DNA of 64,000 bases, taken from assembly GCF_000633535.1 (NCBI RefSeq), contig NZ_AYMR01000011.1:124001-188000 (forward strand), written 5' to 3'. A model generated the notes under the pieces. The model was given only the letters and a program-made list of their open reading frames with translations. It had not been told where the DNA came from and ran no database searches. The DNA is from Leifsonia aquatica H1aii. Its GTDB lineage: Bacteria; Actinomycetota; Actinomycetes; Actinomycetales; Microbacteriaceae. Each line of letters begins with the position of its first letter. Position 1 is the stretch's first letter. A program made the translations under genes and the position numbers. Below, in pieces: positions 1-64,000 of this stretch.

Positions 1-320
1 TCGACGCCGCGACCGTCACCGGCACCGGAAGCCCCGGATCCACCGTCACCGCGGCAGCCGACGACGGCACCCCGCTCGGCAGCGCGGTGGTGGATGCGGC
101 TGGAGCGTGGACCCTCACCCTCATCGGAGCCCCCGAGGGCCGGCTGCACGTCACCTTCACCCAGGACGCCAAGAGCGTCGATGCCGAGTTCGTCGTCGTC
201 GCCCAGACGGAGGGCACCCCCCTGATCGCACCGGCGATCGCCGCCGGTGCGATCGCTGCCGCCGCCCCCGCGATCGGTGCTCTTCACCTCCGTCGCCGCA
301 CCGTCCGCCGCACCAGCTGA
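1..320 (+). CDS. C-terminal part of Ig-like surface protein with membrane anchor (5' end cut off)
   Basis: Open from the left edge; codons begin at base 3. About 105 residues are visible. They form the end of a bacterial Ig-like (Big/adhesin-type) repeat, with strands such as VTGTGSPGSTVTA and AAGAWTLTL. A hydrophobic Ala/Ile-rich segment (LIAPAIAAGAIAAAAPAIGA) and a basic tail (HLRRRTVRRTS) follow. This is a C-terminal membrane anchor without an LPXTG motif, so the protein is probably displayed on the outer face of the membrane. Ligand unknown; the missing N-terminus could hold any domain. Confidence 0.7.
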   Translation, partial: DAATVTGTGSPGSTVTAAADDGTPLGSAVVDAAGAWTLTLIGAPEGRLHVTFTQDAKSVDAEFVVVAQTEGTPLIAPAIAAGAIAAAAPAIGALHLRRRTVRRTS

Positions 321-467
321 CGCGCACGGCAGAGCCTGCCCCCATGGCAGATCCCGGCCCGCACGGACGGGTCGGAGCACCCCTGGGAGCAGCGTCGCCT
401 CACCTGCGCTGCAGCGCGCGGCCGCGGATCGTGGTACATCTGCTGGAGGACGACAGATCGGAACCCC

Positions 468-1943
468 GTGCCCAGAGACACCCGCCGGTTCGCCGAGAGC
501 GACGCCGAGCCCACACAGGGCGCCTTCGCCGTCGACCTCGAACGGGTGCAGTTCTCGCCCTACTTCTCCCGGCTCTCGGCCGTGACCCAGGTCATCTCGC
601 CCTCGACGGCGGGCGCCCCGGTGCACAACCGCCTCACGCACACTCTGAAGGTCGCCTCGGTCGCGCGCTCGATCGCGGACGGCATCGGCACCACCGCCGC
701 GGGGCCCTGCGACCCGAACGTGGTGGAGGCCGCGGCGTGCGCACACGACCTGGGGCACCCTCCCTTCGGTCACCTCGGGGAGGCCGTGCTCAACCGCATC
801 GCGCGCGACGAGCTGGGCCTGGCGGACGGGTTCGAAGGCAACGCCCAGACCTACCGGATCATCGCGTCGCTGGACGTGGTGGAGCACGCGCCGAGCGGCC
901 TCGACCTGACCGCCGCCGCCCGCGCCGCGATCGCGAAGTACCCGTGGTCCCCGCGCGCCGACGCCCGCGAACTGCACCACGCGGACGGCGTGCCCCGCGG
1001 CATCCACCGGGCCGGCGCCGACTACGACGTCTTCAAGTACTCGACCTATTTCGTCGACGAGGCCGACCTCGACGAGGCCCGTCGGGAGGTCGGCGCCCGC
1101 CCGCTGCGGCAGACCGTCGAGGGGGCGGTCATGGACATCGCCGACGACATCGCGTATTCCGTGCACGACATCGACGACTTCTACCGGGCCGGCATCCTCG
1201 ACCACGCCTCGGTCACCGCCGAGTTCCACGGTTGGCTGGACGACGTGCCGACCTGGGCGGCCGCCGACGCGCACGACCTGCTCGCCAGCGGCGCACCCGG
1301 TGCCGCCCTGGAGCGCCTGCGCCGCAAGATCGACCGCGACGACCCCTGGATCGCGACGGACGACGCCTTCTACGACGCGGTCTGGGCGGTCAACGCCGAA
1401 CTGGTCGACGCCCTGCTCATCCGCCCCTTCGACGGCTCCCTCGCGCTCGAACGCGAGCTCGCGGCCTTCACCGGGCGGTGGATCCGCGGCTTCGTGGAGT
1501 CGGTCGGCGTCACGCAGTCGGGCTCGTTGCGGACCGGGCCGGTCAGCCTCGGCACCGCCGCGTGGCACCGGGTCGAGATCCTCAAGTTCCTGCACCGGCA
1601 GTTCGTGCTCAGCCGACCGGACCTCGCAATCCAGCAGCGCGGCCTCAGCACCGTGATCTCGCGCACCGTCCGCTCGCTGATCGAGTGGATGGAGGACGAG
1701 CACGACCGGCAGCGCGTGCCGCGTCGCCTGCGGGAGCTGATCGACCTCGCCCGCGAGGACTACGCGGCGATGGACCAGGCGCGCTATCGTGCGATCGCCG
1801 CCTGGCGCCCGGTCGACGATCTCGCCCGCGGGCGAGGAGTGGTCGACTACGTGGCGTCGCTCTCCGACGCCCAGGCGGCCGATCTCTCCGACGCTCTTTC
1901 CGGCCGTGGCGACCGGATCTGGTCCCTCGGCCACCGGGTCTAG
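468..1943 (+). CDS. dgt: HD-domain dGTP triphosphohydrolase family protein
   Basis: 491 residues, GTG start. Predicted to hydrolyse dGTP (or another dNTP) to the nucleoside and triphosphate in the cytosol. The HD metal site is visible: NRLTHTLKVAS (His58), then CAHDLGHPPFGHLGE (His93-Asp94) and VMDIADDIAY further on. The N-terminal RDTRRFAESDAEP resembles the substrate-loop region of dGTPases. Length fits the family (about 420-510). No clear Shine-Dalgarno precedes the start. Transcribed alone, convergent with the next gene. Confidence 0.85.
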   Translation: MPRDTRRFAESDAEPTQGAFAVDLERVQFSPYFSRLSAVTQVISPSTAGAPVHNRLTHTLKVASVARSIADGIGTTAAGPCDPNVVEAAACAHDLGHPPFGHLGEAVLNRIARDELGLADGFEGNAQTYRIIASLDVVEHAPSGLDLTAAARAAIAKYPWSPRADARELHHADGVPRGIHRAGADYDVFKYSTYFVDEADLDEARREVGARPLRQTVEGAVMDIADDIAYSVHDIDDFYRAGILDHASVTAEFHGWLDDVPTWAAADAHDLLASGAPGAALERLRRKIDRDDPWIATDDAFYDAVWAVNAELVDALLIRPFDGSLALERELAAFTGRWIRGFVESVGVTQSGSLRTGPVSLGTAAWHRVEILKFLHRQFVLSRPDLAIQQRGLSTVISRTVRSLIEWMEDEHDRQRVPRRLRELIDLAREDYAAMDQARYRAIAAWRPVDDLARGRGVVDYVASLSDAQAADLSDALSGRGDRIWSLGHRV

Positions 1944-1964
1944 GCGCTCCACCGACCGAACGTC

Positions 1965-2006
1965 GCTGCGCTGGCCGTTGCTGCGCTGGCCGTTCCTGCG
2001 CTGCCG
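1965..2006. repeat. 15-bp tandem repeat, 2.8 copies
   Basis: GCTGCGCTGGCCGTT occurs at 1965-1979 and exactly again at 1980-1994, followed by a partial copy to 2006. It fills the gap between two convergent genes. Function unknown; probably a slippage repeat. Confidence 0.8.
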
Positions 2007-2013
2007 TCCGGGG

Positions 2014-2889
2014 CTAGCCGTTCCGCCGCGGGTTCCCCTCGCCGCGTGCCGGTCGTCGCACGGAGGGTCGACGACCGAACCCGGAGACCGGCGGGTCGGA
2101 GAGGGAGATGACGCCCGTGCCCTGTGCGCCGCGCGAGAAGACGACCCAGCGTTCGCCCTGCGCAGTCTCGAACACCCACTGACGATCCGACCGCGGATCG
2201 CGCGTCCAGACGCGTTCGAGGTCGCCGGTCGAGCCTCCCGTCGCCGAACGCCACGCCTCCAGCAGCTCCGGCGGCACCCCGGCGGCGATGTCTGCGGCAC
2301 CCGTCAGCACGCGCGAAGCGCCGTGCGCCGCACCCGGTTCCCTCGTCCGGTCGCCGTGCGCCGGACGCCCCCCGCCACGAGCAGGGGACGGCAGCGGTGC
2401 GGGCACCGGGAGCGAAGGCACCGCCGGAGCCTCCTGGTTCTGGGCGGGGCCTCCCGCCGCGGGACGTTCCGGTTCCGGTTCGGTGCTCCCCGGTCCTGCC
2501 GTGCCGTCCTCGCCCTCCTCGCCTTCTTCGCCCTCCTCGTCGCCGCCGCCGTCGTCGCCATCCGGAGACGCCAGGGCTGTCGCGAGCTGCTCGTGGAGGT
2601 CGGCGATCTGCTCGAGCACCGTGTCCGTGTCCCGCGCGGTGAGCAGGTAGATCATCACCGCGAAGAACAGCGCCCACAGCGTCGCGATGAGACCGACGAC
2701 ACCGGTCGGGCTGGCGTCGCCGCCGAACAGCACCACGATCACAGTAACGACCACCCCGGCGGCGAAGGTCACGACCGTCACCCGCCCGGGGAACTTCGCG
2801 AGATGGTCGAGCATCCAGTGGTAGAAGCGGGCGCGGGGCGCGGACGGGCCGTCGGTGACGACGACCTCGTCGTCAGGAGGGACGCTCAT
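2014..2889 (-). CDS. Membrane protein with two TM segments and a long acidic Pro/Gly-rich linker
   Basis: 291 residues. The N-terminus (MSVPPDDEVVVTDG) is followed by two hydrophobic segments, about residues 37-55 (VTVVTFAAGVVVTVIVVLF) and 62-83. Next comes a short helix (DTVLEQIADLHEQLATAL) that could form a coiled coil, then a low-complexity stretch of Asp/Gly/Glu and Pro. The C-terminal third (about 215-275) is denser, with Trp-rich strands such as RQWVFETAQGERWVVFS, and may be a small globular domain. No family recognised. Stands alone; convergent with the dGTPase. Confidence 0.65.
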   Translation of the reverse strand: MSVPPDDEVVVTDGPSAPRARFYHWMLDHLAKFPGRVTVVTFAAGVVVTVIVVLFGGDASPTGVVGLIATLWALFFAVMIYLLTARDTDTVLEQIADLHEQLATALASPDGDDGGGDEEGEEGEEGEDGTAGPGSTEPEPERPAAGGPAQNQEAPAVPSLPVPAPLPSPARGGGRPAHGDRTREPGAAHGASRVLTGAADIAAGVPPELLEAWRSATGGSTGDLERVWTRDPRSDRQWVFETAQGERWVVFSRGAQGTGVISLSDPPVSGFGRRPSVRRPARGEGNPRRNG

Positions 2890-3062
2890 GAGCAGGACGC
2901 TACCCCTTCCGGCGCCCGAGCGCAGATCGTTCCGGAGGATGACGGCGACGGCAGAACATCCGCACCGCGACGGATGACCACGCGGTTCCGCGTCCGCTGG
3001 ACTGGGGATCGCCGCCGCACCCGCCCGTGGCGAGCACCCATCCCCGACTCCGGAGGTCTCCC

Positions 3063-3923
3063 GTGTCCCTCGCCGCCCCGTCCCCGCGCCCGTCGCTGCC
3101 CCCTGCTCTGCGCTCCGTGCTGCGCTCGCCCTGGACCCTCGTGGGAGCCGGCGCGCTCGGCGCCGCCGCCGTCACCCAGCTGCCGTGGCGCGCCGCCGAT
3201 GCCTGGCCCGGCGCCGCAGGCGTCGACGAGGCGAACCTCTCCGGCCGGCTGAGCTCGGCGTTCGTCGCATTCTGGCAGTCCGGGAGTCCGGCCGTCGGTG
3301 CCGACCTCGCCCACGTGGCCGCCTACTGGCAGGCGTTCCACATCACGAAGGCGGTGGCCGCGGCCGCACTGCTCGGCATCCTGGTGCTGCTGGGAGTGCG
3401 GATCTGGCAGGCGTTCGCCCGCACGGAACGGCCGGGCATGCGCTGGCTGCTCGGCACCGCCGGGGTGCTCGGTGCCCCGCTGGCTCCGTTCGTCCTGGTC
3501 GTGCTCCTCGCCAACGTGCAGGGCGCCGTGGCCCCGCTGTCGTCGGTGCTGACGTTCCTGCCCGTGGAAGGCTCCGATCCGGCGGTCGCCCAGGCGGTCG
3601 CACAGATCGGCGACGGCCTTCGCAGCGGAGCACTGTCTCCGGCCCTCGCGGCGCTGGTGGACGACTTCCGCACGTACCACGCGGTGCTGGCCGCGTGCGC
3701 GCTGGCCGCCGCCGCCGCGATCGTCGTGACGAGCGTCGTCCTGCTCGTCCTCCGGGCGCGACTGCCGCGAGAGCAGCGGAGCGCCCGTCGCGTCCTGACC
3801 ACGATCGCCTGCCTGATCCCCGCGGTGGCGCTGTGCCTGGCGGTCATCGCCCTCGCCAACTACTCGACGGTCGAGGACACGGTGCCCGCTCTGGTCGAGT
3901 TCTTCAGCGGCAGCGGACTGTGA
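3063..3923 (+). CDS. Four-TM integral membrane protein of unknown function
   Basis: 286 residues. The GTG at 3063 is chosen because GGAGG lies 6 nt upstream (3052-3056); an in-frame start at 3027 lacks one. Hydrophobic segments lie near residues 24-42, 100-120, 132-155, 220-245 and 260-280, with an extracellular stretch (ADAWPGAAGVDEANLSGRL) after the first. No catalytic motif or family recognised. Divergent from the preceding membrane gene, with about 170 bp between them. Confidence 0.7.
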   Translation: MSLAAPSPRPSLPPALRSVLRSPWTLVGAGALGAAAVTQLPWRAADAWPGAAGVDEANLSGRLSSAFVAFWQSGSPAVGADLAHVAAYWQAFHITKAVAAAALLGILVLLGVRIWQAFARTERPGMRWLLGTAGVLGAPLAPFVLVVLLANVQGAVAPLSSVLTFLPVEGSDPAVAQAVAQIGDGLRSGALSPALAALVDDFRTYHAVLAACALAAAAAIVVTSVVLLVLRARLPREQRSARRVLTTIACLIPAVALCLAVIALANYSTVEDTVPALVEFFSGSGL

Positions 3924-3963
3924 CCCCGCCCGCCGACGATCCGGCCCGGCGTCGCGCCTCCCG

Positions 3964-4533
3964 ATGTGGGAGTGTGCAGGGGTGGCTTCTTCCCAATCCC
4001 TGAGCGAGTCGGACCGTCGTGTCGTCGCGGCCTGGGCGGCGGACTGCGCCGAACGGGTCCTCGACCTGTTCGCGGCGGAGGCGCCCGACGACGAGCGGCC
4101 GCGCGAGGCGATCGCGCGAGCCCGGGCCTTCTCCCGCGGGGAGCTCGACACCGCCGGGGAGATCCGTCGGCGCTTCGTGGCCGGCCGGGCCGCGCACGCC
4201 GTGTCCGGCGCCGCGGCGATCGCTGCCGCCCGCGCCGCTGCCCAGGCCGCCGGGGTCGCCCACATGGGAGCCCACGCGCTGGGAGCGGCGGCTTACGCGG
4301 CCGTGGCCGTCGGACGCGCCGCCCCCGACCGACCGCAGGCGACGGAGGACGAGATCCGTTGGCAGGTCGCGCGGTTGAGTCCCGCAGCGCGGTCGGCGCT
4401 CGCGCAGCTGCCGCCGCTCGGAGAGGACTCCGCGGGCCCGCTCGGAACCGGGCTCCTCGCGAAAGGCGCTCTCGGCACCGCGATCCGCCTGCTGCAGACC
4501 GAGATCGGCAGCACGACACTGCGGGAGGGGTGA
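3964..4533 (+). CDS. Imm-5-like putative immunity protein
   Basis: 189 residues, Ala-rich helical. The pattern VVAAWAADCAERVLDLF followed by PDDERPREAIARARAFSRGE matches the Imm-5-like family, predicted as immunity proteins of polymorphic toxins. No toxin gene is adjacent, so the role here is open. A GTG at 3982 is an alternative start; neither has a strong Shine-Dalgarno. It lies 40 bp behind the membrane protein gene, same strand. Family assignment is from motif memory and is moderately sure. Confidence 0.6.
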   Translation: MWECAGVASSQSLSESDRRVVAAWAADCAERVLDLFAAEAPDDERPREAIARARAFSRGELDTAGEIRRRFVAGRAAHAVSGAAAIAAARAAAQAAGVAHMGAHALGAAAYAAVAVGRAAPDRPQATEDEIRWQVARLSPAARSALAQLPPLGEDSAGPLGTGLLAKGALGTAIRLLQTEIGSTTLREG

Positions 4534-4597
4534 CCGTCCGGCATCACGCCGGGACGCGGGCGGACTCCTGCCGCTCAGTCGTCGCTGCTCCGCCTCC

Positions 4598-4629
4598 TTG
4601 ACCTTGTCCCACGGGACAGGGTCTACATT
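4598..4629 (+). promoter_or_regulatory. MerR-type promoter with dyad operator in a 20-bp spacer
   Basis: -35 TTGACC (4598-4603) and -10 TACATT (4624-4629) are 20 bp apart, the stretched spacing typical of MerR-activated promoters. The spacer carries a dyad, ACCTTGTCCC (4601-4610) and GGGACAGGGT (4613-4622), matching at 9 of 10 positions. It sits directly upstream of the MerR fusion gene, which implies autoregulation. Confidence 0.75.
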
Positions 4630-4645
4630 CTCCTCGGAGGTGCCC

Positions 4646-5593
4646 ATGAGGATCGGCGAACTGGCACAGCGGGCCGGAGTCTCGACGAAGGCGGTGCGCT
4701 ACTACGAGCGACTCGGCCTGGTCCGGCCCGCCCGCGCGGCGAACGGCTATCGCGACTACGACGACGGTCACCTGCGCGCGGTCGTGGAGATCCGCGAGCT
4801 GGCGTCGACCGGGATCAGTGCGCGCAAGACCGCCCCGTTCCTGGAGTGCCTGGAGCTCGGCCACGACCACAGCGACGAGTGCGTGTCGTCCCTCGCCGCG
4901 CTCCGCGACAGCATCGCCGAGATCGACGACATCATGGCCGTCCTGCACGATCGGCGCGCGCGACTGGTCGAACGGCTCGACGACGGCGCCGCACGAACGT
5001 TCCCGAAGGAGGATCCCGTGACCGACTACACCACGCTTCCCGCAGGCCTGCCCGCCCCGCAGGACGACGGCGCGGCCGACCACCTGCCCGGACTGGCGGC
5101 GCCGGCTCTCGCCTTCGCCGCCACGGACGGGCGCGAGGTCGATCTCGCCCAGCTCGGCCCCCGCAGAACCGTGATCTACCTCTACCCGCTCACCGGCCGC
5201 CCGGGAGTCGACCTGCCCGACGGATGGGACGCCATCCCGGGGGCACGCGGCTGCTCGACCGAGGCCTGCGACTTCCGCGACCACTTCGACGACCTCGCGG
5301 AGGCCGGGGTGAGTGCGGTCTTCGGCTTCTCGAGCCAGGCCCGCGACTACCAGGCCGAGGTGGTCGAGCGGTTGCGGCTGCCGTTCGCGATGCTCTCCGA
5401 CGAGGACTTCCGGCTCGCGGACGCCCTTCGGCTCCCGACGTTCGCCGCCGACGGGCACGAGCGTCTCTACGCGCGCCTGACCCTCATCGTCCGGGACGGC
5501 GTCGTCGAGCACGTGTTCTATCCGATCTTCCCGCCGAACACTCACGCCCGCCAGGTGCTCGACTGGCTGCGCGAGAACCCGTCGGAGGGCTGA
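4646..5593 (+). CDS. MerR regulator fused to a PrxQ-like peroxiredoxin
   Basis: 315 residues; ATG preceded by GGAGG (4636-4640). Residues 1-70 are a MerR winged helix (MRIGELAQRAGVSTKAVRYY). Residues 70-120 are the dimerisation helix, with FLECLELGHDHSDEC as a possible thiol or metal sensor. From about 150 the chain is a thioredoxin-fold peroxiredoxin: TVIYLYPLTGRPG and IPGARGCSTEACDFRD, with peroxidatic and resolving Cys spaced as in PrxQ/BCP. A likely redox sensor joined to the peroxidase it controls. An in-frame GTG at 5018 (codon 125) has a perfect upstream AAGGAGG, so the peroxiredoxin may also be made alone. The gene behind it follows after 4 bp. Confidence 0.85.
   Translation: MRIGELAQRAGVSTKAVRYYERLGLVRPARAANGYRDYDDGHLRAVVEIRELASTGISARKTAPFLECLELGHDHSDECVSSLAALRDSIAEIDDIMAVLHDRRARLVERLDDGAARTFPKEDPVTDYTTLPAGLPAPQDDGAADHLPGLAAPALAFAATDGREVDLAQLGPRRTVIYLYPLTGRPGVDLPDGWDAIPGARGCSTEACDFRDHFDDLAEAGVSAVFGFSSQARDYQAEVVERLRLPFAMLSDEDFRLADALRLPTFAADGHERLYARLTLIVRDGVVEHVFYPIFPPNTHARQVLDWLRENPSEG
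5006..5020 (+). promoter_or_regulatory. Internal Shine-Dalgarno and GTG start inside the fusion gene
   Basis: AAGGAGG (5006-5012), 5 nt, then GTG (5018-5020), in frame and exactly at the MerR/peroxiredoxin junction. This would give a separate 191-residue peroxiredoxin starting MTDYTTLPAG. It may be the relic of two once separate genes or a working second start. Confidence 0.65.
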
Positions 5594-5597
5594 CGGC

Positions 5598-5936
5598 ATG
5601 TACACGTCCACGTTCATCTTCGACGCCAAGGCCTACGACGGCGACTTCCACCGCCTGAACGACGAGATCGCCGAGCGTGCGCGCCGGATCCCCGGCTTCC
5701 TGGGTGAGGAGGAGTGGACCAACGACGCGACGGGCCTGCACTCCGAGGTCTACTACTGGGAGACGCTGGAGGCGCTGCACCAGCTGATCGGGATGGACAC
5801 CCATCGGGAGGCGAAGCGCCGGCACGATCGCTGGATCGGCCAGCACCGCGTCGTCATCGCCGAGGTCGTCAGCACCTACGGCGACGCGACACTCGGGCTC
5901 CAGCACGTCACGCCGGGACGCGCTCCCGGGAACTGA
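5598..5936 (+). CDS. ABM-family (antibiotic biosynthesis monooxygenase-like) small protein
   Basis: 112 residues, starting 4 bp after the MerR-peroxiredoxin gene and probably co-transcribed with it. The dimeric alpha/beta-barrel pattern is visible: MYTSTFIFDAKAYDG, IPGFLGEEEWTND, EVYYWETLEALHQLIG and AKRRHDRWIGQHRVVIAEV. Family members include heme-degrading and quinone monooxygenases. The operon suggests a role in oxidative stress; substrate unknown. Its 3' end overlaps the converging PAP2 gene by 29 bp. Confidence 0.7.
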   Translation: MYTSTFIFDAKAYDGDFHRLNDEIAERARRIPGFLGEEEWTNDATGLHSEVYYWETLEALHQLIGMDTHREAKRRHDRWIGQHRVVIAEVVSTYGDATLGLQHVTPGRAPGN

Positions 5937-6576
5937 CCAGCACGCGCGCAGCGACGAGGTTCCAGAGGCCGGCGAAGAGCACGACGCCACCGACGCCGTT
6001 GAGCACCGCACCGACGACATCCGAGCCGTAGTGCACGCCGAGATACAGCCGCGACCAGGCCACCACCAGCACGAAGACCACCCCGAGCACGGTGACGACT
6101 GCGCGGGAGCCCGGGCGGCGGCAGACCATCACGAGTGCGGTCGCCAGGGCGGTCGCGAAGACCACGTGGCCGCTCGGATAGCTCAGGGTCGCCGGGGTGA
6201 CGTGGACGATGTGGCTCAGCCCCGCCACGGACGGGCGCGGCTCGGCGACGATCGTCTTCACGACGAGGGTGGTGATCCAGCCCAGACCGGTCACGACGCA
6301 CGCCCCGAGGGCGAGCCGCCAGCCGCGCACGAACAGAAGGACGACGAAGACGACGGCCAGGACCGCAGCGACGACGACCGGCCGGTCCAGGCCGTCCAGC
6401 AGGAGTGCCAGCTGGTCGAGAGCCGGGGAGTTCACGCGGTTGATCGCGTCGTCCAGGCCCGCGAATCGGAGCGCCGGGGCGGCCTTGGCGGCGAACCCGA
6501 GCACGAACGTCGCGGCGAACAGGACCACCGTCCACACGATCCAATGGCGCGGGATGCGCAGCAGAGCGGTCTTCAC
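5908..6576 (-). CDS. PAP2-superfamily membrane phosphatase
   Basis: 222 residues, GTG start. Predicted to remove phosphate from a lipid phosphate such as undecaprenyl diphosphate or phosphatidic acid at the outer membrane face. All three PAP2 motifs are present: KTIVAEPRP, SYPSGHVVF and SRLYLGVHYGSDV. About six TM helices. It lies 36 bp behind the first DUF347 gene on the same strand, and a motif shared by this cluster is found 52 bp upstream of its start. Confidence 0.88.
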   Translation of the reverse strand: MKTALLRIPRHWIVWTVVLFAATFVLGFAAKAAPALRFAGLDDAINRVNSPALDQLALLLDGLDRPVVVAAVLAVVFVVLLFVRGWRLALGACVVTGLGWITTLVVKTIVAEPRPSVAGLSHIVHVTPATLSYPSGHVVFATALATALVMVCRRPGSRAVVTVLGVVFVLVVAWSRLYLGVHYGSDVVGAVLNGVGGVVLFAGLWNLVAARVLVSSRERVPA

Positions 6577-6612
6577 GTCAGGGTCCCTTCGACGACTTCT
6601 CGATCGTGACAG

Positions 6613-7389
6613 TCAAGCGGAGCGCCGCTGAGGAACCTCTAAGGACGAGGCCGCGGAGCCTGAGGATTCCCGAGGACGCGTCGAGAGCACGGCCACACAG
6701 ACGACGATCGCGCCGAATAGGACAAGGCTGACCGGCCCGGTGCCCAGCCCGAGGCCCCCGAGTGCGTGCGATCGTGAGAACCAGTCGGCGAACGAGGCCC
6801 CGAACGGGCGGGTGAGCACGTACGACGTCCAGAAGGCGGCGGTGGCGCCCATCCCCCACCAGCGGTAGGCGGCGCCGGGGATCGCGAACAGCACGCCGAA
6901 CAGGACGCCCGCCGCCAGGAAGCCGAGGCCGAAGGTCACCGCCGTGAGGTCTCCGACCGCCGTCCCGAGCGCGAACGTCGCCAGCACGGCGCACCAGTAG
7001 AACAGCTCACGCGCACGGGTGTCGATGCGGTGCACGGAGAGCGTGCGCTGGGTGCGCCACCAGAGCACGAACACCACGGCGAGCGCGATCGCGAATCCGG
7101 CGGCCGACACGAGGTAGGGTACGCCGAACTGCACGTGCAGCACATCGGCGACCATCGTGCCGAAGACGGCGACCATCAGCACGGCGAGCCAGTACACCCA
7201 CGGGAGGTAGCGTCGCACCGCGAGCTGGAGCACGAGCGCACCGGCGAAGACCAGGAAGGTCACGCCGACCACCAGGTACGGGTCGAAGGTCTTGACGAGG
7301 AAGTCGGACGCGGTCTCGCCCATCGCGGTCGTGAGCAGCTTGGTCACCCAGAACAGCGCGGTCACCTCGGGTACTTTGTTGCGCAGCAT
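6613..7389 (-). CDS. DUF347 (COG4705) membrane protein, copy 1
   Basis: 258 residues; start at the ATG giving MLRNKVPEVTALFW. Four DUF347 repeats are visible, each a TM pair with an acidic centre: TKLLTTAMGETASDF, GTMVADVLHVQFG, ATFALGTAVGDLT and YVLTRPFGASFADW. About ten TM segments. Some COG4705 proteins have been linked to manganese export; the substrate here is unknown. Divergent from the response regulator and paralogous to the gene at 9201-10004. Confidence 0.85.
   Translation of the reverse strand: MLRNKVPEVTALFWVTKLLTTAMGETASDFLVKTFDPYLVVGVTFLVFAGALVLQLAVRRYLPWVYWLAVLMVAVFGTMVADVLHVQFGVPYLVSAAGFAIALAVVFVLWWRTQRTLSVHRIDTRARELFYWCAVLATFALGTAVGDLTAVTFGLGFLAAGVLFGVLFAIPGAAYRWWGMGATAAFWTSYVLTRPFGASFADWFSRSHALGGLGLGTGPVSLVLFGAIVVCVAVLSTRPRESSGSAASSLEVPQRRSA
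6628..6647. promoter_or_regulatory. Cluster motif site A, upstream of PAP2
   Basis: CTGAGGAACCTCTAAGGACG lies 52-71 bp upstream of the PAP2 start, inside the 3' end of the DUF347 gene. It matches site D upstream of DedA at 16 of 20 bases. Candidate response-regulator binding site. Confidence 0.45.
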
Positions 7390-7412
7390 GGTCGCATCCT
7401 GGCCGAGGCGTT

Positions 7413-7432
7413 CCCAGAAATCTCTGAGACGG
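7413..7432. promoter_or_regulatory. Cluster motif site B, between DUF347 copy 1 and the response regulator
   Basis: CCCAGAAATCTCTGAGACGG lies 24-43 bp upstream of the DUF347 start and about 80 bp upstream of the divergent response regulator. A CTCAGAG (7451-7457) mirrors its CTCTGAG. Candidate binding site for the neighbouring OmpR-type regulator. Confidence 0.5.
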
Positions 7433-7513
7433 TTCGGTGGACGGCCGATCCTCAGAGCCGTCTGGGATCCGGTCCGCCAGACTGGAGGCCGCAGGCGGCA
7501 GGAGGTGAGTCGG

Positions 7514-8179
7514 ATGGCGATGGACAGGCTGCGGGTGCTGCTGATCGAGGACGACCCCCGGCTGGGACCGCTCATCGAGCAGGTGCTGGCCGAGGTCTAC
7601 GACGTGACGCGGGCTGTGGACGGCGAGACGGGGCTCGCCGCCGGGCTCTCCGGCGACTACGACGCCCTCGTCGTGGACCGCCGGCTGCCGGGCCTGAGCG
7701 GGACGGAGGTGGTGACCGCCCTGCGCGAGCGACGGGTGGTCGCCCCCATCCTGATGCTGACCGCGCTCGGGGCGGTGCACGACCGGGTGGACGGACTCGA
7801 CGCCGGGGCGAACGACTACCTCGTGAAGCCGTTCGAGTTCGACGAGCTGCTCGCACGCCTGCGCGCGCTGACCCGCACCTTCACCGGGGAGGGCAAGGAG
7901 CTGCCGATCGGCGGCTGGCGGTTCCACCCGGAGAGCCGCGCGATCTACTCGCCCTACGAGGGACGCATCCTGCTGACCGATCGTGAGGCCGCCCTGCTGC
8001 GGCTGCTGGCCGAGAACCCGCTGCGGACGTTCTCGCGACGCCAGATCCTCACCGCCGTGTTCGAGGCGGACGAGCAGGACGGCACCGTCGACACCTACGT
8101 GCACTACGTGCGCCGCAAGACGGACCCCGACATCATCACGACCGTGCGCGGCCAGGGCTACCGGCTGGGGCAGCTGTGA
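7514..8179 (+). CDS. OmpR/PhoB-family response regulator
   Basis: 221 residues; ATG with GGAGGTGA 5 nt upstream. The receiver domain (5-120) has acidic residues IEDD, phospho-acceptor Asp55 (VVDRRLPG), Thr in LMLTA, and Lys in YLVKPFEF. The C-terminal winged helix (about 130-220) includes LLTDREAALLRLL and DTYVHYVRRK, ending VRGQGYRLGQL. It controls transcription when phosphorylated by the kinase encoded immediately downstream (overlap GTGA). Likely targets are the flanking DUF347, PAP2 and DedA genes. Confidence 0.92.
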   Translation: MAMDRLRVLLIEDDPRLGPLIEQVLAEVYDVTRAVDGETGLAAGLSGDYDALVVDRRLPGLSGTEVVTALRERRVVAPILMLTALGAVHDRVDGLDAGANDYLVKPFEFDELLARLRALTRTFTGEGKELPIGGWRFHPESRAIYSPYEGRILLTDREAALLRLLAENPLRTFSRRQILTAVFEADEQDGTVDTYVHYVRRKTDPDIITTVRGQGYRLGQL

Positions 8180-9174
8180 GCGGGCACCGCACGCCGGGCC
8201 GAACCGCGCAGGACGCCGACCTGCGGGAGGTGCGGGCCGCCTCCCGCTCGGTCGGGCTGCAGCTCGCGATCGCCTCCGGAGCGCTCGTGGTCGCGGCCAT
8301 CGGCGTCGCGTTCTTCTTCGTCCTCGACCAGTTGCGGCCGGCGGAGGTGGACGAACCGCCTAAGCCCGGCGAGCACAAGATCTACATCGACACGACGGAG
8401 GCGATGATCGCGTTCATCGTCGTCGGCCTGCTCGCCGTGGCGATCGCCGGCGTGCTCAGCATGATCGTCACCCGGCGGGCCGTCCGCCCGCTCGGCCGGG
8501 CGCTGCAACTGCAGCGGGACTTCGTGGCCGACGCCAGCCACGAGTTGCGGACACCCCTCGCGGTGCTCGACGCCCGCCTCCAGGTGCTCCAGCGCGGGCT
8601 GGCCGACGACGACCCGTCGACGGCCACGGTGGCCGAGCTGCGCGCGGACACCCGCACCCTGATCGACGTGGTCAACGACCTGCTGCTGGCCGCCGATCCT
8701 GAGCGGGAGGCGGTCGTCGCGCCGGCGCCGTTGGCCGATCCCGTCGGACGTGCCGTCACGTCGCTGCGGGTGCTCGCCTCCGACGCCGGGGTGGAGCTCG
8801 TGCTGGAGGCGGAGGGCGACGTGCTGACGACCATCCCGCCCGCAAGCCTGCAACGCTGCGCGACGGCGCTCGTCGACAACGCGCTCGCCCACTCCCCCGC
8901 CGGCGGCCGAGTCACCGTGAGCGTGCGACGCGACGGCCCGGACGCGCTGCTCGTCGTCGCGGACCAGGGCCCGGGCATCGTCGGGATCGACCCCGCCCGG
9001 ATCTTCGACCGCTTCGCCCATGCGCAACCGGAGACGCCCCGCCGCACCGGCGCCGGCTTCGGCATCGGCCTCGCGCTGGTCCGCGAGATCGCCGCCCGGC
9101 ACGGCGGCGATGTCACGGTCGAGGCGACCGGACCGACCGGCACGGTCCTGGCGATGCGGGTCCCAGCCGCCTGA
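8176..9174 (+). CDS. Two-component sensor histidine kinase
   Basis: 332 residues; its GTG overlaps the regulator's TGA by 4 bases. Two TM helices (about 30-50 and 76-98) enclose a short 25-residue extracellular loop with Pro/Glu/Lys, so sensing probably occurs in or at the membrane. H box DASHELRTPL (His122), N box VDNALAHSP, G1 DQGPGI, F box FDRFAH and G2 GFGIGLALV are all present. HAMP-like linker is very short. Confidence 0.92.
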   Translation: MSGHRTPGRTAQDADLREVRAASRSVGLQLAIASGALVVAAIGVAFFFVLDQLRPAEVDEPPKPGEHKIYIDTTEAMIAFIVVGLLAVAIAGVLSMIVTRRAVRPLGRALQLQRDFVADASHELRTPLAVLDARLQVLQRGLADDDPSTATVAELRADTRTLIDVVNDLLLAADPEREAVVAPAPLADPVGRAVTSLRVLASDAGVELVLEAEGDVLTTIPPASLQRCATALVDNALAHSPAGGRVTVSVRRDGPDALLVVADQGPGIVGIDPARIFDRFAHAQPETPRRTGAGFGIGLALVREIAARHGGDVTVEATGPTGTVLAMRVPAA

Positions 9175-9200
9175 GCCGCCGGTGCCCGCATCGCCGCGGC

Positions 9201-10004
9201 TCAGTCCAGGCCGATGCGGCGGCCCGTCACGTCGGCGGTGAGCGAACGGCTCCGGCCGCGAGCGAGGGTCAGGGACACCACGAGGGCGACGATCGCCAGC
9301 AGGAAGAGGGCGCTGGTCGTGACCGTGCCGAGTCCGAGACCTCCCGCATCGGTGGGCTGGGAGAGCAGGTCGCCCAGCGACGCGCCGAGCGGCCGCGTCA
9401 GCACGTACGCGATCCAGAACGCGACGACGGCGTTCAGTCGCAGCGCGGCATGCGCCACCGCGACCACGACGATGGCGGCGGCGAAGACGCCCACCGAGGC
9501 CAGATAGCCCAGGTCCAGCTGCTCGGCGAGGAGGTCGCCGGCCGCCGTACCGAGGGCGAAGGTGAAGAGGATCGCCAGCCAGTAGAAGGCTTCGCGGCGA
9601 CGGGTGACGATCTCGTGGATGGAGAGCGTGCGTTCCACGGCGTACCAGACGGAGAAGGTCGCGATCAGCGCGACGGCGAACACCGTCGTGGAGACCACGA
9701 GGGGGACGCCGAGACCATCGGTCAGATTGTCGGTGATGAGGGTGCCGACGACGCTGATCAGCACGACCGTCAGCCAGTAGATCCACGGGACGTAGCGCCG
9801 GCTGCGGAACTGCACGACCAGCACGGCCAGGAACAGGGCGGCCATGATCAGAGAGGTCAGCTGGGTGCCGAGATTCACGCTGGTCGCGAGCAGGTCGGCG
9901 GCGGTCTCCCCGACGGTCGTGGCGAGAATCTTGATGGCCCAGAACGCCGCGGTCGGTTCCGGCACCTTGTTGGAGCGGACGGGGAGGCGGTTCGGCTCGG
10001 TCAC
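9201..10004 (-). CDS. DUF347 (COG4705) membrane protein, copy 2
   Basis: 267 residues, GTG start with AAGGGA upstream. Same four-repeat layout as copy 1: SNKVPEPTAAFW with ILATTVGETAADLL, GTLITDNLTDGLG, TFALGTAAGDLL and YVLTRPLGASLGDLL. Faces the kinase gene tail to tail. The two copies flanking one two-component system suggest local duplication and joint control. Confidence 0.85.
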   Translation of the reverse strand: MTEPNRLPVRSNKVPEPTAAFWAIKILATTVGETAADLLATSVNLGTQLTSLIMAALFLAVLVVQFRSRRYVPWIYWLTVVLISVVGTLITDNLTDGLGVPLVVSTTVFAVALIATFSVWYAVERTLSIHEIVTRRREAFYWLAILFTFALGTAAGDLLAEQLDLGYLASVGVFAAAIVVVAVAHAALRLNAVVAFWIAYVLTRPLGASLGDLLSQPTDAGGLGLGTVTTSALFLLAIVALVVSLTLARGRSRSLTADVTGRRIGLD

Positions 10005-10056
10005 GGGGATCCCTTCGGTCGATCGGGTCGGACCGTCGAACGCTACGGGCGGCCGC

Positions 10057-10076
10057 CCCAGCTCCCGCTAAGAATC
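10057..10076. promoter_or_regulatory. Cluster motif site C, upstream of DUF347 copy 2
   Basis: CCCAGCTCCCGCTAAGAATC lies 53-72 bp upstream of the start of DUF347 copy 2, at the 3' end of dedA. It is the weakest of the four related sites (about 13 of 20 matches). Confidence 0.35.
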
Positions 10077-10709
10077 GGCACGCGCACGCCGGCGCATCAC
10101 GATCACCCGCACCAGCACCGGGACGACGGAGACGACCACGATGCCGATGAGCACCAGGTCGAGGTACTGTGCAACGAAGTCCGCCACGCCCGGGATGTGC
10201 CCCAACCCGTAGCCGAGGAGGATGACCGCCGTCGCCCAGATCGCGGCGCCGGCCACGTTGAAGACGGTGAAGAGCGTCCAGTGCATCCGCCCGACGCCCG
10301 CCGCGACCGGGGCGAAGGTGCGCACCACCGGGACGAATCGGGCGACCGTCACGGCCGCGCCTCCGAAACGGTCGAAGAAGCCCTGCGTCCGCTCCACGCT
10401 CGCGCGGCTGAAGAAGCCGGACTCCCTCCGTTCGAAGACGGCGGGACCGGTGCGACGTCCGATCGTGTAGCCGACCTGGTCACCCAGCATCGCGGCGACC
10501 ACCACCGCGACGATGATCACCCACAGCGGTTCGCTGAAGTGGCCGGTGAGCGCGAGGACCCCGGTGAAGAACAGGAGGGTGTCCCCGGGAAGGAAGAATC
10601 CGACCAGCAGGCCGGTCTCGACGAAGACGATCGCGCACACCCCGAGGAGCGCCCACGGGCCGGCGGCCTGGATGATGCTCTGCGGGTCGATCAATCCGAG
10701 ATGGGTCAT
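10068..10709 (-). CDS. DedA-family membrane protein
   Basis: 213 residues from the ATG at 10709; an in-frame TTG at 10721 is possible. DedA/SNARE-associated features: ETGLLVGFFLPGDTLLFF, GDQVGYTIGRRTG and FFDRFGGAAVTVARFVP with VVRTFAPVAAG. Proteins of this family are implicated in recycling undecaprenyl phosphate or moving phospholipids across the membrane. That fits the PAP2 gene of the same cluster. Lies upstream of DUF347 copy 2 with about 60 bp between them. Confidence 0.88.
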   Translation of the reverse strand: MTHLGLIDPQSIIQAAGPWALLGVCAIVFVETGLLVGFFLPGDTLLFFTGVLALTGHFSEPLWVIIVAVVVAAMLGDQVGYTIGRRTGPAVFERRESGFFSRASVERTQGFFDRFGGAAVTVARFVPVVRTFAPVAAGVGRMHWTLFTVFNVAGAAIWATAVILLGYGLGHIPGVADFVAQYLDLVLIGIVVVSVVPVLVRVIVMRRRARADS

Positions 10710-10732
10710 GCGGCCAGTCAAACCCGGGCGTC

Positions 10733-10752
10733 CCCAGAAACCTCCAAGGACG
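10733..10752. promoter_or_regulatory. Cluster motif site D, upstream of dedA
   Basis: CCCAGAAACCTCCAAGGACG lies 24-43 bp upstream of the DedA start, the same distance as site B from DUF347 copy 1. Best matches are site A (16 of 20) and site B (14 of 20). Confidence 0.5.
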
Positions 10753-10759
10753 CCCGCGC

Positions 10760-11368
10760 TCAGCCCAGCCCGAGCAGCCGCAGGGCCCCCTGCGCCTGGG
10801 CGGCCGCCTCCCGTCGCGTCGGCGCCGCGCGCAGACCGAGAAGGCGCTGGCGATGCGGCTCGCCCAGCAGCAGGGCGAAGAGCGCGGTCGCGCGTTCCCG
10901 GTCGGGAGACGGCAGCCGCTGGTCGAGGGCGACGATGTACGACCGGGGGCCGTCGGCGTAGAACCGCTCGGCGAGTCCCGGGAGGCTGCTCGCCTCCGCG
11001 ATCATGAGGCGATGGAGGCCGATCGCCTCGTCCGAGTGCAGGGTGAACACGATGGCTGCCGCGAGCTCCGGGAGGCTGTGGGCATCGTGGGGCACGTCGA
11101 GCACCCGCTCGCGCAGCCGGTCGACGGCGGCGATGCCGATGTCGGTGCGGTCGCCGAAGTAGCCGTAGATCGTGCGCTTGGTGACGTGGGCCTCCGCGGC
11201 GATGCTGTCGAGCGTCACCTGGTGGAATCCGTCCGCGATCAGCAGCCGCACGGCGGCGTCGAGGATGTCGTCGCGGCGTTGCGCGCGCTCCTGCTCGGTG
11301 GGGCGGCCGCGTTTGCGCGGGGCGGCCGTCTCAGGGCTCGGGGTCGACGGTCGGTCTCGGGAGGCCAT
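10760..11368 (-). CDS. TetR-family transcriptional regulator
   Basis: 202 residues; ATG at 11368 has AAGGAGG upstream. After a basic leader (PRKRGRPTEQERAQRR) the HTH is ILDAAVRLLIADGF...VTLDSIAAEAHVTKRTIYGYF. The C-terminal ligand domain is unremarkable. Divergent from the 2-oxoacid dehydrogenase operon, which it probably represses through the palindrome in the shared 88-bp gap. Confidence 0.88.
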   Translation of the reverse strand: MASRDRPSTPSPETAAPRKRGRPTEQERAQRRDDILDAAVRLLIADGFHQVTLDSIAAEAHVTKRTIYGYFGDRTDIGIAAVDRLRERVLDVPHDAHSLPELAAAIVFTLHSDEAIGLHRLMIAEASSLPGLAERFYADGPRSYIVALDQRLPSPDRERATALFALLLGEPHRQRLLGLRAAPTRREAAAQAQGALRLLGLG

Positions 11369-11410
11369 CGCGCCTCCTTCGTGGTCGTCACGGTGCCGCA
11401 CCCATTCTAC

Positions 11411-11433
11411 AATGAAACGAGATCCGTATCATT
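11411..11433. promoter_or_regulatory. Probable TetR operator
   Basis: AATGAAACG (11411-11419), 5-nt spacer, CGTATCATT (11425-11433); arms match at 8 of 9 positions. It overlaps a -10-like TACAAT (11408-11413) and lies between the divergent TetR and E1 alpha genes. Confidence 0.55.
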
Positions 11434-11456
11434 ATGGGACGACGAGGAGAACCTGC

Positions 11457-12566
11457 ATGCCCCCATCCGCACCCCCACGCAAGCGGCCGGCGAGACGCAC
11501 CACCCCCGCGGGCGCGCCGGCCGATGCCGCACAGCTGCTGGCCTTCTACCGCAGGATGCTGCTCATCCGACGATTCGAGGAACGCACGGCCCGTGCCTAC
11601 ACCGAGGCACGGATCGGCGGGTACTGCCACCTCAACCTCGGCGAGGAGGCGACCGTCGTCGGCCTCATGTCGGCGCTCTCGCCCACCGACTACGTCTTCA
11701 CGAACTACCGCGAGCACGGGTACGCCATCGCCCGCGGGATCGAACCGCGCCGGGTCATGGCCGAGCTCTACGGCCGCAGCGACGGGGTCTCCCGCGGGTG
11801 GGGCGGCTCGATGCACATGTTCGATGTCGCGGCTCGCTTCCTGGGCGGCTACGGGATCGTCGGCGGGCAGCTCCCCCTCGCCACGGGCGCCGCCCTGGCG
11901 ATCGACTACCGCGGCGGCGATGAGGTGGTGCTGTGCCTGATGGGCGACGGCACGACCAACATCGGCGCCTTCCACGAATCGCTCAACCTGGCGGCGCTGT
12001 GGCGGCTGCCGATCGTCTACGTGGTCGTCAACAACGGGCTGGGGATGGGCACGACCGTGGACCAGTCGTCGGCCGAGCCCGACCTGTACAAGCGGGCGGC
12101 GGCGTACCGGATGGACGCGGCACGCGTCGACGGCAACGACCCCGCGGCGGTGTTCGAGGCGGCGACGGCGGCGATCGCCGGTGCGCGTGCGGGGCGGCCC
12201 TTCCTGCTGGAGGCGACCTCCGGCCGGCTCAAGGGCCACTCGGTGGTCGACCCGGCGCGGTACCGAACGGCCGACGAGGTCGCCGGGCTGCGCGCGGCCG
12301 ACCCGGTCGCCGGATTGGCCGCACGGCTCCTGGCCGACGGGGCGGCGACCGGCGAGACCCTCGCGGAGATCGAGGCCGAGGTCGTGGCCCAGGTCACCGA
12401 TGCGGCCGCCTTCGCCGAGGCGAGCCCGCATCCCGATGTGTCGACGCTGTTCGACTACACGTACGCGACGCCCGTCGCGAACGACTCGCGCCGGCTGCCG
12501 GGCGAGGCCCTGTTCCCGCAACCGCCGCGCCCGGCCGCGCCCGTCGGGGCGGCGGTGCCCGCATGA
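11457..12566 (+). CDS. 2-oxoacid dehydrogenase E1 component, alpha subunit
   Basis: 369 residues; ATG with GAGGAGA 6 nt upstream. Thiamine diphosphate enzyme that decarboxylates a 2-oxoacid and passes the acyl group to E2. TPP motif: LMGDGTTNIGAFHESLNLAA. Also GGSMHMFD and GIVGGQLPLATGAA, as in pyruvate and acetoin E1 alpha. The N-terminus (MPPSAPPRKRPARR) is basic and disordered. First gene of the operon; its end overlaps the beta subunit start (ATGA). Whether the substrate is pyruvate, acetoin or a branched-chain acid cannot be told from sequence alone. Confidence 0.9.
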   Translation: MPPSAPPRKRPARRTTPAGAPADAAQLLAFYRRMLLIRRFEERTARAYTEARIGGYCHLNLGEEATVVGLMSALSPTDYVFTNYREHGYAIARGIEPRRVMAELYGRSDGVSRGWGGSMHMFDVAARFLGGYGIVGGQLPLATGAALAIDYRGGDEVVLCLMGDGTTNIGAFHESLNLAALWRLPIVYVVVNNGLGMGTTVDQSSAEPDLYKRAAAYRMDAARVDGNDPAAVFEAATAAIAGARAGRPFLLEATSGRLKGHSVVDPARYRTADEVAGLRAADPVAGLAARLLADGAATGETLAEIEAEVVAQVTDAAAFAEASPHPDVSTLFDYTYATPVANDSRRLPGEALFPQPPRPAAPVGAAVPA

Positions 12567-13555
12567 GCCGGATCAGCTACCGGCAGGCACTGCACGACGC
12601 ACTGCGGAGCGAACTGCTGCGCGACGGCGACGTGTTCCTGATCGGCGAGGAGATCGGGCTTTTCGAGGGCTCGTACAAGATCACCGCCGGGATGCTCGAC
12701 GAGTTCGGGCCGAAGCGGGTGCGGGACACCCCGATCGCTGAGGAGGGGTTCACCGGCGCGGCCATCGGCGCGGCCATGCTCGGCCTGCGTCCCGTGGTGG
12801 AGATCATGACCATCAACTTCTCCCTGCTGGCGCTGGACCAGATCGTCAACCACGCCGCGAAGATCTACGGGATGTTCGGCGGACAGACCCGGGTGCCGCT
12901 CGTCATCCGGACCCCGGGCGGCGGCGGCCAGCAGTTGGGGGCGACCCATTCCCAGAACATCGAGCTCTACTACGCGTTCGTCCCGGGCATGAAGGTGGTC
13001 GCGCCCGCGACCCCGGCGGACGCGAAGGCCCTGCTGCTGGCCGCCATCCGGGACGACGACCCGGTGCTCGTGCTGGAGAACCTGGCGCTCTACAACACGG
13101 TGGGCGAGGTGCCCGACGAGGACGAACCGGCCGAGATCGGTCGCGCCGCCGTGACCCGGCCGGGCTCCGACATCACGGTCGTGGCGTACTCGCGCATGGC
13201 CGTCGTCGCCCTGGAGGTGGCCGAACGCCTGGCGCAGGAGGGCGTCGATGTGGAGGTCGTCGACCTGCGCAGCCTGCGCCCGCTCGACCGCGACACCGTC
13301 ATCGCCTCGGTGAAGAAGACGAACTGCGCGGTCGTGCTGGAGGACGACTGGCTCACCTACGGCATCGGGGCGGAGATCGCCGCGACGATCTCCGACGGAG
13401 CGTTCGACTGGCTCGACGCCCCGGTGCGCCGCGTGGCGATGGCCGAGGTTCCGCTGCCCTACGCCAAGACCCTCGAGACCGCGGCGCTTCCGTCGGCGGA
13501 GGACGCGATCACCGCCATCCGGGAGACCCTCGACGCCGTCGCACGCCGCCGCTGA
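12563..13555 (+). CDS. 2-oxoacid dehydrogenase E1 component, beta subunit
   Basis: 330 residues, start overlapping the alpha-subunit stop. Typical beta-subunit landmarks: MSRISYRQALHDAL, FLIGEEIGLFEGSYK, DTPIAEEGFTGAAIGAAM, VEIMTINFSLLALDQIVN and the C-terminal transketolase domain with EVVDLRSLRPLD. Forms the alpha2beta2 E1 with the preceding gene. Full length for the family. Confidence 0.92.
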   Translation: MSRISYRQALHDALRSELLRDGDVFLIGEEIGLFEGSYKITAGMLDEFGPKRVRDTPIAEEGFTGAAIGAAMLGLRPVVEIMTINFSLLALDQIVNHAAKIYGMFGGQTRVPLVIRTPGGGGQQLGATHSQNIELYYAFVPGMKVVAPATPADAKALLLAAIRDDDPVLVLENLALYNTVGEVPDEDEPAEIGRAAVTRPGSDITVVAYSRMAVVALEVAERLAQEGVDVEVVDLRSLRPLDRDTVIASVKKTNCAVVLEDDWLTYGIGAEIAATISDGAFDWLDAPVRRVAMAEVPLPYAKTLETAALPSAEDAITAIRETLDAVARRR

Positions 13556-13646
13556 CACCGCCGGAGGCCGCATCGGAATCGACACGGACCCCCGGCACCT
13601 CCCGCCCCCGCCACCGCCCGAACACCCGCACCGAGAAGAGAGCACG

Positions 13647-14942
13647 ATGATCGACATCCTCATGCCGCGCCTGTCCGACACCATGACCGAGGGCGCCATC
13701 GCCGCCTGGCACAAGAAGCCCGGCGACCCGGTCGCCCCGGGCGATCTGCTGGTCGAGATCGAGACCGACAAGGCCCTGATGGAGCAGGAGGCCTACGACG
13801 CCGGCGTGCTCGCGGAGATCCTCGTGCCCGCGGGCGAGAACGTGGCGATCGGGACTCCCATCGCCCGGCTCGACGACGGCGGTGGGGACGGGGGCGACGG
13901 AGAGGGCGAGGTCCGGGATGGCACGAGGGTGGCCCCGCCGGAGACCGTCGTACCGGAACCGGCGACCGGGGACCCGGCGTCTGCCGAACCGCCCGTGCCG
14001 ACGCCCGCAGCCGCATCCGCATCCGTGTCCGCATCCGCCGACCGCCGGACCGCATCGCCCCTGGTCCGCCGGGTGGCCCGCGAGCGCGGTCTCGATCTTG
14101 CGGTGATCATCGGCACGGGTCCGGGCGGGAGGATCGTCCGGGCCGATCTCGACGGGGCCCGTCCGGAGGTCGCCGACGCTCCGGCCTCGACCGTCGCAGT
14201 GCCGCCCGAGGCAACCCCGCCGACCGGCGCCGCCGAGGGCGACCTCTTCCCGTTCGACGGGATCCGGCGGGCGATCGCGACCCGGCTGACCGAGAGTGCG
14301 ACGACCGTCCCCACCTTCACCGCCACCGTGCGTGCCGACGTCGGCGACCTGCTCGCGCTCCGCGCCCAGCTGAACCGCGCGCTCGAGAACGATTCCGCGG
14401 ACGGTCGTCCGGCCATCAGCCTGAACGACCTGCTCGTGCGAGCGGTCGCCCTCGCCCTGCGGGAGCACCCGGGCGTCAACGCCTCCTACTCCGCCGAGGG
14501 CGGCGGCGCCACACTCCGGCACCGCCGGGTGAATGTCGGGATCGCCGTGGCGGCCCCGGGCGGCCTCGTGGTGCCCGTCGTCCCCGACGCCGACCGCGCC
14601 TCCGTGTCGACGATCGCCGCGCTCACCCGCGATCTGATCGCGAAGGCGGCGGACCGGACCCTGACGTCCGCCGAGATGGCCGGCGGCACCTTCAGCCTGA
14701 GCAATCTCGGCATGTACGGCGTCGACCACTTCACGGCGATCGTCAACCCGCCGCAGGGAGCTATCCTCGCCGTCGGCGCCGCCCGCGACGAGCTCGCGCT
14801 GATCGAGGGGGAGGTCGAGGCCCGCACCCTTCTCAGCCTCACGATCACGGCCGATCACCGCATCATCGACGGAGCCCTCGCCGCGCAGTTCCTGCGGACG
14901 CTTCGCGCCCTGCTGGAACACCCCCTCCGCATCCTCGCCTGA
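13647..14942 (+). CDS. Dihydrolipoamide acyltransferase (E2)
   Basis: 431 residues. One N-terminal lipoyl domain (1-75) with the lipoylated Lys42 in EIETDKALMEQEA. Then an Ala/Pro linker, an E3-binding domain (about 140-175: ASPLVRRVARERGLDL and GTGPGGRIVRADL), and the acyltransferase domain, ending with the catalytic ITADHRIIDGALAAQF. Core of the complex formed with the two upstream E1 subunits. No E3 gene follows, so the E3 must come from elsewhere. A 91-bp gap separates it from E1 beta. Confidence 0.92.
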   Translation: MIDILMPRLSDTMTEGAIAAWHKKPGDPVAPGDLLVEIETDKALMEQEAYDAGVLAEILVPAGENVAIGTPIARLDDGGGDGGDGEGEVRDGTRVAPPETVVPEPATGDPASAEPPVPTPAAASASVSASADRRTASPLVRRVARERGLDLAVIIGTGPGGRIVRADLDGARPEVADAPASTVAVPPEATPPTGAAEGDLFPFDGIRRAIATRLTESATTVPTFTATVRADVGDLLALRAQLNRALENDSADGRPAISLNDLLVRAVALALREHPGVNASYSAEGGGATLRHRRVNVGIAVAAPGGLVVPVVPDADRASVSTIAALTRDLIAKAADRTLTSAEMAGGTFSLSNLGMYGVDHFTAIVNPPQGAILAVGAARDELALIEGEVEARTLLSLTITADHRIIDGALAAQFLRTLRALLEHPLRILA

Positions 14943-14963
14943 CGCCTCGGCATCCGCCGAAGC

Positions 14964-15009
14964 GTGAGTCGTTGCGGGTGTCGAAGGACCGGCACCCGCA
15001 ACGACTCAC
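14964..15009. terminator. Long perfect hairpin between convergent genes
   Basis: 17-bp perfect stem, GTGAGTCGTTGCGGGTG (14964-14980) against 14993-15009, with a 12-nt loop. It lies between the E2 and SagB-like genes, which converge. No U tract follows. Probably a bidirectional terminator. Confidence 0.65.
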
Positions 15010-15019
15010 CTCGCGCGAT

Positions 15020-15673
15020 TCAGAGGGTCCTGTGGGCGGGGGCGGGGGTGCGCGAGTCGGGGTAGTGGCCGAGGGCGACGCTGTGCAGGACGGCGCCGCG
15101 CGCGGGCGTCAGGTCGAGGAGCGTCTCCGCCTCCACGCGATCGACCTTGCCGATGGTGCAGGCGCCGATCTTCTGGTGCTGAGCGACGAGGAGCATGCTC
15201 TGGATCAGCTGTCCGGCCTCCAGCAGCAAAAAGCGCTCCGCGTTGCCGCCGAAGTGCTGCTCGGCCGAGCGGGTGTCTCCGACCGCGAAGACGTGGGCCG
15301 CCTCCGTGTCGGCGATGGTCCGGTTTGCGAGCACGCGCTGCAGCCATTCCCGAGGCGGCACGTCGATGTCGAGAGGGGTCAGCGCGTGCTCGCGGGGATC
15401 GTACCGGTAGAAGGCCGGCGGCAGGCCGTCGATCGCGCACGCAGCGACGACACAGGAGACCGGATACACGCGCCCCGGCGACGGCGTCCCCCGGCCGAAG
15501 AGCTCGGTGATCCCGGCCGACTCGTTGAGCACGGTGGCGAGCGCGGTGAGGGACAGGTGCTCGGGCGCGAACTCGTGCTGCGATCGACGTTCGCGCAGCG
15601 CCGTGACGACGCTGACCCCGGAGGCGGGGTAGTAGAGGTCGGGCGAGGGGAGGGGGATCGTGCGCGCGGTCAT
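15020..15673 (-). CDS. SagB-like FMN oxidoreductase (nitroreductase fold)
   Basis: 217 residues. Nitroreductase/SagB-type pattern: FMN-binding ALRERRSQHEFAPEHLSL near the N-terminus, GRVYPVSCVVAACAIDGLPP with FYRYDPREHALT, and a C-terminal LEAGQLIQSMLLVAQHQKIGACTIG. SagB enzymes oxidise azolines to azoles in modified peptides, usually with a YcaO cyclase. No YcaO, precursor peptide or transporter is near, so this orphan may act on another substrate. Start ATG follows a GTG by one codon; no strong ribosome site. Confidence 0.75.
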   Translation of the reverse strand: MTARTIPLPSPDLYYPASGVSVVTALRERRSQHEFAPEHLSLTALATVLNESAGITELFGRGTPSPGRVYPVSCVVAACAIDGLPPAFYRYDPREHALTPLDIDVPPREWLQRVLANRTIADTEAAHVFAVGDTRSAEQHFGGNAERFLLLEAGQLIQSMLLVAQHQKIGACTIGKVDRVEAETLLDLTPARGAVLHSVALGHYPDSRTPAPAHRTL

Positions 15674-15760
15674 CACCGTGCCAGTCAAGCCCCGGGTCCC
15701 CGCCCGTGCGGCCGTGGGTGCCGGAAGTAACCCGACCTCCTCGCGCACTGACCCCGCGCA

Positions 15761-15797
15761 CGACGAAGCGCCCGGCACGGGTCCGGGCGCTTCGTCG
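15761..15797. terminator. 15-bp perfect hairpin after the fasciclin gene
   Basis: CGACGAAGCGCCCGG (15761-15775) pairs exactly with 15783-15797 around a 7-nt loop. It starts 18 bp beyond the fasciclin stop codon (minus strand); plus-strand reading shows a short TTT after it. Likely terminator. Confidence 0.75.
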
Positions 15798-15814
15798 TTT
15801 CGGTCAGCTCAGAG

Positions 15815-16477
15815 TCACTGGGCCGGCGGCATCAGCACGGAGTCGATGAGGTACACCGTGGCGTTCGCGGTGTGGACGCCGCCGCAGATGACGTTGGCGT
15901 CGTTGACCTTGATCGAGTCTCCCGAGCCGGTCACCGTGACGTCGCCGCCCTCGACCGTCTTGTGGGTGCCGTCGATGTCCGACGGGGAGATCTGACCGGG
16001 GACCACGTGGTAGGTGAGGATCTTGCTGAGCGTTGCGGCGCCCGCGTCGGTCTTCAGGGTGTCGATGGTCGCAGAGTCGATCTTCGCGAAGGCGCTGTCG
16101 ACCGGGGCGAAGACGGTGAACTCGCCGCCGTTCAGGGTGTCGACCAGGTTCACCTTGGGGTTGAGCTTGCCGGAGACGGCGGCGACCAGGGTGGTCAGCA
16201 GCGGGTTGTTGGAGGCGGCGGTCGCCACCGGATCCTGCGACATGCCGGCGACGGAGCCGGCGCCGGTCGGAACCTGCTTGGCGTAGGCCGCGCAGCCGGA
16301 ACCGACGAGGTCCGCGGCCGGGTCGGCGGTCGCCGAGGCGGAGGGTGTCGTCATCGCCGAACCCGAGGACGAGGTCGAGGACGAGCCCGTGCCGGAGCCG
16401 GACGAACATCCGGTGAGGGCGAGGGCGAGGGCCGCGACCGTTCCCGCCACGGCGAGTGAGATCTTGGAAGTGCGCAT
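15815..16477 (-). CDS. Fasciclin-domain lipoprotein (MPT83/MPT70-like)
   Basis: 220 residues; ATG with AAGGAG upstream. Lipoprotein signal peptide with lipobox ALTGC, a Ser/Gly/Thr linker, then one fasciclin (FAS1) domain: [31 protein letters not shown] and [13 protein letters not shown], ending [11 protein letters not shown]. Exported and lipid-anchored; FAS1 domains mediate adhesion. Divergent from dipZ, an association also known from the mpt83-dipZ-mpt70 locus of Mycobacterium tuberculosis. Preceded by an ECF-type promoter (16535-16562). Confidence 0.9.
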
Positions 16478-16534
16478 TGTGAGACTCCTTCGTGCAGTGA
16501 TGTGACGTACTTCGACGTGCTTGCTACGACGGGG

Positions 16535-16562
16535 CTTCGGAGCCTCGCTGATGATCGGATTG
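16535..16562 (-). promoter_or_regulatory. ECF (SigK-like) promoter of the fasciclin gene
   Basis: Read on the minus strand: -35 CAATCC (16562-16557), 16-nt spacer, -10 CCGAAG (16540-16535). Close to the CCATCC-N16/17-CCGAAT pattern I recall for mycobacterial SigK. Expected start is about 50 nt before the fasciclin ATG. Confidence 0.6.
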
Positions 16563-16586
16563 GAACGTCTTCCGGCCAATCCGATC
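16553..16586. repeat. 11-bp inverted repeat carrying two divergent -35 elements
   Basis: GATCGGATTGG (16553-16563) and CCAATCCGATC (16576-16586), perfect arms with a 12-nt centre. Each arm supplies the CAATCC -35 of one of the two divergent promoters. It could also bind a regulator. Confidence 0.75.
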
Positions 16587-16604
16587 GGGACGCCGCCGCC
16601 GAAC
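16577..16604 (+). promoter_or_regulatory. ECF (SigK-like) promoter of dipZ
   Basis: -35 CAATCC (16577-16582), 16-nt spacer, -10 CCGAAC (16599-16604). The expected start falls within a few bases of the dipZ ATG (16612), so the transcript would be nearly leaderless. That fits the absence of a good Shine-Dalgarno. Confidence 0.6.
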
Positions 16605-16611
16605 GCAGGGC

Positions 16612-18315
16612 ATGTACCTGACACTCGCGCTGATCGGATTCCTCGGCGGCCTCATCACGGGGATCTCCCCCTGCATCCTTCCCGTGCTGCCGGTGATCTT
16701 CTTCTCCGGCGGCGCGCAGAGCGACCGTGCCTCCGGCGCCTCCCGCTGGCGGCCGTACCAGGTGATCCTGGGCCTGGTCGTCTCGTTCAGCGTCTTCACG
16801 CTGTTGGGCTCGCTCCTCCTCGCCCTGCTGCACCTCCCGCAGGACGTGCTCCGCTACGCGGGCATCGTCGTGCTGGTGCTGATCGGCATCGGCCTGATCG
16901 TGCCGAAGTTCGAGGAGTACCTCGAGAAGCCGTTCTCCTGGATCCCGCAGCGCAACGTCGGCACCGAGCGCGGCGGGTTCGTGCTCGGCATCGCCCTCGG
17001 CGCGGTCTACGTGCCGTGCGCGGGGCCGGTGCTCGCGGCCATCACGGTCGCCGGTTCGACCGGCAGGATCGGCGTCGAGACGATCGTGCTCACGCTGGCG
17101 TTCGCCATCGGCGCGGCCATCCCGCTGCTGATCTTCGCGCTCGCCGGTCGGCGCGTCTCCGAGCGCGTGAAGGGCTTCCGCAAGCACCAGAAGGGCATCC
17201 GCATCACGGGCGGAGTCCTGATGGTCGCCCTGGCCGTCGGCCTCTTCTTCAACATCCCGCAGGCCCTGCAGCGGCTCATCCCCGATTACACGTCGGCTCT
17301 GCAGGACAACTTCTCATCCTCCGATCAGGTGAGCCAGGCGCTCAACCTCGGCGGTCTGGTCAACGACCAGAACAAGGACCTCTCGAAGTGCAGCAACGAC
17401 GCCTCCACGCTGCAGTCGTGCGGCACGGCTCCCGACATCACCGGCATCCAGCAGTGGTTCAACACGCCCGACAACAAGCCGATCGCGCTGGATCAGGAGA
17501 AGGGCAAGGTCGTGCTGATCGACTTCTGGGCCTACTCCTGCATCAACTGCGAGCGCTCCATCCCGCACGTCGTCGCGTGGGAGAAGGCGTACAAGGCGGC
17601 GGGCCTGCAGATCATCGGCATCCACTCTCCCGAGTACGCCTTCGAGAAGGTGCCGGCCAACGTCGAGTCCGCCGCGAAGGGCTTCGGGATCACCTACCCC
17701 GTCGCGATCGACAACAACCTCTCGACGTGGACCAACTACCGCAACCGCTACTGGCCGGCCCACTACCTGATCGACGCGAAGGGCACCGTGCGCAACGTGC
17801 AGTTCGGCGAGGGCAACTACGCCCAGACCGAGTCGCTCATCCGCCAGCTGCTGCAGCAGGCCAACCCGTCGGTGAAGCTGCCGGCCCCGACCGAGGTCGC
17901 CGACTCGACCCCGCAGGTCAGCAAGATCACGCCGGAGAGCTACCTCGGCTACACCAAGGTGCGCAACTACGACGGCCCCGAGAAGTACACCAGCGGCACG
18001 CAGACATTCAGCCTCCCGGCGAAGCAGAACGCGAACACCTTCGCGCTCGACGGCGGCTGGAACGTCGGCACGCAGTCCATCACACCGTCGGCCGGGCCGG
18101 CGACCATCCGTCTCTCGTACACGGCCAAGGTGGTGCAGATGGTCCTCTCCGGCACCGGGGACGTGACCGTGGAGCGCGACGGCAAGAAGGAGACGATCCA
18201 CGTCTCCGGCGTGCCGAACGCGCACCAACTGCTCTCGCTGAAAGACACCGGCTCCGGGACACTCACCGTCACCGTCCCCGCCAGCGTCACCGCCTACTCC
18301 TTCACCTTCGGATAA
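16612..18315 (+). CDS. dipZ: DipZ: CcdA-type thiol transporter fused to a TlpA-like thioredoxin
   Basis: 567 residues. Residues 1-225 are a six-TM CcdA/DsbD-type domain with the two reactive cysteines in [11 protein letters not shown] and [11 protein letters not shown]; it moves reducing equivalents across the membrane. An extracellular linker follows. Residues about 285-430 are a TlpA/AhpC thioredoxin domain with active site [10 protein letters not shown] (CINC, as usual for DipZ). Residues 440-567 form a beta-rich C-terminal domain. It reduces exported thiol proteins. Divergent from the fasciclin lipoprotein. Confidence 0.93.
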
Positions 18316-18342
18316 ACCGACACCTCCGCGATTGAGCGGTCA

Positions 18343-18389
18343 CGACACGCCCTCTTCGGCACCCGATCGACGCAGGAGAGGGCGTGTCG
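18343..18389. terminator. 13-bp perfect hairpin downstream of dipZ
   Basis: CGACACGCCCTCT (18343-18355) pairs exactly with 18377-18389 around a 21-nt loop, starting 28 bp after the dipZ stop. No U tract. Probable terminator. Confidence 0.6.
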
Positions 18390-18567
18390 CGTCGTATGAG
18401 GACGATTCATCCACAGGCGGCGCGGGAGGGCGAGGATGCTCGAGCAGCCCGCAACCGACAGCGTTGCCATTGGTAGGTTGTGTCCTACGCTGTCACAGCG
18501 GTCACGCGCGATCAGCCACACTGACAGCGCTCTCGCATCGATCGATCACAGTCCTAGGCTGGTGCCG

Positions 18568-19500
18568 ATGCCCGCACGTCCCCCCGCCCACGATCGCGAA
18601 GCCGCCACCCGCGAGCGGCCCAGCGCCCAGCGTGGCGCGCAGCCCGACCCACCCAACGCGCCGACCGCCGCACGCTCGGGCTCGGGCGCGGCCGCACGCT
18701 CGGGCTCGGGCTCGTGGAGACGCGAGCCCGACACGGTCGTGCGCCGCACCGGGAGCACCCCCGACGCAGCCGTCGACGGCTCGGCCATCCGCGCGGAATC
18801 GGAGGTGCCCGCGCATCCCCTGGAGTGGGAGTCGCACGCGCACGATCAGCACGAGCTGGTCTGGGTCCGCGGCGGCACCATGACCACGCGGGTCGGCGAT
18901 CGGGTCTTCACCGTGTCGGAGGGTTCCGGGCTCTGGCTGCCCGCGGGCGCCGAGCACGCCGGCCGGCTCACGGCCGGCGTCGCGTTCTTCGCCGCCTTCT
19001 TCGCACCGGACCGCACCCCGGTGGCGTTCGACGGCCCGACGGTCATCGCGATGCCCGCACTCCTGGAGTCCCTGCTGACGCACCTCTCGCGCGCCGATCT
19101 CGACCCGGCCGAACGCGCTCGAGCCGAAGCCGTCGTCTTCGATGTCCTCGAACCCGCCGCGGAGCCGCTGGCCCTGCGCGTGCCGGGCGATCCCCGCATC
19201 GACGACATCGCCGACGCCCTGCTGGCGGATCCGGCGGACGCCCGTGGTCTCGAGGAGTGGGCCGAACTGCTGGGCGTGAGCGAGCGCACCATCACGCGGG
19301 CCTTCCGGCAGACCACCGGCCTCTCGTTCGCGCAGTGGCGCCAGGCGCTCCGGGTGCATCAGGCGCTCACCCTCCTGGCCGAGGGATGGGATGTGCAGTC
19401 GACCTCGGACCGCCTCGGCTACGCCCAGGCGAGCACGTTCATCGCCGCGTTCCGCCGGGTGATGGGCACCACCCCCGGCGCCTATCTCGCCTCCCCCTGA
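18568..19500 (+). CDS. AraC-family regulator with N-terminal cupin
   Basis: 310 residues from the ATG at 18568. A disordered Pro/Ala/Arg leader contains a 21-bp duplication. Then a cupin domain (EWESHAHDQHELVWVRGG, GSGLWLPAGAEHAG). The C-terminal AraC domain has two HTHs (LEEWAELLGVSERTITRAF and TSDRLGYAQASTFIAAFRR). It lies just upstream of the iron-regulated siderophore importer on the same strand. AraC regulators in that position often sense siderophores or are iron-controlled themselves, but the effector is unknown here. Confidence 0.85.
   Translation: MPARPPAHDREAATRERPSAQRGAQPDPPNAPTAARSGSGAAARSGSGSWRREPDTVVRRTGSTPDAAVDGSAIRAESEVPAHPLEWESHAHDQHELVWVRGGTMTTRVGDRVFTVSEGSGLWLPAGAEHAGRLTAGVAFFAAFFAPDRTPVAFDGPTVIAMPALLESLLTHLSRADLDPAERARAEAVVFDVLEPAAEPLALRVPGDPRIDDIADALLADPADARGLEEWAELLGVSERTITRAFRQTTGLSFAQWRQALRVHQALTLLAEGWDVQSTSDRLGYAQASTFIAAFRRVMGTTPGAYLASP
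18667..18711 (+). repeat. 21-bp direct duplication in the AraC leader
   Basis: The 21-bp unit GCCGCACGCTCGGGCTCGGG+C occurs at 18667-18687 and 18691-18711, 3 bp apart. It encodes two copies of AARSGSG in the disordered N-terminus. Confidence 0.8.
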
Positions 19501-19527
19501 CCGCCTCCCCACCCGCACCACGATCGA

Positions 19528-19579
19528 GTGGACGCGACATGCCGCCTGCCGCGGTGCCCTCGCGGCATGTCGCGACCAC
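19528..19579. terminator. Long hairpin downstream of the AraC gene
   Basis: CGCGACATGCCGC (19533-19545) pairs exactly with 19562-19574. GTGG and CCAC extend the stem to 17 pairs across one A-A mismatch. No U tract. Probable terminator. Confidence 0.6.
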
Positions 19580-19597
19580 CGGATCGGCTGCGATGCG

Positions 19598-19629
19598 CAG
19601 ACGCACAGACCCACAGACGCGCAGACGCG
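19598..19629 (+). repeat. Four tandem CAGACGCR octamers
   Basis: CAGACGCA, CAGACCCA, CAGACGCG and CAGACGCG run head to tail from 19598 to 19629, about 80 bp upstream of the iron box. Either slippage or an array of protein-binding sites. Confidence 0.7.
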
Positions 19630-19707
19630 CGACTCCGGTGTCCGGAAGTCCGCATCGGGTGTCCCTACGTCCGGATTGCAGACACGCCACTGCGAACATA
19701 GTCTGAC

Positions 19708-19726
19708 TTAGGCAATCCTTACCTAA
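19708..19726. promoter_or_regulatory. Iron box (DtxR/IdeR operator)
   Basis: TTAGGCAATCCTTACCTAA, a 19-bp near-palindrome (outer 8-bp arms match at 7 of 8). It agrees with the DtxR/IdeR consensus TTAGGTTAGGCTAACCTAA. It lies 77 bp upstream of the siderophore ATPase start and implies repression when iron is sufficient. Confidence 0.85.
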
Positions 19727-19802
19727 CCTCGCACGCGACCGCCCGATGGTCGTCGCGAGGGGATTCCGCACCGACGCCCCCTCCTCCTGGACGAGATCCC
19801 CG

Positions 19803-20693
19803 ATGCCCACCACGCCTTCCCCGCGCGCCGCCACGGCCCTCACCGGGGATCGACTCGCGCTGCGGTTCGGCAGGACCACCGTCGTCGACGGGGTGTCGAT
19901 CACGCTGGAGCCCGGACGGGTGACAGCGCTCGTCGGACCGAACGGCAGCGGCAAGTCGACCCTCCTGCGCTCCCTCGCCCGCCTTCATCCGACACAGGAC
20001 GGCGAGGTGGTCCTGCGCGACGGCGCCGACGGGACCGCCCGTCGCACATCCCTGCTCAGCGCCCGCCAGTTCGCCCGAGAGGTCACCCTCTTCGCACAGT
20101 CGCGACCGGCTCCGCAGGGGCTCACGGTCCAGGAAGTCGTGGCCTTCGGTCGCCACCCGTACCGCCGCGGGTTCGCCGGGCTGTCGGCAGAGGACCGCCG
20201 CGCGATCGAGCACGCGATGCACGCGACCGGGGTCACCGACATGGCCGGACGCGCGGCGGGCGAGCTGTCCGGCGGCGAAGTGCAGCGGGTGTGGCTGGCG
20301 GCCTGCCTGGCCCAGGAGACCGGCGTCGTCCTGCTCGACGAACCCACGAACCACCTCGACCTGCGGTACCAGGTCGAGACGCTCGACCTGGTACGCGATC
20401 TGGCGGACGTGCACGGCGCCGCAGTCGGCATCGTCCTGCACGACCTCGACCACGCCGCCCGCATCGCCGACGCGCTGCTGCTGATGCGCGCGGGCCGCAT
20501 CCACGCCGCCGGGGCGCCGCACGACGTTCTCACGGCGGAGAACATCGGCGAGGTCTACGACCTGCGCGTCGAGGTGGAGGTCGACCCGCGTTCGGGCCGC
20601 CTGCGCATCGACCCGATCGGCCGCCACTCCCCTCGCACCCTTTCCGTCTCCCCCGCATCCCCTGCATCCCCCCTCAGAGAGGACCACCCATGA
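19803..20693 (+). CDS. Iron-siderophore ABC transporter ATP-binding protein
   Basis: 296 residues. FecE/FhuC-type ATPase: Walker A GPNGSGKST, Q loop with FAQSR, signature LSGGEVQRVWLA, Walker B VVLLDEPTNHLDL and H switch VLHDLDH. It powers uptake of a ferric siderophore together with the next two genes. Under the iron box; its TGA overlaps the ATG of the binding protein. Confidence 0.92.
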   Translation: MPTTPSPRAATALTGDRLALRFGRTTVVDGVSITLEPGRVTALVGPNGSGKSTLLRSLARLHPTQDGEVVLRDGADGTARRTSLLSARQFAREVTLFAQSRPAPQGLTVQEVVAFGRHPYRRGFAGLSAEDRRAIEHAMHATGVTDMAGRAAGELSGGEVQRVWLAACLAQETGVVLLDEPTNHLDLRYQVETLDLVRDLADVHGAAVGIVLHDLDHAARIADALLLMRAGRIHAAGAPHDVLTAENIGEVYDLRVEVEVDPRSGRLRIDPIGRHSPRTLSVSPASPASPLREDHP

Positions 20694-21751
20694 TCCGCGC
20701 CCACCGACTCGCGACCGCGGCGGCCACCGTCGCCGCCGTCGCCCTCACCCTCACGGCCTGCGGCACCACGGCCGTCGGCGACGCGGCGAGCACCGCCGCG
20801 CCGAAGCCGACCTCGCAGGCCTGCGCCGACGACACCACCGCCACCTCCACCGGTCCGGTGACCCTCACCGACGGAGTGGGCCGCACGGTGAAGCTGGATG
20901 CGCCGGCCAAGCGGGTCGCGGTGCTCGAGTGGCAGCAGATCGAGGACGCCCTCACCCTGTGCGTGGCGCCGGTCGCGGTCGCGGACCCCGACGGCTACGG
21001 CACCTACGTGAGCGCGGAGAAGCTGCCGAAGGGCGTCGTCAACGCCGGCCAGCGCGGCGAGCCCGACCTCGACGCCCTCTACGGCGCCAAGCCGGACCTC
21101 ATCATCGTCGAGGGCTTCACCCCCGACGACGAGATCGTCGCCCAGCTCGAGAAGCGGGATGTGCCGGTGCTCGTCACCCTCGGCGCGAACGCCGCCGACC
21201 CGATCGGCAACATGAAGAACGTGTTCACGACGATCGCGAAGGCGACCGGCCGCACCGAGCGCGCCGACGTCGTCCTGAAGCAGTTCGACGAGCACCTCGC
21301 CACCGCCAAGGAGAAGGTCGCGGACGTCGACCTCCCGACCAGGAGCTTCCTGTTCTTCGACGGCTGGATCGAGAGCGGCAACGTCGCCATCCGCCCCTAC
21401 GGCACGGGTGCACTGTTCACGGCGCTCGGGGAGCAGCTCGGGATGACGCCGGCCTGGACGGACGAGGTCGACAAGGCGTACGGCAACGGCGGTGTCGACC
21501 CGGCGTACGGTCTCGCCCAGACCGACATCGAGGGCCTGACCGCCGTCGGCGATGCGAACCTGTTCTACTCCGACGACAAGACGCCGGACAGCTATGTGAC
21601 CGAACTCGACAAGAGCTCCATCTGGACCGCCCTCCCCGCCGTGAAGGAGGGACGCGCGCACGCGTTCCCGGCCGGCGTCTGGGGCGCGGGCGGACCACTC
21701 TCGAACGAGCAGGCGATCGACGCCTACGTCGACGCCCTCACCCGGGGCTGA
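20690..21751 (+). CDS. Iron-siderophore binding lipoprotein
   Basis: 353 residues. Signal peptide with lipobox TLTAC, then a FepB/FhuD-like bilobal fold: GVGRTVKLDAPAKRVAVLEW, PDLIIVEGFTPDDEIVAQLE, a long linking helix (EHLATAKEKVADVDL), and a C-terminal lobe ending GGPLSNEQAIDAYVDALT. Captures the ferric siderophore outside the cell. The middle gene of the operon; the order ATPase-binder-permease is slightly unusual. Confidence 0.92.
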   Translation: MIRAHRLATAAATVAAVALTLTACGTTAVGDAASTAAPKPTSQACADDTTATSTGPVTLTDGVGRTVKLDAPAKRVAVLEWQQIEDALTLCVAPVAVADPDGYGTYVSAEKLPKGVVNAGQRGEPDLDALYGAKPDLIIVEGFTPDDEIVAQLEKRDVPVLVTLGANAADPIGNMKNVFTTIAKATGRTERADVVLKQFDEHLATAKEKVADVDLPTRSFLFFDGWIESGNVAIRPYGTGALFTALGEQLGMTPAWTDEVDKAYGNGGVDPAYGLAQTDIEGLTAVGDANLFYSDDKTPDSYVTELDKSSIWTALPAVKEGRAHAFPAGVWGAGGPLSNEQAIDAYVDALTRG

Positions 21752-21758
21752 GCGCCCG

Positions 21759-23870
21759 GTGAGCTCGACCCGGATCGTCGCGACCGGGCGCACCCCGGCC
21801 GTCGATCCGGGGTTCCGCGCCGGAGCGGGCGGGGCTGGCGGGGCGGCCGTTCTGGTCGCCCTGCTCGTCGCCGTCGTCGTGGTGGGGATGTGGCACGTCA
21901 CGCAGGGCACCTCCGGCGTCGGGATGTGGGACCTCCTCCGCTTCGCGGCCGGCGCGCGCGAGACGGTGGGTGGCGTGCCCGTCGCCGACGTGCTGACAGG
22001 CTCCCGGCTGCCACGGTTGCTGGCGGGGATCGCCGTCGGCATCGCGCTCGGCGCCGCAGGCGCGCTGCTGCAGTCGGTGACCCGCAACGTGCTCGCCTCT
22101 CCGGACACCCTGGCCGTGAGCGCCGGCTCGTACTTCGCCCTCTCCGCGGTCGCCGCGTTCGGGCTCTCCGTCCCGCTGTGGGCGTCGGGAGGCGTCGCCT
22201 TCATCGGCGGGCTGGCCGCCGCCGCACTGGTCCTCGGCGTCGCCGGCCGCGGCGCCGGGACGGGGACGACCCGGCTCATCCTGGCGGGCAGTGCGATCGC
22301 GATGGCTCTCGACGCCGCCACCGCGATGCTGCTCATCCTCTTCAAGGAGCGCACCACCGGCCTGTTCGCCTGGGGCAGCGGCTCCCTCGCGCAGCTGAAT
22401 CTCGATGCGTCCACCCGCGCCATCCCGCTGATCGTCGCGGTCGTCGCCCTCGTCCTGCTGCTCTCCCGCCGCCTCGACGTCCTCCGGCTCGGCGACGACA
22501 CCGCGGCCTCGCTCGGCGTCCCCGTCCGCTCCACCCGCCTGCTCGCCGTCGTGGGTGCCGTGCTGCTGACGGCCGTCGCCGTCACGGTGGCCGGGCCGAT
22601 CGCGTTCGTCGGGCTGGGCGCCCCGGTGCTCGTCCGCCTGATCGCCGCACGCGTGCCCTCCCTGAACCGGCATCTGCTGCTGATCCCCGCCGCCGGCCTG
22701 ATGGGTGCCCTTCTCATCCTGCTGGCCGATGTCGCCCTGCGTGCGATCCTCGGCGCGGAGGCGGCCGCGTCGATCCCCACCGGGATCCCGACCGCGGTGC
22801 TCGGCGCGGTCATCATCGTGGCGCTGGCGATGCGCCTGCGCGATTCGGGGTCCGTGCGACAGCCTCCCGGCGCCCGCATCGCGGTGCGCTCGCGCCGTCG
22901 GTTCATCGTCGTCCTGGTGGTCGTCGCGGTGCTGCTCGCCGTCACCGCCGTGATCGGGCTGCTCGCCGGGAGTCTCTGGTTGCGCACCGGCGACATCGCG
23001 CTGTGGCTGCAGGGCGGCGCCCCCGATCTGGTCGCCCGTGCGCTCGACGAGCGCCTCCCCCGCGTCCTCGCGGCCGCCCTCGCCGGCGCGGCCCTCGCCC
23101 TGGCGGGCTGCGTGGTGCAGAGCACCGTGCGCAACCCGCTGGCCGAGCCCGGCATCCTCGGCATCACCGCCGGCGCGGGGCTCGGCGCGGTCATCGTGGT
23201 GACCTCCGGGATCGCGGGCGGACGGCCGCTGCTGATCGTCCTGGCGATCGTCATGGGGCTGGCGACGTTCGGCCTGATCGCCCTGCTCGCGTGGCGCGGC
23301 GGCCTGCTCCCGGACCGGTTCGTGCTCATCGGCATCGGCTGCGGCTACGGGTTGACCGCCATCACCGCGTTCCTGCTGCTGCGTGCCGACCCGTGGCAGA
23401 CGCCGCGCATCCTGACCTGGCTCTCCGGGACCACGTATGGCCGCACGCTGCCCGACGTCGCCCCCGTCGCCGTCGTGCTCCTCATCGCCGTGCCGGTCCT
23501 GCTCGGGATGCGTCGCCGGCTCGACCTGCTGGCCGTCGACGAGGACACCCCGCGCATCCTGGGCGTGCGCATGGAGGGGACGCGCGTGACCGTGCTCGCG
23601 ATCGCCGCCGTGCTCGCGGCCGTCAGCGTGGTCGCGGTGGGTGTCGTCGGCTTCGTCGGCCTGATCGCGCCCCATCTGGCGCGCGGCCTCGTGGGTGCCC
23701 GCCACGGCCGCACCATCCCCGTCTCGATGGGGCTCGGCGCCCTCCTCGTCGTCGTCGCGGACACGCTCGGCCGCACGCTCATCTCCCCGTCGCAGCTCCC
23801 GGCCGGACTGATGATCGCCCTGGTGGGGGCACCGTACTTCGTCTGGCTGCTGCGGCGGTCACGCGGGTAG
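21759..23870 (+). CDS. Double-length FecCD siderophore permease
   Basis: 703 residues, GTG start 7 bp after the binding protein. Two FecCD domains are fused in one chain, as in FhuB: N half with TGSRLPRLLAGIAVGIALGAAGALLQ and C half with ERLPRVLAAALAGAALALAGCVVQ; each shows the permease pattern IAFVGL/GFVGLIAPH. About 18-20 TM helices. One polypeptide replaces the usual heterodimer. Confidence 0.92.
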   Translation: MSSTRIVATGRTPAVDPGFRAGAGGAGGAAVLVALLVAVVVVGMWHVTQGTSGVGMWDLLRFAAGARETVGGVPVADVLTGSRLPRLLAGIAVGIALGAAGALLQSVTRNVLASPDTLAVSAGSYFALSAVAAFGLSVPLWASGGVAFIGGLAAAALVLGVAGRGAGTGTTRLILAGSAIAMALDAATAMLLILFKERTTGLFAWGSGSLAQLNLDASTRAIPLIVAVVALVLLLSRRLDVLRLGDDTAASLGVPVRSTRLLAVVGAVLLTAVAVTVAGPIAFVGLGAPVLVRLIAARVPSLNRHLLLIPAAGLMGALLILLADVALRAILGAEAAASIPTGIPTAVLGAVIIVALAMRLRDSGSVRQPPGARIAVRSRRRFIVVLVVVAVLLAVTAVIGLLAGSLWLRTGDIALWLQGGAPDLVARALDERLPRVLAAALAGAALALAGCVVQSTVRNPLAEPGILGITAGAGLGAVIVVTSGIAGGRPLLIVLAIVMGLATFGLIALLAWRGGLLPDRFVLIGIGCGYGLTAITAFLLLRADPWQTPRILTWLSGTTYGRTLPDVAPVAVVLLIAVPVLLGMRRRLDLLAVDEDTPRILGVRMEGTRVTVLAIAAVLAAVSVVAVGVVGFVGLIAPHLARGLVGARHGRTIPVSMGLGALLVVVADTLGRTLISPSQLPAGLMIALVGAPYFVWLLRRSRG

Positions 23871-23930
23871 TGCGGGCAGAGCGGGTCTGTCGTCAGCCCG
23901 CCCCACGCCGCTGAGGGCCAGGCCGGAGAC

Positions 23931-23978
23931 CTGAGCCGGCGGCGGTCGCGGGTCACCCGCGACCGCCGCTCGGCTCAG
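23931..23978. terminator. 22-bp hairpin between convergent genes
   Basis: GCGGCGGTCGCGGG (23939-23952) pairs with 23956-23969 around a 3-nt loop. The outer CTGAGCCG and CGGCTCAG extend the stem past a one-base bulge. It includes the GH3 stop codon and separates the permease from the GH3 gene; likely a bidirectional terminator. Confidence 0.75.
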
Positions 23979-25747
23979 TAGCGCAGCCCGTGCCCGAACC
24001 GGAACAGCGGGTCGGCGGTGTCGAATGGGACGTCCGGGCGGGCCGCCTCGACCGACGCCATCGAGCGGGGGAGGTCGAACGGCAGACTGCCCTGCGGGGC
24101 GAATCGGCCGGTGATCACGTCGAGGAGAGCGTCGGCGCTCGCACCCCAGTTGACCGTGACGACCGCGGCGGCCTCGACCAGCGGTTCGAGGATGGCTGGC
24201 CGGTCGGCGAAGACGTCGACGATCACGGGCGCATGGGCGGCGAGGTCGCGGACGTGGTCGACGACCTCTGCGGGGAACTCCAGGGACCCCGAGTGGAACA
24301 GGCCCTCGAAGATCGTGGGGCGCTCCTCGTACGGAGCCTGGAGGCGGACCACGACGATGTCGGCCTCCTGCGGGGTGCCGACGACCTCGCCGTAGGCGGC
24401 GGCACGCCGGGGGTCGATTCCCTCGACGTAGAACCGGGTCGCCTCCCGCACCGGCAGCTGCGGAGCGTCGGTGGCACCGTTGGTGAGCAGGGTGATGGAG
24501 GCGCGCTGCGCCCACTCCCCCGCCGCGACGAACGCCTCGCTGCCCACGACCGCGTCGGCGGCATCCACGTCGACGAGCGCGTCCTCGAAGAGGCCGAGCT
24601 CGAACTTCTCGCGGAGGATGCGCCGCGCCGACTCGTCGAGACGGGACTCGGGCACGTCGCCGCTCTCGACGAGCTCGATGAGGAGCTCGGGGCAGGCCTC
24701 CCCACCGAACTGGTCGGCTCCCGCCTCCAGGACCTTCTTCATCCGCTCGCGCGGCGTCAGGTGCTCCACGCCCCAGGCGCGGGCCGGGAAGGGCTGCCCG
24801 AAGATCTCGGCATCGGTCAGGAGGCCCCAGTCGGTGCAGACGAGGCCGTCGAACCCGAACCGCTCACGAAGGAGGCCCGTGATGACGGACTTGTTGAAGC
24901 CGAAGCCGACCTCCTCGTACTCGGTGCCGACCGGCATGCCGTAGTACGGCATCATCTGGCGGGTGCCGGCGTCGATGAGCGCCTCGAACGGTTCGAGGTG
25001 CAGCTCGAAGGCGCCACCCGGGTAGACCTGCTCCCGGCCGTGGGCGAAGTGCGGGTCCTCGCCGTCCTTCTGCGGGCCGCCGCCGGGGAAGTGCTTGGTC
25101 ATGGTGGAGACGGAACCCGGCCCGAACGACGCACCCTGGAAGCCGCGGACGTAGGCGGCCCCGAGTCGCGCGGTCAGCTCCGCGTCCTCGCCGAAGGTGG
25201 CGACCTGCCGCGACCACCGCGGCTCCGTCGCGAGGTCGACCTGCGGGTGCAGTGCGACCCGCAGTCCGACGGCGGTGTACTCCTGCCGGGCGATGTCGGC
25301 GAACTCCTCGACGACCGCCTCGTCGCGGATGGCCGCGAGTCCGAGCGGTTCCGGCCACTGCGAGAACGGCCCGGCCAGCATCGCGGTGCCGGGGTTGTCC
25401 GTGAAGGAGTGGCGCGGGTCGGTCGAGAGGGTCACCGGGATGCCGAGCCGGGTGGAGGCGGCCAGCCGCTGGAGCGCGTTGTGCCACTCGGCGATCTCGC
25501 GCGCGGTGGGGGCGCCGCCGATGAGGTTGAAGTGCGACATCCGGCGGTGCTCCACGAAGTCGACCGCCGACGGGGTCGAGAACACCGGGTTCGGCTCGGT
25601 GAGCTCGCCCATCCCGATCATCGTGTGGAAGAAGAGGCCGGCCTTCTCCTCCAGGGTCATCTCGCTCAGCAGCAGCTCGACGCGCTCGGCGACGGGCAGC
25701 TCGGGGTCGAGCCAGGGGCGGGCGGTGACGGTATCCGTCGTGGTCAT
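23975..25747 (-). CDS. Glycoside hydrolase family 3 enzyme (beta-glucosidase-like)
   Basis: 590 residues; ATG with AAAGGAG upstream. GH3 barrel with KHFPGGG (218-224) and nucleophile Asp306 in GLVCTDWG; the second alpha/beta domain begins near 400 and ends PLFRFGHGL. No signal peptide, so it acts in the cytosol on an imported glycoside. It is coupled (ATGA) to the MFS transporter upstream of it. Substrate sugar not predictable. Lacks the C-terminal FnIII domain of many beta-glucosidases. Confidence 0.9.
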   Translation of the reverse strand: MTTTDTVTARPWLDPELPVAERVELLLSEMTLEEKAGLFFHTMIGMGELTEPNPVFSTPSAVDFVEHRRMSHFNLIGGAPTAREIAEWHNALQRLAASTRLGIPVTLSTDPRHSFTDNPGTAMLAGPFSQWPEPLGLAAIRDEAVVEEFADIARQEYTAVGLRVALHPQVDLATEPRWSRQVATFGEDAELTARLGAAYVRGFQGASFGPGSVSTMTKHFPGGGPQKDGEDPHFAHGREQVYPGGAFELHLEPFEALIDAGTRQMMPYYGMPVGTEYEEVGFGFNKSVITGLLRERFGFDGLVCTDWGLLTDAEIFGQPFPARAWGVEHLTPRERMKKVLEAGADQFGGEACPELLIELVESGDVPESRLDESARRILREKFELGLFEDALVDVDAADAVVGSEAFVAAGEWAQRASITLLTNGATDAPQLPVREATRFYVEGIDPRRAAAYGEVVGTPQEADIVVVRLQAPYEERPTIFEGLFHSGSLEFPAEVVDHVRDLAAHAPVIVDVFADRPAILEPLVEAAAVVTVNWGASADALLDVITGRFAPQGSLPFDLPRSMASVEAARPDVPFDTADPLFRFGHGLRY

Positions 25748-27048
25748 TTCACTCCTTTGATCCGGTAGACGAGCACGGCGCCGAGCAGGGCGACGACGGC
25801 GCCGAAGAGGTACCACACCGAGTAGCCGCCGATGGCGGTGGCCGATCCCAGCGCGATGATGGACGGCGCGATGGCCGGGGCGATCGACTGCGGCAACGCG
25901 TTCGCGATGTTGAGCACGCCGAGGTCCTTCGCGGTGTCGTCCGCGTTGGGCAGCACCTGGGTGGCGAGCGCGAGGTCGACCGAGAAGAACGAGCCGGCGC
26001 CGAGGCCGATGATGGCCTGGGCGACGATCACGACGGCGACGCTCGGCGCGAAGGCGAGGATCACGAGACCGACGACCATGATCAGCCCGGCGATCGCGAC
26101 GAACGGGCGGCGCTTGCCGAGCTTGTCGGAGAGATAGCCGCCGATCGGGCTGGAGATCACCATCGCCACGGTCGAGGCGACGTTGGCGAGCAGGATGGTG
26201 GAGATGGCGGCCTGCTCGTCGAGGTGGAACTTCTGCGTGAGGTAGAACGGCAGGAAGGTGGCGATGCCGGCGTAGCCGAACATCACGAAGAATTTGGTCA
26301 ACCAGGTCCAGCCGAAGTCCGGGTGCTTGACCGGGTTGAAGACGAACGATCCGAAGAACTGGCCGACGGTGAAGCGCTGGCGTGGCTTCTCGGTCAGTCG
26401 GCGGTCCTTCAGCACAGCGACGAAGAACACCGCGACCAGGAGCGCCAGCAGGGCCGGCACCAGGAAGCGCAGCAGGTCGCCCCCGATGAAGTTGATGATG
26501 AAGCTGCCGGCGAGGATGGCGAGCGGGGTGGTGACCCCGACGATCCCGGAGACCTTGCCGCGGCTCGCTGCCGGAACCTGGTCCGGCAGGGTGGCGTTGG
26601 CCGCGGCCAGCACCGCGTTCAGCGACGCCTGCGCCAGGCACCAGCCGATCAGCACGACCCAGATGGAGGTGGCGGACCCGACGAGGACGAAGGCGCCGAC
26701 GCCCACGATGGCGCCACCGAGGATCCACGGCCGACGCATCCCGAACCGGGAGGTCGTGCGGTCGGAGAGACGACCCGCGAGCGGGTTCGCGATGAGGGCG
26801 AACAGCGCGCCGACGCCCAGGATGAAGCCGAGCTGCGCGGTCGCCTCCTCCGTCGACGCGCTCAGGTGCTCCACCTTGAACGCCATCGAGACCAGCACGG
26901 GCGTGAGCAGGGCCATCAGCACGCCGAAATTCACCACGGCGAGGCCCGGGGTGTAGCCCCGAGGGGTGCGGGACGGGGTGGTTCCGGGTGCCTTGATCCC
27001 CGTCGTCCCCGTGTACGCGGCAGCGGCCGCGGGTGACATCTCTGTCAT
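25744..27048 (-). CDS. MFS transporter (glycoside/oligosaccharide uptake)
   Basis: 434 residues, 12 TM segments. MFS motif A in loop 2-3: ANPLAGRLSDRTTSRFGMRRP; a related GGYLSDKLGKRRPF in the second half. The sequence resembles sugar-H+ symporters of the sucrose/glycoside type. Probably imports the substrate of the GH3 enzyme, whose start overlaps its stop. Divergent from the double TetR regulator. Confidence 0.88.
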   Translation of the reverse strand: MTEMSPAAAAAYTGTTGIKAPGTTPSRTPRGYTPGLAVVNFGVLMALLTPVLVSMAFKVEHLSASTEEATAQLGFILGVGALFALIANPLAGRLSDRTTSRFGMRRPWILGGAIVGVGAFVLVGSATSIWVVLIGWCLAQASLNAVLAAANATLPDQVPAASRGKVSGIVGVTTPLAILAGSFIINFIGGDLLRFLVPALLALLVAVFFVAVLKDRRLTEKPRQRFTVGQFFGSFVFNPVKHPDFGWTWLTKFFVMFGYAGIATFLPFYLTQKFHLDEQAAISTILLANVASTVAMVISSPIGGYLSDKLGKRRPFVAIAGLIMVVGLVILAFAPSVAVVIVAQAIIGLGAGSFFSVDLALATQVLPNADDTAKDLGVLNIANALPQSIAPAIAPSIIALGSATAIGGYSVWYLFGAVVALLGAVLVYRIKGVK

Positions 27049-27107
27049 GTGTCGAGTCCTTTCGAGTCGTCCGCCTTGACGATGCGGGTCAGCATATCCC
27101 AAAAAAA

Positions 27108-27145
27108 GACCGCATGGTAACTGAAATCCGACTGGACGGTAACGC
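27108..27145. promoter_or_regulatory. Divergent control region of the glycoside genes
   Basis: The 123-bp gap between the MFS and double-TetR genes is AT-richer than its surroundings. It holds an A7 run and two direct GGTAAC hexamers 22 bp apart. Direct rather than inverted half-sites would suit a regulator with two different DNA-binding modules. Speculative. Confidence 0.35.
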
Positions 27146-27171
27146 AGCTACGATGGGCTCCGGAGGTGCAT

Positions 27172-28437
27172 GTGACGTCGGTCATCGATGGAACCCGGTT
27201 CGCGCGCGCCGCGGCGACCCGCCAGGCCATCGTCGCGGCCGCCACCGCGCTGTTCGCCGAGCAGGGCTTCCGCGCCGTCTCCCTGCGCGAGATCGCTGCC
27301 CGGGCCGGCATCTCGCACCCCGCGCTGCTCAAGCACTTCTCGGGCCGGGAGGAGCTGCTCGCCGAGGTCGCACGGCGGATCGACGACGCGCACTGCCACC
27401 CGACGGCGAGCGCCGACCCCTCCGCCGAGCTGCCGTTCGCCGCGCAGGCGCGCGCCCAGGCCGACGCACCCGACGCGCTCCGCTTCTTCGCCGCGCTGAC
27501 CGGGGAGGCATCCGCCCCCTCGCACCCGCTCCACGCCGTGATGCGTGAGCGCGTCGCCCGGGTGCGGGCCGAGCGACGGGATGCCCTCGAGCGTGCGGCA
27601 TCGGCGGGGACGCTGGGCGAGGGGCGGGACTCGGCCGACGAGGCCGTCCGGCTGACGGCGGCCTGGTCGGGACTCCAGCTCCTGCAGCAGTACCTGCCCG
27701 GTCGCGTCGACGGCGCCACCCGGCTCGCGGCGCACCAGCGTCTGCTGGGCGACCCACCCGGGCGACGCGCACCGGGCGACGAGCGCGGCGACGCGGTCTC
27801 GCCCCCGGCCCGAGCCCTGCCCCCGCTCGTGACCGAGGATGCGCCCGTCGTGGCGCCGGGATATCGCTCCGGCCGCGAGCGCCGGGCGAAGATCGTCGAC
27901 GACGCCACCGCCCTCTTCGCCCGCGAAGGGTACGGCGACACCAGCCTGCTCGATATCGCCACCCGTGTCGGCGTCTCGAAGTCGGCGATCTACCACCACT
28001 TCCCCGCCAAGGACGCCTTGCTGCACGAGGTGCTCCGCGAGCGGGACCGCCGCATCGACGCCGTCGTGGAGACGTCGCCCGCCCTTTCGGCGGCGGACAC
28101 CCTGCGCGGGCTGAGCGACGGAGCCGCCCGCAACGAGACCGAGCAGCCGGGCCTCATCGAGCTCTACGCGGTCATCTCGTCCGAGGCGACGCCGCCGGGA
28201 CACGCCGCGCACGCGTACTTCGAACAGCGGTTCACCCGCGCGCTCGACAGTTTCACCCAGATGTTCCAGGATGCCGCCGCCGCCGGCGACCTCCCCGCGC
28301 ACCGGGATCCCGAGCACGAGGCGTGCTGGCTGCTCGCCCTCTGGGACGGCCTGCAGTACGAGTGGCTGTACGACCCGGAGAGTGTGGACGTGCCCGGCCA
28401 GCTGCGCGCGCACCTGGCGGACGTGCTGCCGCAGTGA
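27172..28437 (+). CDS. Regulator with two TetR modules in one chain
   Basis: 421 residues. GTG at 27172 has GGAGG 5 nt upstream. First TetR HTH: AIVAAATALFAEQGF...REIAARAGISHPALLKHF. A ligand domain follows to about 190, then a Pro/Arg linker. Second HTH: IVDDATALFAREGYGDTS...IATRVGVSKSAIYHHFP, with its own ligand domain, ending about 420. The two halves are related but not identical. Each half has normal TetR length, so this is a true tandem fusion, perhaps a pseudo-dimer. Divergent from MFS-GH3, the likely target. Confidence 0.88.
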   Translation: MTSVIDGTRFARAAATRQAIVAAATALFAEQGFRAVSLREIAARAGISHPALLKHFSGREELLAEVARRIDDAHCHPTASADPSAELPFAAQARAQADAPDALRFFAALTGEASAPSHPLHAVMRERVARVRAERRDALERAASAGTLGEGRDSADEAVRLTAAWSGLQLLQQYLPGRVDGATRLAAHQRLLGDPPGRRAPGDERGDAVSPPARALPPLVTEDAPVVAPGYRSGRERRAKIVDDATALFAREGYGDTSLLDIATRVGVSKSAIYHHFPAKDALLHEVLRERDRRIDAVVETSPALSAADTLRGLSDGAARNETEQPGLIELYAVISSEATPPGHAAHAYFEQRFTRALDSFTQMFQDAAAAGDLPAHRDPEHEACWLLALWDGLQYEWLYDPESVDVPGQLRAHLADVLPQ

Positions 28438-28516
28438 CGGACCGTCGACCGGGTGCGCCGCGCGCCCGACCGGCGTACCCTCCTCGCTGACGACGGACAC
28501 TCTCCGAGGAGGCCTC

Positions 28517-28858
28517 ATGACGAAGTTCCTGATCTCGTTCCCGAGCAGCGCGATGGTGATTCCCGAGGGGGAGTTCGACACGGTCGTCGTCGAGTCGCAC
28601 GCCGTGATGCAGGAGGCGAAGGACGCCGGCGTGTACGTGTTCGGCGGCGGCCTGAACGAGGACATCCCTCCCGTCCGGGTGGCCGGTGACGGCACGGTGA
28701 CCGACGGCGCGTACCCCCAGACGGCTGAGTTCGACGGCGGATTCTGCGTCCTGGAGCTGCCGTCGCGGGAGGCGGCGGTGACGTGGGCCGCGAAGATCGC
28801 CACCTCGTGCCGGTGCGAGCAGGAGCTGCGCGAGTTCGGGTACGACCCGGAGTCCTGA
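28517..28858 (+). CDS. YCII-related (DGPF) domain protein
   Basis: 113 residues; ATG with GAGGAGG 4 nt upstream. Fits the YCII/DGPF family of small alpha/beta-barrel proteins: MTKFLISFPSSAMVIPEGEF, DAGVYVFGGGLNED, then DGGFCVLELPSREAAVTWAAKIA. Catalytic role unknown; such genes often sit beside ECF sigma factors, but not here. Transcribed alone. Confidence 0.75.
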   Translation: MTKFLISFPSSAMVIPEGEFDTVVVESHAVMQEAKDAGVYVFGGGLNEDIPPVRVAGDGTVTDGAYPQTAEFDGGFCVLELPSREAAVTWAAKIATSCRCEQELREFGYDPES

Positions 28859-28888
28859 GGCTCGGCCGCCGTCGCTCGCGAGGCGCCG

Positions 28889-29839
28889 TCAGGACGGATC
28901 CGCGGCCGCCAGCACCCTCTGCATCCGCTGCGCGGCCGCCACGAGCTCGGGCGGTCCCTCGACGCGGAACGGCGCGTCGAACCGCACGACCTGCGCGAGC
29001 ACGCCCGTCCACGACCAGGACCGGAACAGCGCTCGGCACGACAGCTCGTCGACCGCCTCCACCTCCCCGTCGCCGATCCACGAGGCGACCTCCCGCGCCG
29101 GGAGGTCGATCGCGACCCATCCCGCGCACGGCCAGCGGTCCTCGTCGGTCGAGCCCTTGAACCGCGCCGACAGGAACGTGTCGACGTCGCCCGTCGGCAC
29201 TTCTCGCGGCACGAAGGACGCACCGGAGGGGATGCGCGGCGTCAGCCGATCGAGACGGAACACCCGCCAGTCCTCGCGATCGAGGTCCCACGCGACGAGG
29301 TACCAGAAGCCGCCCCGAGCCACGAGCCCGTGCGGCTGCGCGCGGCGGGCCGGCGCATCCCGCGCGGGATCGCCGTAGTCGAACCGGAGCGTGCGCCGCA
29401 GGCGCACATGCTCGCTCACGGCCTCGACCACCGCCGGGTCGACGCGCACGGCGGCCTCCGACCCGGTGAACCGCACCCCGTCGATCCGGTGCCGCAACCG
29501 CGACGGCATGACCTGCCGCAGCGTCAGCAGGGCGCGCGCCGCCTCCTCGGCGATGTCGACTCCCGATGCGGAGGCGTTCTGCAGCGCGACCGCGATCGCG
29601 ACGGCCTGTCCGTCGTCGAGCAGGAGGGGCGGCAGCTCCGCCCCCGCGGCCAGGCGGTAGCCGCCGTCCGGGCCTTTCACCGCTTCGATGCGATAGCCGA
29701 GGCCGCGGAGCCTCTCCACATCGCGACGCACCGTGCGCGGCGTGATGTCGAGACGCTCGGCGAGCACAGCGCCCGGCCAGTCCCGGCGCGTCTGCAGCAG
29801 CGAGAGCAGCGCGAGCAGGCGGGACGACGTCTCGATCAT
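28889..29839 (-). CDS. YafY-type HTH/WYL-domain regulator
   Basis: 316 residues. N-terminal winged HTH (RLLALLSLLQTRRDWPGAVL, DITPRTVRRDVERLRGLGY). A WYL domain follows, with GFWYLVAWDLDREDWRVFRLDR, and a C-terminal WCX-like extension. WYL domains bind nucleic acids or ligands. Divergent from the VOC gene, a frequent pairing in actinobacteria, so it probably controls that gene. Confidence 0.88.
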   Translation of the reverse strand: MIETSSRLLALLSLLQTRRDWPGAVLAERLDITPRTVRRDVERLRGLGYRIEAVKGPDGGYRLAAGAELPPLLLDDGQAVAIAVALQNASASGVDIAEEAARALLTLRQVMPSRLRHRIDGVRFTGSEAAVRVDPAVVEAVSEHVRLRRTLRFDYGDPARDAPARRAQPHGLVARGGFWYLVAWDLDREDWRVFRLDRLTPRIPSGASFVPREVPTGDVDTFLSARFKGSTDEDRWPCAGWVAIDLPAREVASWIGDGEVEAVDELSCRALFRSWSWTGVLAQVVRFDAPFRVEGPPELVAAAQRMQRVLAAADPS

Positions 29840-29944
29840 GCCTCGATTCTCTCGCGAGTAGAGGACCGCAGTTGTCCGCTACTGCGACGACCATCGGTTC
29901 TGCGGCCGTCCGCCGCCGCCATCCGATGAACCGAAGGAGTCACC

Positions 29945-30400
29945 ATGACCATCACGACCACCACCCACCTCAACTTCCCGGGCACAGCCCGCGCCGCCCT
30001 CGAGTTCTACCGGACCGTCTTCGGCGGCGACGTGTTCGCCACCACCTACGGCGAGCTCGGGATGCCGGCGGAGCTCCCCGACGCGGCGAAGGTCGTCTTC
30101 GGTCAGCTCCAGGCGCCGAACGGCTTCCGTGTGATGGCCTACGACATCCCCGGGCGCACCGACGGATTCGGGGGCGGCACGCACCGTGAGAACGGCACCA
30201 CGATCACCGATCAGCCCTTCTTCCTCTCGCTGCGCGCCGAGAGCCTCGCCGAGGCGACCGGGTACTGGGAGGGCCTCGCCGAGGGGGCGACCGTCGTGGA
30301 ACCGCTCGCCGCGTCCGCCTGGAGCGCCGGGTTCGGCATGCTCACCGACCGCTTCGGCGTGACCTGGGTCGTCGACGTGGCCACCGCACCCGCCGCGTGA
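29945..30400 (+). CDS. PhnB-like VOC-superfamily protein
   Basis: 151 residues; ATG with AAGGAG upstream. Glyoxalase/VOC fold of the PhnB type: HLNFPGTARAALEFYRTVFGG at the start, then a second half module with SLAEATGYWEGLAEGATVVEP and DRFGVTWVVD at the end. Possible isomerase or drug/metal-binding protein; substrate unknown. Confidence 0.85.
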   Translation: MTITTTTHLNFPGTARAALEFYRTVFGGDVFATTYGELGMPAELPDAAKVVFGQLQAPNGFRVMAYDIPGRTDGFGGGTHRENGTTITDQPFFLSLRAESLAEATGYWEGLAEGATVVEPLAASAWSAGFGMLTDRFGVTWVVDVATAPAA

Positions 30401-30407
30401 GACCGGT

Positions 30408-30442
30408 GCGGACCGCGGCGCTCAGCGTGCGCTGCGGTCCGC
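30408..30442. terminator. Hairpin between convergent VOC and hydrolase genes
   Basis: GCGGACCGC (30408-30416) pairs exactly with GCGGTCCGC (30434-30442) around a 17-nt loop, spanning the 21-bp gap and the hydrolase 3' end. Confidence 0.5.
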
Positions 30443-31258
30443 GCCCGCTGGGTCGAGGAATCCGCGCACGAGCGTCGCGATGAGCTCTGGTCGTTCGGCG
30501 ACGAGCCCGTGCGTCGCACCGGGGACGATCGCGAGCTGTGCGCCCGGGATCGAGGAGGCGATGAGGAGGCTGTGGTCGGGACGGATGGTGTCGCGGTCGC
30601 CCGACATCACCAGCGTGCGTGCGGTGACGGCCGCGAGGGTAGCCGGGTCGATCCGCGGTTCGGACGTCCAGAGCCGGAACAGCTTGCCGAGCACGATGTC
30701 GGCGTGCTCCGGGCCGTCCGGCGAGAGCCGGTCGTACTGCATCCGCTCGGCGTCGGCATCGGTGTCCGGTTCGGGCCCGGCGGCGTCAGGCTCGGCGGCG
30801 TCGGAGTCGGCGACGTCGGGTGCATGGGCGGGGAGCCCGAGCGGCTGCAGCATCACCGCGTCCGCCGCCTCGTCCGAGTGGGTGAACGCCGAGGGATCGA
30901 GGTTCGCGCTGATCGCGACCAGCGACCGCACCCGTTCGGGCTGCGCCAACGCGAGCATCAGCCCGAGGATCGCACCGTCGCTGTACCCGACCACGTCCAC
31001 CCGATCGAGCCGGTGGGCGTCGAGATACGCGACGACCTCCACGAGGCCACGCTCGTAGCTGTACTCCCCCTCGACGTCGGGTGATCGGCCATGCCCCGGT
31101 CGTTCGAAGGCGAGCACGCGATGATCGGCGACCAACGCGTCGCTCTGCGCCCGCAGCGACTCCAGCGAGCAGAACCCTCCGTGCAGCAGCAGCACCGGGT
31201 CGCCCGATCCGGCGACCTCCTCGTAGACGTCGACGCCGGCGATGCGGAGGTGGGGCAT
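30422..31258 (-). CDS. Alpha/beta hydrolase
   Basis: 278 residues. Standard fold with oxyanion strand PVLLLHGGFCS, nucleophile elbow VVGYSDGAILG, acid in MSGDRDTIRP and catalytic His in GATHGLVAERP. An unusual repetitive acidic insert rich in DAAEPDAAGPEPDTDAD lies in the cap region (about residues 148-170). Substrate unknown. Confidence 0.85.
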   Translation of the reverse strand: MPHLRIAGVDVYEEVAGSGDPVLLLHGGFCSLESLRAQSDALVADHRVLAFERPGHGRSPDVEGEYSYERGLVEVVAYLDAHRLDRVDVVGYSDGAILGLMLALAQPERVRSLVAISANLDPSAFTHSDEAADAVMLQPLGLPAHAPDVADSDAAEPDAAGPEPDTDADAERMQYDRLSPDGPEHADIVLGKLFRLWTSEPRIDPATLAAVTARTLVMSGDRDTIRPDHSLLIASSIPGAQLAIVPGATHGLVAERPELIATLVRGFLDPAGADRSAR

Positions 31259-31299
31259 GCGATCAGCCTATGCCGCGGCGCGGGGCACGGCCCGCGCGC

Positions 31300-31881
31300 T
31301 CAGATCTCGCGGACGACGCGGGCCGGGTTGCCGACCGCCACCACGTTCGCCGGGATGTCTCGGGTGACCACCGCACCCGCGCCGATCACGCTGTTGTCGC
31401 CGATGGTCACGCCGGGGCACACGATGACGCCACCGCCGAGCCAGACGTTGTCGCCGATGACGATCGGCTCGGCGGCCTCCAGCTTGTCCCGGCGCGGCTG
31501 CGGGTCGACGGGATGGGTCGGGGTGAGCAACTGCACGTTCGGACCGATCTGGCAGTCCTCGCCGATCGTGATGCTCGCGACATCGAGGGCGACCAGGTTG
31601 TAGTTGACGAAGGTGCGCGCCCCGACGGTGATGAACTCGCCGTAGTCGACGAACAGCGGCGGCTTGATGAAGGCGTCCTCCCCGAGGGAGCCGATGAGCT
31701 CATCGAGGATCGGCCGGGCCGTGACATCGTCCGCCAGCCAGGCACGGTGGTAGGAGTCGGCCAGCCGTGCGGCGCGCAGAGCACGGCGCTCGCTCTCGGG
31801 GTCGTCGGAGATGTAGAGGTCGCCGGCGAGCATCCGCTCGCGGTTGGTGCGCGGGTCGCCTGCGAAGTAGTCGTGACTCAT
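31300..31881 (-). CDS. Maltose/galactoside O-acetyltransferase family protein
   Basis: 193 residues. N-terminal helical part typical of Maa/LacA (RERMLAGDLYISDDPESERR), then left-handed beta-helix repeats with FVNYNLVALDVASITIGEDC, catalytic-site TPTHPVD and IGDNVWLGGGVIVCPGVTIG. Transfers acetyl from acetyl-CoA to a sugar hydroxyl in the cytosol. It lies 46 bp behind the TetR gene, with two TetR-type operators in that gap. Confidence 0.9.
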   Translation of the reverse strand: MSHDYFAGDPRTNRERMLAGDLYISDDPESERRALRAARLADSYHRAWLADDVTARPILDELIGSLGEDAFIKPPLFVDYGEFITVGARTFVNYNLVALDVASITIGEDCQIGPNVQLLTPTHPVDPQPRRDKLEAAEPIVIGDNVWLGGGVIVCPGVTIGDNSVIGAGAVVTRDIPANVVAVGNPARVVREI

Positions 31882-31883
31882 GC

Positions 31884-31918
31884 GTACAACTGTACATTAG
31901 GAGTGTACGTGCGTACAC
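31884..31918. promoter_or_regulatory. Two TetR-type operators in tandem
   Basis: Palindrome 1: GTACA-AC-TGTAC (31884-31895). Palindrome 2: GTGTACG-TG-CGTACAC (31903-31918), perfect 7-bp arms. Their centres are 21 bp, two helical turns, apart. They fill the gap between the TetR stop and the acetyltransferase start; a CGTACAC half-site recurs at 32539-32545 by the TetR start. Confidence 0.7.
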
Positions 31919-31927
31919 ATCGTGCGC

Positions 31928-32530
31928 TCACGCGGCGTCGCCCGCCACCCGGTCGATGGCCGCCCGCACGGCGGCCGGGTCGTACGGCTCGATGTCGAGG
32001 GCCCGGTGCAGCGTCATCCCCTCGACCAGCGCGTCCAGGATCCCCGCCGTCACCGGGTCGAAGAATCTCTCCAGCACCGCGCGGCTGCGCCCCATCCACG
32101 CATTCGTGATCGTGCGGTAGCGCGGATCCCGGGCGGCGAGGGTGTACAGCTCCTGGGTCAGCACCAGCTCCCGCGGCGTCCCGAAGACATCGTGCAGGAT
32201 GTGGTCGGCGAGCGACTCGCGCGCCTCCGCCGCCGTGTCGCACTCCGCCATGCGCGCCTCGAACGCCGCACTGAACGTGCGGGCGAACCGGTCGAACGCC
32301 TCGGCGAGCAGGGCGTCCATCCCCGTGAAGTGGTAGGTCATCGACCCCAGCGAGACATCGGCGGCCTCGGCCACCCGCCGGTGCGTCGTCCCCGCGACGC
32401 CCCGCTCGGCGATCACATCCAGGCAGGCGTCGACGATCCGGTCCCGGCGCGCCGGGTCGTGCCGCCGCGGCCTCTTGCCCGCCTCGGTGCGGGTGCCGGG
32501 CGTGGATGCGGTGGCGGAGCTGTCGGCCAT
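31928..32530 (-). CDS. TetR-family transcriptional regulator
   Basis: 200 residues from the ATG at 32530; a GTG at 32545 is possible. HTH: RIVDACLDVIAERGVAGTT, RRVAEAADVSLGSMTYHF. Upstream of, and on the same strand as, the acetyltransferase; the two tandem palindromes between them are its likely targets. The half-site at its own start suggests autoregulation. Confidence 0.87.
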   Translation of the reverse strand: MADSSATASTPGTRTEAGKRPRRHDPARRDRIVDACLDVIAERGVAGTTHRRVAEAADVSLGSMTYHFTGMDALLAEAFDRFARTFSAAFEARMAECDTAAEARESLADHILHDVFGTPRELVLTQELYTLAARDPRYRTITNAWMGRSRAVLERFFDPVTAGILDALVEGMTLHRALDIEPYDPAAVRAAIDRVAGDAA

Positions 32531-32588
32531 CCCGCCAGCGTACACACGTGCCCAGGACAGCGAGCCACGGCCGCCGGCGCTCAGCTGC

Positions 32589-33533
32589 TCAGCCGCTCAG
32601 GGTGTCCCGCGGGCTCTCGCCGAACGTCTCGCGGTAGTAGGCCGCGAAGCGCGGCACATGGGTGAAGCCCCAGTTCCGAGCGATCTGGGCGACCGTGGAA
32701 CCGTCCGTCCGCTCCCCGCGCTGCAGATCGGCGCGCGCGGCCTCCAGGCGGATGCGGCGCAGATAGCGGGTCGGGGTGTCGCCGACCACGCGCTGGAATG
32801 CCTCCTGGAGTCCCCGCGGGGAGAGCCGGGCCGCGTCCGCGATATCGGCGACGCTGATCGGCCTGGTCACGTTCGCCTCCATGAAGGCGATCGCCCGGCG
32901 GACCGCCGCCGGCGTTGCGGTCGCCCCGTCGTGCTCAGCGGGCAGATCGAGCAGGTTGCTCGGGTAGGCGGCGACCAGCGCGGCGACCAGTCCGCGGAAC
33001 AGCGCATCGCGCAGGAGCGCGCTCTCGAACAGCGCGAGATCGGTCGCCGCATCGCGGGCGTGGGCGGCGGTCGCCGTCCACAGGCGCGCCCGCTCCGGCG
33101 AGACCGGCGTGGTGCCGTCGAAGCGGACCATCAGCCCGGGACGACCGAAATGGTGCCCGAGGAGCTCGCGGACCGCGCCCTCGTCGAGCTGCGTCACGGT
33201 GACGAGCAGGCGGGTGTCCCAGTGGGCCTCGGCGGCCGCGATCGGGTACAGGTACGGCTGATCGGTGTCGAACTCACGACGCCCGGAGGTCACGCTCAGC
33301 GGGCGCGTCGCCTCGCCGATCACGAAGACGCTCTGCGCATCCATCACGGCACGCCCGGCCGACCGCTGATCGACCGACAGCAACGAGAAGCGCTCGTCGC
33401 CGGTGACCGAGAAATCGAACGAGAACGCCGACCCCTGCGGGACCGTCAGATCGCTGCCCGGGTAGACGCCCCGGAGCAGCTCCAGCGCGACATCGGGCTC
33501 CGACGTGCTCATCTCCAGACGCGTGACCGGCAC
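32589..33533 (-). CDS. AraC-family regulator (AraC-binding-like N-terminus)
   Basis: 314 residues. GTG at 33533 is favoured because AGGAGG stands just upstream; an ATG at 33512 lies too close to any ribosome site. The N-terminal 190 residues resemble the AraC_binding_2 domain. C-terminal double HTH: SVADIADAARLSPRGLQEAF and TVAQIARNWGFTHVPRFAAYYRE, ending FGESPRDTL. Target unknown; no divergent partner gene. Confidence 0.87.
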   Translation of the reverse strand: MPVTRLEMSTSEPDVALELLRGVYPGSDLTVPQGSAFSFDFSVTGDERFSLLSVDQRSAGRAVMDAQSVFVIGEATRPLSVTSGRREFDTDQPYLYPIAAAEAHWDTRLLVTVTQLDEGAVRELLGHHFGRPGLMVRFDGTTPVSPERARLWTATAAHARDAATDLALFESALLRDALFRGLVAALVAAYPSNLLDLPAEHDGATATPAAVRRAIAFMEANVTRPISVADIADAARLSPRGLQEAFQRVVGDTPTRYLRRIRLEAARADLQRGERTDGSTVAQIARNWGFTHVPRFAAYYRETFGESPRDTLSG

Positions 33534-33736
33534 GACAGCCCTCCTCACCGTCGCCTCCGGGGGTGAGGCGCCGACGCCTCTCCAGTATCGCCTCGTGCTC
33601 GCGTCGCGCCAGCCGCGCATTCCGTCCGTGATGTCAATGGGTTCCCCGACTCGGATTCAGGCGCTATGCATCGTCGGCGACCGACGTCGTCCGCCCTTCC
33701 GCCACGTGGGTTGTCCGTTCTCGGGCGCTTCCCTGT

Positions 33737-34525
33737 CTACTTGTCGGTGACCGGGCTGCTGGGGTCCGGGTCGCTGTCGCAGACGGTCGTGCCGATCCCG
33801 AATCTGCCGATCACGGTCGATCCGTCCGACTCGTACACGTTGATGCAGCCGATGCCCGTGAAAGCACCGAACTCCTTCACGTAGATGAAACCGAGCTTCC
33901 CGTTCGTCGCCTGCGCCCCTTGCAGATCAGGGAACCCGTTCGTCCCGTTGGGAGCGCCGTACGTCTGACCGTGTGCATTGACGCCCCAGGCGCTGGTGGT
34001 CGCGCCGCCGTATCGGGCGAGTGCCTTCCAGGTCGTGCCGGGGTCGGCGGTGACGGTGATGGATGTGCTGCCGGGAGCGAGGAAGCCGTCTGTGATGTGC
34101 ACAGTCGTCGACCGCGTGCCACAGTCCCACTCGCTGCTGCCGACCATCGGAGTCACCGTGCCCGAGGCGTCCTGGGAGAACCCGTTCGTCGACGGAACGG
34201 AGATGGTGCCCGCGTCGCTGATGCAGGTGACATCGATGATCACCGTATTCGCTCCCGTGATCGCGGGTCCGAGCTCGATCGTCGCGGTGCCGGTACGGAT
34301 GACGTCGACCGCCGCTCCGATCGGAGCGACCGTGGTGGTACCGGGGAACGTCGTGATCACGATGGCGCCCCCTGTCGTCGCGACGGCAGCGATCGCGATG
34401 ATTCCTGCCGCCACCATGCGGGTGCGGCGCTGTCTCCGCTGGAGACCGCTCGTCGCGGTGCCGACAGAGGCGAGCTCGGCGCGGACAGCGGCGGCGAAGC
34501 CGGGATCCAGCTCGGAGTCGTTCAT
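33737..34525 (-). CDS. Single-pass membrane protein paired with an ECF sigma factor
   Basis: 262 residues. Cytoplasmic N-terminus of about 35 residues (MNDSELDPGFAAAVRAEL), one TM helix (VAAGIIAIAAVATTGGAIVI), then an extracellular beta-rich domain of about 200 residues with paired cysteines (DVTCISDAG, EWDCGTRS, IGCINVYESDG, TTVCDSD). Start overlaps the sigma stop by one base. The topology is that of an anti-sigma factor, but no zinc or ASD motif is seen in the short N-terminus. It may regulate the sigma factor or merely be co-expressed. Confidence 0.75.
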   Translation of the reverse strand: MNDSELDPGFAAAVRAELASVGTATSGLQRRQRRTRMVAAGIIAIAAVATTGGAIVITTFPGTTTVAPIGAAVDVIRTGTATIELGPAITGANTVIIDVTCISDAGTISVPSTNGFSQDASGTVTPMVGSSEWDCGTRSTTVHITDGFLAPGSTSITVTADPGTTWKALARYGGATTSAWGVNAHGQTYGAPNGTNGFPDLQGAQATNGKLGFIYVKEFGAFTGIGCINVYESDGSTVIGRFGIGTTVCDSDPDPSSPVTDK

Positions 34526-35094
34526 CAGCTGATCCCTTCGGTCGGTAGCGGTGCCGGGTCGAGGTCATGCAAGTCCACACGAAGGCGTGCTCGCGCGCGA
34601 TGAAGTCGCACTCGGGCGGTTGGAGGTTTCAGTCCGACCACCAGTGCAGCCTCGGCGAGCGGGACGCCTTCCAGGACAGTGAGGACCAGGAGAGCACTAT
34701 CGACGGAGGAGAGTTCACCGAGGGCGGCTTTCACGCGACCCCGGGTCTCCATCGCCTCCGGGTCCGGGCCGTCCACGGCCGTGCTGCGAGGAGCAGCGCG
34801 AAGAAAGCGTTGGTACCGCGATGTCGAACGGCGCAGGTTGCGCGACAGGTTGACGACGGTGACCAGGAGCCAGGGAAGCACCGACCCATTCGCGGGCCTG
34901 ACCGCATGGCGCTTGCGCCAGAGTTCGAAGAACGCCCCTGCCGTGATGTCCTCAGCATCATGCTGGGAATCGACAAGCCCACGTGCACGACGATAGACCC
35001 GCTGGCGATGCAGATCGAACAGCCGCCCGAAAGCGTCACCATCGTTCTGGCGCGCTCGCTCCCACAGCTGGAGCTCGTCTGAATCATCCGTCAC
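34525..35094 (-). CDS. ECF RNA polymerase sigma factor
   Basis: 189 residues. Region 2: DAFGRLFDLHRQRVYRRARGL, DAEDITAGAFFELWRK. Region 4: LSSVDSALLVLTVLEGVPLA, TARVRLHRARARLRVDL. A GAGGTG ribosome site precedes the start. Translationally coupled to the membrane protein downstream. Subgroup not recognised; promoter target unknown. Confidence 0.9.
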   Translation of the reverse strand: MTDDSDELQLWERARQNDGDAFGRLFDLHRQRVYRRARGLVDSQHDAEDITAGAFFELWRKRHAVRPANGSVLPWLLVTVVNLSRNLRRSTSRYQRFLRAAPRSTAVDGPDPEAMETRGRVKAALGELSSVDSALLVLTVLEGVPLAEAALVVGLKPPTARVRLHRARARLRVDLHDLDPAPLPTEGIS

Positions 35095-35268
35095 ACCTCA
35101 GAGTGTCCGCACGGCCTCCATTCGTTACACCGAATCGCGGGATGCTGCGTATTCGGCACGAAAGGACAGACCCTCGGGCGGAGAACAGCGACGACCCGGG
35201 GTCACTCCCAGCCCGATCATCGCCGACTCCCAGCCACCGCGACTCACTGAGTCCGTAGGTTTGTTGAC

Positions 35269-35979
35269 ATGTCCCCGATGAAGAAGTCCTCGAAGATCTG
35301 GATCTCCGTCGCCGCCGGCGTCGTCGTGCTCGGCGTGGCCGGCGCGATCGCCGCCCCCTACGTCTACCGCGACCTCATCGCCGCCCCGGCGGACGCCGTG
35401 CCGACCATCGCGCTCACGACCGACCCGGATGCGAAGACCACCATCGACACCTCCGACCTCAGCGGGGACTGGCAGGTCGGGGCATCGTCATACGCCGGCT
35501 ACCGCGTCGACGAGGTGCTGAACGGGGTGAACGTGACGGTCACCGGCCGCACGGCCGACGTCGCCGGCTCCTTCACCGTCGACACCCTCACCCTCACGAA
35601 GGCGACGGTCACCGTGAAGGTCGGCACCATCGCCACGGACGAACCCAACCGCGACGACTACTTCCGCAGCACGGCGCTCCAGACAGACCGGTACCCCGAG
35701 GCCACCTTCGTCCTCGCCGATCCGATCTCGGTGAGCGCACCGGCGGCGGGAACCGCGCAGACGGTCACGGCCACCGGAACGCTGACGCTGCACGGCGTCT
35801 CGAAGGCCGTGACGGCCGACCTGCAGGTCGGCCTGAACGGCAATGGCGGACAGCTGAGCGGCAGCATCCCGATCACGTTCGCGGACTACGGGGTGACCGC
35901 CCCGAGCCTCGGCTTCGTCACGGTGGAGAAGACCGGCTCGATCGAGTTCCTGCTCAATCTGAAGAAGGCGGCAGGCTGA
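35269..35979 (+). CDS. YceI-family lipocalin-like protein
   Basis: 236 residues. N-terminal signal anchor (IWISVAAGVVVLGVAGAIAA), then a YceI domain: GDWQVGASSYAGYRVDEVL, TDEPNRDDYFRSTALQTDRYPEATF and GTLTLHGVSKAVTADLQV, ending SIEFLLNLKK. YceI proteins bind isoprenoid or lipid molecules. Exported, probably membrane tethered. Stands between the ECF unit (divergent) and the esterase (convergent, 1 bp apart). Confidence 0.9.
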   Translation: MSPMKKSSKIWISVAAGVVVLGVAGAIAAPYVYRDLIAAPADAVPTIALTTDPDAKTTIDTSDLSGDWQVGASSYAGYRVDEVLNGVNVTVTGRTADVAGSFTVDTLTLTKATVTVKVGTIATDEPNRDDYFRSTALQTDRYPEATFVLADPISVSAPAAGTAQTVTATGTLTLHGVSKAVTADLQVGLNGNGGQLSGSIPITFADYGVTAPSLGFVTVEKTGSIEFLLNLKKAAG

Positions 35980-35980
35980 G

Positions 35981-37279
35981 TCACCCTGCAGGCGCCAGTC
36001 CGAGCAACGGGTACAGGTCTGTGAAACCGCCCTCCAGACCGCCCGTGAGCGCCCCGATACCGTGACCACCTCTCGGGATGTCCACGAAGGCGGTGTTGAC
36101 GCCTGCGGCATGGGCGAGCTCAGAACCTCGCAGGGCGACGTGGTGGTAGGCGGGATCGTCTGCACACGCGGTGAAGATCATCGTCGACTCCGGATGCGAG
36201 AACGTCCGCAGCCAGCTGAAGGGCTTCGCCCGGTCGTAGGCCGCCCGGTCGCCGCCGAACTCGTCACGAAGAGTGGCGTCGGGATGCTCGGCCCCGGGGA
36301 ACTCCTCGCCCGATATGTCGAGCACGTTGGAGAAGACATCCGGGTGCCGGAGACCGAACGACAGCGCGCAGAGTCCACCGTTGGAGTAGCCGGCAGCGGT
36401 CCAATAGCGGTGATCGCGTGTGACGTTCAGATGCGCCTCCGCCCAGGCCGGTACGTCCTCCGTGATGTACGTGGCGGCGTTGCCGAAGCGACTCGTGTCT
36501 CGGCACAGCGTGTCCTGCGTGGGGCTACCGAGCTGATCGGCGACGACGACGATCGGCGCCAACCCGTGGTGGGCGGCGGCGAAGCGGTCGAGGACCTGGG
36601 CGATGGGCTCCGGATCGGGGTTGCCCGGCTGCCCCATCATCATCACGACGAGCGGAAGCGCCGGGGGGTGTGCCACGCGGGCGGCGGGTGGGAGGTAGAG
36701 GCCCGCCTCGCGGGCGTGGAAGCCACTCGCCGTCGCGGGGATGCGCGCGGTGCCGATCTCGCCGTGCACGGGCATGTCCGACGGCGCCTTCCAGTGCTTC
36801 CAGAGCTCCACGTCGTAGCCGGAGTCGGGTTTGGCCTGCGGCGGAGTCAGTTTCAGCGGCCGGGGCACCGTGATCGCGAGCAGTCCTCCGACGGTGCGGT
36901 TGAGTCCATAGTTGGCGTTGATGCCGAGTGTGGCGGCCACCAGAAGGACCGGGATGCCCGCGAGGGCGACGACGATGCGCCACCGCGGACGACGGGAGAT
37001 GCTCGCCACGCACAGCGCCACGCCGCAGCTCGCCGCCGCGAGCCACGCATAGTTGCCTGCACCGAGCGACTCGCCGAACAGGTTGAGCCAGCGCACACAG
37101 ACCAGCCACAGCAGCACGGCCACCGCGAGGCCGCCGACCAGCGCGAGCACGACTCGCGTGAGCCAGCCGCGGGTGGGGCGACGGATCAGGAGCGCGACGA
37201 GGACGGCCGCGGCGAGCCCGTACAACACGATCGGCAGCGGCCCGCTCAGCACATCGAGAGACAGCACCCCATCGAACAC
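35981..37279 (-). CDS. Membrane-anchored esterase (antigen-85/esterase-D-like fold)
   Basis: 432 residues from the GTG at 37279 (a GTG at 37327 would add 16). Four N-terminal TM helices, then an extracellular alpha/beta hydrolase of the Esterase family: PLVVMMMGQPGNPDPEP, nucleophile AAGYSNGGLCALSF, FTACADDPAYHHV, and catalytic His in IPRGGHGIGAL. Similar actinobacterial proteins are annotated as putative esterases or mycolyltransferase relatives. Substrate unknown. No neighbour suggests a pathway. Confidence 0.8.
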   Translation of the reverse strand: MFDGVLSLDVLSGPLPIVLYGLAAAVLVALLIRRPTRGWLTRVVLALVGGLAVAVLLWLVCVRWLNLFGESLGAGNYAWLAAASCGVALCVASISRRPRWRIVVALAGIPVLLVAATLGINANYGLNRTVGGLLAITVPRPLKLTPPQAKPDSGYDVELWKHWKAPSDMPVHGEIGTARIPATASGFHAREAGLYLPPAARVAHPPALPLVVMMMGQPGNPDPEPIAQVLDRFAAAHHGLAPIVVVADQLGSPTQDTLCRDTSRFGNAATYITEDVPAWAEAHLNVTRDHRYWTAAGYSNGGLCALSFGLRHPDVFSNVLDISGEEFPGAEHPDATLRDEFGGDRAAYDRAKPFSWLRTFSHPESTMIFTACADDPAYHHVALRGSELAHAAGVNTAFVDIPRGGHGIGALTGGLEGGFTDLYPLLGLAPAG

Positions 37280-37510
37280 GTGACGACCCCCGTCAGTACG
37301 GCCCCACGAATGCTCGGCCCCCCGCACCGGGATCCGCTCCGGATCCCTCGCTCATTCAACCGGATGCGGAGAGGATCGGCGCTGGGATTCGCCCCGGTAT
37401 TCTGCGCATCCGTTCAGAACGGCGGCGCCTCCGGCGGCCACCGCGGTCCCGCGGTCCCGCGGTCGCGACGAGACTCGGACCGGCGGCCCGGCCCGACGCG
37501 GCCAAGGGGA

Positions 37511-38461
37511 TCAGCCCTCGGCGGCCGGGGCGTCCAGCTCCATCGCGCGGTAGAGCGTCGAGACGGATCCGAAGCCGACCGTCCGGGCGATCTGGCTCGC
37601 CGGCAGCCCCGGGTGGAGTTCGCGCAGCTCTCTGGCCGCGCGGCTGCGAGTGGCGCGCAATTCCCGCGCGACCGTCGTCCCTTCAGCGGCGAAGGCGACC
37701 TGAAGGCTCCGGGGGGACACACCGGCCATCGCGGCGAGGCGCGGCACCGTCAGACGGGCGTCAGCATGATTCTCGACGATGAGACGGATCGCCCGCGAGA
37801 ACAGCGTGAGCTCGCTCGGATCGCCCTCGGCGATGAGACGGGCGAGAGCCCGCGCGACCTCCAGGGCCACGGACCGCAGCGGCCCGAGCACGACCGAGTC
37901 GCCGACCGATCCGGAACTCAGCGACGAGGTGAAGGCGAGCAGCGGAGCGAGCACGTTGGCGGGGATCTCGGGTCGCGCCGTACCGGCGTCCGGTTTGACG
38001 TCGAGGTCGTGCACGAGCGTGCCCGGCGTGCTGATGTAGAGGAGTTCGTTGAGCGGGTCGAGGGTCTCGAAGGCGATCGGGGTGTCGCCCGGGGGGATCA
38101 GAGCCAGCCCGGGACGGCGGTGCACCACGGTTGCATCCGAGGTGATGGCGATCCGCCCACTCACCCGCACGACGATCGCGGCGCGAGTGAGCGACAGCTC
38201 ATCACGAGGCCATTCCACGACGGCCCGAGGGAGGTGCACGTGGGCGAACGTGATGTCGGGGAACCGTGCCATCTGCAGCCGGAGGCTGTCGCTCGGCTCC
38301 AGCTCGACGATCCGCAGGTTCGCGGATCGCAGGTACGTCGCCAAGGCGTCGTTCGTCGACGCGGCATCGATGCCGCGCACCGTGAAGTGCATGCCTTGCA
38401 CCGGAGGCATCGCATCCCAGTTCGTTCGTCGTGACGTCACGCGCGCCTCTCCGATCCCCAT
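37511..38461 (-). CDS. AraC-family regulator
   Basis: 316 residues. N-terminal cupin-like/AraC_binding_2 region (HFTVRGIDAASTNDALATYL). C-terminal HTHs: TVPRLAAMAGVSPRSLQVAF and ASQIARTVGFGSVSTLYRAM; the C-terminal half is slightly shorter than usual. Start at the ATG giving MGIGEARV. Region 38462-38666 upstream is AT-richer and probably holds its promoter. Target unknown. Confidence 0.82.
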   Translation of the reverse strand: MGIGEARVTSRRTNWDAMPPVQGMHFTVRGIDAASTNDALATYLRSANLRIVELEPSDSLRLQMARFPDITFAHVHLPRAVVEWPRDELSLTRAAIVVRVSGRIAITSDATVVHRRPGLALIPPGDTPIAFETLDPLNELLYISTPGTLVHDLDVKPDAGTARPEIPANVLAPLLAFTSSLSSGSVGDSVVLGPLRSVALEVARALARLIAEGDPSELTLFSRAIRLIVENHADARLTVPRLAAMAGVSPRSLQVAFAAEGTTVARELRATRSRAARELRELHPGLPASQIARTVGFGSVSTLYRAMELDAPAAEG

Positions 38462-38666
38462 CCGACCGTCATAGTGAATCACCGAAAGAATGTGACGAAA
38501 AGGGCAGTGACGTATCAACCGAACCGTGCATCGGTAGACCCATCGGTCGATGGTGAAATGAGCAAAACTCGCAGAATGAGTCGCAGATCACGCATCGAAC
38601 CCGCCGGCGTGTGCGGCCGTGGGGAGACTCGGTCACGCAGTTCTCATCTCGCGGGAGGAGCCGACG

Positions 38667-38858
38667 ATGTCAGCAACACCGGTCACCTGCACTCTTCTGG
38701 TGCCAGGCTTCGGACTCGTGACGTGTGTCACCGAGACGACCCAGAGCACGCGCGGCGACGCCCGGTTCACCGTGCTGCGATCGGCGGTCGACGACCAGCG
38801 ACGACGTGTGGATCCGCATGTCTGGACCCGTGTGGAGCGCATCCTCTGCGCGCGCTGA
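38667..38858 (+). CDS. Small hypothetical protein (63 residues)
   Basis: MSATPVTCTLLVPGFG... ending RVERILCAR. GGGAGGAG stands 6 nt upstream of the ATG, a strong ribosome site, which is the main support. No signal peptide or domain recognised; two Cys near the start and one near the end. Convergent with the lipoprotein gene, 6 bp away. Confidence 0.55.
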   Translation: MSATPVTCTLLVPGFGLVTCVTETTQSTRGDARFTVLRSAVDDQRRRVDPHVWTRVERILCAR

Positions 38859-38864
38859 CGGCGC

Positions 38865-39302
38865 TCAGCGGGCGTCGAGGCCGGTGACATCGTGCACCCA
38901 CGGTGAGACCTCGACGCCTGTCGGATCCGGGGCGCCGTCGAACCCCTGGAGCTGCACCCGGAACGCCGTACCGTCAGCGAGGGTGGTCCCCAGCCACGAC
39001 CCGCCGCTGCACGCGCCCTGGGTCGAGTCGACCGTGCCGGCGGTCACCAGGAGGCAGAGCCGGTTCGGTGGGTCCCCCTCCAGCAGATACAGGTCGTAGC
39101 CGGCCGACTGGCCCTGATAGCGGGCGCTCGACGGATCGACCCCGTCGAGCGACGCGACGGTCTTCCGCGCGACCGGCGGCAGCTCATCCGCCCGCGACCG
39201 CTCCCCGTCGAACGGGGACGGCATCGCCGTGCATCCCGTCGATGCGGTCAGTCCCACAGCGAGCGCCGCCGCGACCGACACGGCCCTCCACCATCCCCTC
39301 AT
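38865..39302 (-). CDS. Small lipoprotein of unknown function
   Basis: 145 residues. Signal peptide (RAVSVAAALAVGLTASTGC) with lipobox ASTGC. The mature part has strands such as YDLYLLEGDPPNRLCLLVTAG and GGSWLGTTLADGTAFRVQL, and two Cys that could form a disulfide. No family recognised. Confidence 0.75.
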   Translation of the reverse strand: MRGWWRAVSVAAALAVGLTASTGCTAMPSPFDGERSRADELPPVARKTVASLDGVDPSSARYQGQSAGYDLYLLEGDPPNRLCLLVTAGTVDSTQGACSGGSWLGTTLADGTAFRVQLQGFDGAPDPTGVEVSPWVHDVTGLDAR

Positions 39303-39340
39303 GGCCCACCCCCTCCGCCCACCCTAGCGACGGAGCTTCT

Positions 39341-39397
39341 CGAGGTTCACGTCGTTGCGCTCATTCCCGCCTGGGGACGGCAACGACGTGAACCTCG
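39341..39397. terminator. 18-bp perfect hairpin between lipoprotein and DNA ligase genes
   Basis: CGAGGTTCACGTCGTTGC (39341-39358) pairs exactly with 39380-39397 around a 21-nt loop. The divergent arrangement makes a terminator role odd; a regulatory or structural role is also possible. Shares a GTCGTTGC core with the hairpin at 14964. Confidence 0.6.
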
Positions 39398-39443
39398 GCG
39401 GCGAGCGCTGGCGCTGTCGGCGGGCGGTGGGAGACTGGGCGGC

Positions 39444-40976
39444 GTGCTCCTCGACGCGCTCGTGACCACCTCCGACACCGTCGCCGCGACCCGGTCGCGG
39501 CTGGCGAAGGTCGACGCCCTCTCCGATCTGCTGAACCGGCTCGCGCCCGACGAGATCGCTCCGGCGGTGGGGATGCTGGTGGGTCGTCCGCGACAGGGCC
39601 GCGTCGGGGTCGGGTGGCGCGGACTCGGCGCCGCGATGGGGCACGCCGCCGAGGAGCCCACGCTCACCGTCGGCGACCTCGATGCTCTGCTCGACCTCCT
39701 GCCCACCCTCTCCGGCACCGGGTCGACGGCCGAGCGCACGGCGGCCCTGCGCACCCTCACCGGACGCGCGACGGCGGCCGAACAGGACTTCATCGGGCGG
39801 GTGCTGCTCGGCGAGATGCGCACCGGCGCCCTGGAGGGAGTGCTGCTCGACGCCGTCGCACGCGCCTCCGACCGGCCCGCGGCGAGCGTCCGTCGCGCGG
39901 CGATGCTGTCGGGGGATCTCGGCGAGACCGCCCTCCTCGCTCTCACCGCCACAGCGGACGAGCTCGACGCGGTGGGGCTGGTGATCGGCCGGCCGGTACT
40001 CCCGATGCTGGCGGCGACGGCGGCCAGCGCGAGTGCCGCGCTCGACACGACGGGGGAGGCGTCGGTCGAGTTCAAGCTCGACGGCGCGCGCATCCAGGTG
40101 CACCGGCACGATGACGACGTGCGGGTGTTCACCCGCACCCTGGCCGACATCACCGCGCGCGTCCCCGAGGTCGTGGAGGTGGTGCGGGGGATGCCCGCGC
40201 ACAGCCTCATCCTCGACGGCGAGACCCTCGCCCTCGACGAGGACGGCGCGCCGCGGCCCTTCCAGGAGACGATGTCGCGATTCGGCTCCGCCGCGGCGAG
40301 CGAGACCGTGCTGCACCCGTGGTTCTTCGACATCCTCCACGTGGACGGCCGGGACCTGCTGGACGAGCCGCTCGCCGTCCGCCGCGCCGAGCTGGAACGC
40401 GTGGCCGGCGAGCACCGCATTCCGGGCCGGGTGACGGACGACCCCGCCGTGGCCGAACAGGTCGCCCGCGAGGCGCTCGCGGCGGGACAGGAGGGCGTGG
40501 TCGTCAAGGCGCTCGGGTCGCCGTACGCCGCCGGTCGGCGCGGGGCCAGCTGGATCAAGGTCAAGCCCGTGCACACCTACGACCTCGTCGTGCTCGCCTG
40601 CGAGTGGGGGTCGGGCCGCCGGCAGGGGCTGCTCTCGAACCTCCACCTGGGGGCGCTCGATCCGGACGGCGAGCACGGGGAGCCCGGCGGATTCGTCATG
40701 GTCGGCAAGACCTTCAAAGGCCTCACCGACGAGATGCTGCGGATGCAGACGGAGCTGTTCCAGCAGATCGAAGTGCGACGGACGCCCGGCACGGTCTGGG
40801 TCGCACCGACCACCGTCGTCGAGATCGCCATCGACGGCGTGCAGCGCTCCAGCCGCTACCCGGGCGGGATCGCCCTGCGGTTCGCGCGCGTCAAGCGCTA
40901 TCGCGACGACAAGACCGCCGCCGAGGCCGACCCGATCGCGAACCTGAAGGCGCTGCTGCGCGGGGCCCGGGAGTAG
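39444..40976 (+). CDS. ligB: ATP-dependent DNA ligase (LigB-type)
   Basis: 510 residues, GTG start. N-terminal DNA-binding domain (1-180), adenylation domain with the nucleotidyl Lys211 in EFKLDGARIQVHR, ILDGETLALDEDG, EGVVVKALGSPY and SWIKVKPVHTYDL, then an OB fold to the end. Seals nicks using ATP; an accessory ligase beside the NAD-dependent LigA. Layout and length match mycobacterial LigB. Confidence 0.92.
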   Translation: MLLDALVTTSDTVAATRSRLAKVDALSDLLNRLAPDEIAPAVGMLVGRPRQGRVGVGWRGLGAAMGHAAEEPTLTVGDLDALLDLLPTLSGTGSTAERTAALRTLTGRATAAEQDFIGRVLLGEMRTGALEGVLLDAVARASDRPAASVRRAAMLSGDLGETALLALTATADELDAVGLVIGRPVLPMLAATAASASAALDTTGEASVEFKLDGARIQVHRHDDDVRVFTRTLADITARVPEVVEVVRGMPAHSLILDGETLALDEDGAPRPFQETMSRFGSAAASETVLHPWFFDILHVDGRDLLDEPLAVRRAELERVAGEHRIPGRVTDDPAVAEQVAREALAAGQEGVVVKALGSPYAAGRRGASWIKVKPVHTYDLVVLACEWGSGRRQGLLSNLHLGALDPDGEHGEPGGFVMVGKTFKGLTDEMLRMQTELFQQIEVRRTPGTVWVAPTTVVEIAIDGVQRSSRYPGGIALRFARVKRYRDDKTAAEADPIANLKALLRGARE

Positions 40977-40985
40977 GCTCCCGCC

Positions 40986-41090
40986 ATGACGAACAAGACC
41001 CCGCGCGAAGAAGAGATCCAGAAGGCCGAGGAGGCCAAGGTCGCCGAGAAGGAGCGCCTGGAGCGCGAAGAAGAGGAGCGCCTGCGCTGA
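40986..41090 (+). CDS. Tiny highly charged helical protein (34 residues)
   Basis: MTNKTPREEEIQKAEEAKVA followed by EKERLEREEEERLR. Almost entirely Glu, Lys, Arg and Ala, so one charged helix or coiled coil. It starts 9 bp after the ligase stop. No strong ribosome site, so it may depend on translational coupling. Similar tiny charged proteins occur in actinobacteria without known function. Confidence 0.45.
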   Translation: MTNKTPREEEIQKAEEAKVAEKERLEREEEERLR

Positions 41091-41202
41091 CCCGCGCCGC
41101 TCGATCCTTCGGACGCCCTCGCGGCTGTCCGTGACGACGGCCATAGACAGGCGGGGCCGCTGAGCGCTAGCGTCCGAAGCATCCACGGAAAGGATGCTCG
41201 CG

Positions 41203-41817
41203 ATGTCCACTACTCAGCCTTCGGGTTTCGCCGCCTTCTCGCTCAACGGCAAGGACATGACCTCGTCGGTCATCAACAGCGTGCGTGTCGCGCTCGGCAT
41301 CAGCGGCACGGTCGCGCTGATCATCGGCGTCATCATCGTGTTCTGGCCGAAGACGGCAGCGGTCGGGCTCACCATCCTGCTCGCCATCTCGCTGCTCGTC
41401 TCGGGCCTGGCGTACCTCAGCATCGGGATCTTCGCCAAGGGGCTCAGCGGCGGCTCGCGCGCGCTCGACATCGTCTTCGGCGTGCTCCTCGTGATCGGTG
41501 CGATCATCGCGTTCGCCAACCTGAGCGGGACGACGGCGTTCCTGGCGGTCTTCCTGGGGATCCTCGTCGGCATCGCCTGGATCGTCGAGGGCGCGGTCAC
41601 GCTCGCTCAGCTCGGCGACTCCCCCTCGCGCGGCTGGGCGATCTTCTTCGGCATCCTGAGCATCATCGCCGGCATCGTGCTGCTCTTCACGCCACTGTGG
41701 GGCATCGTGGTGCTCTTCATCCTGACCGGCATCAGCCTGATCGTGCTCGGTGTGATCCAGATCATCCGGGCGATCACGTTCGGCCGCGGCGTCGCGACCC
41801 CGTCGTCTGCGGTCTAG
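41203..41817 (+). CDS. HdeD-family (DUF308) membrane protein
   Basis: 204 residues; ATG at 41203 with GGAAAGGA upstream. Six TM helices arranged as three hairpins, as in HdeD: VALGISGTVALIIGVIIVFWP, then LDIVFGVLLVIGAIIAF and GWAIFFGILSIIAGIVLLF. HdeD is linked to acid resistance at high cell density in E. coli; the role here is unknown. Its stop overlaps the opposite-strand small gene by 4 bp. Confidence 0.88.
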   Translation: MSTTQPSGFAAFSLNGKDMTSSVINSVRVALGISGTVALIIGVIIVFWPKTAAVGLTILLAISLLVSGLAYLSIGIFAKGLSGGSRALDIVFGVLLVIGAIIAFANLSGTTAFLAVFLGILVGIAWIVEGAVTLAQLGDSPSRGWAIFFGILSIIAGIVLLFTPLWGIVVLFILTGISLIVLGVIQIIRAITFGRGVATPSSAV

Positions 41818-41987
41818 GCGACCGCCTCCTCGTACGTGTGGGTGCGACCGATCTCGCACCAGCAGCGCACCCGGATCGTCTCCTGGTTGACGGTGCTCAC
41901 GTAGACCTCGACGTGGACGTCGAGCGGGTTGCCGCACTCCTCGGCGTCCGGCCCGTTCTTCGTCGCGCGCGGGGTGATGGTCGTCAT
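41814..41987 (-). CDS. Small Cys-containing protein (57 residues)
   Basis: MTTITPRATKNGPDAEECGN... with VRCWCEIGRTHTYEEAVA at the end. GAGAGGA precedes the ATG. Three Cys (EECGN and RCWCE) could bind a metal. No family recognised. Convergent with hdeD. Confidence 0.6.
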   Translation of the reverse strand: MTTITPRATKNGPDAEECGNPLDVHVEVYVSTVNQETIRVRCWCEIGRTHTYEEAVA

Positions 41988-42052
41988 GGTGGTCCTCTCG
42001 TCGGCCGCGGGATGCGCCCCTCCACCTGAGGAGACGGGGTCGCGGGCGATCC

Positions 42053-42316
42053 ATGACGCGCAGAGGGAAAAAAGGCCCCGCATCCGCCGTCATGACTCGC
42101 GGACGCCCTCGTCTCCTCACCGTGATGATGCTCGTGCTCGGACTGTTCGCTCTGCTCGCCGTCGCCGCCGTCCTGACGGTGGGCGCGATCGGCGTCGACC
42201 GTCGCGCCGTGCCGCCACGAATCCGGCGGCGGAGCGACGGGGAGCCTGCGCTGGACGAGGGCGTCTTCACGGCAACGACGCGGATCGCGTCGTCGCCCCT
42301 CGACTGGCCGCTCTGA
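42053..42316 (+). CDS. Possible small membrane protein
   Basis: Up to 87 residues (74 from an ATG at 42092). One TM helix (VMMLVLGLFALLAVAAVLTV) followed by a basic, Arg-rich segment (VDRRAVPPRIRRRSDG). No ribosome site at either start. The hydrophobic segment and codon pattern are the only support. Confidence 0.4.
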   Translation: MTRRGKKGPASAVMTRGRPRLLTVMMLVLGLFALLAVAAVLTVGAIGVDRRAVPPRIRRRSDGEPALDEGVFTATTRIASSPLDWPL

Positions 42317-42719
42317 CGGACGGCGCGGAGAGCGCGCGAACCGACGGAGCCGCGACGGGCCGGACGACCGGGAGGCGGCGCCGCGACGGGCCGGGTTCTG
42401 GGGAGGGAACCGAGAACCGGCCCGTCGACGACGGCGGCCGCTCCGCATTCGGGTTGTCGGAGCGGGACCGGGAAGAGGTGGGGGCGCCGAACGCCGCGTC
42501 CACCGTGATGAGATGATGCCCCCAGAGGATGCCGACTGCTCCGTGTCGGGTTGAGACGTCATCGCTGGTCGGATTTCGAATCCACATCGCGGCGGCATCC
42601 CCGGGCAGAGACCACGCTATTGCCCCGCACCCCGTGTCCTCAATCTGGAGGACAGAAACCGTCAGCAATTGACGGTGGACCGGTCTGTCTACTGATTGAT
42701 CACGCGGCGATGATCCCCA
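42317..42719. other. 403-bp region without a convincing gene
   Basis: Reading frames here are Arg/Ser-rich shadows. The right half is AT-richer and holds two short hairpins downstream of the TetR gene: GTCCTC/GAGGAC (42636-42653) and ACCGTCA/TGACGGT (42658-42676). Confidence 0.6.
42636..42676 (-). terminator. Two consecutive hairpins downstream of the TetR gene
   Basis: GTCCTC-AATCTG-GAGGAC (42636-42653) and ACCGTCA-GCAAT-TGACGGT (42658-42676), about 45-85 bp past the TetR stop codon on the minus strand. Confidence 0.45.
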
Positions 42720-43349
42720 TCACGACAGGGAATCCCTGCGCACGCGGCCGACGCCCGAGCTCAGCGCCTGGAACAGTCGCTCGACCCGCCGCCGATGCCC
42801 GCCGGCGACGCTCTCGGGAGCCTCGCCCGCGACCAGTCGACGCGCCGTCTCGACGAGCACGGTGCTGTAGCCCGCGATGACGAAGGCGGAGAGCAGGGTC
42901 GCGTCCCCGTCGAATCCGGCGTCCGCCTCCAGCTCGGCGCGGAGTGCGGCCTGGAGCTCGGCCGCGATCTCGCGGGTGCGGGCAATGAGGGCGGGCGACG
43001 CCGCCACGGTGCGGAAGAACGGAGTGGAGCCCTCGGCGAGACCCGAGAGCGCGTGTCGCTCATCGAGCACCCGGACCGCAGCGGCACGCAGCGAGTCGAG
43101 CACGTCGACGCCGGGCGCGCGGTCGGCGATCGCCCCGTGCAGCAGCGCGACGGCGTCGTCCGTTCGATCGAGGAGGAGGTCCTCCTTGCGCGGGAAGTGA
43201 TTGAAGACGGTCACGCTCGAGACCCCGGCCTCGCGGGCGACCTCGGCGACGGTGACGGAGTCGAATCCGCGCTCCAAGAACAGCCGGGTGGCGGTCAGCG
43301 AGATGCGCGCGCGCGTCGCGGGGCCGCCGCGCTCATCGGTCCGGGCCAT
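42720..43349 (-). CDS. TetR-family regulator of the adjacent efflux pump
   Basis: 209 residues from the ATG at 43349. HTH: ISLTATRLFLERGFDSVTVAEVA, REAGVSSVTVFNHFPRKEDLL. Divergent from the MFS transporter with 54 bp between starts, the classic local-repressor layout. The ACACA/TGTGT palindrome in the gap overlaps the transporter -35. Confidence 0.88.
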   Translation of the reverse strand: MARTDERGGPATRARISLTATRLFLERGFDSVTVAEVAREAGVSSVTVFNHFPRKEDLLLDRTDDAVALLHGAIADRAPGVDVLDSLRAAAVRVLDERHALSGLAEGSTPFFRTVAASPALIARTREIAAELQAALRAELEADAGFDGDATLLSAFVIAGYSTVLVETARRLVAGEAPESVAGGHRRRVERLFQALSSGVGRVRRDSLS

Positions 43350-43356
43350 TCTGATC

Positions 43357-43397
43357 ACACACCTTATCTTGTGTCACTACATTTAGTCGCTTAAGCT
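43357..43397 (+). promoter_or_regulatory. Leaderless promoter and operator of the MFS efflux gene
   Basis: -35 TTGTGT (43369-43374), 17-bp spacer, -10 TAAGCT (43392-43397), then 6 nt and the ATG at 43404. The transcript would start at or next to the start codon. Palindrome ACACA-N8-TGTGT (43357-43374) covers the -35. Confidence 0.6.
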
Positions 43398-43403
43398 AGT
43401 CTC

Positions 43404-44867
43404 ATGTCCATCGATCAGACCACCAGCGCGACGGGTTCATTCAACCAGGGTCGCCGTTCCCCGGGGTCGCTGCGGGAGGCATGGCTCGCGCTCACCGGCC
43501 TGTCGGCCGTCTTCCTGTTCGAGATGCTCGACAACTCGATCCTCAACGTGGCACTGCCGACCATCGGCCGCGAGCTGCACGCCTCCACCACGGGCCTGCA
43601 ATGGGTGACCGGAGCCTACGCGGTGGTGTTCGGCGGCGCGATGCTGGCCTTCGGTGCGATCGCCGACCGATTCGGCCGCCGACGGGTGATGCTGGTCGGC
43701 CTCGTGCTGCTCGGCCTCGCGAGCCTCGCCACCGCGTTCGTCAGCACGGCGGAGGAGCTGATCGCCGTCCGTGTCGCCATGGGAGTGGCGGCGGCGATGA
43801 CGACGCCCGGCTCGCTGGCCCTGGCCTTCCGCCTGTTCGCCGCCGACGAGCTCCGGGTGCGCGCGACGACCCTGATCTCCACCGTCGGACTCGTCGGGCT
43901 CGCGATCGGGCCGACGGTGGGCGGCCTGGCCCTCGCGGTCGTTCCCTGGCAGGCGCTGCTGCTCGTCAACGTCCCGATCGCGGCGCTCGCCTTCGCGGGC
44001 ATCCGGGCCGGCGTCTCCGCCGACGATCCGGCCGAACTGCACCGCGACCCGATCGACGTCCTCGGCGCGGTGCTCGGCACCGCCACGATCGTGCTCGCGC
44101 TGGTCGCCCCGACGCTCTTCGTGAACGAGGGCGCCGCCTCCTGGCAGCCGTGGACAGCGACGGGCGCGGCGCTGGCGTCCGCCGTGCTCTTCGTCGTGCG
44201 CGAGCGGACGGCGCGCTACCCGCTCCTCGACCTCGCCCTGCTCGCGCGCCCGTTGGTCTCGAGCGGGCTGGCCTACAAGGCGGCCTCGGGACTCGCGGTC
44301 GCCGGCCTCGGCTACCTGGTGACCCTCCAGCTCCAGCTCGACTGGGGCTGGCCTCCGGCGCTGGCGGCACTCGGGATGCTGCCCCAGGTCGTCGTGCTCA
44401 TCGCCGGCGGCGCGATCGTGAGCCCGTTCGTCCGCTGGGCCGGTTTCCGCCGGGCGGCTTGGATGAGCTCCGCAGCGGTGATCGCGGGACTCGCCGTCTA
44501 CGCCACGCTCGGCCGGTTCGGCTACGTCTGGGTGGCGATCGCGCTGGCCCTCGTCGCAGCCGGGATGCGCGTCGTCGGCGTGGTCGCCGGGGTCAACGTG
44601 ATGCGCGGCCTCCCGGAGAACCGCACCACGATCGGCGCGGCCCTCACCGACACGGCGAGCGAGGTCGCCTCGGGCGTCGGCCTCGCTCTCGCGGGAACCC
44701 TGCTGGCCGCGCTCTTCACGGGCAGTCTCGCCTCCACGGGGTGGAGCGTCGCGCAGACCGGCGAGTTCCGCACCGCGGTGACCCTCGCCGCGGGGGCGCT
44801 CACCGTGCTCGCCGCCGCGCTCGTCGCGTGGGGCTTCGCGCGCTCCCGCGAACGCGCCGCGACGTAG
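43404..44867 (+). CDS. DHA2-type MFS drug transporter
   Basis: 487 residues, about 14 TM segments. EmrB/QacA-type landmarks: FEMLDNSILNVALPTIGREL in TM1, motif A GAIADRFGRRRVM, motif C GLVGLAIGPTVGGLA. Proton-driven efflux of toxic compounds, probably induced when the TetR next door binds its ligand. No Shine-Dalgarno; leaderless start likely. Confidence 0.9.
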   Translation: MSIDQTTSATGSFNQGRRSPGSLREAWLALTGLSAVFLFEMLDNSILNVALPTIGRELHASTTGLQWVTGAYAVVFGGAMLAFGAIADRFGRRRVMLVGLVLLGLASLATAFVSTAEELIAVRVAMGVAAAMTTPGSLALAFRLFAADELRVRATTLISTVGLVGLAIGPTVGGLALAVVPWQALLLVNVPIAALAFAGIRAGVSADDPAELHRDPIDVLGAVLGTATIVLALVAPTLFVNEGAASWQPWTATGAALASAVLFVVRERTARYPLLDLALLARPLVSSGLAYKAASGLAVAGLGYLVTLQLQLDWGWPPALAALGMLPQVVVLIAGGAIVSPFVRWAGFRRAAWMSSAAVIAGLAVYATLGRFGYVWVAIALALVAAGMRVVGVVAGVNVMRGLPENRTTIGAALTDTASEVASGVGLALAGTLLAALFTGSLASTGWSVAQTGEFRTAVTLAAGALTVLAAALVAWGFARSRERAAT

Positions 44868-44946
44868 CCGCCTCGAGACGGCTCGAAATCGCACGAATCG
44901 TTGCGAGGCGGCGCAGAATCCGCCGCCTCGGTGGCGCAGGCGATGG

Positions 44947-45420
44947 CTAGGCTCGGCCGCGGTTGCGGCGACGCACCTCGCGCGGGGCGCGACCGCCGAG
45001 GAACGAGGACCCGGGGTCCACGAGGAAGCCCTGCCGCAGCGCCTCCCGGCCCACCAGCATCCGGAACCCCATCTGGTCGCGGTTGCTGAGCGTGGTCTCC
45101 GCGTGGATGGTGCGGCCGGCGAGCACGAGCTCGAGCAGCACCACGATCCGCTCCTCGGTGTGCCCCGACGAACTGCGCACCACGCGACGGTCGTGGACGG
45201 CGCACTCGACCTCGATCGCGTCGACGTCCGTGTCCTGCCACGGGTGCACTTTGAAGCGCACGCGGCCTCCTGGCAGCTCTTCGACGTCGAACGCGTGCAA
45301 CGCGGAGCTGCGAGCTCCCGTGTCGACCTTGACCTTGATCCACGGAACGTCGATACTCGGCAAGCCGACCCACTCGCGCCAGCCGACCACCACGGTGTTT
45401 GAATGGAGGTCGTCAGCCAT
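44947..45420 (-). CDS. RimB-like retropepsin-fold protease (PF05618)
   Basis: 157 residues. Retropepsin-like signature KVKVDTGARSSALHAFDVEE, later RVVRSSSGHTEERIVV and LSNRDQMGFRMLVGREAL. PF05618 proteins were once called ATP-dependent zinc proteases; in Pseudomonas the RimB member trims glutamate tails added by RimK. Divergent from the RimK-type ligase with 25 bp between starts, which supports a joint function. Confidence 0.85.
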   Translation of the reverse strand: MADDLHSNTVVVGWREWVGLPSIDVPWIKVKVDTGARSSALHAFDVEELPGGRVRFKVHPWQDTDVDAIEVECAVHDRRVVRSSSGHTEERIVVLLELVLAGRTIHAETTLSNRDQMGFRMLVGREALRQGFLVDPGSSFLGGRAPREVRRRNRGRA

Positions 45421-45445
45421 ATCCCCCATCTTGGCAGGAGCACCG

Positions 45446-46645
45446 GTGAAACTCGCCATCCTCTCGCGCGCCCCGCACGCCTACTCGACGCAACGGCTCC
45501 GCGCGGCGGCGCTGCAACGCGGTCACCGGGTCAAGGTGCTGAACACGCTGCGCTTCGCGATCGACCTCTCCGGGGACGAGCCCGACCTGCAGTACCGCGG
45601 CAAGCTCCTGTCGGACTACGACGCCATCCTGCCGCGCATCGGCAACTCGATCACCTACTTCGGCACGGCCGTGGTACGCCAGTTCGAGCAGATGGACGTC
45701 TACACGCCCAACACCGCGAACGGGATCACCAACTCGCGCGACAAGCTGCGCGCCAGCCAGATCCTGTCCCGGCACAACATCTCGATGCCGGCCACCACGT
45801 TCGTCAACAACCGCAACGACGTGCGACGGGCGATCGAGCAGGTCGGCGGCGCGCCCGTGGTCATCAAGCTGCTGGAAGGCACGCAGGGAATCGGCGTCAT
45901 CCTCGCGCCCGAGGTGAAGATCGCCGAGTCGATCATCGAGACACTGCACTCCACCAAGCAGAACGTGCTCATCCAGAGCTTCATCCGCGAGAGCCGCGGG
46001 CGCGACATCCGTGCGCTCGTCGTGGGCGACCGCGTCGTGGCGGCGATGCGGCGCGTGGCGAACGGCGACGAGTTCCGCTCCAACGTGCACCGCGGCGGAA
46101 CGGTCGAGCGGGTGGAGCTGACGCCGGAGTACGAGCAGGCGGCCGTGCGCTCGGCGCAGATCATGGGCCTGCGCGTCGCCGGCGTCGACATGCTCGAGGG
46201 CAACGGCGGACCGCTCGTGATGGAGGTCAACTCCTCCCCGGGTCTCGAAGGGATCGAGCGTGCCACCGGCCTCGACGTCGCCGGCGCGATCATCGACTTC
46301 ATCGACAACCAGGTCGCCTTCCCCGAGATCGACGTGCGACAGCGTCTCACCGTCTCGACCGGCTACGGCGTCGCGGAACTGCTCGTGCACACCAATGCGG
46401 ATCTCGTCGGCAAGACGATCAAGGAGTCGGGGCTCTGGGATCGCGACATCACGGTGCTGACCGTGCACCGGGGCAGCTCCGTCATCCCGAACCCGCGCAG
46501 CGGCGTGCTGCTGGAGCCCGGCGACCGCCTGCTGTGCTTCGGCAAGCTGGAGGAGATGCGCTCGATGATCCCCGACCGCCGCAAGCGCCGCGCGAAGGTG
46601 CGCAAACTCCCCAAAGAGCATCTCTCTGAGCCCGAGACCCCCTGA
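45446..46645 (+). CDS. rimK: RimK-family glutamate ligase with C-terminal RCK_C (TrkA-C) domain
   Basis: 399 residues; GTG with AGGAG 5 nt upstream. Residues 1-95 are the RimK N-domain (MKLAILSRAPHAYSTQRLRA). Residues 96-290 are ATP-grasp: PVVIKLLEGTQGIGVILA, FIRESRGRDIRALVVGD and metal-binding LVMEVNSSPGLEGIE. Residues about 300-375 form an added RCK_C-like domain: GVAELLVHTNADLVGKTI, VLTVHRGSSVIPNP, LEPGDRLLCFG. A basic tail follows. RimK adds glutamates to ribosomal protein S6; the extra domain may bind a nucleotide such as c-di-AMP, which is inference. Confidence 0.87.
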   Translation: MKLAILSRAPHAYSTQRLRAAALQRGHRVKVLNTLRFAIDLSGDEPDLQYRGKLLSDYDAILPRIGNSITYFGTAVVRQFEQMDVYTPNTANGITNSRDKLRASQILSRHNISMPATTFVNNRNDVRRAIEQVGGAPVVIKLLEGTQGIGVILAPEVKIAESIIETLHSTKQNVLIQSFIRESRGRDIRALVVGDRVVAAMRRVANGDEFRSNVHRGGTVERVELTPEYEQAAVRSAQIMGLRVAGVDMLEGNGGPLVMEVNSSPGLEGIERATGLDVAGAIIDFIDNQVAFPEIDVRQRLTVSTGYGVAELLVHTNADLVGKTIKESGLWDRDITVLTVHRGSSVIPNPRSGVLLEPGDRLLCFGKLEEMRSMIPDRRKRRAKVRKLPKEHLSEPETP

Positions 46646-46684
46646 CCGCACCTCCCCGTCCCGGGCGCCATCCCCGCCCCGCAC

Positions 46685-46719
46685 CCGCCGAGTCCGCAAA
46701 GAGTTCGTGTACTCGGCGG
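46685..46719. terminator. Hairpin between rimK and the cyclase-like gene
   Basis: CCGCCGAGT (46685-46693) pairs exactly with ACTCGGCGG (46711-46719) around a 17-nt loop, in the 74-bp gap between convergent genes. Confidence 0.6.
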
Positions 46720-47673
46720 TCAGGAGGCTGAGGGGGCGTCCCACCAGCGGAGGACGCGGAGCGCACGGAGGGTGACCCAGCGGCTCGGGTGGCCCTCGCC
46801 TTCGCCGAAGTCGTTCCAGGCGGGACCCTCGTGGTGGTTCTCGAGGAGCCAGAGGCCGCGGTCGTCGGCCGTGCCGCGGACGAGTTCGACGGCGTCGGCG
46901 AGGCGCGGATCGCGGCGGTCGGCCCGTCGGAAGTGCTCCAGTCCGCGCAGCACGTCGTGGTACCAGTGCACCGGGTACGACAGCATCGTCATCCGCGGGT
47001 CGGCGACGGCGCCGGTCGAGCGGCGGCGGTGGAGGCCGCGCGCGAGCAGGTACTCCTCGCCGGTCGCCAGTGCCTCGGCCACCGCCGGATCGGCGCGACC
47101 GGTGCGGTTCCAGGCCGCGAGCCCCTCCACCGCGCAGATGGTGGAGTGGAACGACGAGACCCGCGCACCGAACTCGACCCAGCAGTTCCAGGCGCCGTCA
47201 TCCAGACGGCCCTCGACGAGGGTGCGCGCGATGCTCGTACCGTCCTCGCCGAAGTAGGCGGCGGAGGCGAGGGCCACGCCGTTGATGCACGGCTCCACCT
47301 CGCCGTCGAAATAGGGCTCGCCCGCGTGCTCCCAGCGGACGTTCGCGCGCACGCGGCCGAGGGCCTCCCGCACCGGCGGCGCGTCGGGCTCGACACCGAA
47401 GTCGGCCAGCTGCTGGAGGACGAAATGCGTGGCGGTCCAGGCGTCGAAGAACGGTCGGCTCTCGTCGACCCAGCCCGGCCGGTACGTGCCGCCGTCCCAG
47501 CGGCCGTCGGCGTCCTGCAGGGCCAGCAGCTCGGCGCCCCAGCCCTCGCGCGCGACGCGTGCGCGTTCGGCCGCGACCTCCTGCGCGCTCGCGTCCGTCA
47601 GGTCGCGAAGGGCCTGCCAGCGGATGACGGGGTCGCCTTCCAGCAGCCACTCGATCGCATCCGTGCGCGTCAT
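46720..47673 (-). CDS. Squalene-cyclase-like alpha/alpha-toroid protein
   Basis: 317 residues. Repeats of the terpenoid-cyclase/prenyltransferase toroid are visible: LLALQDADGRWDGGTYRPGW, RLDDGAWNCWVEFGARVSSFHST and GRRGLWLLENHHEGPAWNDF-like segments. About half the length of real squalene cyclases and without the DXDD acid motif, so cyclase activity is doubtful. Cytosolic; role unknown. Confidence 0.7.
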   Translation of the reverse strand: MTRTDAIEWLLEGDPVIRWQALRDLTDASAQEVAAERARVAREGWGAELLALQDADGRWDGGTYRPGWVDESRPFFDAWTATHFVLQQLADFGVEPDAPPVREALGRVRANVRWEHAGEPYFDGEVEPCINGVALASAAYFGEDGTSIARTLVEGRLDDGAWNCWVEFGARVSSFHSTICAVEGLAAWNRTGRADPAVAEALATGEEYLLARGLHRRRSTGAVADPRMTMLSYPVHWYHDVLRGLEHFRRADRRDPRLADAVELVRGTADDRGLWLLENHHEGPAWNDFGEGEGHPSRWVTLRALRVLRWWDAPSAS

Positions 47674-47695
47674 CGTGCTGAGCGCGGCTCCCGCG

Positions 47696-47920
47696 CTACC
47701 TCCGGGCGTTCTCGACGTCGAGGGCGGAGTACACGGCTCCGCCGCATTCGGTGCACGACCCTCCCGCGGTCAGCCGGAGCGAGCCGTCCACCGTCCGGCC
47801 GATCACGACGATGCGGCCTCCGCAGCGCGGGCAGGGCACCACGACGGGCATGCTCGCGGGCACAGGGCCGGTCGGTGAGGTGGGGGGCATGTGTGCCACT
47901 GTCGACCTATCAGAGGCCAT
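47696..47920 (-). CDS. Small zinc-ribbon protein
   Basis: 74 residues from the ATG at 47920; starts at 47890 or 47863 are also possible and none has a good ribosome site. CPRCGG and CTECGG, about 30 residues apart, form a zinc ribbon. Lies 22 bp behind the cyclase-like gene, same strand. Confidence 0.6.
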   Translation of the reverse strand: MASDRSTVAHMPPTSPTGPVPASMPVVVPCPRCGGRIVVIGRTVDGSLRLTAGGSCTECGGAVYSALDVENARR

Positions 47921-48019
47921 CGCGCAAGGGCCGATCGATATATTGAACGAGACTTGCCGCGCGATCCGGGCCTGCGACAGGCTCGATCCCACAGATTCGC
48001 GACCTCAGGGAGGATGACG

Positions 48020-48310
48020 ATGTCGTTCCAGGCGTATCTCGACAACATCGAGGCCAAGACCGGGCTGACCCCACGGCAGTTCATCGAGTTGGCTCACGAG
48101 CGCGGGCTCGACGCACCCGGCACGAAGGCGGGCGCCATCCTTGCATGGCTGAAGGACGACTACGACCTCGGCCGCGGGCACGGGATGGCTCTGGTGCATG
48201 TGATCACCAAGGGTCCGCAGATCGGCGCCACGCAGGTCGGCACCGCCGGGACCCGCTCCCATCGGTCGGAGACCCTCTGGCTCGACGGGGTCGCGACCAA
48301 GCCCAGCTGA
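48020..48310 (+). CDS. DUF4287 family protein
   Basis: 96 residues. ATG at 48020 has GGGAGG 6 nt upstream, better than the ATG at 48014. Family pattern: MSFQAYLDNIEAKTGLTPRQF, KAGAILAWLKDDYDLGRGHGMALVHVI. Widespread small cytosolic protein of unknown function. Its 3' end faces the zinc-finger gene. Confidence 0.85.
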   Translation: MSFQAYLDNIEAKTGLTPRQFIELAHERGLDAPGTKAGAILAWLKDDYDLGRGHGMALVHVITKGPQIGATQVGTAGTRSHRSETLWLDGVATKPS

Positions 48311-48317
48311 CGCGTCC

Positions 48318-48671
48318 TCAAGCCAGCAGGCTCTGCCAGTCGGCGGGGACGCGGTCGGCCGGCCCCGGAGTCGGCTGGTCGAGCGGGTGGCTGCGCGGCT
48401 CGGCGAGCTCGGGGCCGCCGATGAAGCGCTGTGTGGTGTAGTCCCAGAACCAGTCCTCGCCCGGCTCGAAGCTCTGGATGGCGCGGTGCCCGGTCTGCTG
48501 CGCGTGCGCGGTCGCGTGCCGGCCGAGCGACTGGTCGCAGCATCCCACGTGCCCGCACTGCGCGCAGCGCCGCAGGTGAAACCACCACGAGCCGTCTCGC
48601 GTGCACTCGACGCAGCCGGGCCCCGAAGGCGGAACCGTCGGGTCGATGCCGTCATAGGCGGTACCGGTCAT
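48318..48671 (-). CDS. UBP-type zinc-finger protein
   Basis: 117 residues; ATG with GAGGAGA upstream. Zinc-finger UBP (PF02148) ligands are visible: GCVECTRDGSWWFHLRRC, AQCGHVGCCDQSLGRHATAH and TGHRAIQSFEPGEDWFW. In eukaryotes the domain binds ubiquitin C-termini; bacterial versions are common in actinobacteria with unknown partners. Confidence 0.88.
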   Translation of the reverse strand: MTGTAYDGIDPTVPPSGPGCVECTRDGSWWFHLRRCAQCGHVGCCDQSLGRHATAHAQQTGHRAIQSFEPGEDWFWDYTTQRFIGGPELAEPRSHPLDQPTPGPADRVPADWQSLLA

Positions 48672-48735
48672 GATCGTCTCCTCGTCCATGCGGGGGCGCG
48701 CACGGCACGGATGTCCGCGGCGCCCCCTGGCTCGG

Positions 48736-49557
48736 TCACTTCTTGATGAAGTCCAGGATGTCCTGGTCGAGCTCGTCCTGGTAGGCGCCGAAGATGCCGT
48801 GCGGTGCGCCGTCGTAGACCTTCAGGGTGCCGTCCTGGACCAGCGTGATCGACTTCTCGGCGGCGGCGGCGATCGGGACGATCTGGTCGTCGCCGCCGTG
48901 CGCGATGAACATCGGCACGTCGATGGCCTTCAGGTCCTCGGTCTGGTCGGTCTCGCTGAACGCCTTCACGCAGTCGTAGGCGGCGGCGAGGTTCACCAGC
49001 ATCCCCTGCCGCCAGAAGTCGTCGATCGCACCCTGGGAGGTCGCGGCACCGTCGCGGTTGAAGCCGTAGAACGCGACCGCGAGGTCCTGGTAGAACTGCG
49101 AACGGTCCTTGAGCACGCCCTCCCGGATCCCGTCGAAGACCTCGATCGGCGACCCCTCGGGGTTGCTGTCGGTCTTGAGCATGAGCGGCGGGACGGCACC
49201 GGCGGTGATGACCTTGGCGACACGGCCGTTCGCGAACCGGGCGGCGTAGCGCACGACCTCGCCACCGCCGGTGGAGTGCCCGATCAGGATGATGTCGTGC
49301 AGGTCGAGCGCCTCGACCAGTTCACTCAGATCCTGGGCGTAGGTGGTCATGTCGTTGCCGGTGTAGGTCTTGGCGGAGCGGCCGTGGCCGCGGCGGTCGT
49401 GCGCGATGGTGCGGTACCCGGCATCGGTGAAGAGCTTGAGCTCCACCTGCCAGGCGTCGGAGCTGAGCGGCCAGCCGTGGCTGAGCACGATCGGCTGGCC
49501 CGTGCCCTGGTCGGTGTAGTAGATCTCGGTCCCATCAGTGGTGGTGATGTACGGCAT
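48736..49557 (-). CDS. Alpha/beta hydrolase (non-heme haloperoxidase/arylesterase type)
   Basis: 273 residues. PIVLSHGWPLSSDAW, AHDRRGHGRS, nucleophile LIGHSTGGGEVVR (Ser), AHGGDDQIVP and catalytic His in YDGAPHGIFGAY. Closest to the cofactor-free chloroperoxidase/arylesterase group, which hydrolyses esters and can form peracids. Full length. A 60-bp-lower gene on the same strand encodes the UBP finger protein. Confidence 0.9.
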   Translation of the reverse strand: MPYITTTDGTEIYYTDQGTGQPIVLSHGWPLSSDAWQVELKLFTDAGYRTIAHDRRGHGRSAKTYTGNDMTTYAQDLSELVEALDLHDIILIGHSTGGGEVVRYAARFANGRVAKVITAGAVPPLMLKTDSNPEGSPIEVFDGIREGVLKDRSQFYQDLAVAFYGFNRDGAATSQGAIDDFWRQGMLVNLAAAYDCVKAFSETDQTEDLKAIDVPMFIAHGGDDQIVPIAAAAEKSITLVQDGTLKVYDGAPHGIFGAYQDELDQDILDFIKK

Positions 49558-49833
49558 CGTCTGCTTCCTTCTCGTTCGCGGTTCTCCGGACGATGCCGAA
49601 GCTACTCGCGCGCGACGGCGACGGGCAGGGGCGACCGCTCGGCGGCGGTCGTCGTGCGCCTGAACATTCGGCGAATGGCAGGAGTCGCCTTTCCCCCGCG
49701 CCGGTCGAGCCGCCTCGACGGAGCACCCACGATGCGGCGGACGGGGCTCCCGCCCACCCCGCCGGCCGTTCTACGCTCCTGACGTACGCACGCATCGAAC
49801 GTCTCGGGCAGGCCCGGGAGACAAGGGGTCGCC

Positions 49834-50868
49834 ATGTCGGAGTCCAGGCACGTCGCACAGCTGATCGGCGGAGAGGGCGTCTTCGAGAACGAGTTCGGCA
49901 GCATCACACAGGTCACCTCGTCCTCGCTGCCCATCCTCACCGGGATGTCGGTGAAGCGGATCACCCTCGCACCCGGCGCGTTGCGCGAACCGCAGTGGAA
50001 CGTCAACGCCAACCAGATCGCCTACGTCGTCGCGGGCACGGTGCTCGTCTCGACGCTCGGCGACGGCGACACGTTCTCGACCTTCGTCGTGCAGACCGGC
50101 CAGATGTACCACGTCGAATCCGGCGCGGTCTATCACATCGAGAACGTGGGAGAGGGGAAGGCCGAGATCATCGCCGCGCTGCGCACGGACCGGCCGCAGC
50201 ACTTCTCCCTGCAGGACAGCGTCAGCGCCATGACGAACGCGGTGCTCGGCAACACCTACGACCTCCCCGCGTCGGCCTTCGCCGCCTTCGACCGGCAGCA
50301 CTCGTCGCAGATCGTGCGCCGCGACGGCCCGGCGCGCATCCCGGACTCCGCGGGGCTCCCGAACGCCCGCCTCTTCGACATGGCCGGCCAGCACGCCCCG
50401 CTCTCGTATCAGTGGGGCCAGGCGCGCCTCGCCCGCAAGCAGTTCTGGGCCGCCCTCGACGACCTCTCGATGTACGAGCTGGAGATCGGCGGCACCGGGA
50501 TGCGCGAACCGCATTGGCACCCCGTCACCGGCGAGCTCGGCTACGTGCAGAGTGGCCATGCCCGCATGACCGTCCTCGATCCCGACGGCTCGCTCGACAC
50601 CTACGAGCTGCGCCCAGGCCAGGCCTACTTCGTCCCCCGCGCCTACCCGCACCACATCGAGGCGCTCGGAGACGAGGGCATCCGCTTCCTCATCTTCTTC
50701 GACCAGCCCACCCCCGGCGACGTGGGCTACCGGGCGACGGCGTCTGCCTTCTCCCGCGAGGTGCTGTCGGCGGCGTTCCAGGTGCCGGAGCGGGATCTCC
50801 CGACGTTCCCGTTCACACCGGTCGACCCGCTGATCGTGGAACGGGTGAATCCGCGGGAGGGGGAGTGA
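49834..50868 (+). CDS. Bicupin of the oxalate decarboxylase type with one metal site lost
   Basis: 344 residues. C-terminal cupin keeps the metal ligands: MREPHWHPVTGELGYV (His, His, Glu) and FVPRAYPHHIEAL (His). In the N-terminal cupin the matching stretch is LREPQWNVNANQIAYVVAG, with Gln and Asn where the ligands belong, so that site probably binds no metal. Oxalate decarboxylases normally have two sites. Could be an oxidase, decarboxylase or storage-like bicupin; substrate unknown. Confidence 0.82.
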   Translation: MSESRHVAQLIGGEGVFENEFGSITQVTSSSLPILTGMSVKRITLAPGALREPQWNVNANQIAYVVAGTVLVSTLGDGDTFSTFVVQTGQMYHVESGAVYHIENVGEGKAEIIAALRTDRPQHFSLQDSVSAMTNAVLGNTYDLPASAFAAFDRQHSSQIVRRDGPARIPDSAGLPNARLFDMAGQHAPLSYQWGQARLARKQFWAALDDLSMYELEIGGTGMREPHWHPVTGELGYVQSGHARMTVLDPDGSLDTYELRPGQAYFVPRAYPHHIEALGDEGIRFLIFFDQPTPGDVGYRATASAFSREVLSAAFQVPERDLPTFPFTPVDPLIVERVNPREGE

Positions 50869-51124
50869 CGGTCGGTGGCGGACCGACGGAGAGGCGCCCC
50901 CTGAACTCGCGGGTACGTGGGCGAGGTCACCTCGGCGCCCCGCCCACGCGGCCGTACGCATACACCCCTGCACACGAAGGCCGAGAACGACCTTGGCAGC
51001 ACACGCGGGGATTCGCCGCACGATTGCCTGCGCGTCCGTAGTCCGCAGCCCTCGATGCAGTGCCCCGGCGGGAAGCGAGCAGTGTGCCCCGGCCAGGCCG
51101 CCGGTGCCGCTCGCGCGGCGCAGC
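50869..51124. other. 256-bp region with no feature seen
   Basis: Gap between the bicupin and the lipoprotein pair. No reading frame with sensible composition and no strong hairpin was found. Confidence 0.5.
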
Positions 51125-51679
51125 TCACTCGCCCGGCGATGCGTCGCCGGCGGACGGCAGCAGCGCCGACCCGCTCAGCGGGTCGAGGTTCGTGTCGAAC
51201 AGGATGCAGCGGATACGGTTCGGGCCCGATTCCGTCCAGTCATCGGCCTTCACCCGGATCCAGAAGTAGCCGTAGTCCGAATCGTCGTAGGACGTTCCCA
51301 CCGCAGCCGAGAAGGCCTCCATGCACGCTCCGTCGGAGAGGGTGTGCACACGGTCCTCCCCCGGGAATCGACCACCGCCGAGGTCGGGAGTGGCGAACAC
51401 CTGGCTCACGTGCGCATGATCGCAGTCGAGGAGGGCGACCCCTTCGCTCGTCAGCGACCCTCCGGTGAGGTAGTCGGTGCAGGTCCCGGTCGCGAGCTGC
51501 CCCAGCGGCGAGTGGCCGAGGAGCACCGCATCCGTGAGGTCCGGCGGCCGGGCCGAGTCGTCGTGCGAGCGCGCTGCACTCAGCGGGGCGACGATCTCGG
51601 ACGGGCCGGAGGCGCTGCAACCGGCGAGCGCGAGGAGGGCGACCAGACCGAGAAGGCCGGCGCGGAGGGACCGGACCAT
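51125..51679 (-). CDS. Septum-formation-domain-like lipoprotein
   Basis: 184 residues. Signal peptide with lipobox LALAGC. Mature region: LGQLATGTCTDYL, VALLDCDHAHVSQVFA and DGACMEAFSAAVG, with conserved Cys positions as in the actinobacterial Septum_form domain. Then YGYFWIRVKADDW and NRIRCILFD. Start overlaps the stop of the preceding paralogous lipoprotein by one base. Cell-envelope role probable but unproven. Confidence 0.75.
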   Translation of the reverse strand: MVRSLRAGLLGLVALLALAGCSASGPSEIVAPLSAARSHDDSARPPDLTDAVLLGHSPLGQLATGTCTDYLTGGSLTSEGVALLDCDHAHVSQVFATPDLGGGRFPGEDRVHTLSDGACMEAFSAAVGTSYDDSDYGYFWIRVKADDWTESGPNRIRCILFDTNLDPLSGSALLPSAGDASPGE

Positions 51680-52158
51680 CAGGTGTCGTCGTACTCGAGC
51701 TTGGAGCCGTCCGCCGCGAACAGCGTGCACCGCACGATGCGATAGCCCGCATGCCATTCGGTCGGCGTGGGAGGGATGTATCCGTAGTCGAAGGCACCGT
51801 TGCCGAGGTTCTCCTGGTCGACGAAGACGAGCTGCCGGGCGCAGAGCGCCCGGACGGTGGTGTCGAAGTCGTCGGTCTCCGGCTTGGCCTCCCCCTCGTA
51901 GCGGATGGATCCGTACACCTGTCCGTCATGCGGGACGTCGCACTCCTTCGCAAGGACGAAGAGCGCGTCGGTCCGGCCCGCCGGGATGCTGAAGCAGCCG
52001 CCGATGATCAGACTGCTGGCCGCCATCGTGCCGGCCGGGCGTGCGGATGCGCCCGGGGCACAGCCCGCCAGCAGGGCGATGAGGGCGACGGCGCAGACGA
52101 CGACCGACGAGCTCTTCGGACCGCCGTGACGTCGCGGCCCGGGACGGAGAGCACGCAT
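51679..52158 (-). CDS. Lipoprotein paralogous to its downstream neighbour
   Basis: 159 residues. Signal peptide (SSSVVVCAVALIALLAGC) with lipobox LLAGC. Mature part has paired Cys (GGCFSIPAGR, LAKECDVPHDGQV, VRALCARQLVFV) and a C-terminal GYRIVRCTLFAADGS that mirrors NRIRCILFD of the neighbour. Probably a diverged tandem duplicate of the Septum_form-like gene. Confidence 0.72.
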   Translation of the reverse strand: MRALRPGPRRHGGPKSSSVVVCAVALIALLAGCAPGASARPAGTMAASSLIIGGCFSIPAGRTDALFVLAKECDVPHDGQVYGSIRYEGEAKPETDDFDTTVRALCARQLVFVDQENLGNGAFDYGYIPPTPTEWHAGYRIVRCTLFAADGSKLEYDDT

Positions 52159-52168
52159 GCATTCGACG

Positions 52169-52504
52169 CTACGAGCCGGCGCGCGGCGCCACCCGGAGGT
52201 GCCGGCGAGGTTCAGTAGCGGGCGGCGGGCAATTGGGTAGGCGGTTGGCGATGTGGTCGACTCCGGAGATCATGACCCCGGACATGATCCTCACGATCCG
52301 CGCATCCGCATTGAGCCGAATCGGGGAGAGGCGAGCTTGCAGGAATGACATGACTCCAGCGACTTGCCCGGGCCAGACGAGGAAAGCGATTCCGAAAGTG
52401 ACGAGAGCCGCGCCATTCGCAAACGGCCCTCGCTCGTCACGTGAGCGACCTCCGAAGCCCCGGTCTCCAGCAGATGGTTCTCCGGTCGAATTCGCCGAGT
52501 GCAC
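52169..52504 (-). CDS. Possible small membrane protein in a lower-GC patch
   Basis: Up to 111 residues, GTG start. Central hydrophobic segment ALVTFGIAFLVWPGQVAGVM, then SFLQARLSPIRLNADARIVR and IMSGVMISGVDHIAN. The pattern resembles short actinobacterial membrane proteins of two helices. The first 30 residues look non-coding, so the true start may be internal. Base composition is clearly lower in GC than flanking genes. Confidence 0.5.
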   Translation of the reverse strand: MHSANSTGEPSAGDRGFGGRSRDERGPFANGAALVTFGIAFLVWPGQVAGVMSFLQARLSPIRLNADARIVRIMSGVMISGVDHIANRLPNCPPPATEPRRHLRVAPRAGS

Positions 52505-52608
52505 CAGTCTCGCTCTTCAGTTTTCACGACCTTCGGGTTCTGACCCAGGAACGCGTGGACTTTCTGCGTCGCTCGCTCCCTGGGACCTGATCGATGCTCG
52601 TCTCGCGA

Positions 52609-52935
52609 TCAGCCTGTTGAATTTCCGCCAGGGTACGGATCACCGATCTCATACGCGTCGAAGAGAGCCCGATTCACAACAATCTCGTGAATCTTCTCCT
52701 CAACGCGCACAGACAACACCCAGCTCTCTGGAGCGACCGACACGCTTCCCGCGCCAACGCCTCGAAAAGACAGCCGGGCCTCCCCGTGCTCGCTCGTCTT
52801 GTACTTGCCCACTACGACTCCTGCTAACCCGCCGATACCAATGGTGCGATTCCTCGATCGCTCCATACGCCAGATAGAGAGGCCACCGACTGTGCCTGCC
52901 AGAACAAGGGCTCCAAGGACAATTAGGATAGCCAC
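52609..52935 (-). CDS. Small single-TM protein with C-terminal beta domain
   Basis: 108 residues, GTG start. N-terminal TM helix (AILIVLGALVLAGTVGGLSIW), then VVVGKYKTSEHGEARLSF, SVAPESWVLSVRVEEKIHEI and LFDAYEIGDPYPGG at the end. Looks like a real, folded sequence despite the lower GC. Family not recognised with confidence (DUF7489-like is possible). It overlaps the 33-residue frame upstream by 13 bp. Confidence 0.6.
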   Translation of the reverse strand: MAILIVLGALVLAGTVGGLSIWRMERSRNRTIGIGGLAGVVVGKYKTSEHGEARLSFRGVGAGSVSVAPESWVLSVRVEEKIHEIVVNRALFDAYEIGDPYPGGNSTG

Positions 52936-53024
52936 GTCGTCACCGCACTCTTGTGGAACAGATGGAAATTGGGCATACGCTTCTCTTCCATTTCAATTCC
53001 GACATCATCCGGCATTTGACTCAC
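52923..53024 (-). CDS. Possible 33-residue peptide, overlapping its neighbours
   Basis: MSQMPDDVGIEMEEKRMPNF followed by HLFHKSAVTTWLS. Its GTG overlaps the stop (GTGA) of the frame at 53021, and its end overlaps the start of the 108-residue gene. Overlaps suggest an operon, but peptide is too short to be sure. Confidence 0.3.
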   Translation of the reverse strand: MSQMPDDVGIEMEEKRMPNFHLFHKSAVTTWLS

Positions 53025-53228
53025 GACATGCCTCCCGGCGGCGGGGTTCCGTAGAACGGCGACCACGGATCGAATTGCCCAGGTGCGAGGGTCTGCCTAG
53101 GCGCATCCGGCGGTGGCGGCGGCGCTCGCCGCTGCCCCCAGCGGCAGGAGCACGAGTGTCGCCGAGGCGACGACCCCCAGCACTCCCCGGTGGACACGAC
53201 CCCTGAACACTTTTCCCCACAGACTCAC
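53021..53228 (-). pseudogene. Signal peptide and short secreted peptide in two frames (apparent frameshift)
   Basis: From GTG 53228: MSLWGKVFRGRVHRGVLGVV then ASATLVLLPLGAAASAAATA, a good Sec signal peptide, stopping at 53097. In the +1 frame the text goes on as DAPRQTLAPGQFDPWSPFYG and TPPPGGMS, stopping at 53021. The frames meet in a GCC-repeat (near 53110), a likely slip point. Either a frameshifted gene, a sequencing error, or chance. Confidence 0.35.
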
Positions 53229-53279
53229 GAACGCCACCCTGGCGGTGCTCGAGCTCGGTGTAGCTTCCGTTTCCGGGGG

Positions 53280-53323
53280 TTCCGTACCACTCGGTACGGA
53301 ATTGAGTAGACCCGACCGTCTAC
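53280..53323. promoter_or_regulatory. Two tandem palindromes upstream of the small-gene patch
   Basis: TTCCGTACC-ACTC-GGTACGGAA (53280-53301), perfect 9-bp arms, and GTAGAC-CCGACC-GTCTAC (53306-53323). Centres are 24 bp apart. They lie 50-95 bp before the signal-peptide frame (minus strand). Probable operators or a hairpin pair. Confidence 0.55.
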
Positions 53324-53481
53324 GTCAGTGTGGCGCTGCGTCAGGACCGCCGGCAGGGAAGGGAGGAGTTCTTCCTCGCGGCGGCGGCGCGGCGCGGGGA
53401 AGGGAGGATGGCGGGGCCGCTTGTGAGTCGGATCTCCTCCGTTCGCTGCGTCGGGGCGGTGAGCGCGAGTAGCCTGACCGC
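53324..53481. other. Upstream region of the methyltransferase gene
   Basis: With the stretch back to 53229 it makes a gap of about 250 bp. Apart from the two palindromes it shows only purine-rich sequence and no convincing gene. Confidence 0.5.
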
Positions 53482-54189
53482 ATGACCTCCACCGGGGACG
53501 ACACCAGCGCCGGTCGCGGCGCCGAAGCCGGCTCCGGCCCCGCCCCGACGCCCACCGCCGACGAGGCGCGGGCGGAGGTGCGACGCCGGTTCGACGACCG
53601 GGCGCCGACCTACGACGAGAGCGCGATGCACCGCGGTCTGGCGGAGGCGGTGGCCGACTTCGTGGTCGCCGGCACCGGCCCGGACGCGTCGGCGATCGGG
53701 GACGTCCTCGACGTCGCGACCGGCACCGGGCTGGTCCTGCGCGCGCTCCACGACCGCGGCGCACGCGGACGGATGATCGGGGTGGACCTCGCTCCGCGGA
53801 TGCTGGAGGTGGCGCACAGCCATCTGCCGGACGCGGAGCTCATCGAGACGGACGCCGCCTCCCTCCCGCTGCCCGGCGCGGTCGTCGACCTCGTCACCTG
53901 CGTGACGGGTCTTCAGCTGTTCACCGACGCACCGGCCGCGATCCGGGAGTGGGCGCGGGTGCTCCGGCCGGGCGGCCGCGTGGTGACGGCCACGTTCGTC
54001 GCCTTCGATCCGACGCGGCACCGTGCCGCGCCGCCCTCGGCCATGCTGCATCACGAGCCGTTCCGGAGCGTCGAGGCCCTGGACGAGACGTTCGCCCCCG
54101 TCGGGCTGCGGGTGCAGCGCACGGCTCGCTGGACCGACGGCGCCGACGACCTGCTCCTCGCCGAGTCGACGGTGTCGCCCATCGCCTAG
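53482..54189 (+). CDS. SAM-dependent methyltransferase (Methyltransf_11/UbiE-like)
   Basis: 235 residues. Disordered first 25 residues. Class I fold: RRRFDDRAPTYDESAMHRG, motif I VLDVATGTGLVLRAL, MIGVDLAPRMLEVA, then LVTCVTGLQLFTDA and EWARVLRPGGRVVTATF. Methyl acceptor unknown. Followed after 20 bp by the hexapeptide-repeat gene on the same strand. Confidence 0.88.
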   Translation: MTSTGDDTSAGRGAEAGSGPAPTPTADEARAEVRRRFDDRAPTYDESAMHRGLAEAVADFVVAGTGPDASAIGDVLDVATGTGLVLRALHDRGARGRMIGVDLAPRMLEVAHSHLPDAELIETDAASLPLPGAVVDLVTCVTGLQLFTDAPAAIREWARVLRPGGRVVTATFVAFDPTRHRAAPPSAMLHHEPFRSVEALDETFAPVGLRVQRTARWTDGADDLLLAESTVSPIA

Positions 54190-54209
54190 CCCGCCCCTAC
54201 ACTGGCGCC

Positions 54210-54794
54210 ATGCCCTCCGAGCCGCTCCTCCACCCGACCGCGCGGGTCGCGGACAGCGCCACCGTCACGGGGGACGTGACCCTCGGTCCCGGAGTCCGCG
54301 TGCTCGCCGGCGCGGTCATCGACGGCGGCCGGGGAGCGGTCACGATCGGCGAGGACTCGCTCGTGATGGAGCACGCCGTCCTCCGGGGTCGCGCGGAGCA
54401 CCCGCTCGTCGTCGGGGAGGCCGTCCTGATCGGGCCGCACACGAACGTCACGGGTGCGCGCGTCGAGGACGAGGTCTTCATCGCGACCGGCGCGTGCGTG
54501 TTCGCCGGAGCGGTGGTCGGGACGCGCTCGGAGCTGCGCATCCACGCGGTGCTGCACGCCGGGTCGGTGCTGCCGCCGGACGCCGTGGTCCCGATCGGCT
54601 GGATCGCCGCGGGAGACCCGGCGCAGCTCTTCTCGCCCGACCAGCACGACGCGCTGTGGGAGGTGCAGCGCACGCTCGACTTCCCCGGGCTCATGTACGG
54701 CGTCCCGCGCGGGACGTCCCTGCGCGAGATCATGCGGCGCCAGAGGGAGGCGTCGGATCCAGGAGGGCCGAGCGGATCGCCCGCCGGCGGATGA
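54210..54794 (+). CDS. Gamma-carbonic-anhydrase-like hexapeptide-repeat protein
   Basis: 194 residues. Left-handed beta-helix repeats from residue 12 to about 130: ATVTGDVTLGPGVRVLAGAV, VVGEAVLIGPHTNVTG, EVFIATGACVFAGAVV, then a C-terminal helix (FSPDQHDALWEVQRTL). Several His are present (GPHTN, RIHAVLHAG), but whether they form the zinc site cannot be judged by eye. Its 3' end overlaps the converging DUF6328 gene by 65 bp. Confidence 0.82.
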   Translation: MPSEPLLHPTARVADSATVTGDVTLGPGVRVLAGAVIDGGRGAVTIGEDSLVMEHAVLRGRAEHPLVVGEAVLIGPHTNVTGARVEDEVFIATGACVFAGAVVGTRSELRIHAVLHAGSVLPPDAVVPIGWIAAGDPAQLFSPDQHDALWEVQRTLDFPGLMYGVPRGTSLREIMRRQREASDPGGPSGSPAGG

Positions 54795-55278
54795 CCAGCG
54801 GCACCACGACCCACAGCACCACCACCAGCAGGAACACGGCCGCTGCGGCGACGATGCCCGCGCCCGGCGTGAGCAGGAAGTCGACGATGAACATCACGAT
54901 GCCGGTGAACAGCAGCGACGCCGCAGCCAGGCAGACGATGAGCAGCCGGCTCCCGTAGGAGACGAGCCGCTCCTTCATCCGGCGGTGGAAGAGCAGGCGG
55001 TGGAGGCTGACGGGCGCGAGGGCCAGCAGGGTGATCGCCACCGCGAGCAGCACGAGCACGAGGTACACGCCGACGTCGAACGGCGGCAGCTCGCCGAAGC
55101 GCTGCTGGAACGGCAGGGTCAGCAGGAAGGCGGCGACGATCTGTGTGCCGGTCTGGAACACCCGGAACTCCTGCAGCAGTTCCGACCAGTTGCGGTCGGC
55201 GCGCTGGTTGGCGGTCTCGGGTCGTCCGTCGCGCGGGTCGGCATCGCCGTCGTCGCGCGGACCGCGTGGTTCGTCCAT
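54730..55278 (-). CDS. DUF6328 family membrane protein
   Basis: 182 residues. After an acidic leader, LLQEFRVFQTGTQIVAAFLL matches the start of DUF6328. Four TM helices follow, with LHRLLFHRRMKERLV between the second and third. Common in actinobacteria, function unknown. Transcribed alone. Confidence 0.82.
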   Translation of the reverse strand: MDEPRGPRDDGDADPRDGRPETANQRADRNWSELLQEFRVFQTGTQIVAAFLLTLPFQQRFGELPPFDVGVYLVLVLLAVAITLLALAPVSLHRLLFHRRMKERLVSYGSRLLIVCLAAASLLFTGIVMFIVDFLLTPGAGIVAAAAVFLLVVVLWVVVPLVIRRRAIRSALLDPTPPSGAA

Positions 55279-55366
55279 GAGTCGAGCATCCGTGCGCCGG
55301 GCCGGCCGGTCAAGGGCCGGATCACCCGTGGCCCGCTTCCTTCACCCCGTCCGGGCGCGGCCGGGC

Positions 55367-55684
55367 TCAGGCCATCGCCTCCGGCTCGGGCGCCGCGCGC
55401 ACGGGAGGATCCGGCCGGAACCCCGCGGTCGCCTCCTCGTAGGTGGTGTGCTTGCGCGCAGGATGCGACTCGGCGGGCGGAGGGACGTCGGTCCGGCTCA
55501 GGGCGTGCAGCACGAGCTGCTCGACGAGGGCCGCCGCCGTCGTGTCGCGGTGGCGGGCGATGCGGACGAGGGCCGCGTACTCGCGCTCACCGAAGCGGAC
55601 GGTCAGCGGGATCCCGGACGGCGCTCGCCCCGGTCCGTGCGCGGAACCCGGCTGGGCCGCTTCACCACCCTGAGCATCCTTCAT
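55367..55684 (-). CDS. Small protein with a ribbon-helix-helix-like core
   Basis: 105 residues. Core GIPLTVRFGEREYAALVRIA followed by RHRDTTAAALVEQLVLHALS fits an RHH (CopG-type) fold: one strand and two helices. The ends are Pro/Ala-rich and disordered. No antitoxin partner gene is next to it. It is the last gene of the run that begins at the right edge, 77 bp after pstB. Confidence 0.6.
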   Translation of the reverse strand: MKDAQGGEAAQPGSAHGPGRAPSGIPLTVRFGEREYAALVRIARHRDTTAAALVEQLVLHALSRTDVPPPAESHPARKHTTYEEATAGFRPDPPVRAAPEPEAMA

Positions 55685-55760
55685 GTCTACAGGATCGCAC
55701 GGAACGGGCGATTTGCACCCGTATTCGATCCAGAACTGTATCGGGCGGCGCGCCGGGAAC

Positions 55761-56642
55761 TCATCCGAATCGGCCGTTGACGTAGTCGAAGGTGCGCGGA
55801 TCCAACGGCTGGGAGAACATGGCGTCGGTGTCGCCGTGCTCGACGATCGCGCCGGGCTTGCCGCCCGCGGCCAGAAAGAACGCGCAACTGCTGGAGACGC
55901 GCTGGGCCTGCTGCATGTTGTGCGTGACGATGACGATGGTGACCTCGGAGACCAGCTCGAGCATGGTCTCCTCGATGACCCGGGTCGAGGTCGGGTCGAG
56001 CGCCGAGCACGGCTCGTCCATGAGCAGGACGCGGGGCTTGACCGCCAGCGAACGGGCGATGCAGAGTCGCTGCTGCTGGCCGCCGGAGAGTCCGCCGCCG
56101 GGCGAGCGCAGCCGGTCCTTGACCTCTTTCCAGAGCCCCGCCTTGGTCAGGCACGACTCGACCAGCTCGTCCTTCTCGTCGCGGCCCACCCGCGTGCCGG
56201 TGAGCTTGAGGCCGGCCACCACGTTGTCGTAGATCGACATGGCGGGGAACGGGTTCGGCTTCTGGAACACCATCCCGATGGACTTGCGGGCGTCGACGAG
56301 GCGCTTGCGCGGGTCGTAGATGTCGTCGCCGTCGAGCAGCACCTCCCCCGCGAGGGACGCGCTGGGGATGAGCTCGTGCATGCGGTTCAGGATGCGCAGG
56401 AACGTCGACTTGCCACAACCGGACGGCCCGATGAGCGCGGTGATCTCGCCGGCCTCCATCGTCAGCGAGACGCGATCGAGCACCTGATGGTCGCCGAACC
56501 ACGCAGTGATGCCCCGGGCCTCGAGGGCGGCGAGGTCCCCGGGCGCCGGCGCGAACAGGGGAACCTGCACGGTCGGCTCGGGAAGGGCGTCGGCCGCCGG
56601 GAGCAGTGCCGTGCGGTCGAGGGGGGCGAAGAGGTCGGACAT
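55761..56642 (-). CDS. pstB: Phosphate ABC transporter ATP-binding protein PstB
   Basis: 293 residues. Walker [30 protein letters not shown] (typical PstB), signature [15 protein letters not shown], Walker [14 protein letters not shown] and H loop [11 protein letters not shown]. An extra N-terminal stretch of about 40 residues precedes the ATPase. It should power PstCA, which are not in the window and may lie beyond the right edge. Follows the sortase-like gene by 10 bp. Confidence 0.95.
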
Positions 56643-56652
56643 CGGTTCTCTC

Positions 56653-57636
56653 TCAGAGCAGATTGGGAAGGAGACGGGAGACCTGGTCCGCGGCGATGAC
56701 GCCCGCCGCGAGCAGGATGGGAGCGAAGACGATCCACGTGCGCTGAGCGCCGAACCGGTCGAGGGCGCGTGTGCCGACGATGAGCGCGAGCAGCAGCGCC
56801 TGCAGGGCGAAAACCAGCAGCCAGGCGGTGCTCGGGTCGCTGGCGAGCTCGCGATCGGCGAGCGGCAGCGTGTTCGCCGTCGTCTGGCGCAGGCCGCGAT
56901 CCTTCACCGGGGTGACCAGCTCCGCATCCACCCGCACGACGCCGGCCGGCACGTACGGGAGGCCCCGGGCGGTCTCGAGGGTCATCCGGCCTTGCGTGCC
57001 GCGGAGCGCGGGCAGGTCGGGGTCGCCGGCGTAGCGGACACCGATCACCCGGTAGACGCTCTTTCCCTGGCCGGTGACCGCATTGATCGTCGCACCGGGG
57101 GCAAGCTCCTGGATGCGCGAGAACGGGCCGCCGTACGCCGCTGCCCGGCCCAGGATGACGGTGGTGCCCGGCTGGCCGGGAAGCACCGTGTCGCGCCGAT
57201 GGCCCGGGCCATCGGCGGTCACACCCGACGATGATCCCTCGAGCACGTACTCGGACACGCCGATGGACGGGATGGAGATCTTCGCGACCGGGGCGCCGTC
57301 GGCGACGAGCACGTCGTCGGTGGTGCCCTCGCTGACCGGGGCGGTCGCCGCGGCCAGCTGCTCGCGGAACGCGTTTCCGGCGACCTGCTGACCGATCAGG
57401 TGGTGCACGTGACTGACCACGAGGATGTTCGCCGTGAACGCGATCAGCAGCGTCGCTCCCAACGCCACCATCCCGCGCACCATCCGCTGCCGCGGGGTCT
57501 GCACGACCGGCTCGCGCGGCGGCGCCGGCGGACGGCGCGGCGGCTTGGGCGGACGCGGCGGCTTCGGGGTGCGCGACGTCCGCTGCGGTGCCTCCTGCGA
57601 CGGGGATGCGTCGAGCGGGTGGGCGGTCTGGCTCAT
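56653..57636 (-). CDS. Sortase-fold membrane protein with lost catalytic residues
   Basis: 327 residues. Pro/Lys/Arg-rich cytoplasmic leader, TM helix (about 53-75), class E sortase-like domain (115-245): [52 protein letters not shown], then two C-terminal TM helices (272-290, 300-318). Where sortases have GHR the chain reads [11 protein letters not shown] (Arg164), where they have TLxTC it reads MTLETARG (Ala223), and the late catalytic Arg is missing. Probably a non-catalytic scaffold. Start overlaps the preceding stop (ATGA). Confidence 0.78.
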
Positions 57637-58352
57637 GTCCGCACCGCCGCAACGGCGGCCGGGACCGCCGCCGCCGCGCGGACCGCGACGAGGACGGCGA
57701 GAGCGGTCGCGGCGATCACGGCGCCGACGCTCCCGAGCCACGGGAAGGCGAAGACGGTGGTCTCACGCAGCGCGGGCTTCGTCGCGATGCCGTCGATGGT
57801 CGACGGCGGCGTGAAGGTCGCGTGGCCGGTGACGACCGTCCACTGCCCCACGCCCGTGAGCGTGCGGCTGTAGGTGACGGTCTCGCCGGGCCGCAGGTTC
57901 TTGACCGCGACCTCGCCGGACTCGTCGAGCAGGTTGCCGAACGGGCCGGTCAGCCAGACCCGGACGGTCGACGACCACGTCGATGCGGAGCCGTTGTGGA
58001 CCGCGAACGACAGCACGACCGTGCCCTCACCCGGGTTGAGCGACGGCACGAACTTGGCGTTCAGGCCGCTGACGTTGAACGGGCCGTTGTCGACCGCGAC
58101 CGCGGGCGCCGGCGTCGCTCCGGGACCGGCGACCTCGCTCGGCGGGGTGTCGGTCGGTGCCGTCGAACCGGAGTAGCCGGAACCGCCGGTCCCGGAACCG
58201 CCCGTCGAGGTGTCGCCGGAGGCCGGGATGTCGATCGAGATGCCGATGCCTCCGTCGTCCGCCACGGCGGCGCCTCCGCCGGCCAGCAGCATGCCGAGGC
58301 CGAGCGCGGCGGCGGCGGCGAGGACGCGAGCGGTGCGGGCAGCGCGTCTCAC
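57633..58352 (-). CDS. Exported Ig-like protein with C-terminal TM anchor
   Basis: 239 residues, GTG start overlapping the preceding stop. Signal peptide (ARVLAAAAALGLGMLLAGGG), a Ser/Thr/Gly/Pro linker, then one Ig-like domain (about 90-195: FVPSLNPGEGTVVLSFAVHN, VKNLRPGETVTYSRTLTGVG) and a TM helix with a basic end. Resembles the C-terminal half of DUF916-type proteins. Sits between the DUF916 and sortase-like genes with overlaps at both ends. Confidence 0.72.
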   Translation of the reverse strand: MRRAARTARVLAAAAALGLGMLLAGGGAAVADDGGIGISIDIPASGDTSTGGSGTGGSGYSGSTAPTDTPPSEVAGPGATPAPAVAVDNGPFNVSGLNAKFVPSLNPGEGTVVLSFAVHNGSASTWSSTVRVWLTGPFGNLLDESGEVAVKNLRPGETVTYSRTLTGVGQWTVVTGHATFTPPSTIDGIATKPALRETTVFAFPWLGSVGAVIAATALAVLVAVRAAAAVPAAVAAVRT

Positions 58353-59461
58353 GATCGGGCATCCTCATCGGACGCGGTGGGTCCGTTGGAGGTCGCGGGT
58401 GAGGCCGAGGCGACGCCCACCGGCTCAGCAGCCTGCTCCTCGCGCGCCTTCCGCCGGGCCTCCTCCTCCGTGTAGGCGATCCACGCCTCGGCGCGCTTGC
58501 CGTCGCTGCGGCGGCGCCACCGGCGGAAGAGGAAGAATCCGACCACGAGGACGGCGAGCACCACGATCCACCAGGGCACCGCAGCGATCACGGTGTCCCG
58601 CGAGACGAGGGCGAGCGGGCCCGGGTTGAGGGCGTCCTTCTCGACCGTCGGCTGCAGCTGGACGTACGGGTTGAGGTAGCCCACCTGCGCGGTGCCCGGC
58701 ACGACGACCGTGAGCGTCCGGGTGCTCCCGGGAAGCAGCTCCGGCAACTCCTGGCGCACGGCCGTGCCGGCGGGGATGCCGAAGAGCGCCTTGGCGCCGA
58801 CGAGCATGGTGGCGCCCAGGGCGACGTTGCCGCTGTTGCGCACAGTGAAGGTGACGGCGGTGGAGCCGGCGAACGGGTTCCACTCGGCGCGGTAGTCGGC
58901 CGAGACGCTCGCGATCGTCAGCGCCGGCTGGAGGTCGCCGGGCACGCGGACGTACAGGCGGGTGGCGACGCGGCGGTCGACCAGGATCTGTCCGTCGCCC
59001 TTCTGGCTGGAGACCACGATGCCACCGGCATGATCGCCGGGCCCAGCGTCCGCCGGCACCGTGAGCGTGAACGGTACGGTGCGCTGCTGACCCGGGTCGA
59101 GCGGGAAGGTCTCGGTCGGCTGCGAGCCGTCGAAGAGCACCCAGGTGCCGACCGCGGTCGGCTTCTTCGCGGTGTCGAGCAGCGCGAACTCGCCCTCGTC
59201 GGTGTTGAACGCGTCGGTGGCGAACAGGGTCACGTTCTGCGGCGTCGTCCCGGTGTTGCGGACGACGTACTCGTCCTCGAGATGCTGGCCCGGCTGGAGC
59301 TGGTAGCTGAGCCGCGTGCGGTCGTCGCCGGGGCCGGCGGAGATGCTGTCGACGTCGTCGGCGAACGCCGGTCCGACGCCGAGGAGCGCGGCCGCGAGGC
59401 CGGCGAGGAGGGCGGCGACGGCGCGAACGGGCCGCAGCGGCAGGGTCTGTGTGGAGGGCAC
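58349..59461 (-). CDS. DUF916-type (WxL-interacting) membrane protein
   Basis: 370 residues from the GTG at 59461 (a TTG at 59512 would add 17). Signal peptide; first beta domain with LQPGQHLEDEYVVRNTGTTP, ETFPLDPGQQRTVPFTLTVP and DHAGGIVVSSQ, as in DUF916; second Ig-like domain (about 200-300); TM helix (WWIVVLAVLVVGFFLFRRW); cytoplasmic tail of about 55 residues rich in Glu/Ala/Lys. In Firmicutes these proteins bind WxL proteins and peptidoglycan. Here it follows a WxL-type gene. Confidence 0.78.
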   Translation of the reverse strand: MPSTQTLPLRPVRAVAALLAGLAAALLGVGPAFADDVDSISAGPGDDRTRLSYQLQPGQHLEDEYVVRNTGTTPQNVTLFATDAFNTDEGEFALLDTAKKPTAVGTWVLFDGSQPTETFPLDPGQQRTVPFTLTVPADAGPGDHAGGIVVSSQKGDGQILVDRRVATRLYVRVPGDLQPALTIASVSADYRAEWNPFAGSTAVTFTVRNSGNVALGATMLVGAKALFGIPAGTAVRQELPELLPGSTRTLTVVVPGTAQVGYLNPYVQLQPTVEKDALNPGPLALVSRDTVIAAVPWWIVVLAVLVVGFFLFRRWRRRSDGKRAEAWIAYTEEEARRKAREEQAAEPVGVASASPATSNGPTASDEDARS

Positions 59462-59621
59462 GCTACATTGATCCGAATCCGGGTGGCCGGGGTGTGTCAC
59501 CGGCGTGAACAAGGTGAAAACGGGACTGTCGAGGGGACGGCCGCCGGCGGGGCGACGCCACCAGCCGAGGGGAGACGGGCAGGAGGGGCCGCCTCGCGAC
59601 GGCCCCTCCCGATTCCCACGA

Positions 59622-60665
59622 CTACTTCGAGACGAGCGTCAGCGTCATCGTCGAGGCGTAGGTACCCGCCGGGGTGCCGGACGGAGCGACGAGCTTCAGA
59701 TCTGCGCTGAGGCTGGTCGCACCGGTTCCGGTGCCTGCGGGGGCGGACGCGAAACCGCTGAAGGCGGTCGCGTCTCCGGCGACGTGCTCGGTCCCCGCGA
59801 CCACGCCTCCCGGGTTCGTGGCGATCGTCGGCTTCACGCCGAGCTGCTTCGCGTCGATGGTCTTCGACGCGTCGGCGCCGTTCACGAAGTTCGTCGTGCT
59901 GGCGATGAGGTTCCAGCCCGGCTTGCTGACGACGCGCTGGTCGTCGACCGTGAACGCCGGCAGGGTGCCGGTCGAGGTGGAGAGACCGTTGACCAGGCTG
60001 GCCGCCCCGAGGGTCGCCTTGGCGCCCGCGGGGACGACGAGGCTGAGGTTGCCGTCGACGCCCTGGGCGATGGTGGTCGCCTCGAGCGCGATGTCGCCGG
60101 TCTTGGTGCCCGTGTCGGGGTTGGTCGGGTTGGACGCCCCGGTCTCGAACGTGTAGGCACCCGTGCCCGCAGTCACGTGGGCGGTGAAGAACCACACACC
60201 GCTCGCCGCCAGGTTGATGCCGTTGTCCTTGGTGCACGCGACGCCGACCGAGTAGTCGCCGCCGTTCGCCTTGATGGGGGCGGTGGTTCCGCGCTCCTGG
60301 AGCTGGGGCGTGATGTCCGGTCCGGCCACCTTGCCGCCGATGAGGGGGATCGGAGCCCAGGCCCGGTAGTTGGCCGGGGTGCGCTCGTTGCCCAGGTCGG
60401 CCCAGAACGTGGCGGCCGCCGTGGCGTCGGCCGAGCAGGTGAACGGCGCGTACGGGTCGGTCCCGTTCATCGACAGGCTGATGTCGTCGGCCCACTGGAT
60501 GGTCGCGGTCTTGGCGACGAAGCCGCCGTCGCCGTCATTGCTGAACAGGTGGACGGGGGCGTCGGACGGCGCTGCCGCCGCATTGGCCGCACCCGCGGCG
60601 CCGACGACGAGGCCGGCGGCGGTGACGAGCGTCGCGGTGGCCGCGGCGATCTTGGTGATCTTCAT
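59622..60665 (-). CDS. WxL-type secreted surface protein
   Basis: 347 residues. Sec signal peptide ending AANAAAA. Beta-rich mature chain with two Cys (FTCSAD, VACTKDNG). The C-terminal part has the WxL arrangement: LPAFTVDDQRVVSKPGWNLI (W251-N-L253), STTNF, and at the very end SGTPAGTYASTMTLTLVSK, the usual place of the second motif. No TM, lipobox or LPXTG. Likely held non-covalently at the cell surface by the DUF916 partner. Confidence 0.7.
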   Translation of the reverse strand: MKITKIAAATATLVTAAGLVVGAAGAANAAAAPSDAPVHLFSNDGDGGFVAKTATIQWADDISLSMNGTDPYAPFTCSADATAAATFWADLGNERTPANYRAWAPIPLIGGKVAGPDITPQLQERGTTAPIKANGGDYSVGVACTKDNGINLAASGVWFFTAHVTAGTGAYTFETGASNPTNPDTGTKTGDIALEATTIAQGVDGNLSLVVPAGAKATLGAASLVNGLSTSTGTLPAFTVDDQRVVSKPGWNLIASTTNFVNGADASKTIDAKQLGVKPTIATNPGGVVAGTEHVAGDATAFSGFASAPAGTGTGATSLSADLKLVAPSGTPAGTYASTMTLTLVSK

Positions 60666-60695
60666 TGTCTTCTCTCTCGCGTTCGGGTCGGAGGA

Positions 60696-61793
60696 TCAGG
60701 AGGGGAAGTTGGCCCGCAGGACCGTGGTGTTGGTGGGGGCGAGGAAGCCGAACTTCGACTTCACGGCTCCGGACGTACCCGCAAGGGTGCCGAAGTTCGT
60801 CAGGCTCTTGCCCTTGGTCGGGTCGAGCAGAGCGGCGAGGTTCGGGTCGTACGTCGCGCTCGAGTTGTCCAGACGCGCGAACTCGGCGACCAGGTACGTG
60901 TCGCGGCCCCAGGTGGAGTCGTTGTAGTAGGCCGCGTTCGGGACGAGGGCGTTGCCCGAGCCGGTGAACGGAGCCGTGGTGCCGAGGGCGCTGCCCAGGG
61001 TGGAGGAGCCGGTGCGGTTCTGCGCGGCGCCGTTCTTCTGCGCGACCCAGCTGGCCACCGAGAACGGGATGATCTGGCCCGGCTGGCTGAGCACGGTGCC
61101 GTCGTTCTCGGCGAGGGTGCTGTCGTTGACGCACGAACCGATCGAGCTGACGCCGATCGCCGACAGGAAGAACTTGCGGGTGCCGGACGCGGCCTGCGGA
61201 AGCACGGGCTTGATCGCGACGCCGTTGATCGTGGTGAGCGAGCAGTTGTAGATCTGGGTGAGCTGAGCGGTGCTGAGCTGCTCGAGACCCGCGCCGGTCC
61301 CCGGTGCGATGGCGTACGAGACGGCGTCGCGACCGAACGGCACGTACGCGAGCGGGCCGCTGGCGTTCTGCGCCGAGCCGGGACCCGAGGACGAGCGGGC
61401 GATGTCGACCTGGCTGGGGATGAGGGCCGGCGGGGTGGTGTTGCCCGAGACGGCGAAGGGGGTCTTGCCGTCGATGGACTTGGCGAGCGCCTTCACGCCG
61501 TCGCCGGAACCGGCCGGGCGTGCGAAGTAGGGGCCGAAGGGCTTGGTCTGGATGGCGGCCGACCCGAAGGCGTCGTACGAGGCGACGTTTCCGCTGGCCG
61601 AGCTGGCGCGCACGTTGACGCCGGTCACGGTGGTGCCGTTGACGAGCGCGTTGGCGACATCCTGGAGGGTGTCCGAGCCGACCAGCACGTAGCTGTTCGA
61701 CACGGGGTCGGCGTTCGCCGGCGTGGCGAGCACGAGACCGGCGACGGCGGTGCCGACGACAGCGCAGACGGCCGCAGCCTTCTTGATCTTCAC
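60696..61793 (-). CDS. PstS-like phosphate-binding protein without lipobox
   Basis: 365 residues; GTG with AAAGGA upstream. Sec signal peptide (AVVGTAVAGLVLATPANA) cleaved after ANA, no lipobox Cys. PBP-like fold: YVLVGSDTLQDVANALVNG, IDIARSSSGPGS-type phosphate-binding loop (VDIARSSSGPGS), FGRDAVSYAIAPG and SGTRKFFLSAIG. A monoderm binding protein normally needs a lipid anchor, so this one is either released or held by the WxL/DUF916 proteins. Confidence 0.8.
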   Translation of the reverse strand: MKIKKAAAVCAVVGTAVAGLVLATPANADPVSNSYVLVGSDTLQDVANALVNGTTVTGVNVRASSASGNVASYDAFGSAAIQTKPFGPYFARPAGSGDGVKALAKSIDGKTPFAVSGNTTPPALIPSQVDIARSSSGPGSAQNASGPLAYVPFGRDAVSYAIAPGTGAGLEQLSTAQLTQIYNCSLTTINGVAIKPVLPQAASGTRKFFLSAIGVSSIGSCVNDSTLAENDGTVLSQPGQIIPFSVASWVAQKNGAAQNRTGSSTLGSALGTTAPFTGSGNALVPNAAYYNDSTWGRDTYLVAEFARLDNSSATYDPNLAALLDPTKGKSLTNFGTLAGTSGAVKSKFGFLAPTNTTVLRANFPS

Positions 61794-61870
61794 TCTGGTT
61801 CCTTTCGGGTTGGGCGCGGACCGGTCGGAACGCGCTCGTCGGGCGGTTGCGCGCCCGAGTTCTGGTGCCG

Positions 61871-64000
61871 TCACGGGAACCGCCGGAGGCGGGCGATGAC
61901 GGGGACGGCGCCGGCCGCGGCGAGGCCGCCGAGCAGTCCGCCGGGGAGGACCGCGGCGAGAGCGCCGGTGTCCGGGTCTTTCGCGGTCTTAGCGCCGCTG
62001 AGGCTGCCTGCGGCGTCGCCGAGGGCCTGCGGGGTGGACGGAGCCGATACGGGCTCGGCGGTCACTCCGGAGGATCCGTCGCCGCCGAAGCCCCCCGTGG
62101 TGCCGTTCCCTGCGGACGAGCCGTTGCCCCCGCCGTCGTCCGGAGAGTCCAGCGACGCTCCGGACTGGATCGCCGCCGCCGCCGCGATGGCCTGCGCCTT
62201 CCAGGCCGCGGGGATGGGCGCGTAGCCCGGCGGCAGCTGGCCCGCCTCGACGCCCGGGGTCTGGCCGGTCGTCGCCGCGTACCGGATGAACGCCGCGTAG
62301 TCGGCACGCGTGGCGGCATCCCCGCGGGCCGGGTTGGTCGCGGCGTAGACGGGCATCGCGAGCGGGTACGCCGCGGCGGCCGACTTCGCGACGGAGCCCG
62401 CCGGATCGTACTCGACGACCTGGGACTGCCCGGCGACCGGAGTCATCGCGGTCGCCGCAGCGGTGAGGCTCTGCGTCGTCGGCGTCACGAACTGGCCCGC
62501 GGCGTTGCGGAGGGAGGCGGTGACGACCTGGTACTTCGCGGCGGAGCTCGTGTCCGTCAGGCCGAGGACCTTCTGATAGCCGGGCAGGCTGCGCACGCTC
62601 TTGCCGTACTTGGGCGGCGTCGCCTGCGGATCCCACGCGCCCAGCACTTGCCCGTCGCCGCGCAGCGTGAGGTACGCCGACTGGTCGAGATCGTTGGTGT
62701 ACGGCCGCCACGTCACGAGGTTGATCTCGGCGGCGCCGTTCACGCCCGGCTGGATCACCGGGTCGGCCTTCGGGAAGTCGTCCCGCGGCAGCTCCAGGGC
62801 CTCACCGGTCGGGTTGCGCTTCGCGTCGGTCGAGGAGTTCGGGTTGACGCTCATCCCCCAGGGGTCGGCCGCCCCGGCGAGGAACGCCTTCGCGTCGGGG
62901 TCGGCGAGCACGTAGCGCCAGAGCTGATAGGCGGCGTCCGAACGTCCCTGCGGGACCAGTAGATCGGCCACGGAGGGCGCGACGATCGCCTGGAACTTCC
63001 AGTCGGGGATGTCGGAGTTCACGTCGAGGAACTCCGGGTCGAGCAGCAGGTTTCGGGGATTCGCTCCGAGGTGCTTCTTGTCGGCGTAGGTCGGCAGAGC
63101 GTCGAGGTACGACGACGTGAGCAGCTTGGCCAGAAGACGCGGGGTGAGCTTGAGGGAGTCGAACGTGAGCCCGGCCTTGTCGGTCTGCTCGGCCGGCGTC
63201 CCGTCGCCCGCCGAGGGCGCACGGTCGATCGCGAACGAGATCGCCAGGCCGCCGACGGCGACCGGAGCGTAGCGGAGCTCGTCCTGTTCGCCGCCGAGCG
63301 CGCGGGAGGTCAGGGCGAGCGGCGCGGAGTCCGCGTTGTTGGCGGCCGCGGCGGCGTCGGACTCGGCACTGTTGCTCATCGTGTAGATCGCGCCGCCTTG
63401 GGAGTTGCACAGTACGGGCTGCCAGGACGAGACGGCCCCGGCGACGAGCTCGCTCCCGCGGAGTTGACGCTCGGCCGCACCCATGTTGCAGGAGATCCCG
63501 AGCGGCTTGAACGTCAACTTGAAGGCGATGTTGTGCTTCCAGGCGTCCCAGCGCAGACCCGACTGCGTGATGTGCGACTCGCCCGAGTCGCCCGTGCCGC
63601 GCGGGATGATCACGAGCCAGCAGGTCTGCGGGGCGGTCGTCGAGCCGCTCTTCACCGGCGTCCCGCAACCGAGGCCGTTGGCCTGGAGCGCCGTCTGCAC
63701 CTCGAAGCGCACCGAGCCCTTGCCGTTCGACGCGGAGCCGGCCCAGGGGACCTCGTTGGACTGTCCGGGGTTGAAGAACTCGTTGACGTTGACGTTGATG
63801 CCGTTCTGCTTCCCGTTCTCGATCGACGTGACCACGGTGCCGTCGACACTCGTGAACGGGATGGAGGTGTAGCCCGGCGCGAACGGGCCCCGGCGCGGGA
63901 TCGAGTACTTCTCGTCCTGCGTCGCGACCGTGTCGTCGGTGACGAAGCCGTCGCGCTGGGCGCCCGGGCTGTTGAAGGCGCCGTACTGACAGGTGGTGCG
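61871..64000 (-). CDS. Large anchored PstS-like surface protein (5' end beyond window)
   Basis: 709 residues visible, open at the right edge. Extended beta regions with several Cys, then a PBP-like part: VAVGGLAISFAIDRAPSAGD, LTPRLLAKLLTSSYLDALP, DPEFLDVNSDIPDW, LLVPQGRSDAAYQLWRYVLA. A Gly/Ser/Asn linker and a C-terminal TM helix (LAAVLPGGLLGGLAAAGAVP) with a basic end follow. Resembles PstS-like proteins carrying long N-terminal additions. Next gene follows after 77 bp. Confidence 0.7.
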   Translation of the reverse strand, partial: RTTCQYGAFNSPGAQRDGFVTDDTVATQDEKYSIPRRGPFAPGYTSIPFTSVDGTVVTSIENGKQNGINVNVNEFFNPGQSNEVPWAGSASNGKGSVRFEVQTALQANGLGCGTPVKSGSTTAPQTCWLVIIPRGTGDSGESHITQSGLRWDAWKHNIAFKLTFKPLGISCNMGAAERQLRGSELVAGAVSSWQPVLCNSQGGAIYTMSNSAESDAAAAANNADSAPLALTSRALGGEQDELRYAPVAVGGLAISFAIDRAPSAGDGTPAEQTDKAGLTFDSLKLTPRLLAKLLTSSYLDALPTYADKKHLGANPRNLLLDPEFLDVNSDIPDWKFQAIVAPSVADLLVPQGRSDAAYQLWRYVLADPDAKAFLAGAADPWGMSVNPNSSTDAKRNPTGEALELPRDDFPKADPVIQPGVNGAAEINLVTWRPYTNDLDQSAYLTLRGDGQVLGAWDPQATPPKYGKSVRSLPGYQKVLGLTDTSSAAKYQVVTASLRNAAGQFVTPTTQSLTAAATAMTPVAGQSQVVEYDPAGSVAKSAAAAYPLAMPVYAATNPARGDAATRADYAAFIRYAATTGQTPGVEAGQLPPGYAPIPAAWKAQAIAAAAAIQSGASLDSPDDGGGNGSSAGNGTTGGFGGDGSSGVTAEPVSAPSTPQALGDAAGSLSGAKTAKDPDTGALAAVLPGGLLGGLAAAGAVPVIARLRRFP

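Follow-up and report, generated by a model that had tools for sequence, protein, structure and literature searches.

The window, a stretch of 64,000 nucleotides, covers positions 124,001 to 188,000 of contig NZ_AYMR01000011.1 of Leifsonia aquatica H1aii, whose 4.58 Mb genome is distributed over 76 contigs. At its right end (55761-64000), seven genes with overlaps or short gaps are all located on the minus strand, as described in an initial annotation of the letters, which had also proposed to look for pstC and pstA beyond the edge of the window. Both are found there on the contig, together with a PstS of 548 aa, and since these three genes directly precede that of an 899-aa protein, the operon, hereafter termed the cassette, contains at least ten genes. 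In the direction of transcription, these encode the following features, where L001 refers to the coordinates of the extended locus:

L001:13593-14609, right of the window: pstC, TIGR equivalog match
L001:12266-13579, right of the window: pstA, TIGR equivalog match
L001:10623-12269, right of the window: pstS, 548 aa, TIGR00975 (E 2.8e-65)
61871..64000, minus strand, cut by the window edge: 899-aa protein of the PstS fold with an extra N-domain and a C-terminal membrane helix; full gene at window-equivalent 61871-64570 (L001:7872-10571), minus strand
60696..61874, minus strand: 392-aa secreted PstS-type binding protein, TIGR02136 (E 0.012), profile match to Sll0540
59622..60665, minus strand: 347-aa two-domain protein with a WxL-type domain at its end (W251-N-L253)
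58349..59512, minus strand: DUF916 (WxLIP PGBD) protein, PF06030, with an Ig-like second domain and a C-terminal membrane helix
57633..58352, minus strand: 239-aa membrane-anchored Ig-like protein, related to domain two of the DUF916 protein
56653..57741, minus strand: 362-aa sortase-fold membrane protein in which the catalytic His and Cys are missing, PF04203
55761..56642, minus strand: pstB, importer ATPase, TIGR00972

From pstC to pstB, the intergenic gaps amount to 13, -4, 51, -4, 30, 109, -4, -109 and 10 bp, the last six of which separate the seven genes of the window; they were counted on the longest frames and true starts may lie further in.

Conservation of the gene order and its fusions

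Among 199 Microbacteriaceae genomes, matches to the DUF916 protein were obtained in 65, and in 24, its own genome included, they reached an identity of at least 44%. Pst genes are located next to the orthologue in all 23 loci fetched from this family, and the gene order is the same except at contig ends and where WxL genes were moved or doubled, whereas none were found around paralogous DUF916 proteins in seven fetched loci. A conserved context unrelated to Pst genes, which had initially been named as one outcome that would speak against a joint system, was not encountered. The distribution is patchy, since no match to DUF916 was obtained in the three remaining sampled genomes of the genus. 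The profile of the 899-aa protein, applied to named genomes, provided further loci, with the best 80 of 333 relatives being kept; these originate from Leifsonia, Microbacterium, Cryobacterium, Agromyces, Herbiconiux, Subtercola and others, and from genomes and MAGs of Propionibacteriaceae and Micrococcales, the closest being from L. aquatica (86%). Together with the 23 loci found by DUF916, the 80 found by the 899-aa protein add up to 103, which correspond to 93 distinct actinobacterial loci after removal of ten duplicates from the family, motif and neighbour counts. One of the cassette loci, L106, is from the plant endophyte Microbacterium testaceum StLB037. All ten families are present in 71 of the 77 distinct loci where both pstC and pstB are in view (59/65 from named genomes and 12/12 from the rest), a count that is conditional on two of the proteins because the loci were found by either the 899-aa protein or DUF916. 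The cassette is in this respect a conserved genetic unit.

The link between both kinds of components is also reflected in fusion proteins. In locus L048, a gene directly following pstB encodes a single chain of 569 aa consisting of a PstS followed by a WxL domain, and the same arrangement is found in seven further loci, resulting in eight of those 76 distinct loci in which 1.5 kb or more is in view after pstB. The chain has 2570 matches, and 24 of the 120 relatives listed from these are fusions, with Salinibacterium, Microbacterium and Herbiconiux as named carriers. In a tree of 75 PstS domains, which comprised 16 of the 24 fused proteins, seven of the eight fused loci, 49 PstS proteins of the cassette and three canonical ones, the distribution of fusions on well-supported branches requires at least three changes, either gains or losses.

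The Pst components and their putative ligand

The assignment of the importer is based on the models of the known PstSCAB system (TIGR02138, TIGR00974, TIGR00975 and TIGR00972). PstC and PstA score above their NCBIfam equivalog cut-offs (249.8 versus 196.45 and 217.2 versus 193.45 bits), as does PstS548 (220.5 bits for TIGR00975 with a cut-off of 205), which carries a C-terminal membrane helix after a long linker as judged by hydropathy. The ATPase recognised initially has TIGR00972 as its best match among the listed families (E 2.8e-99), although its 331.5 bits remain slightly below the cut-off of 343.2. The cassette is not the sole Pst of its genome, a possibility ruled out by an ordinary pstS-pstC-pstA-pstB set elsewhere in all ten genomes checked, which include its own and are part of 24 cassette genomes. 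In these ten, the canonical and cassette copies share 37-39% identity in PstC and 56-60% in PstB, and in many genomes with a cassette, the best PstC match is encoded outside it. The arrangement resembles PstSCAB in the presence of PstC, PstA, PstS and PstB and of a PHO-box-like motif upstream, but differs in its order C-A-S-...-B with six more genes in between, in the low identity of its PstC to the canonical copy, in containing three PstS-type proteins, one of which lacks the phosphate loop, and in Trp and Glu in place of Phe11 and Asp56 in its PstS.

The initial annotation had described two PstS-like proteins in the window, a view that holds for the 392-aa protein and for the fold of the 899-aa protein; the latter lacks the phosphate loop. 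The loop pattern R-x-D-x-S-G is found in one of 93 relatives, which rules out an ordinary phosphate binder; its C-terminal membrane helix was assigned by hydropathy. The 392-aa protein matches Sll0540 (9l8j_A) at an E value of 4.1e-6 in profile comparison, and its relatives share Q..SGT (90/91) and GSDT (89/91). Hydropathy assigned to it, and to the WxL-type protein, a signal-like helix alone.

In PstS548 and its equivalents, positions were read by alignment to solved PstS structures and compared with the phosphate-site residues of the E. coli protein. In 102 aligned rows, with duplicate loci kept and two fusions included, the equivalents of T10, R135, D137, S139 and G140 are retained throughout, and S38 and T141 are either Ser or Thr. 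In the same 102 rows, Phe11 is replaced by Trp and Asp56 by Glu, whereas canonical PstS proteins carry Asp at the latter position in 10/10 genomes, and Asp is also kept in the fused second PstS of loci L107, L118, L134 and L139. Because of these replacements, the ligand of the cassette PstS may not be phosphate. The same unit could instead handle a compound such as pyrophosphate, phosphite or a small phosphate ester and leave orthophosphate to the canonical system that the genome also carries. The preservation of the remaining site residues and a match of TIGR00975 at equivalog level argue for phosphate, with Glu still supplying a carboxylate, and we consider a different ligand to be unlikely, if credible.

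The region preceding pstC carries a PHO-box-like motif that is indicative of phosphorus, though not of any one ligand. Its commonest octamer, CGTTCACC, is present in 36 of 85 regions. Within the 300 bp before the gene and the first 60 bp of the gene itself, GTTCACC is found in 49 of 84 regions, whereas random segments drawn from these loci contain it in 168 of 1660 cases. A pair of TTCA[CT]C motifs at a distance of 22 bp is found in 8/84 regions versus 2/1660 segments. In 56 aligned sites, the core is preceded by the weaker elements CG.CgcC at 11 bp and CTTCA at 22 bp, and no such context is found when every GTTCACC site of the loci is taken from either strand (763 in total, the aligned sites included). 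A passage of one study gives GTTCACC as the core of the PHO box of S. coelicolor, with units of 11-nt direct repeats (PMC4415409), and a passage of another places direct repeats of this kind before Streptomyces pstS (PMC7866108).

The putative display proteins and the sortase fold

A WxL-like module and a DUF916-like partner had been recognised initially, and the absence of any similarity to these families, which had been considered as an adverse result, was not observed. The DUF916 protein scores 34.0 bits with PF06030 (cut-off 27.3) and contains a C-terminal membrane helix at residues 308-326 according to hydropathy; a DUF3324 second domain was not detected in this protein, the one scanned, at E values up to 1. 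The 239-aa protein, described before as a second anchored Ig-like protein, is consistent with this assignment, as it aligns to columns 191-336 of the DUF916 protein (hhalign E 5.4e-25) and contains a membrane helix at residues 206-224. The kinship of the 347-aa protein is weaker. Its sequence contains W251-N-L253, with a Trp that all 18 aligned orthologues share, but a Pfam scan gave no match for the protein of the window, five of the 18 orthologues match the WxL model PF13731 (best E 9.8e-4), and a second Trp-x-Leu motif is absent since the C-terminal motif lacks Trp in the aligned rows. The HMM was built without five WxL rows, with the alignment (A2) comprising 18 sequences. In light of these sequence features, the domain is probably a divergent form of WxL with a single Trp motif. 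The C-terminal WxL domain and DUF916 share a joint fate, as both are found in 80 of 85 distinct loci, neither in five and either one alone in none. Since loci found by DUF916 cannot reveal its loss, the 73 loci not chosen in this way are informative, 68 of which contain both and five neither. In three of the five, the place of WxL is taken by a protein with an LASTG tail resembling a sortase signal.

The sortase-fold protein was correctly assigned with respect to its fold (45.6 bits with PF04203 compared to a cut-off of 26.6, and profile matches to solved sortases), and hydropathy suggests one N-terminal and two C-terminal helices. Its catalytic residues are missing in all aligned relatives, with Arg at the His position in 96/96 rows and the Cys replaced by Ala, Ser or Thr in all 95 rows having a residue there, which rules out an active sortase and makes the protein a pseudoenzyme. 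Class E sortases (NF033747) are the best matching subfamily, although far below their cut-off, and differ by the catalytic His and Cys that are lacking in every aligned row of the cassette protein.

A proposed second importer with a wall-display module

Collectively, we interpret the cassette as a second, Pho-controlled Pst importer that is produced together with a wall-display module from a single genetic unit, a reading to which we assign a probability of about 0.6. A unit with a link to Pho control and to display in the wall appears highly probable, whereas a relay that hands its substrate to the pump has slightly less than an even chance. As read from the sequence, the pump consists of PstC, PstA and PstB, with PstS548 as a membrane-tethered binding protein and the 392-aa protein as a secreted PstS-type binder, and the WxL-type protein is paired with a membrane-anchored DUF916 protein. 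In the proposed mechanism, DUF916 would donate a strand that completes the WxL domain, analogous to the prediction for WxLIP and WxL of enterococci, and would thereby hold the display protein in the wall over the pump. Phosphate could then be captured by wall-located binders and transferred to PstS548 and from there to PstCA for transport, with the pseudo-sortase and the 899-aa pseudo-PstS acting as scaffolds of the putative complex. The complete picture of a wall-spanning phosphate relay, with PstS-type binders displayed by WxL/DUF916, scaffolds derived from a dead sortase and a pseudo-PstS, a dedicated PstCAB and control by PhoP, is a tentative one that falls somewhat short of even odds. Of the phosphate-scavenging complex on the wall that had been suggested initially, the link between Pst and WxL/DUF916 is retained, as conserved in gene order, motif, fusions and joint absence, whereas its parts are revised in that the sortase fold is a pseudoenzyme, the 899-aa protein shows no phosphate loop and the WxL domain is probably a divergent form with one Trp. 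Points against our main reading are the presence of the spaced PHO repeat in just 8/84 regions and of a canonical pstSCAB, the divergence of the WxL domain, Trp and Glu in the cassette PstS and the patchy occurrence of DUF916 within the genus.

A different role could be derived from genes that precede the cassette in the same orientation. These include relatives of a PASTA kinase in 62 of 84 loci, which we also count in favour of the main reading, those of a 207-aa protein of no known family in 52/84 and those of an SLT-type transglycosylase in 22/84. More than 2.5 kb of upstream sequence is available in 64/84 loci, and the scan for PASTA repeats covered solely the window's kinase. The cassette might thus mainly serve as a complex for sensing or adhesion with little transport, whose Pst parts report phosphate or grip phosphate-bearing surfaces, with the PASTA kinase signalling to the wall. 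Kinase and transglycosylase, the two pseudo-proteins and the predominant description of WxL proteins in adhesion (PMC10599100) would all agree with such a role. However, the retention of a complete PstCAB with its ATPase and both permeases, and the fact that part of the loci, L099 and L100 for example, have the kinase displaced or lack it, make it distinctly improbable. That the genes are neighbours by chance without joint function, for which nothing but the patchy distribution was found, is countered by the fusion proteins and the joint absence of WxL-C and DUF916 and ruled out by the Pst context in 23/23 loci and the ten families in 71/77, so that it retains hardly any probability.

Returning to the interpretation as a second importer with wall display, the cassette resembles the WxL-WxLIP clusters of Lactobacillales and Bacillales in that a DUF916 protein with a C-terminal membrane helix adjoins a WxL-type protein, but differs by its actinobacterial origin, its single Trp motif, the lack of a DUF3324 match and its location inside the operon of an ABC importer (PMC10599100). 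The main text of that study contains no word starting with Actinobacter, Actinomycet or phosphate. In the open-licence literature, the matches listed include no description of such a cassette, also not for combinations of sortase, pstB and DUF916; WxL was not linked to Microbacteriaceae and co-occurs with pstS where the latter is a typing gene, nothing was found for Leifsonia, WxL and Pst combined, and a search for inactive or pseudo-sortases returned lactococcal pilus work among the matches listed but not this system. The proposed working of the cassette is similar to the haem relay Isd of Staphylococcus, where binders displayed in the wall by covalent sortase anchoring feed an ABC importer in the membrane, although both have no families in common and the cassette would employ WxL-type instead of covalent display.

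Descriptions of WxL/DUF916 modules have so far centred on adhesion in low-GC bacteria. If our interpretation is correct, these modules would also have a nutritional role, accessible to tests in actinobacteria of soil and plants, and the sortase-fold proteins of a conserved clade would work without catalysis. The system would then be a Gram-positive counterpart for phosphate of the wall-anchored haem relays that is built from non-covalent display parts. The second importer operon with its display proteins thus suggests a way by which soil actinobacteria might catch phosphate in the wall and pass it to a pump in the membrane.

Composition of the cassette and its WxL-type and DUF916 components

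Extra, moved or split WxL-type genes were observed in the cassettes L047, L049–L053, L115, L131 and L136. The DUF916 search, conducted in 199 genomes of Microbacteriaceae, returned no match in three genomes of Leifsonia (G055, G125, G178). In the Cryobacterium cassettes L099, L100 and L149, which contain neither a WxL domain nor DUF916, the display protein terminates in a C-terminal LASTG tail resembling a sortase signal.

The genome of the window carries a second pair, at a locus (L061) lacking cassette-type Pst genes:

G000:C7:77000-95000, WxL-type and DUF916 pair

Genes upstream of the operon

Two features precede the operon in the contig stretch continuing right of the window (L001):

L001:14710-17974, strand of the operon, PASTA kinase, SLT-type transglycosylase and 207-aa protein

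L001:18307-19479, farther upstream, imelysin-type (Peptidase_M75) protein

Among 84 distinct loci, 64 with more than 2.5 kb upstream in view, relatives of the kinase are found at 62, of the 207-aa protein, which has no Pfam match, at 52 and of the transglycosylase at 22. Of 93 loci, 4 give a match to the imelysin-type protein, and each of these is from Leifsonia.
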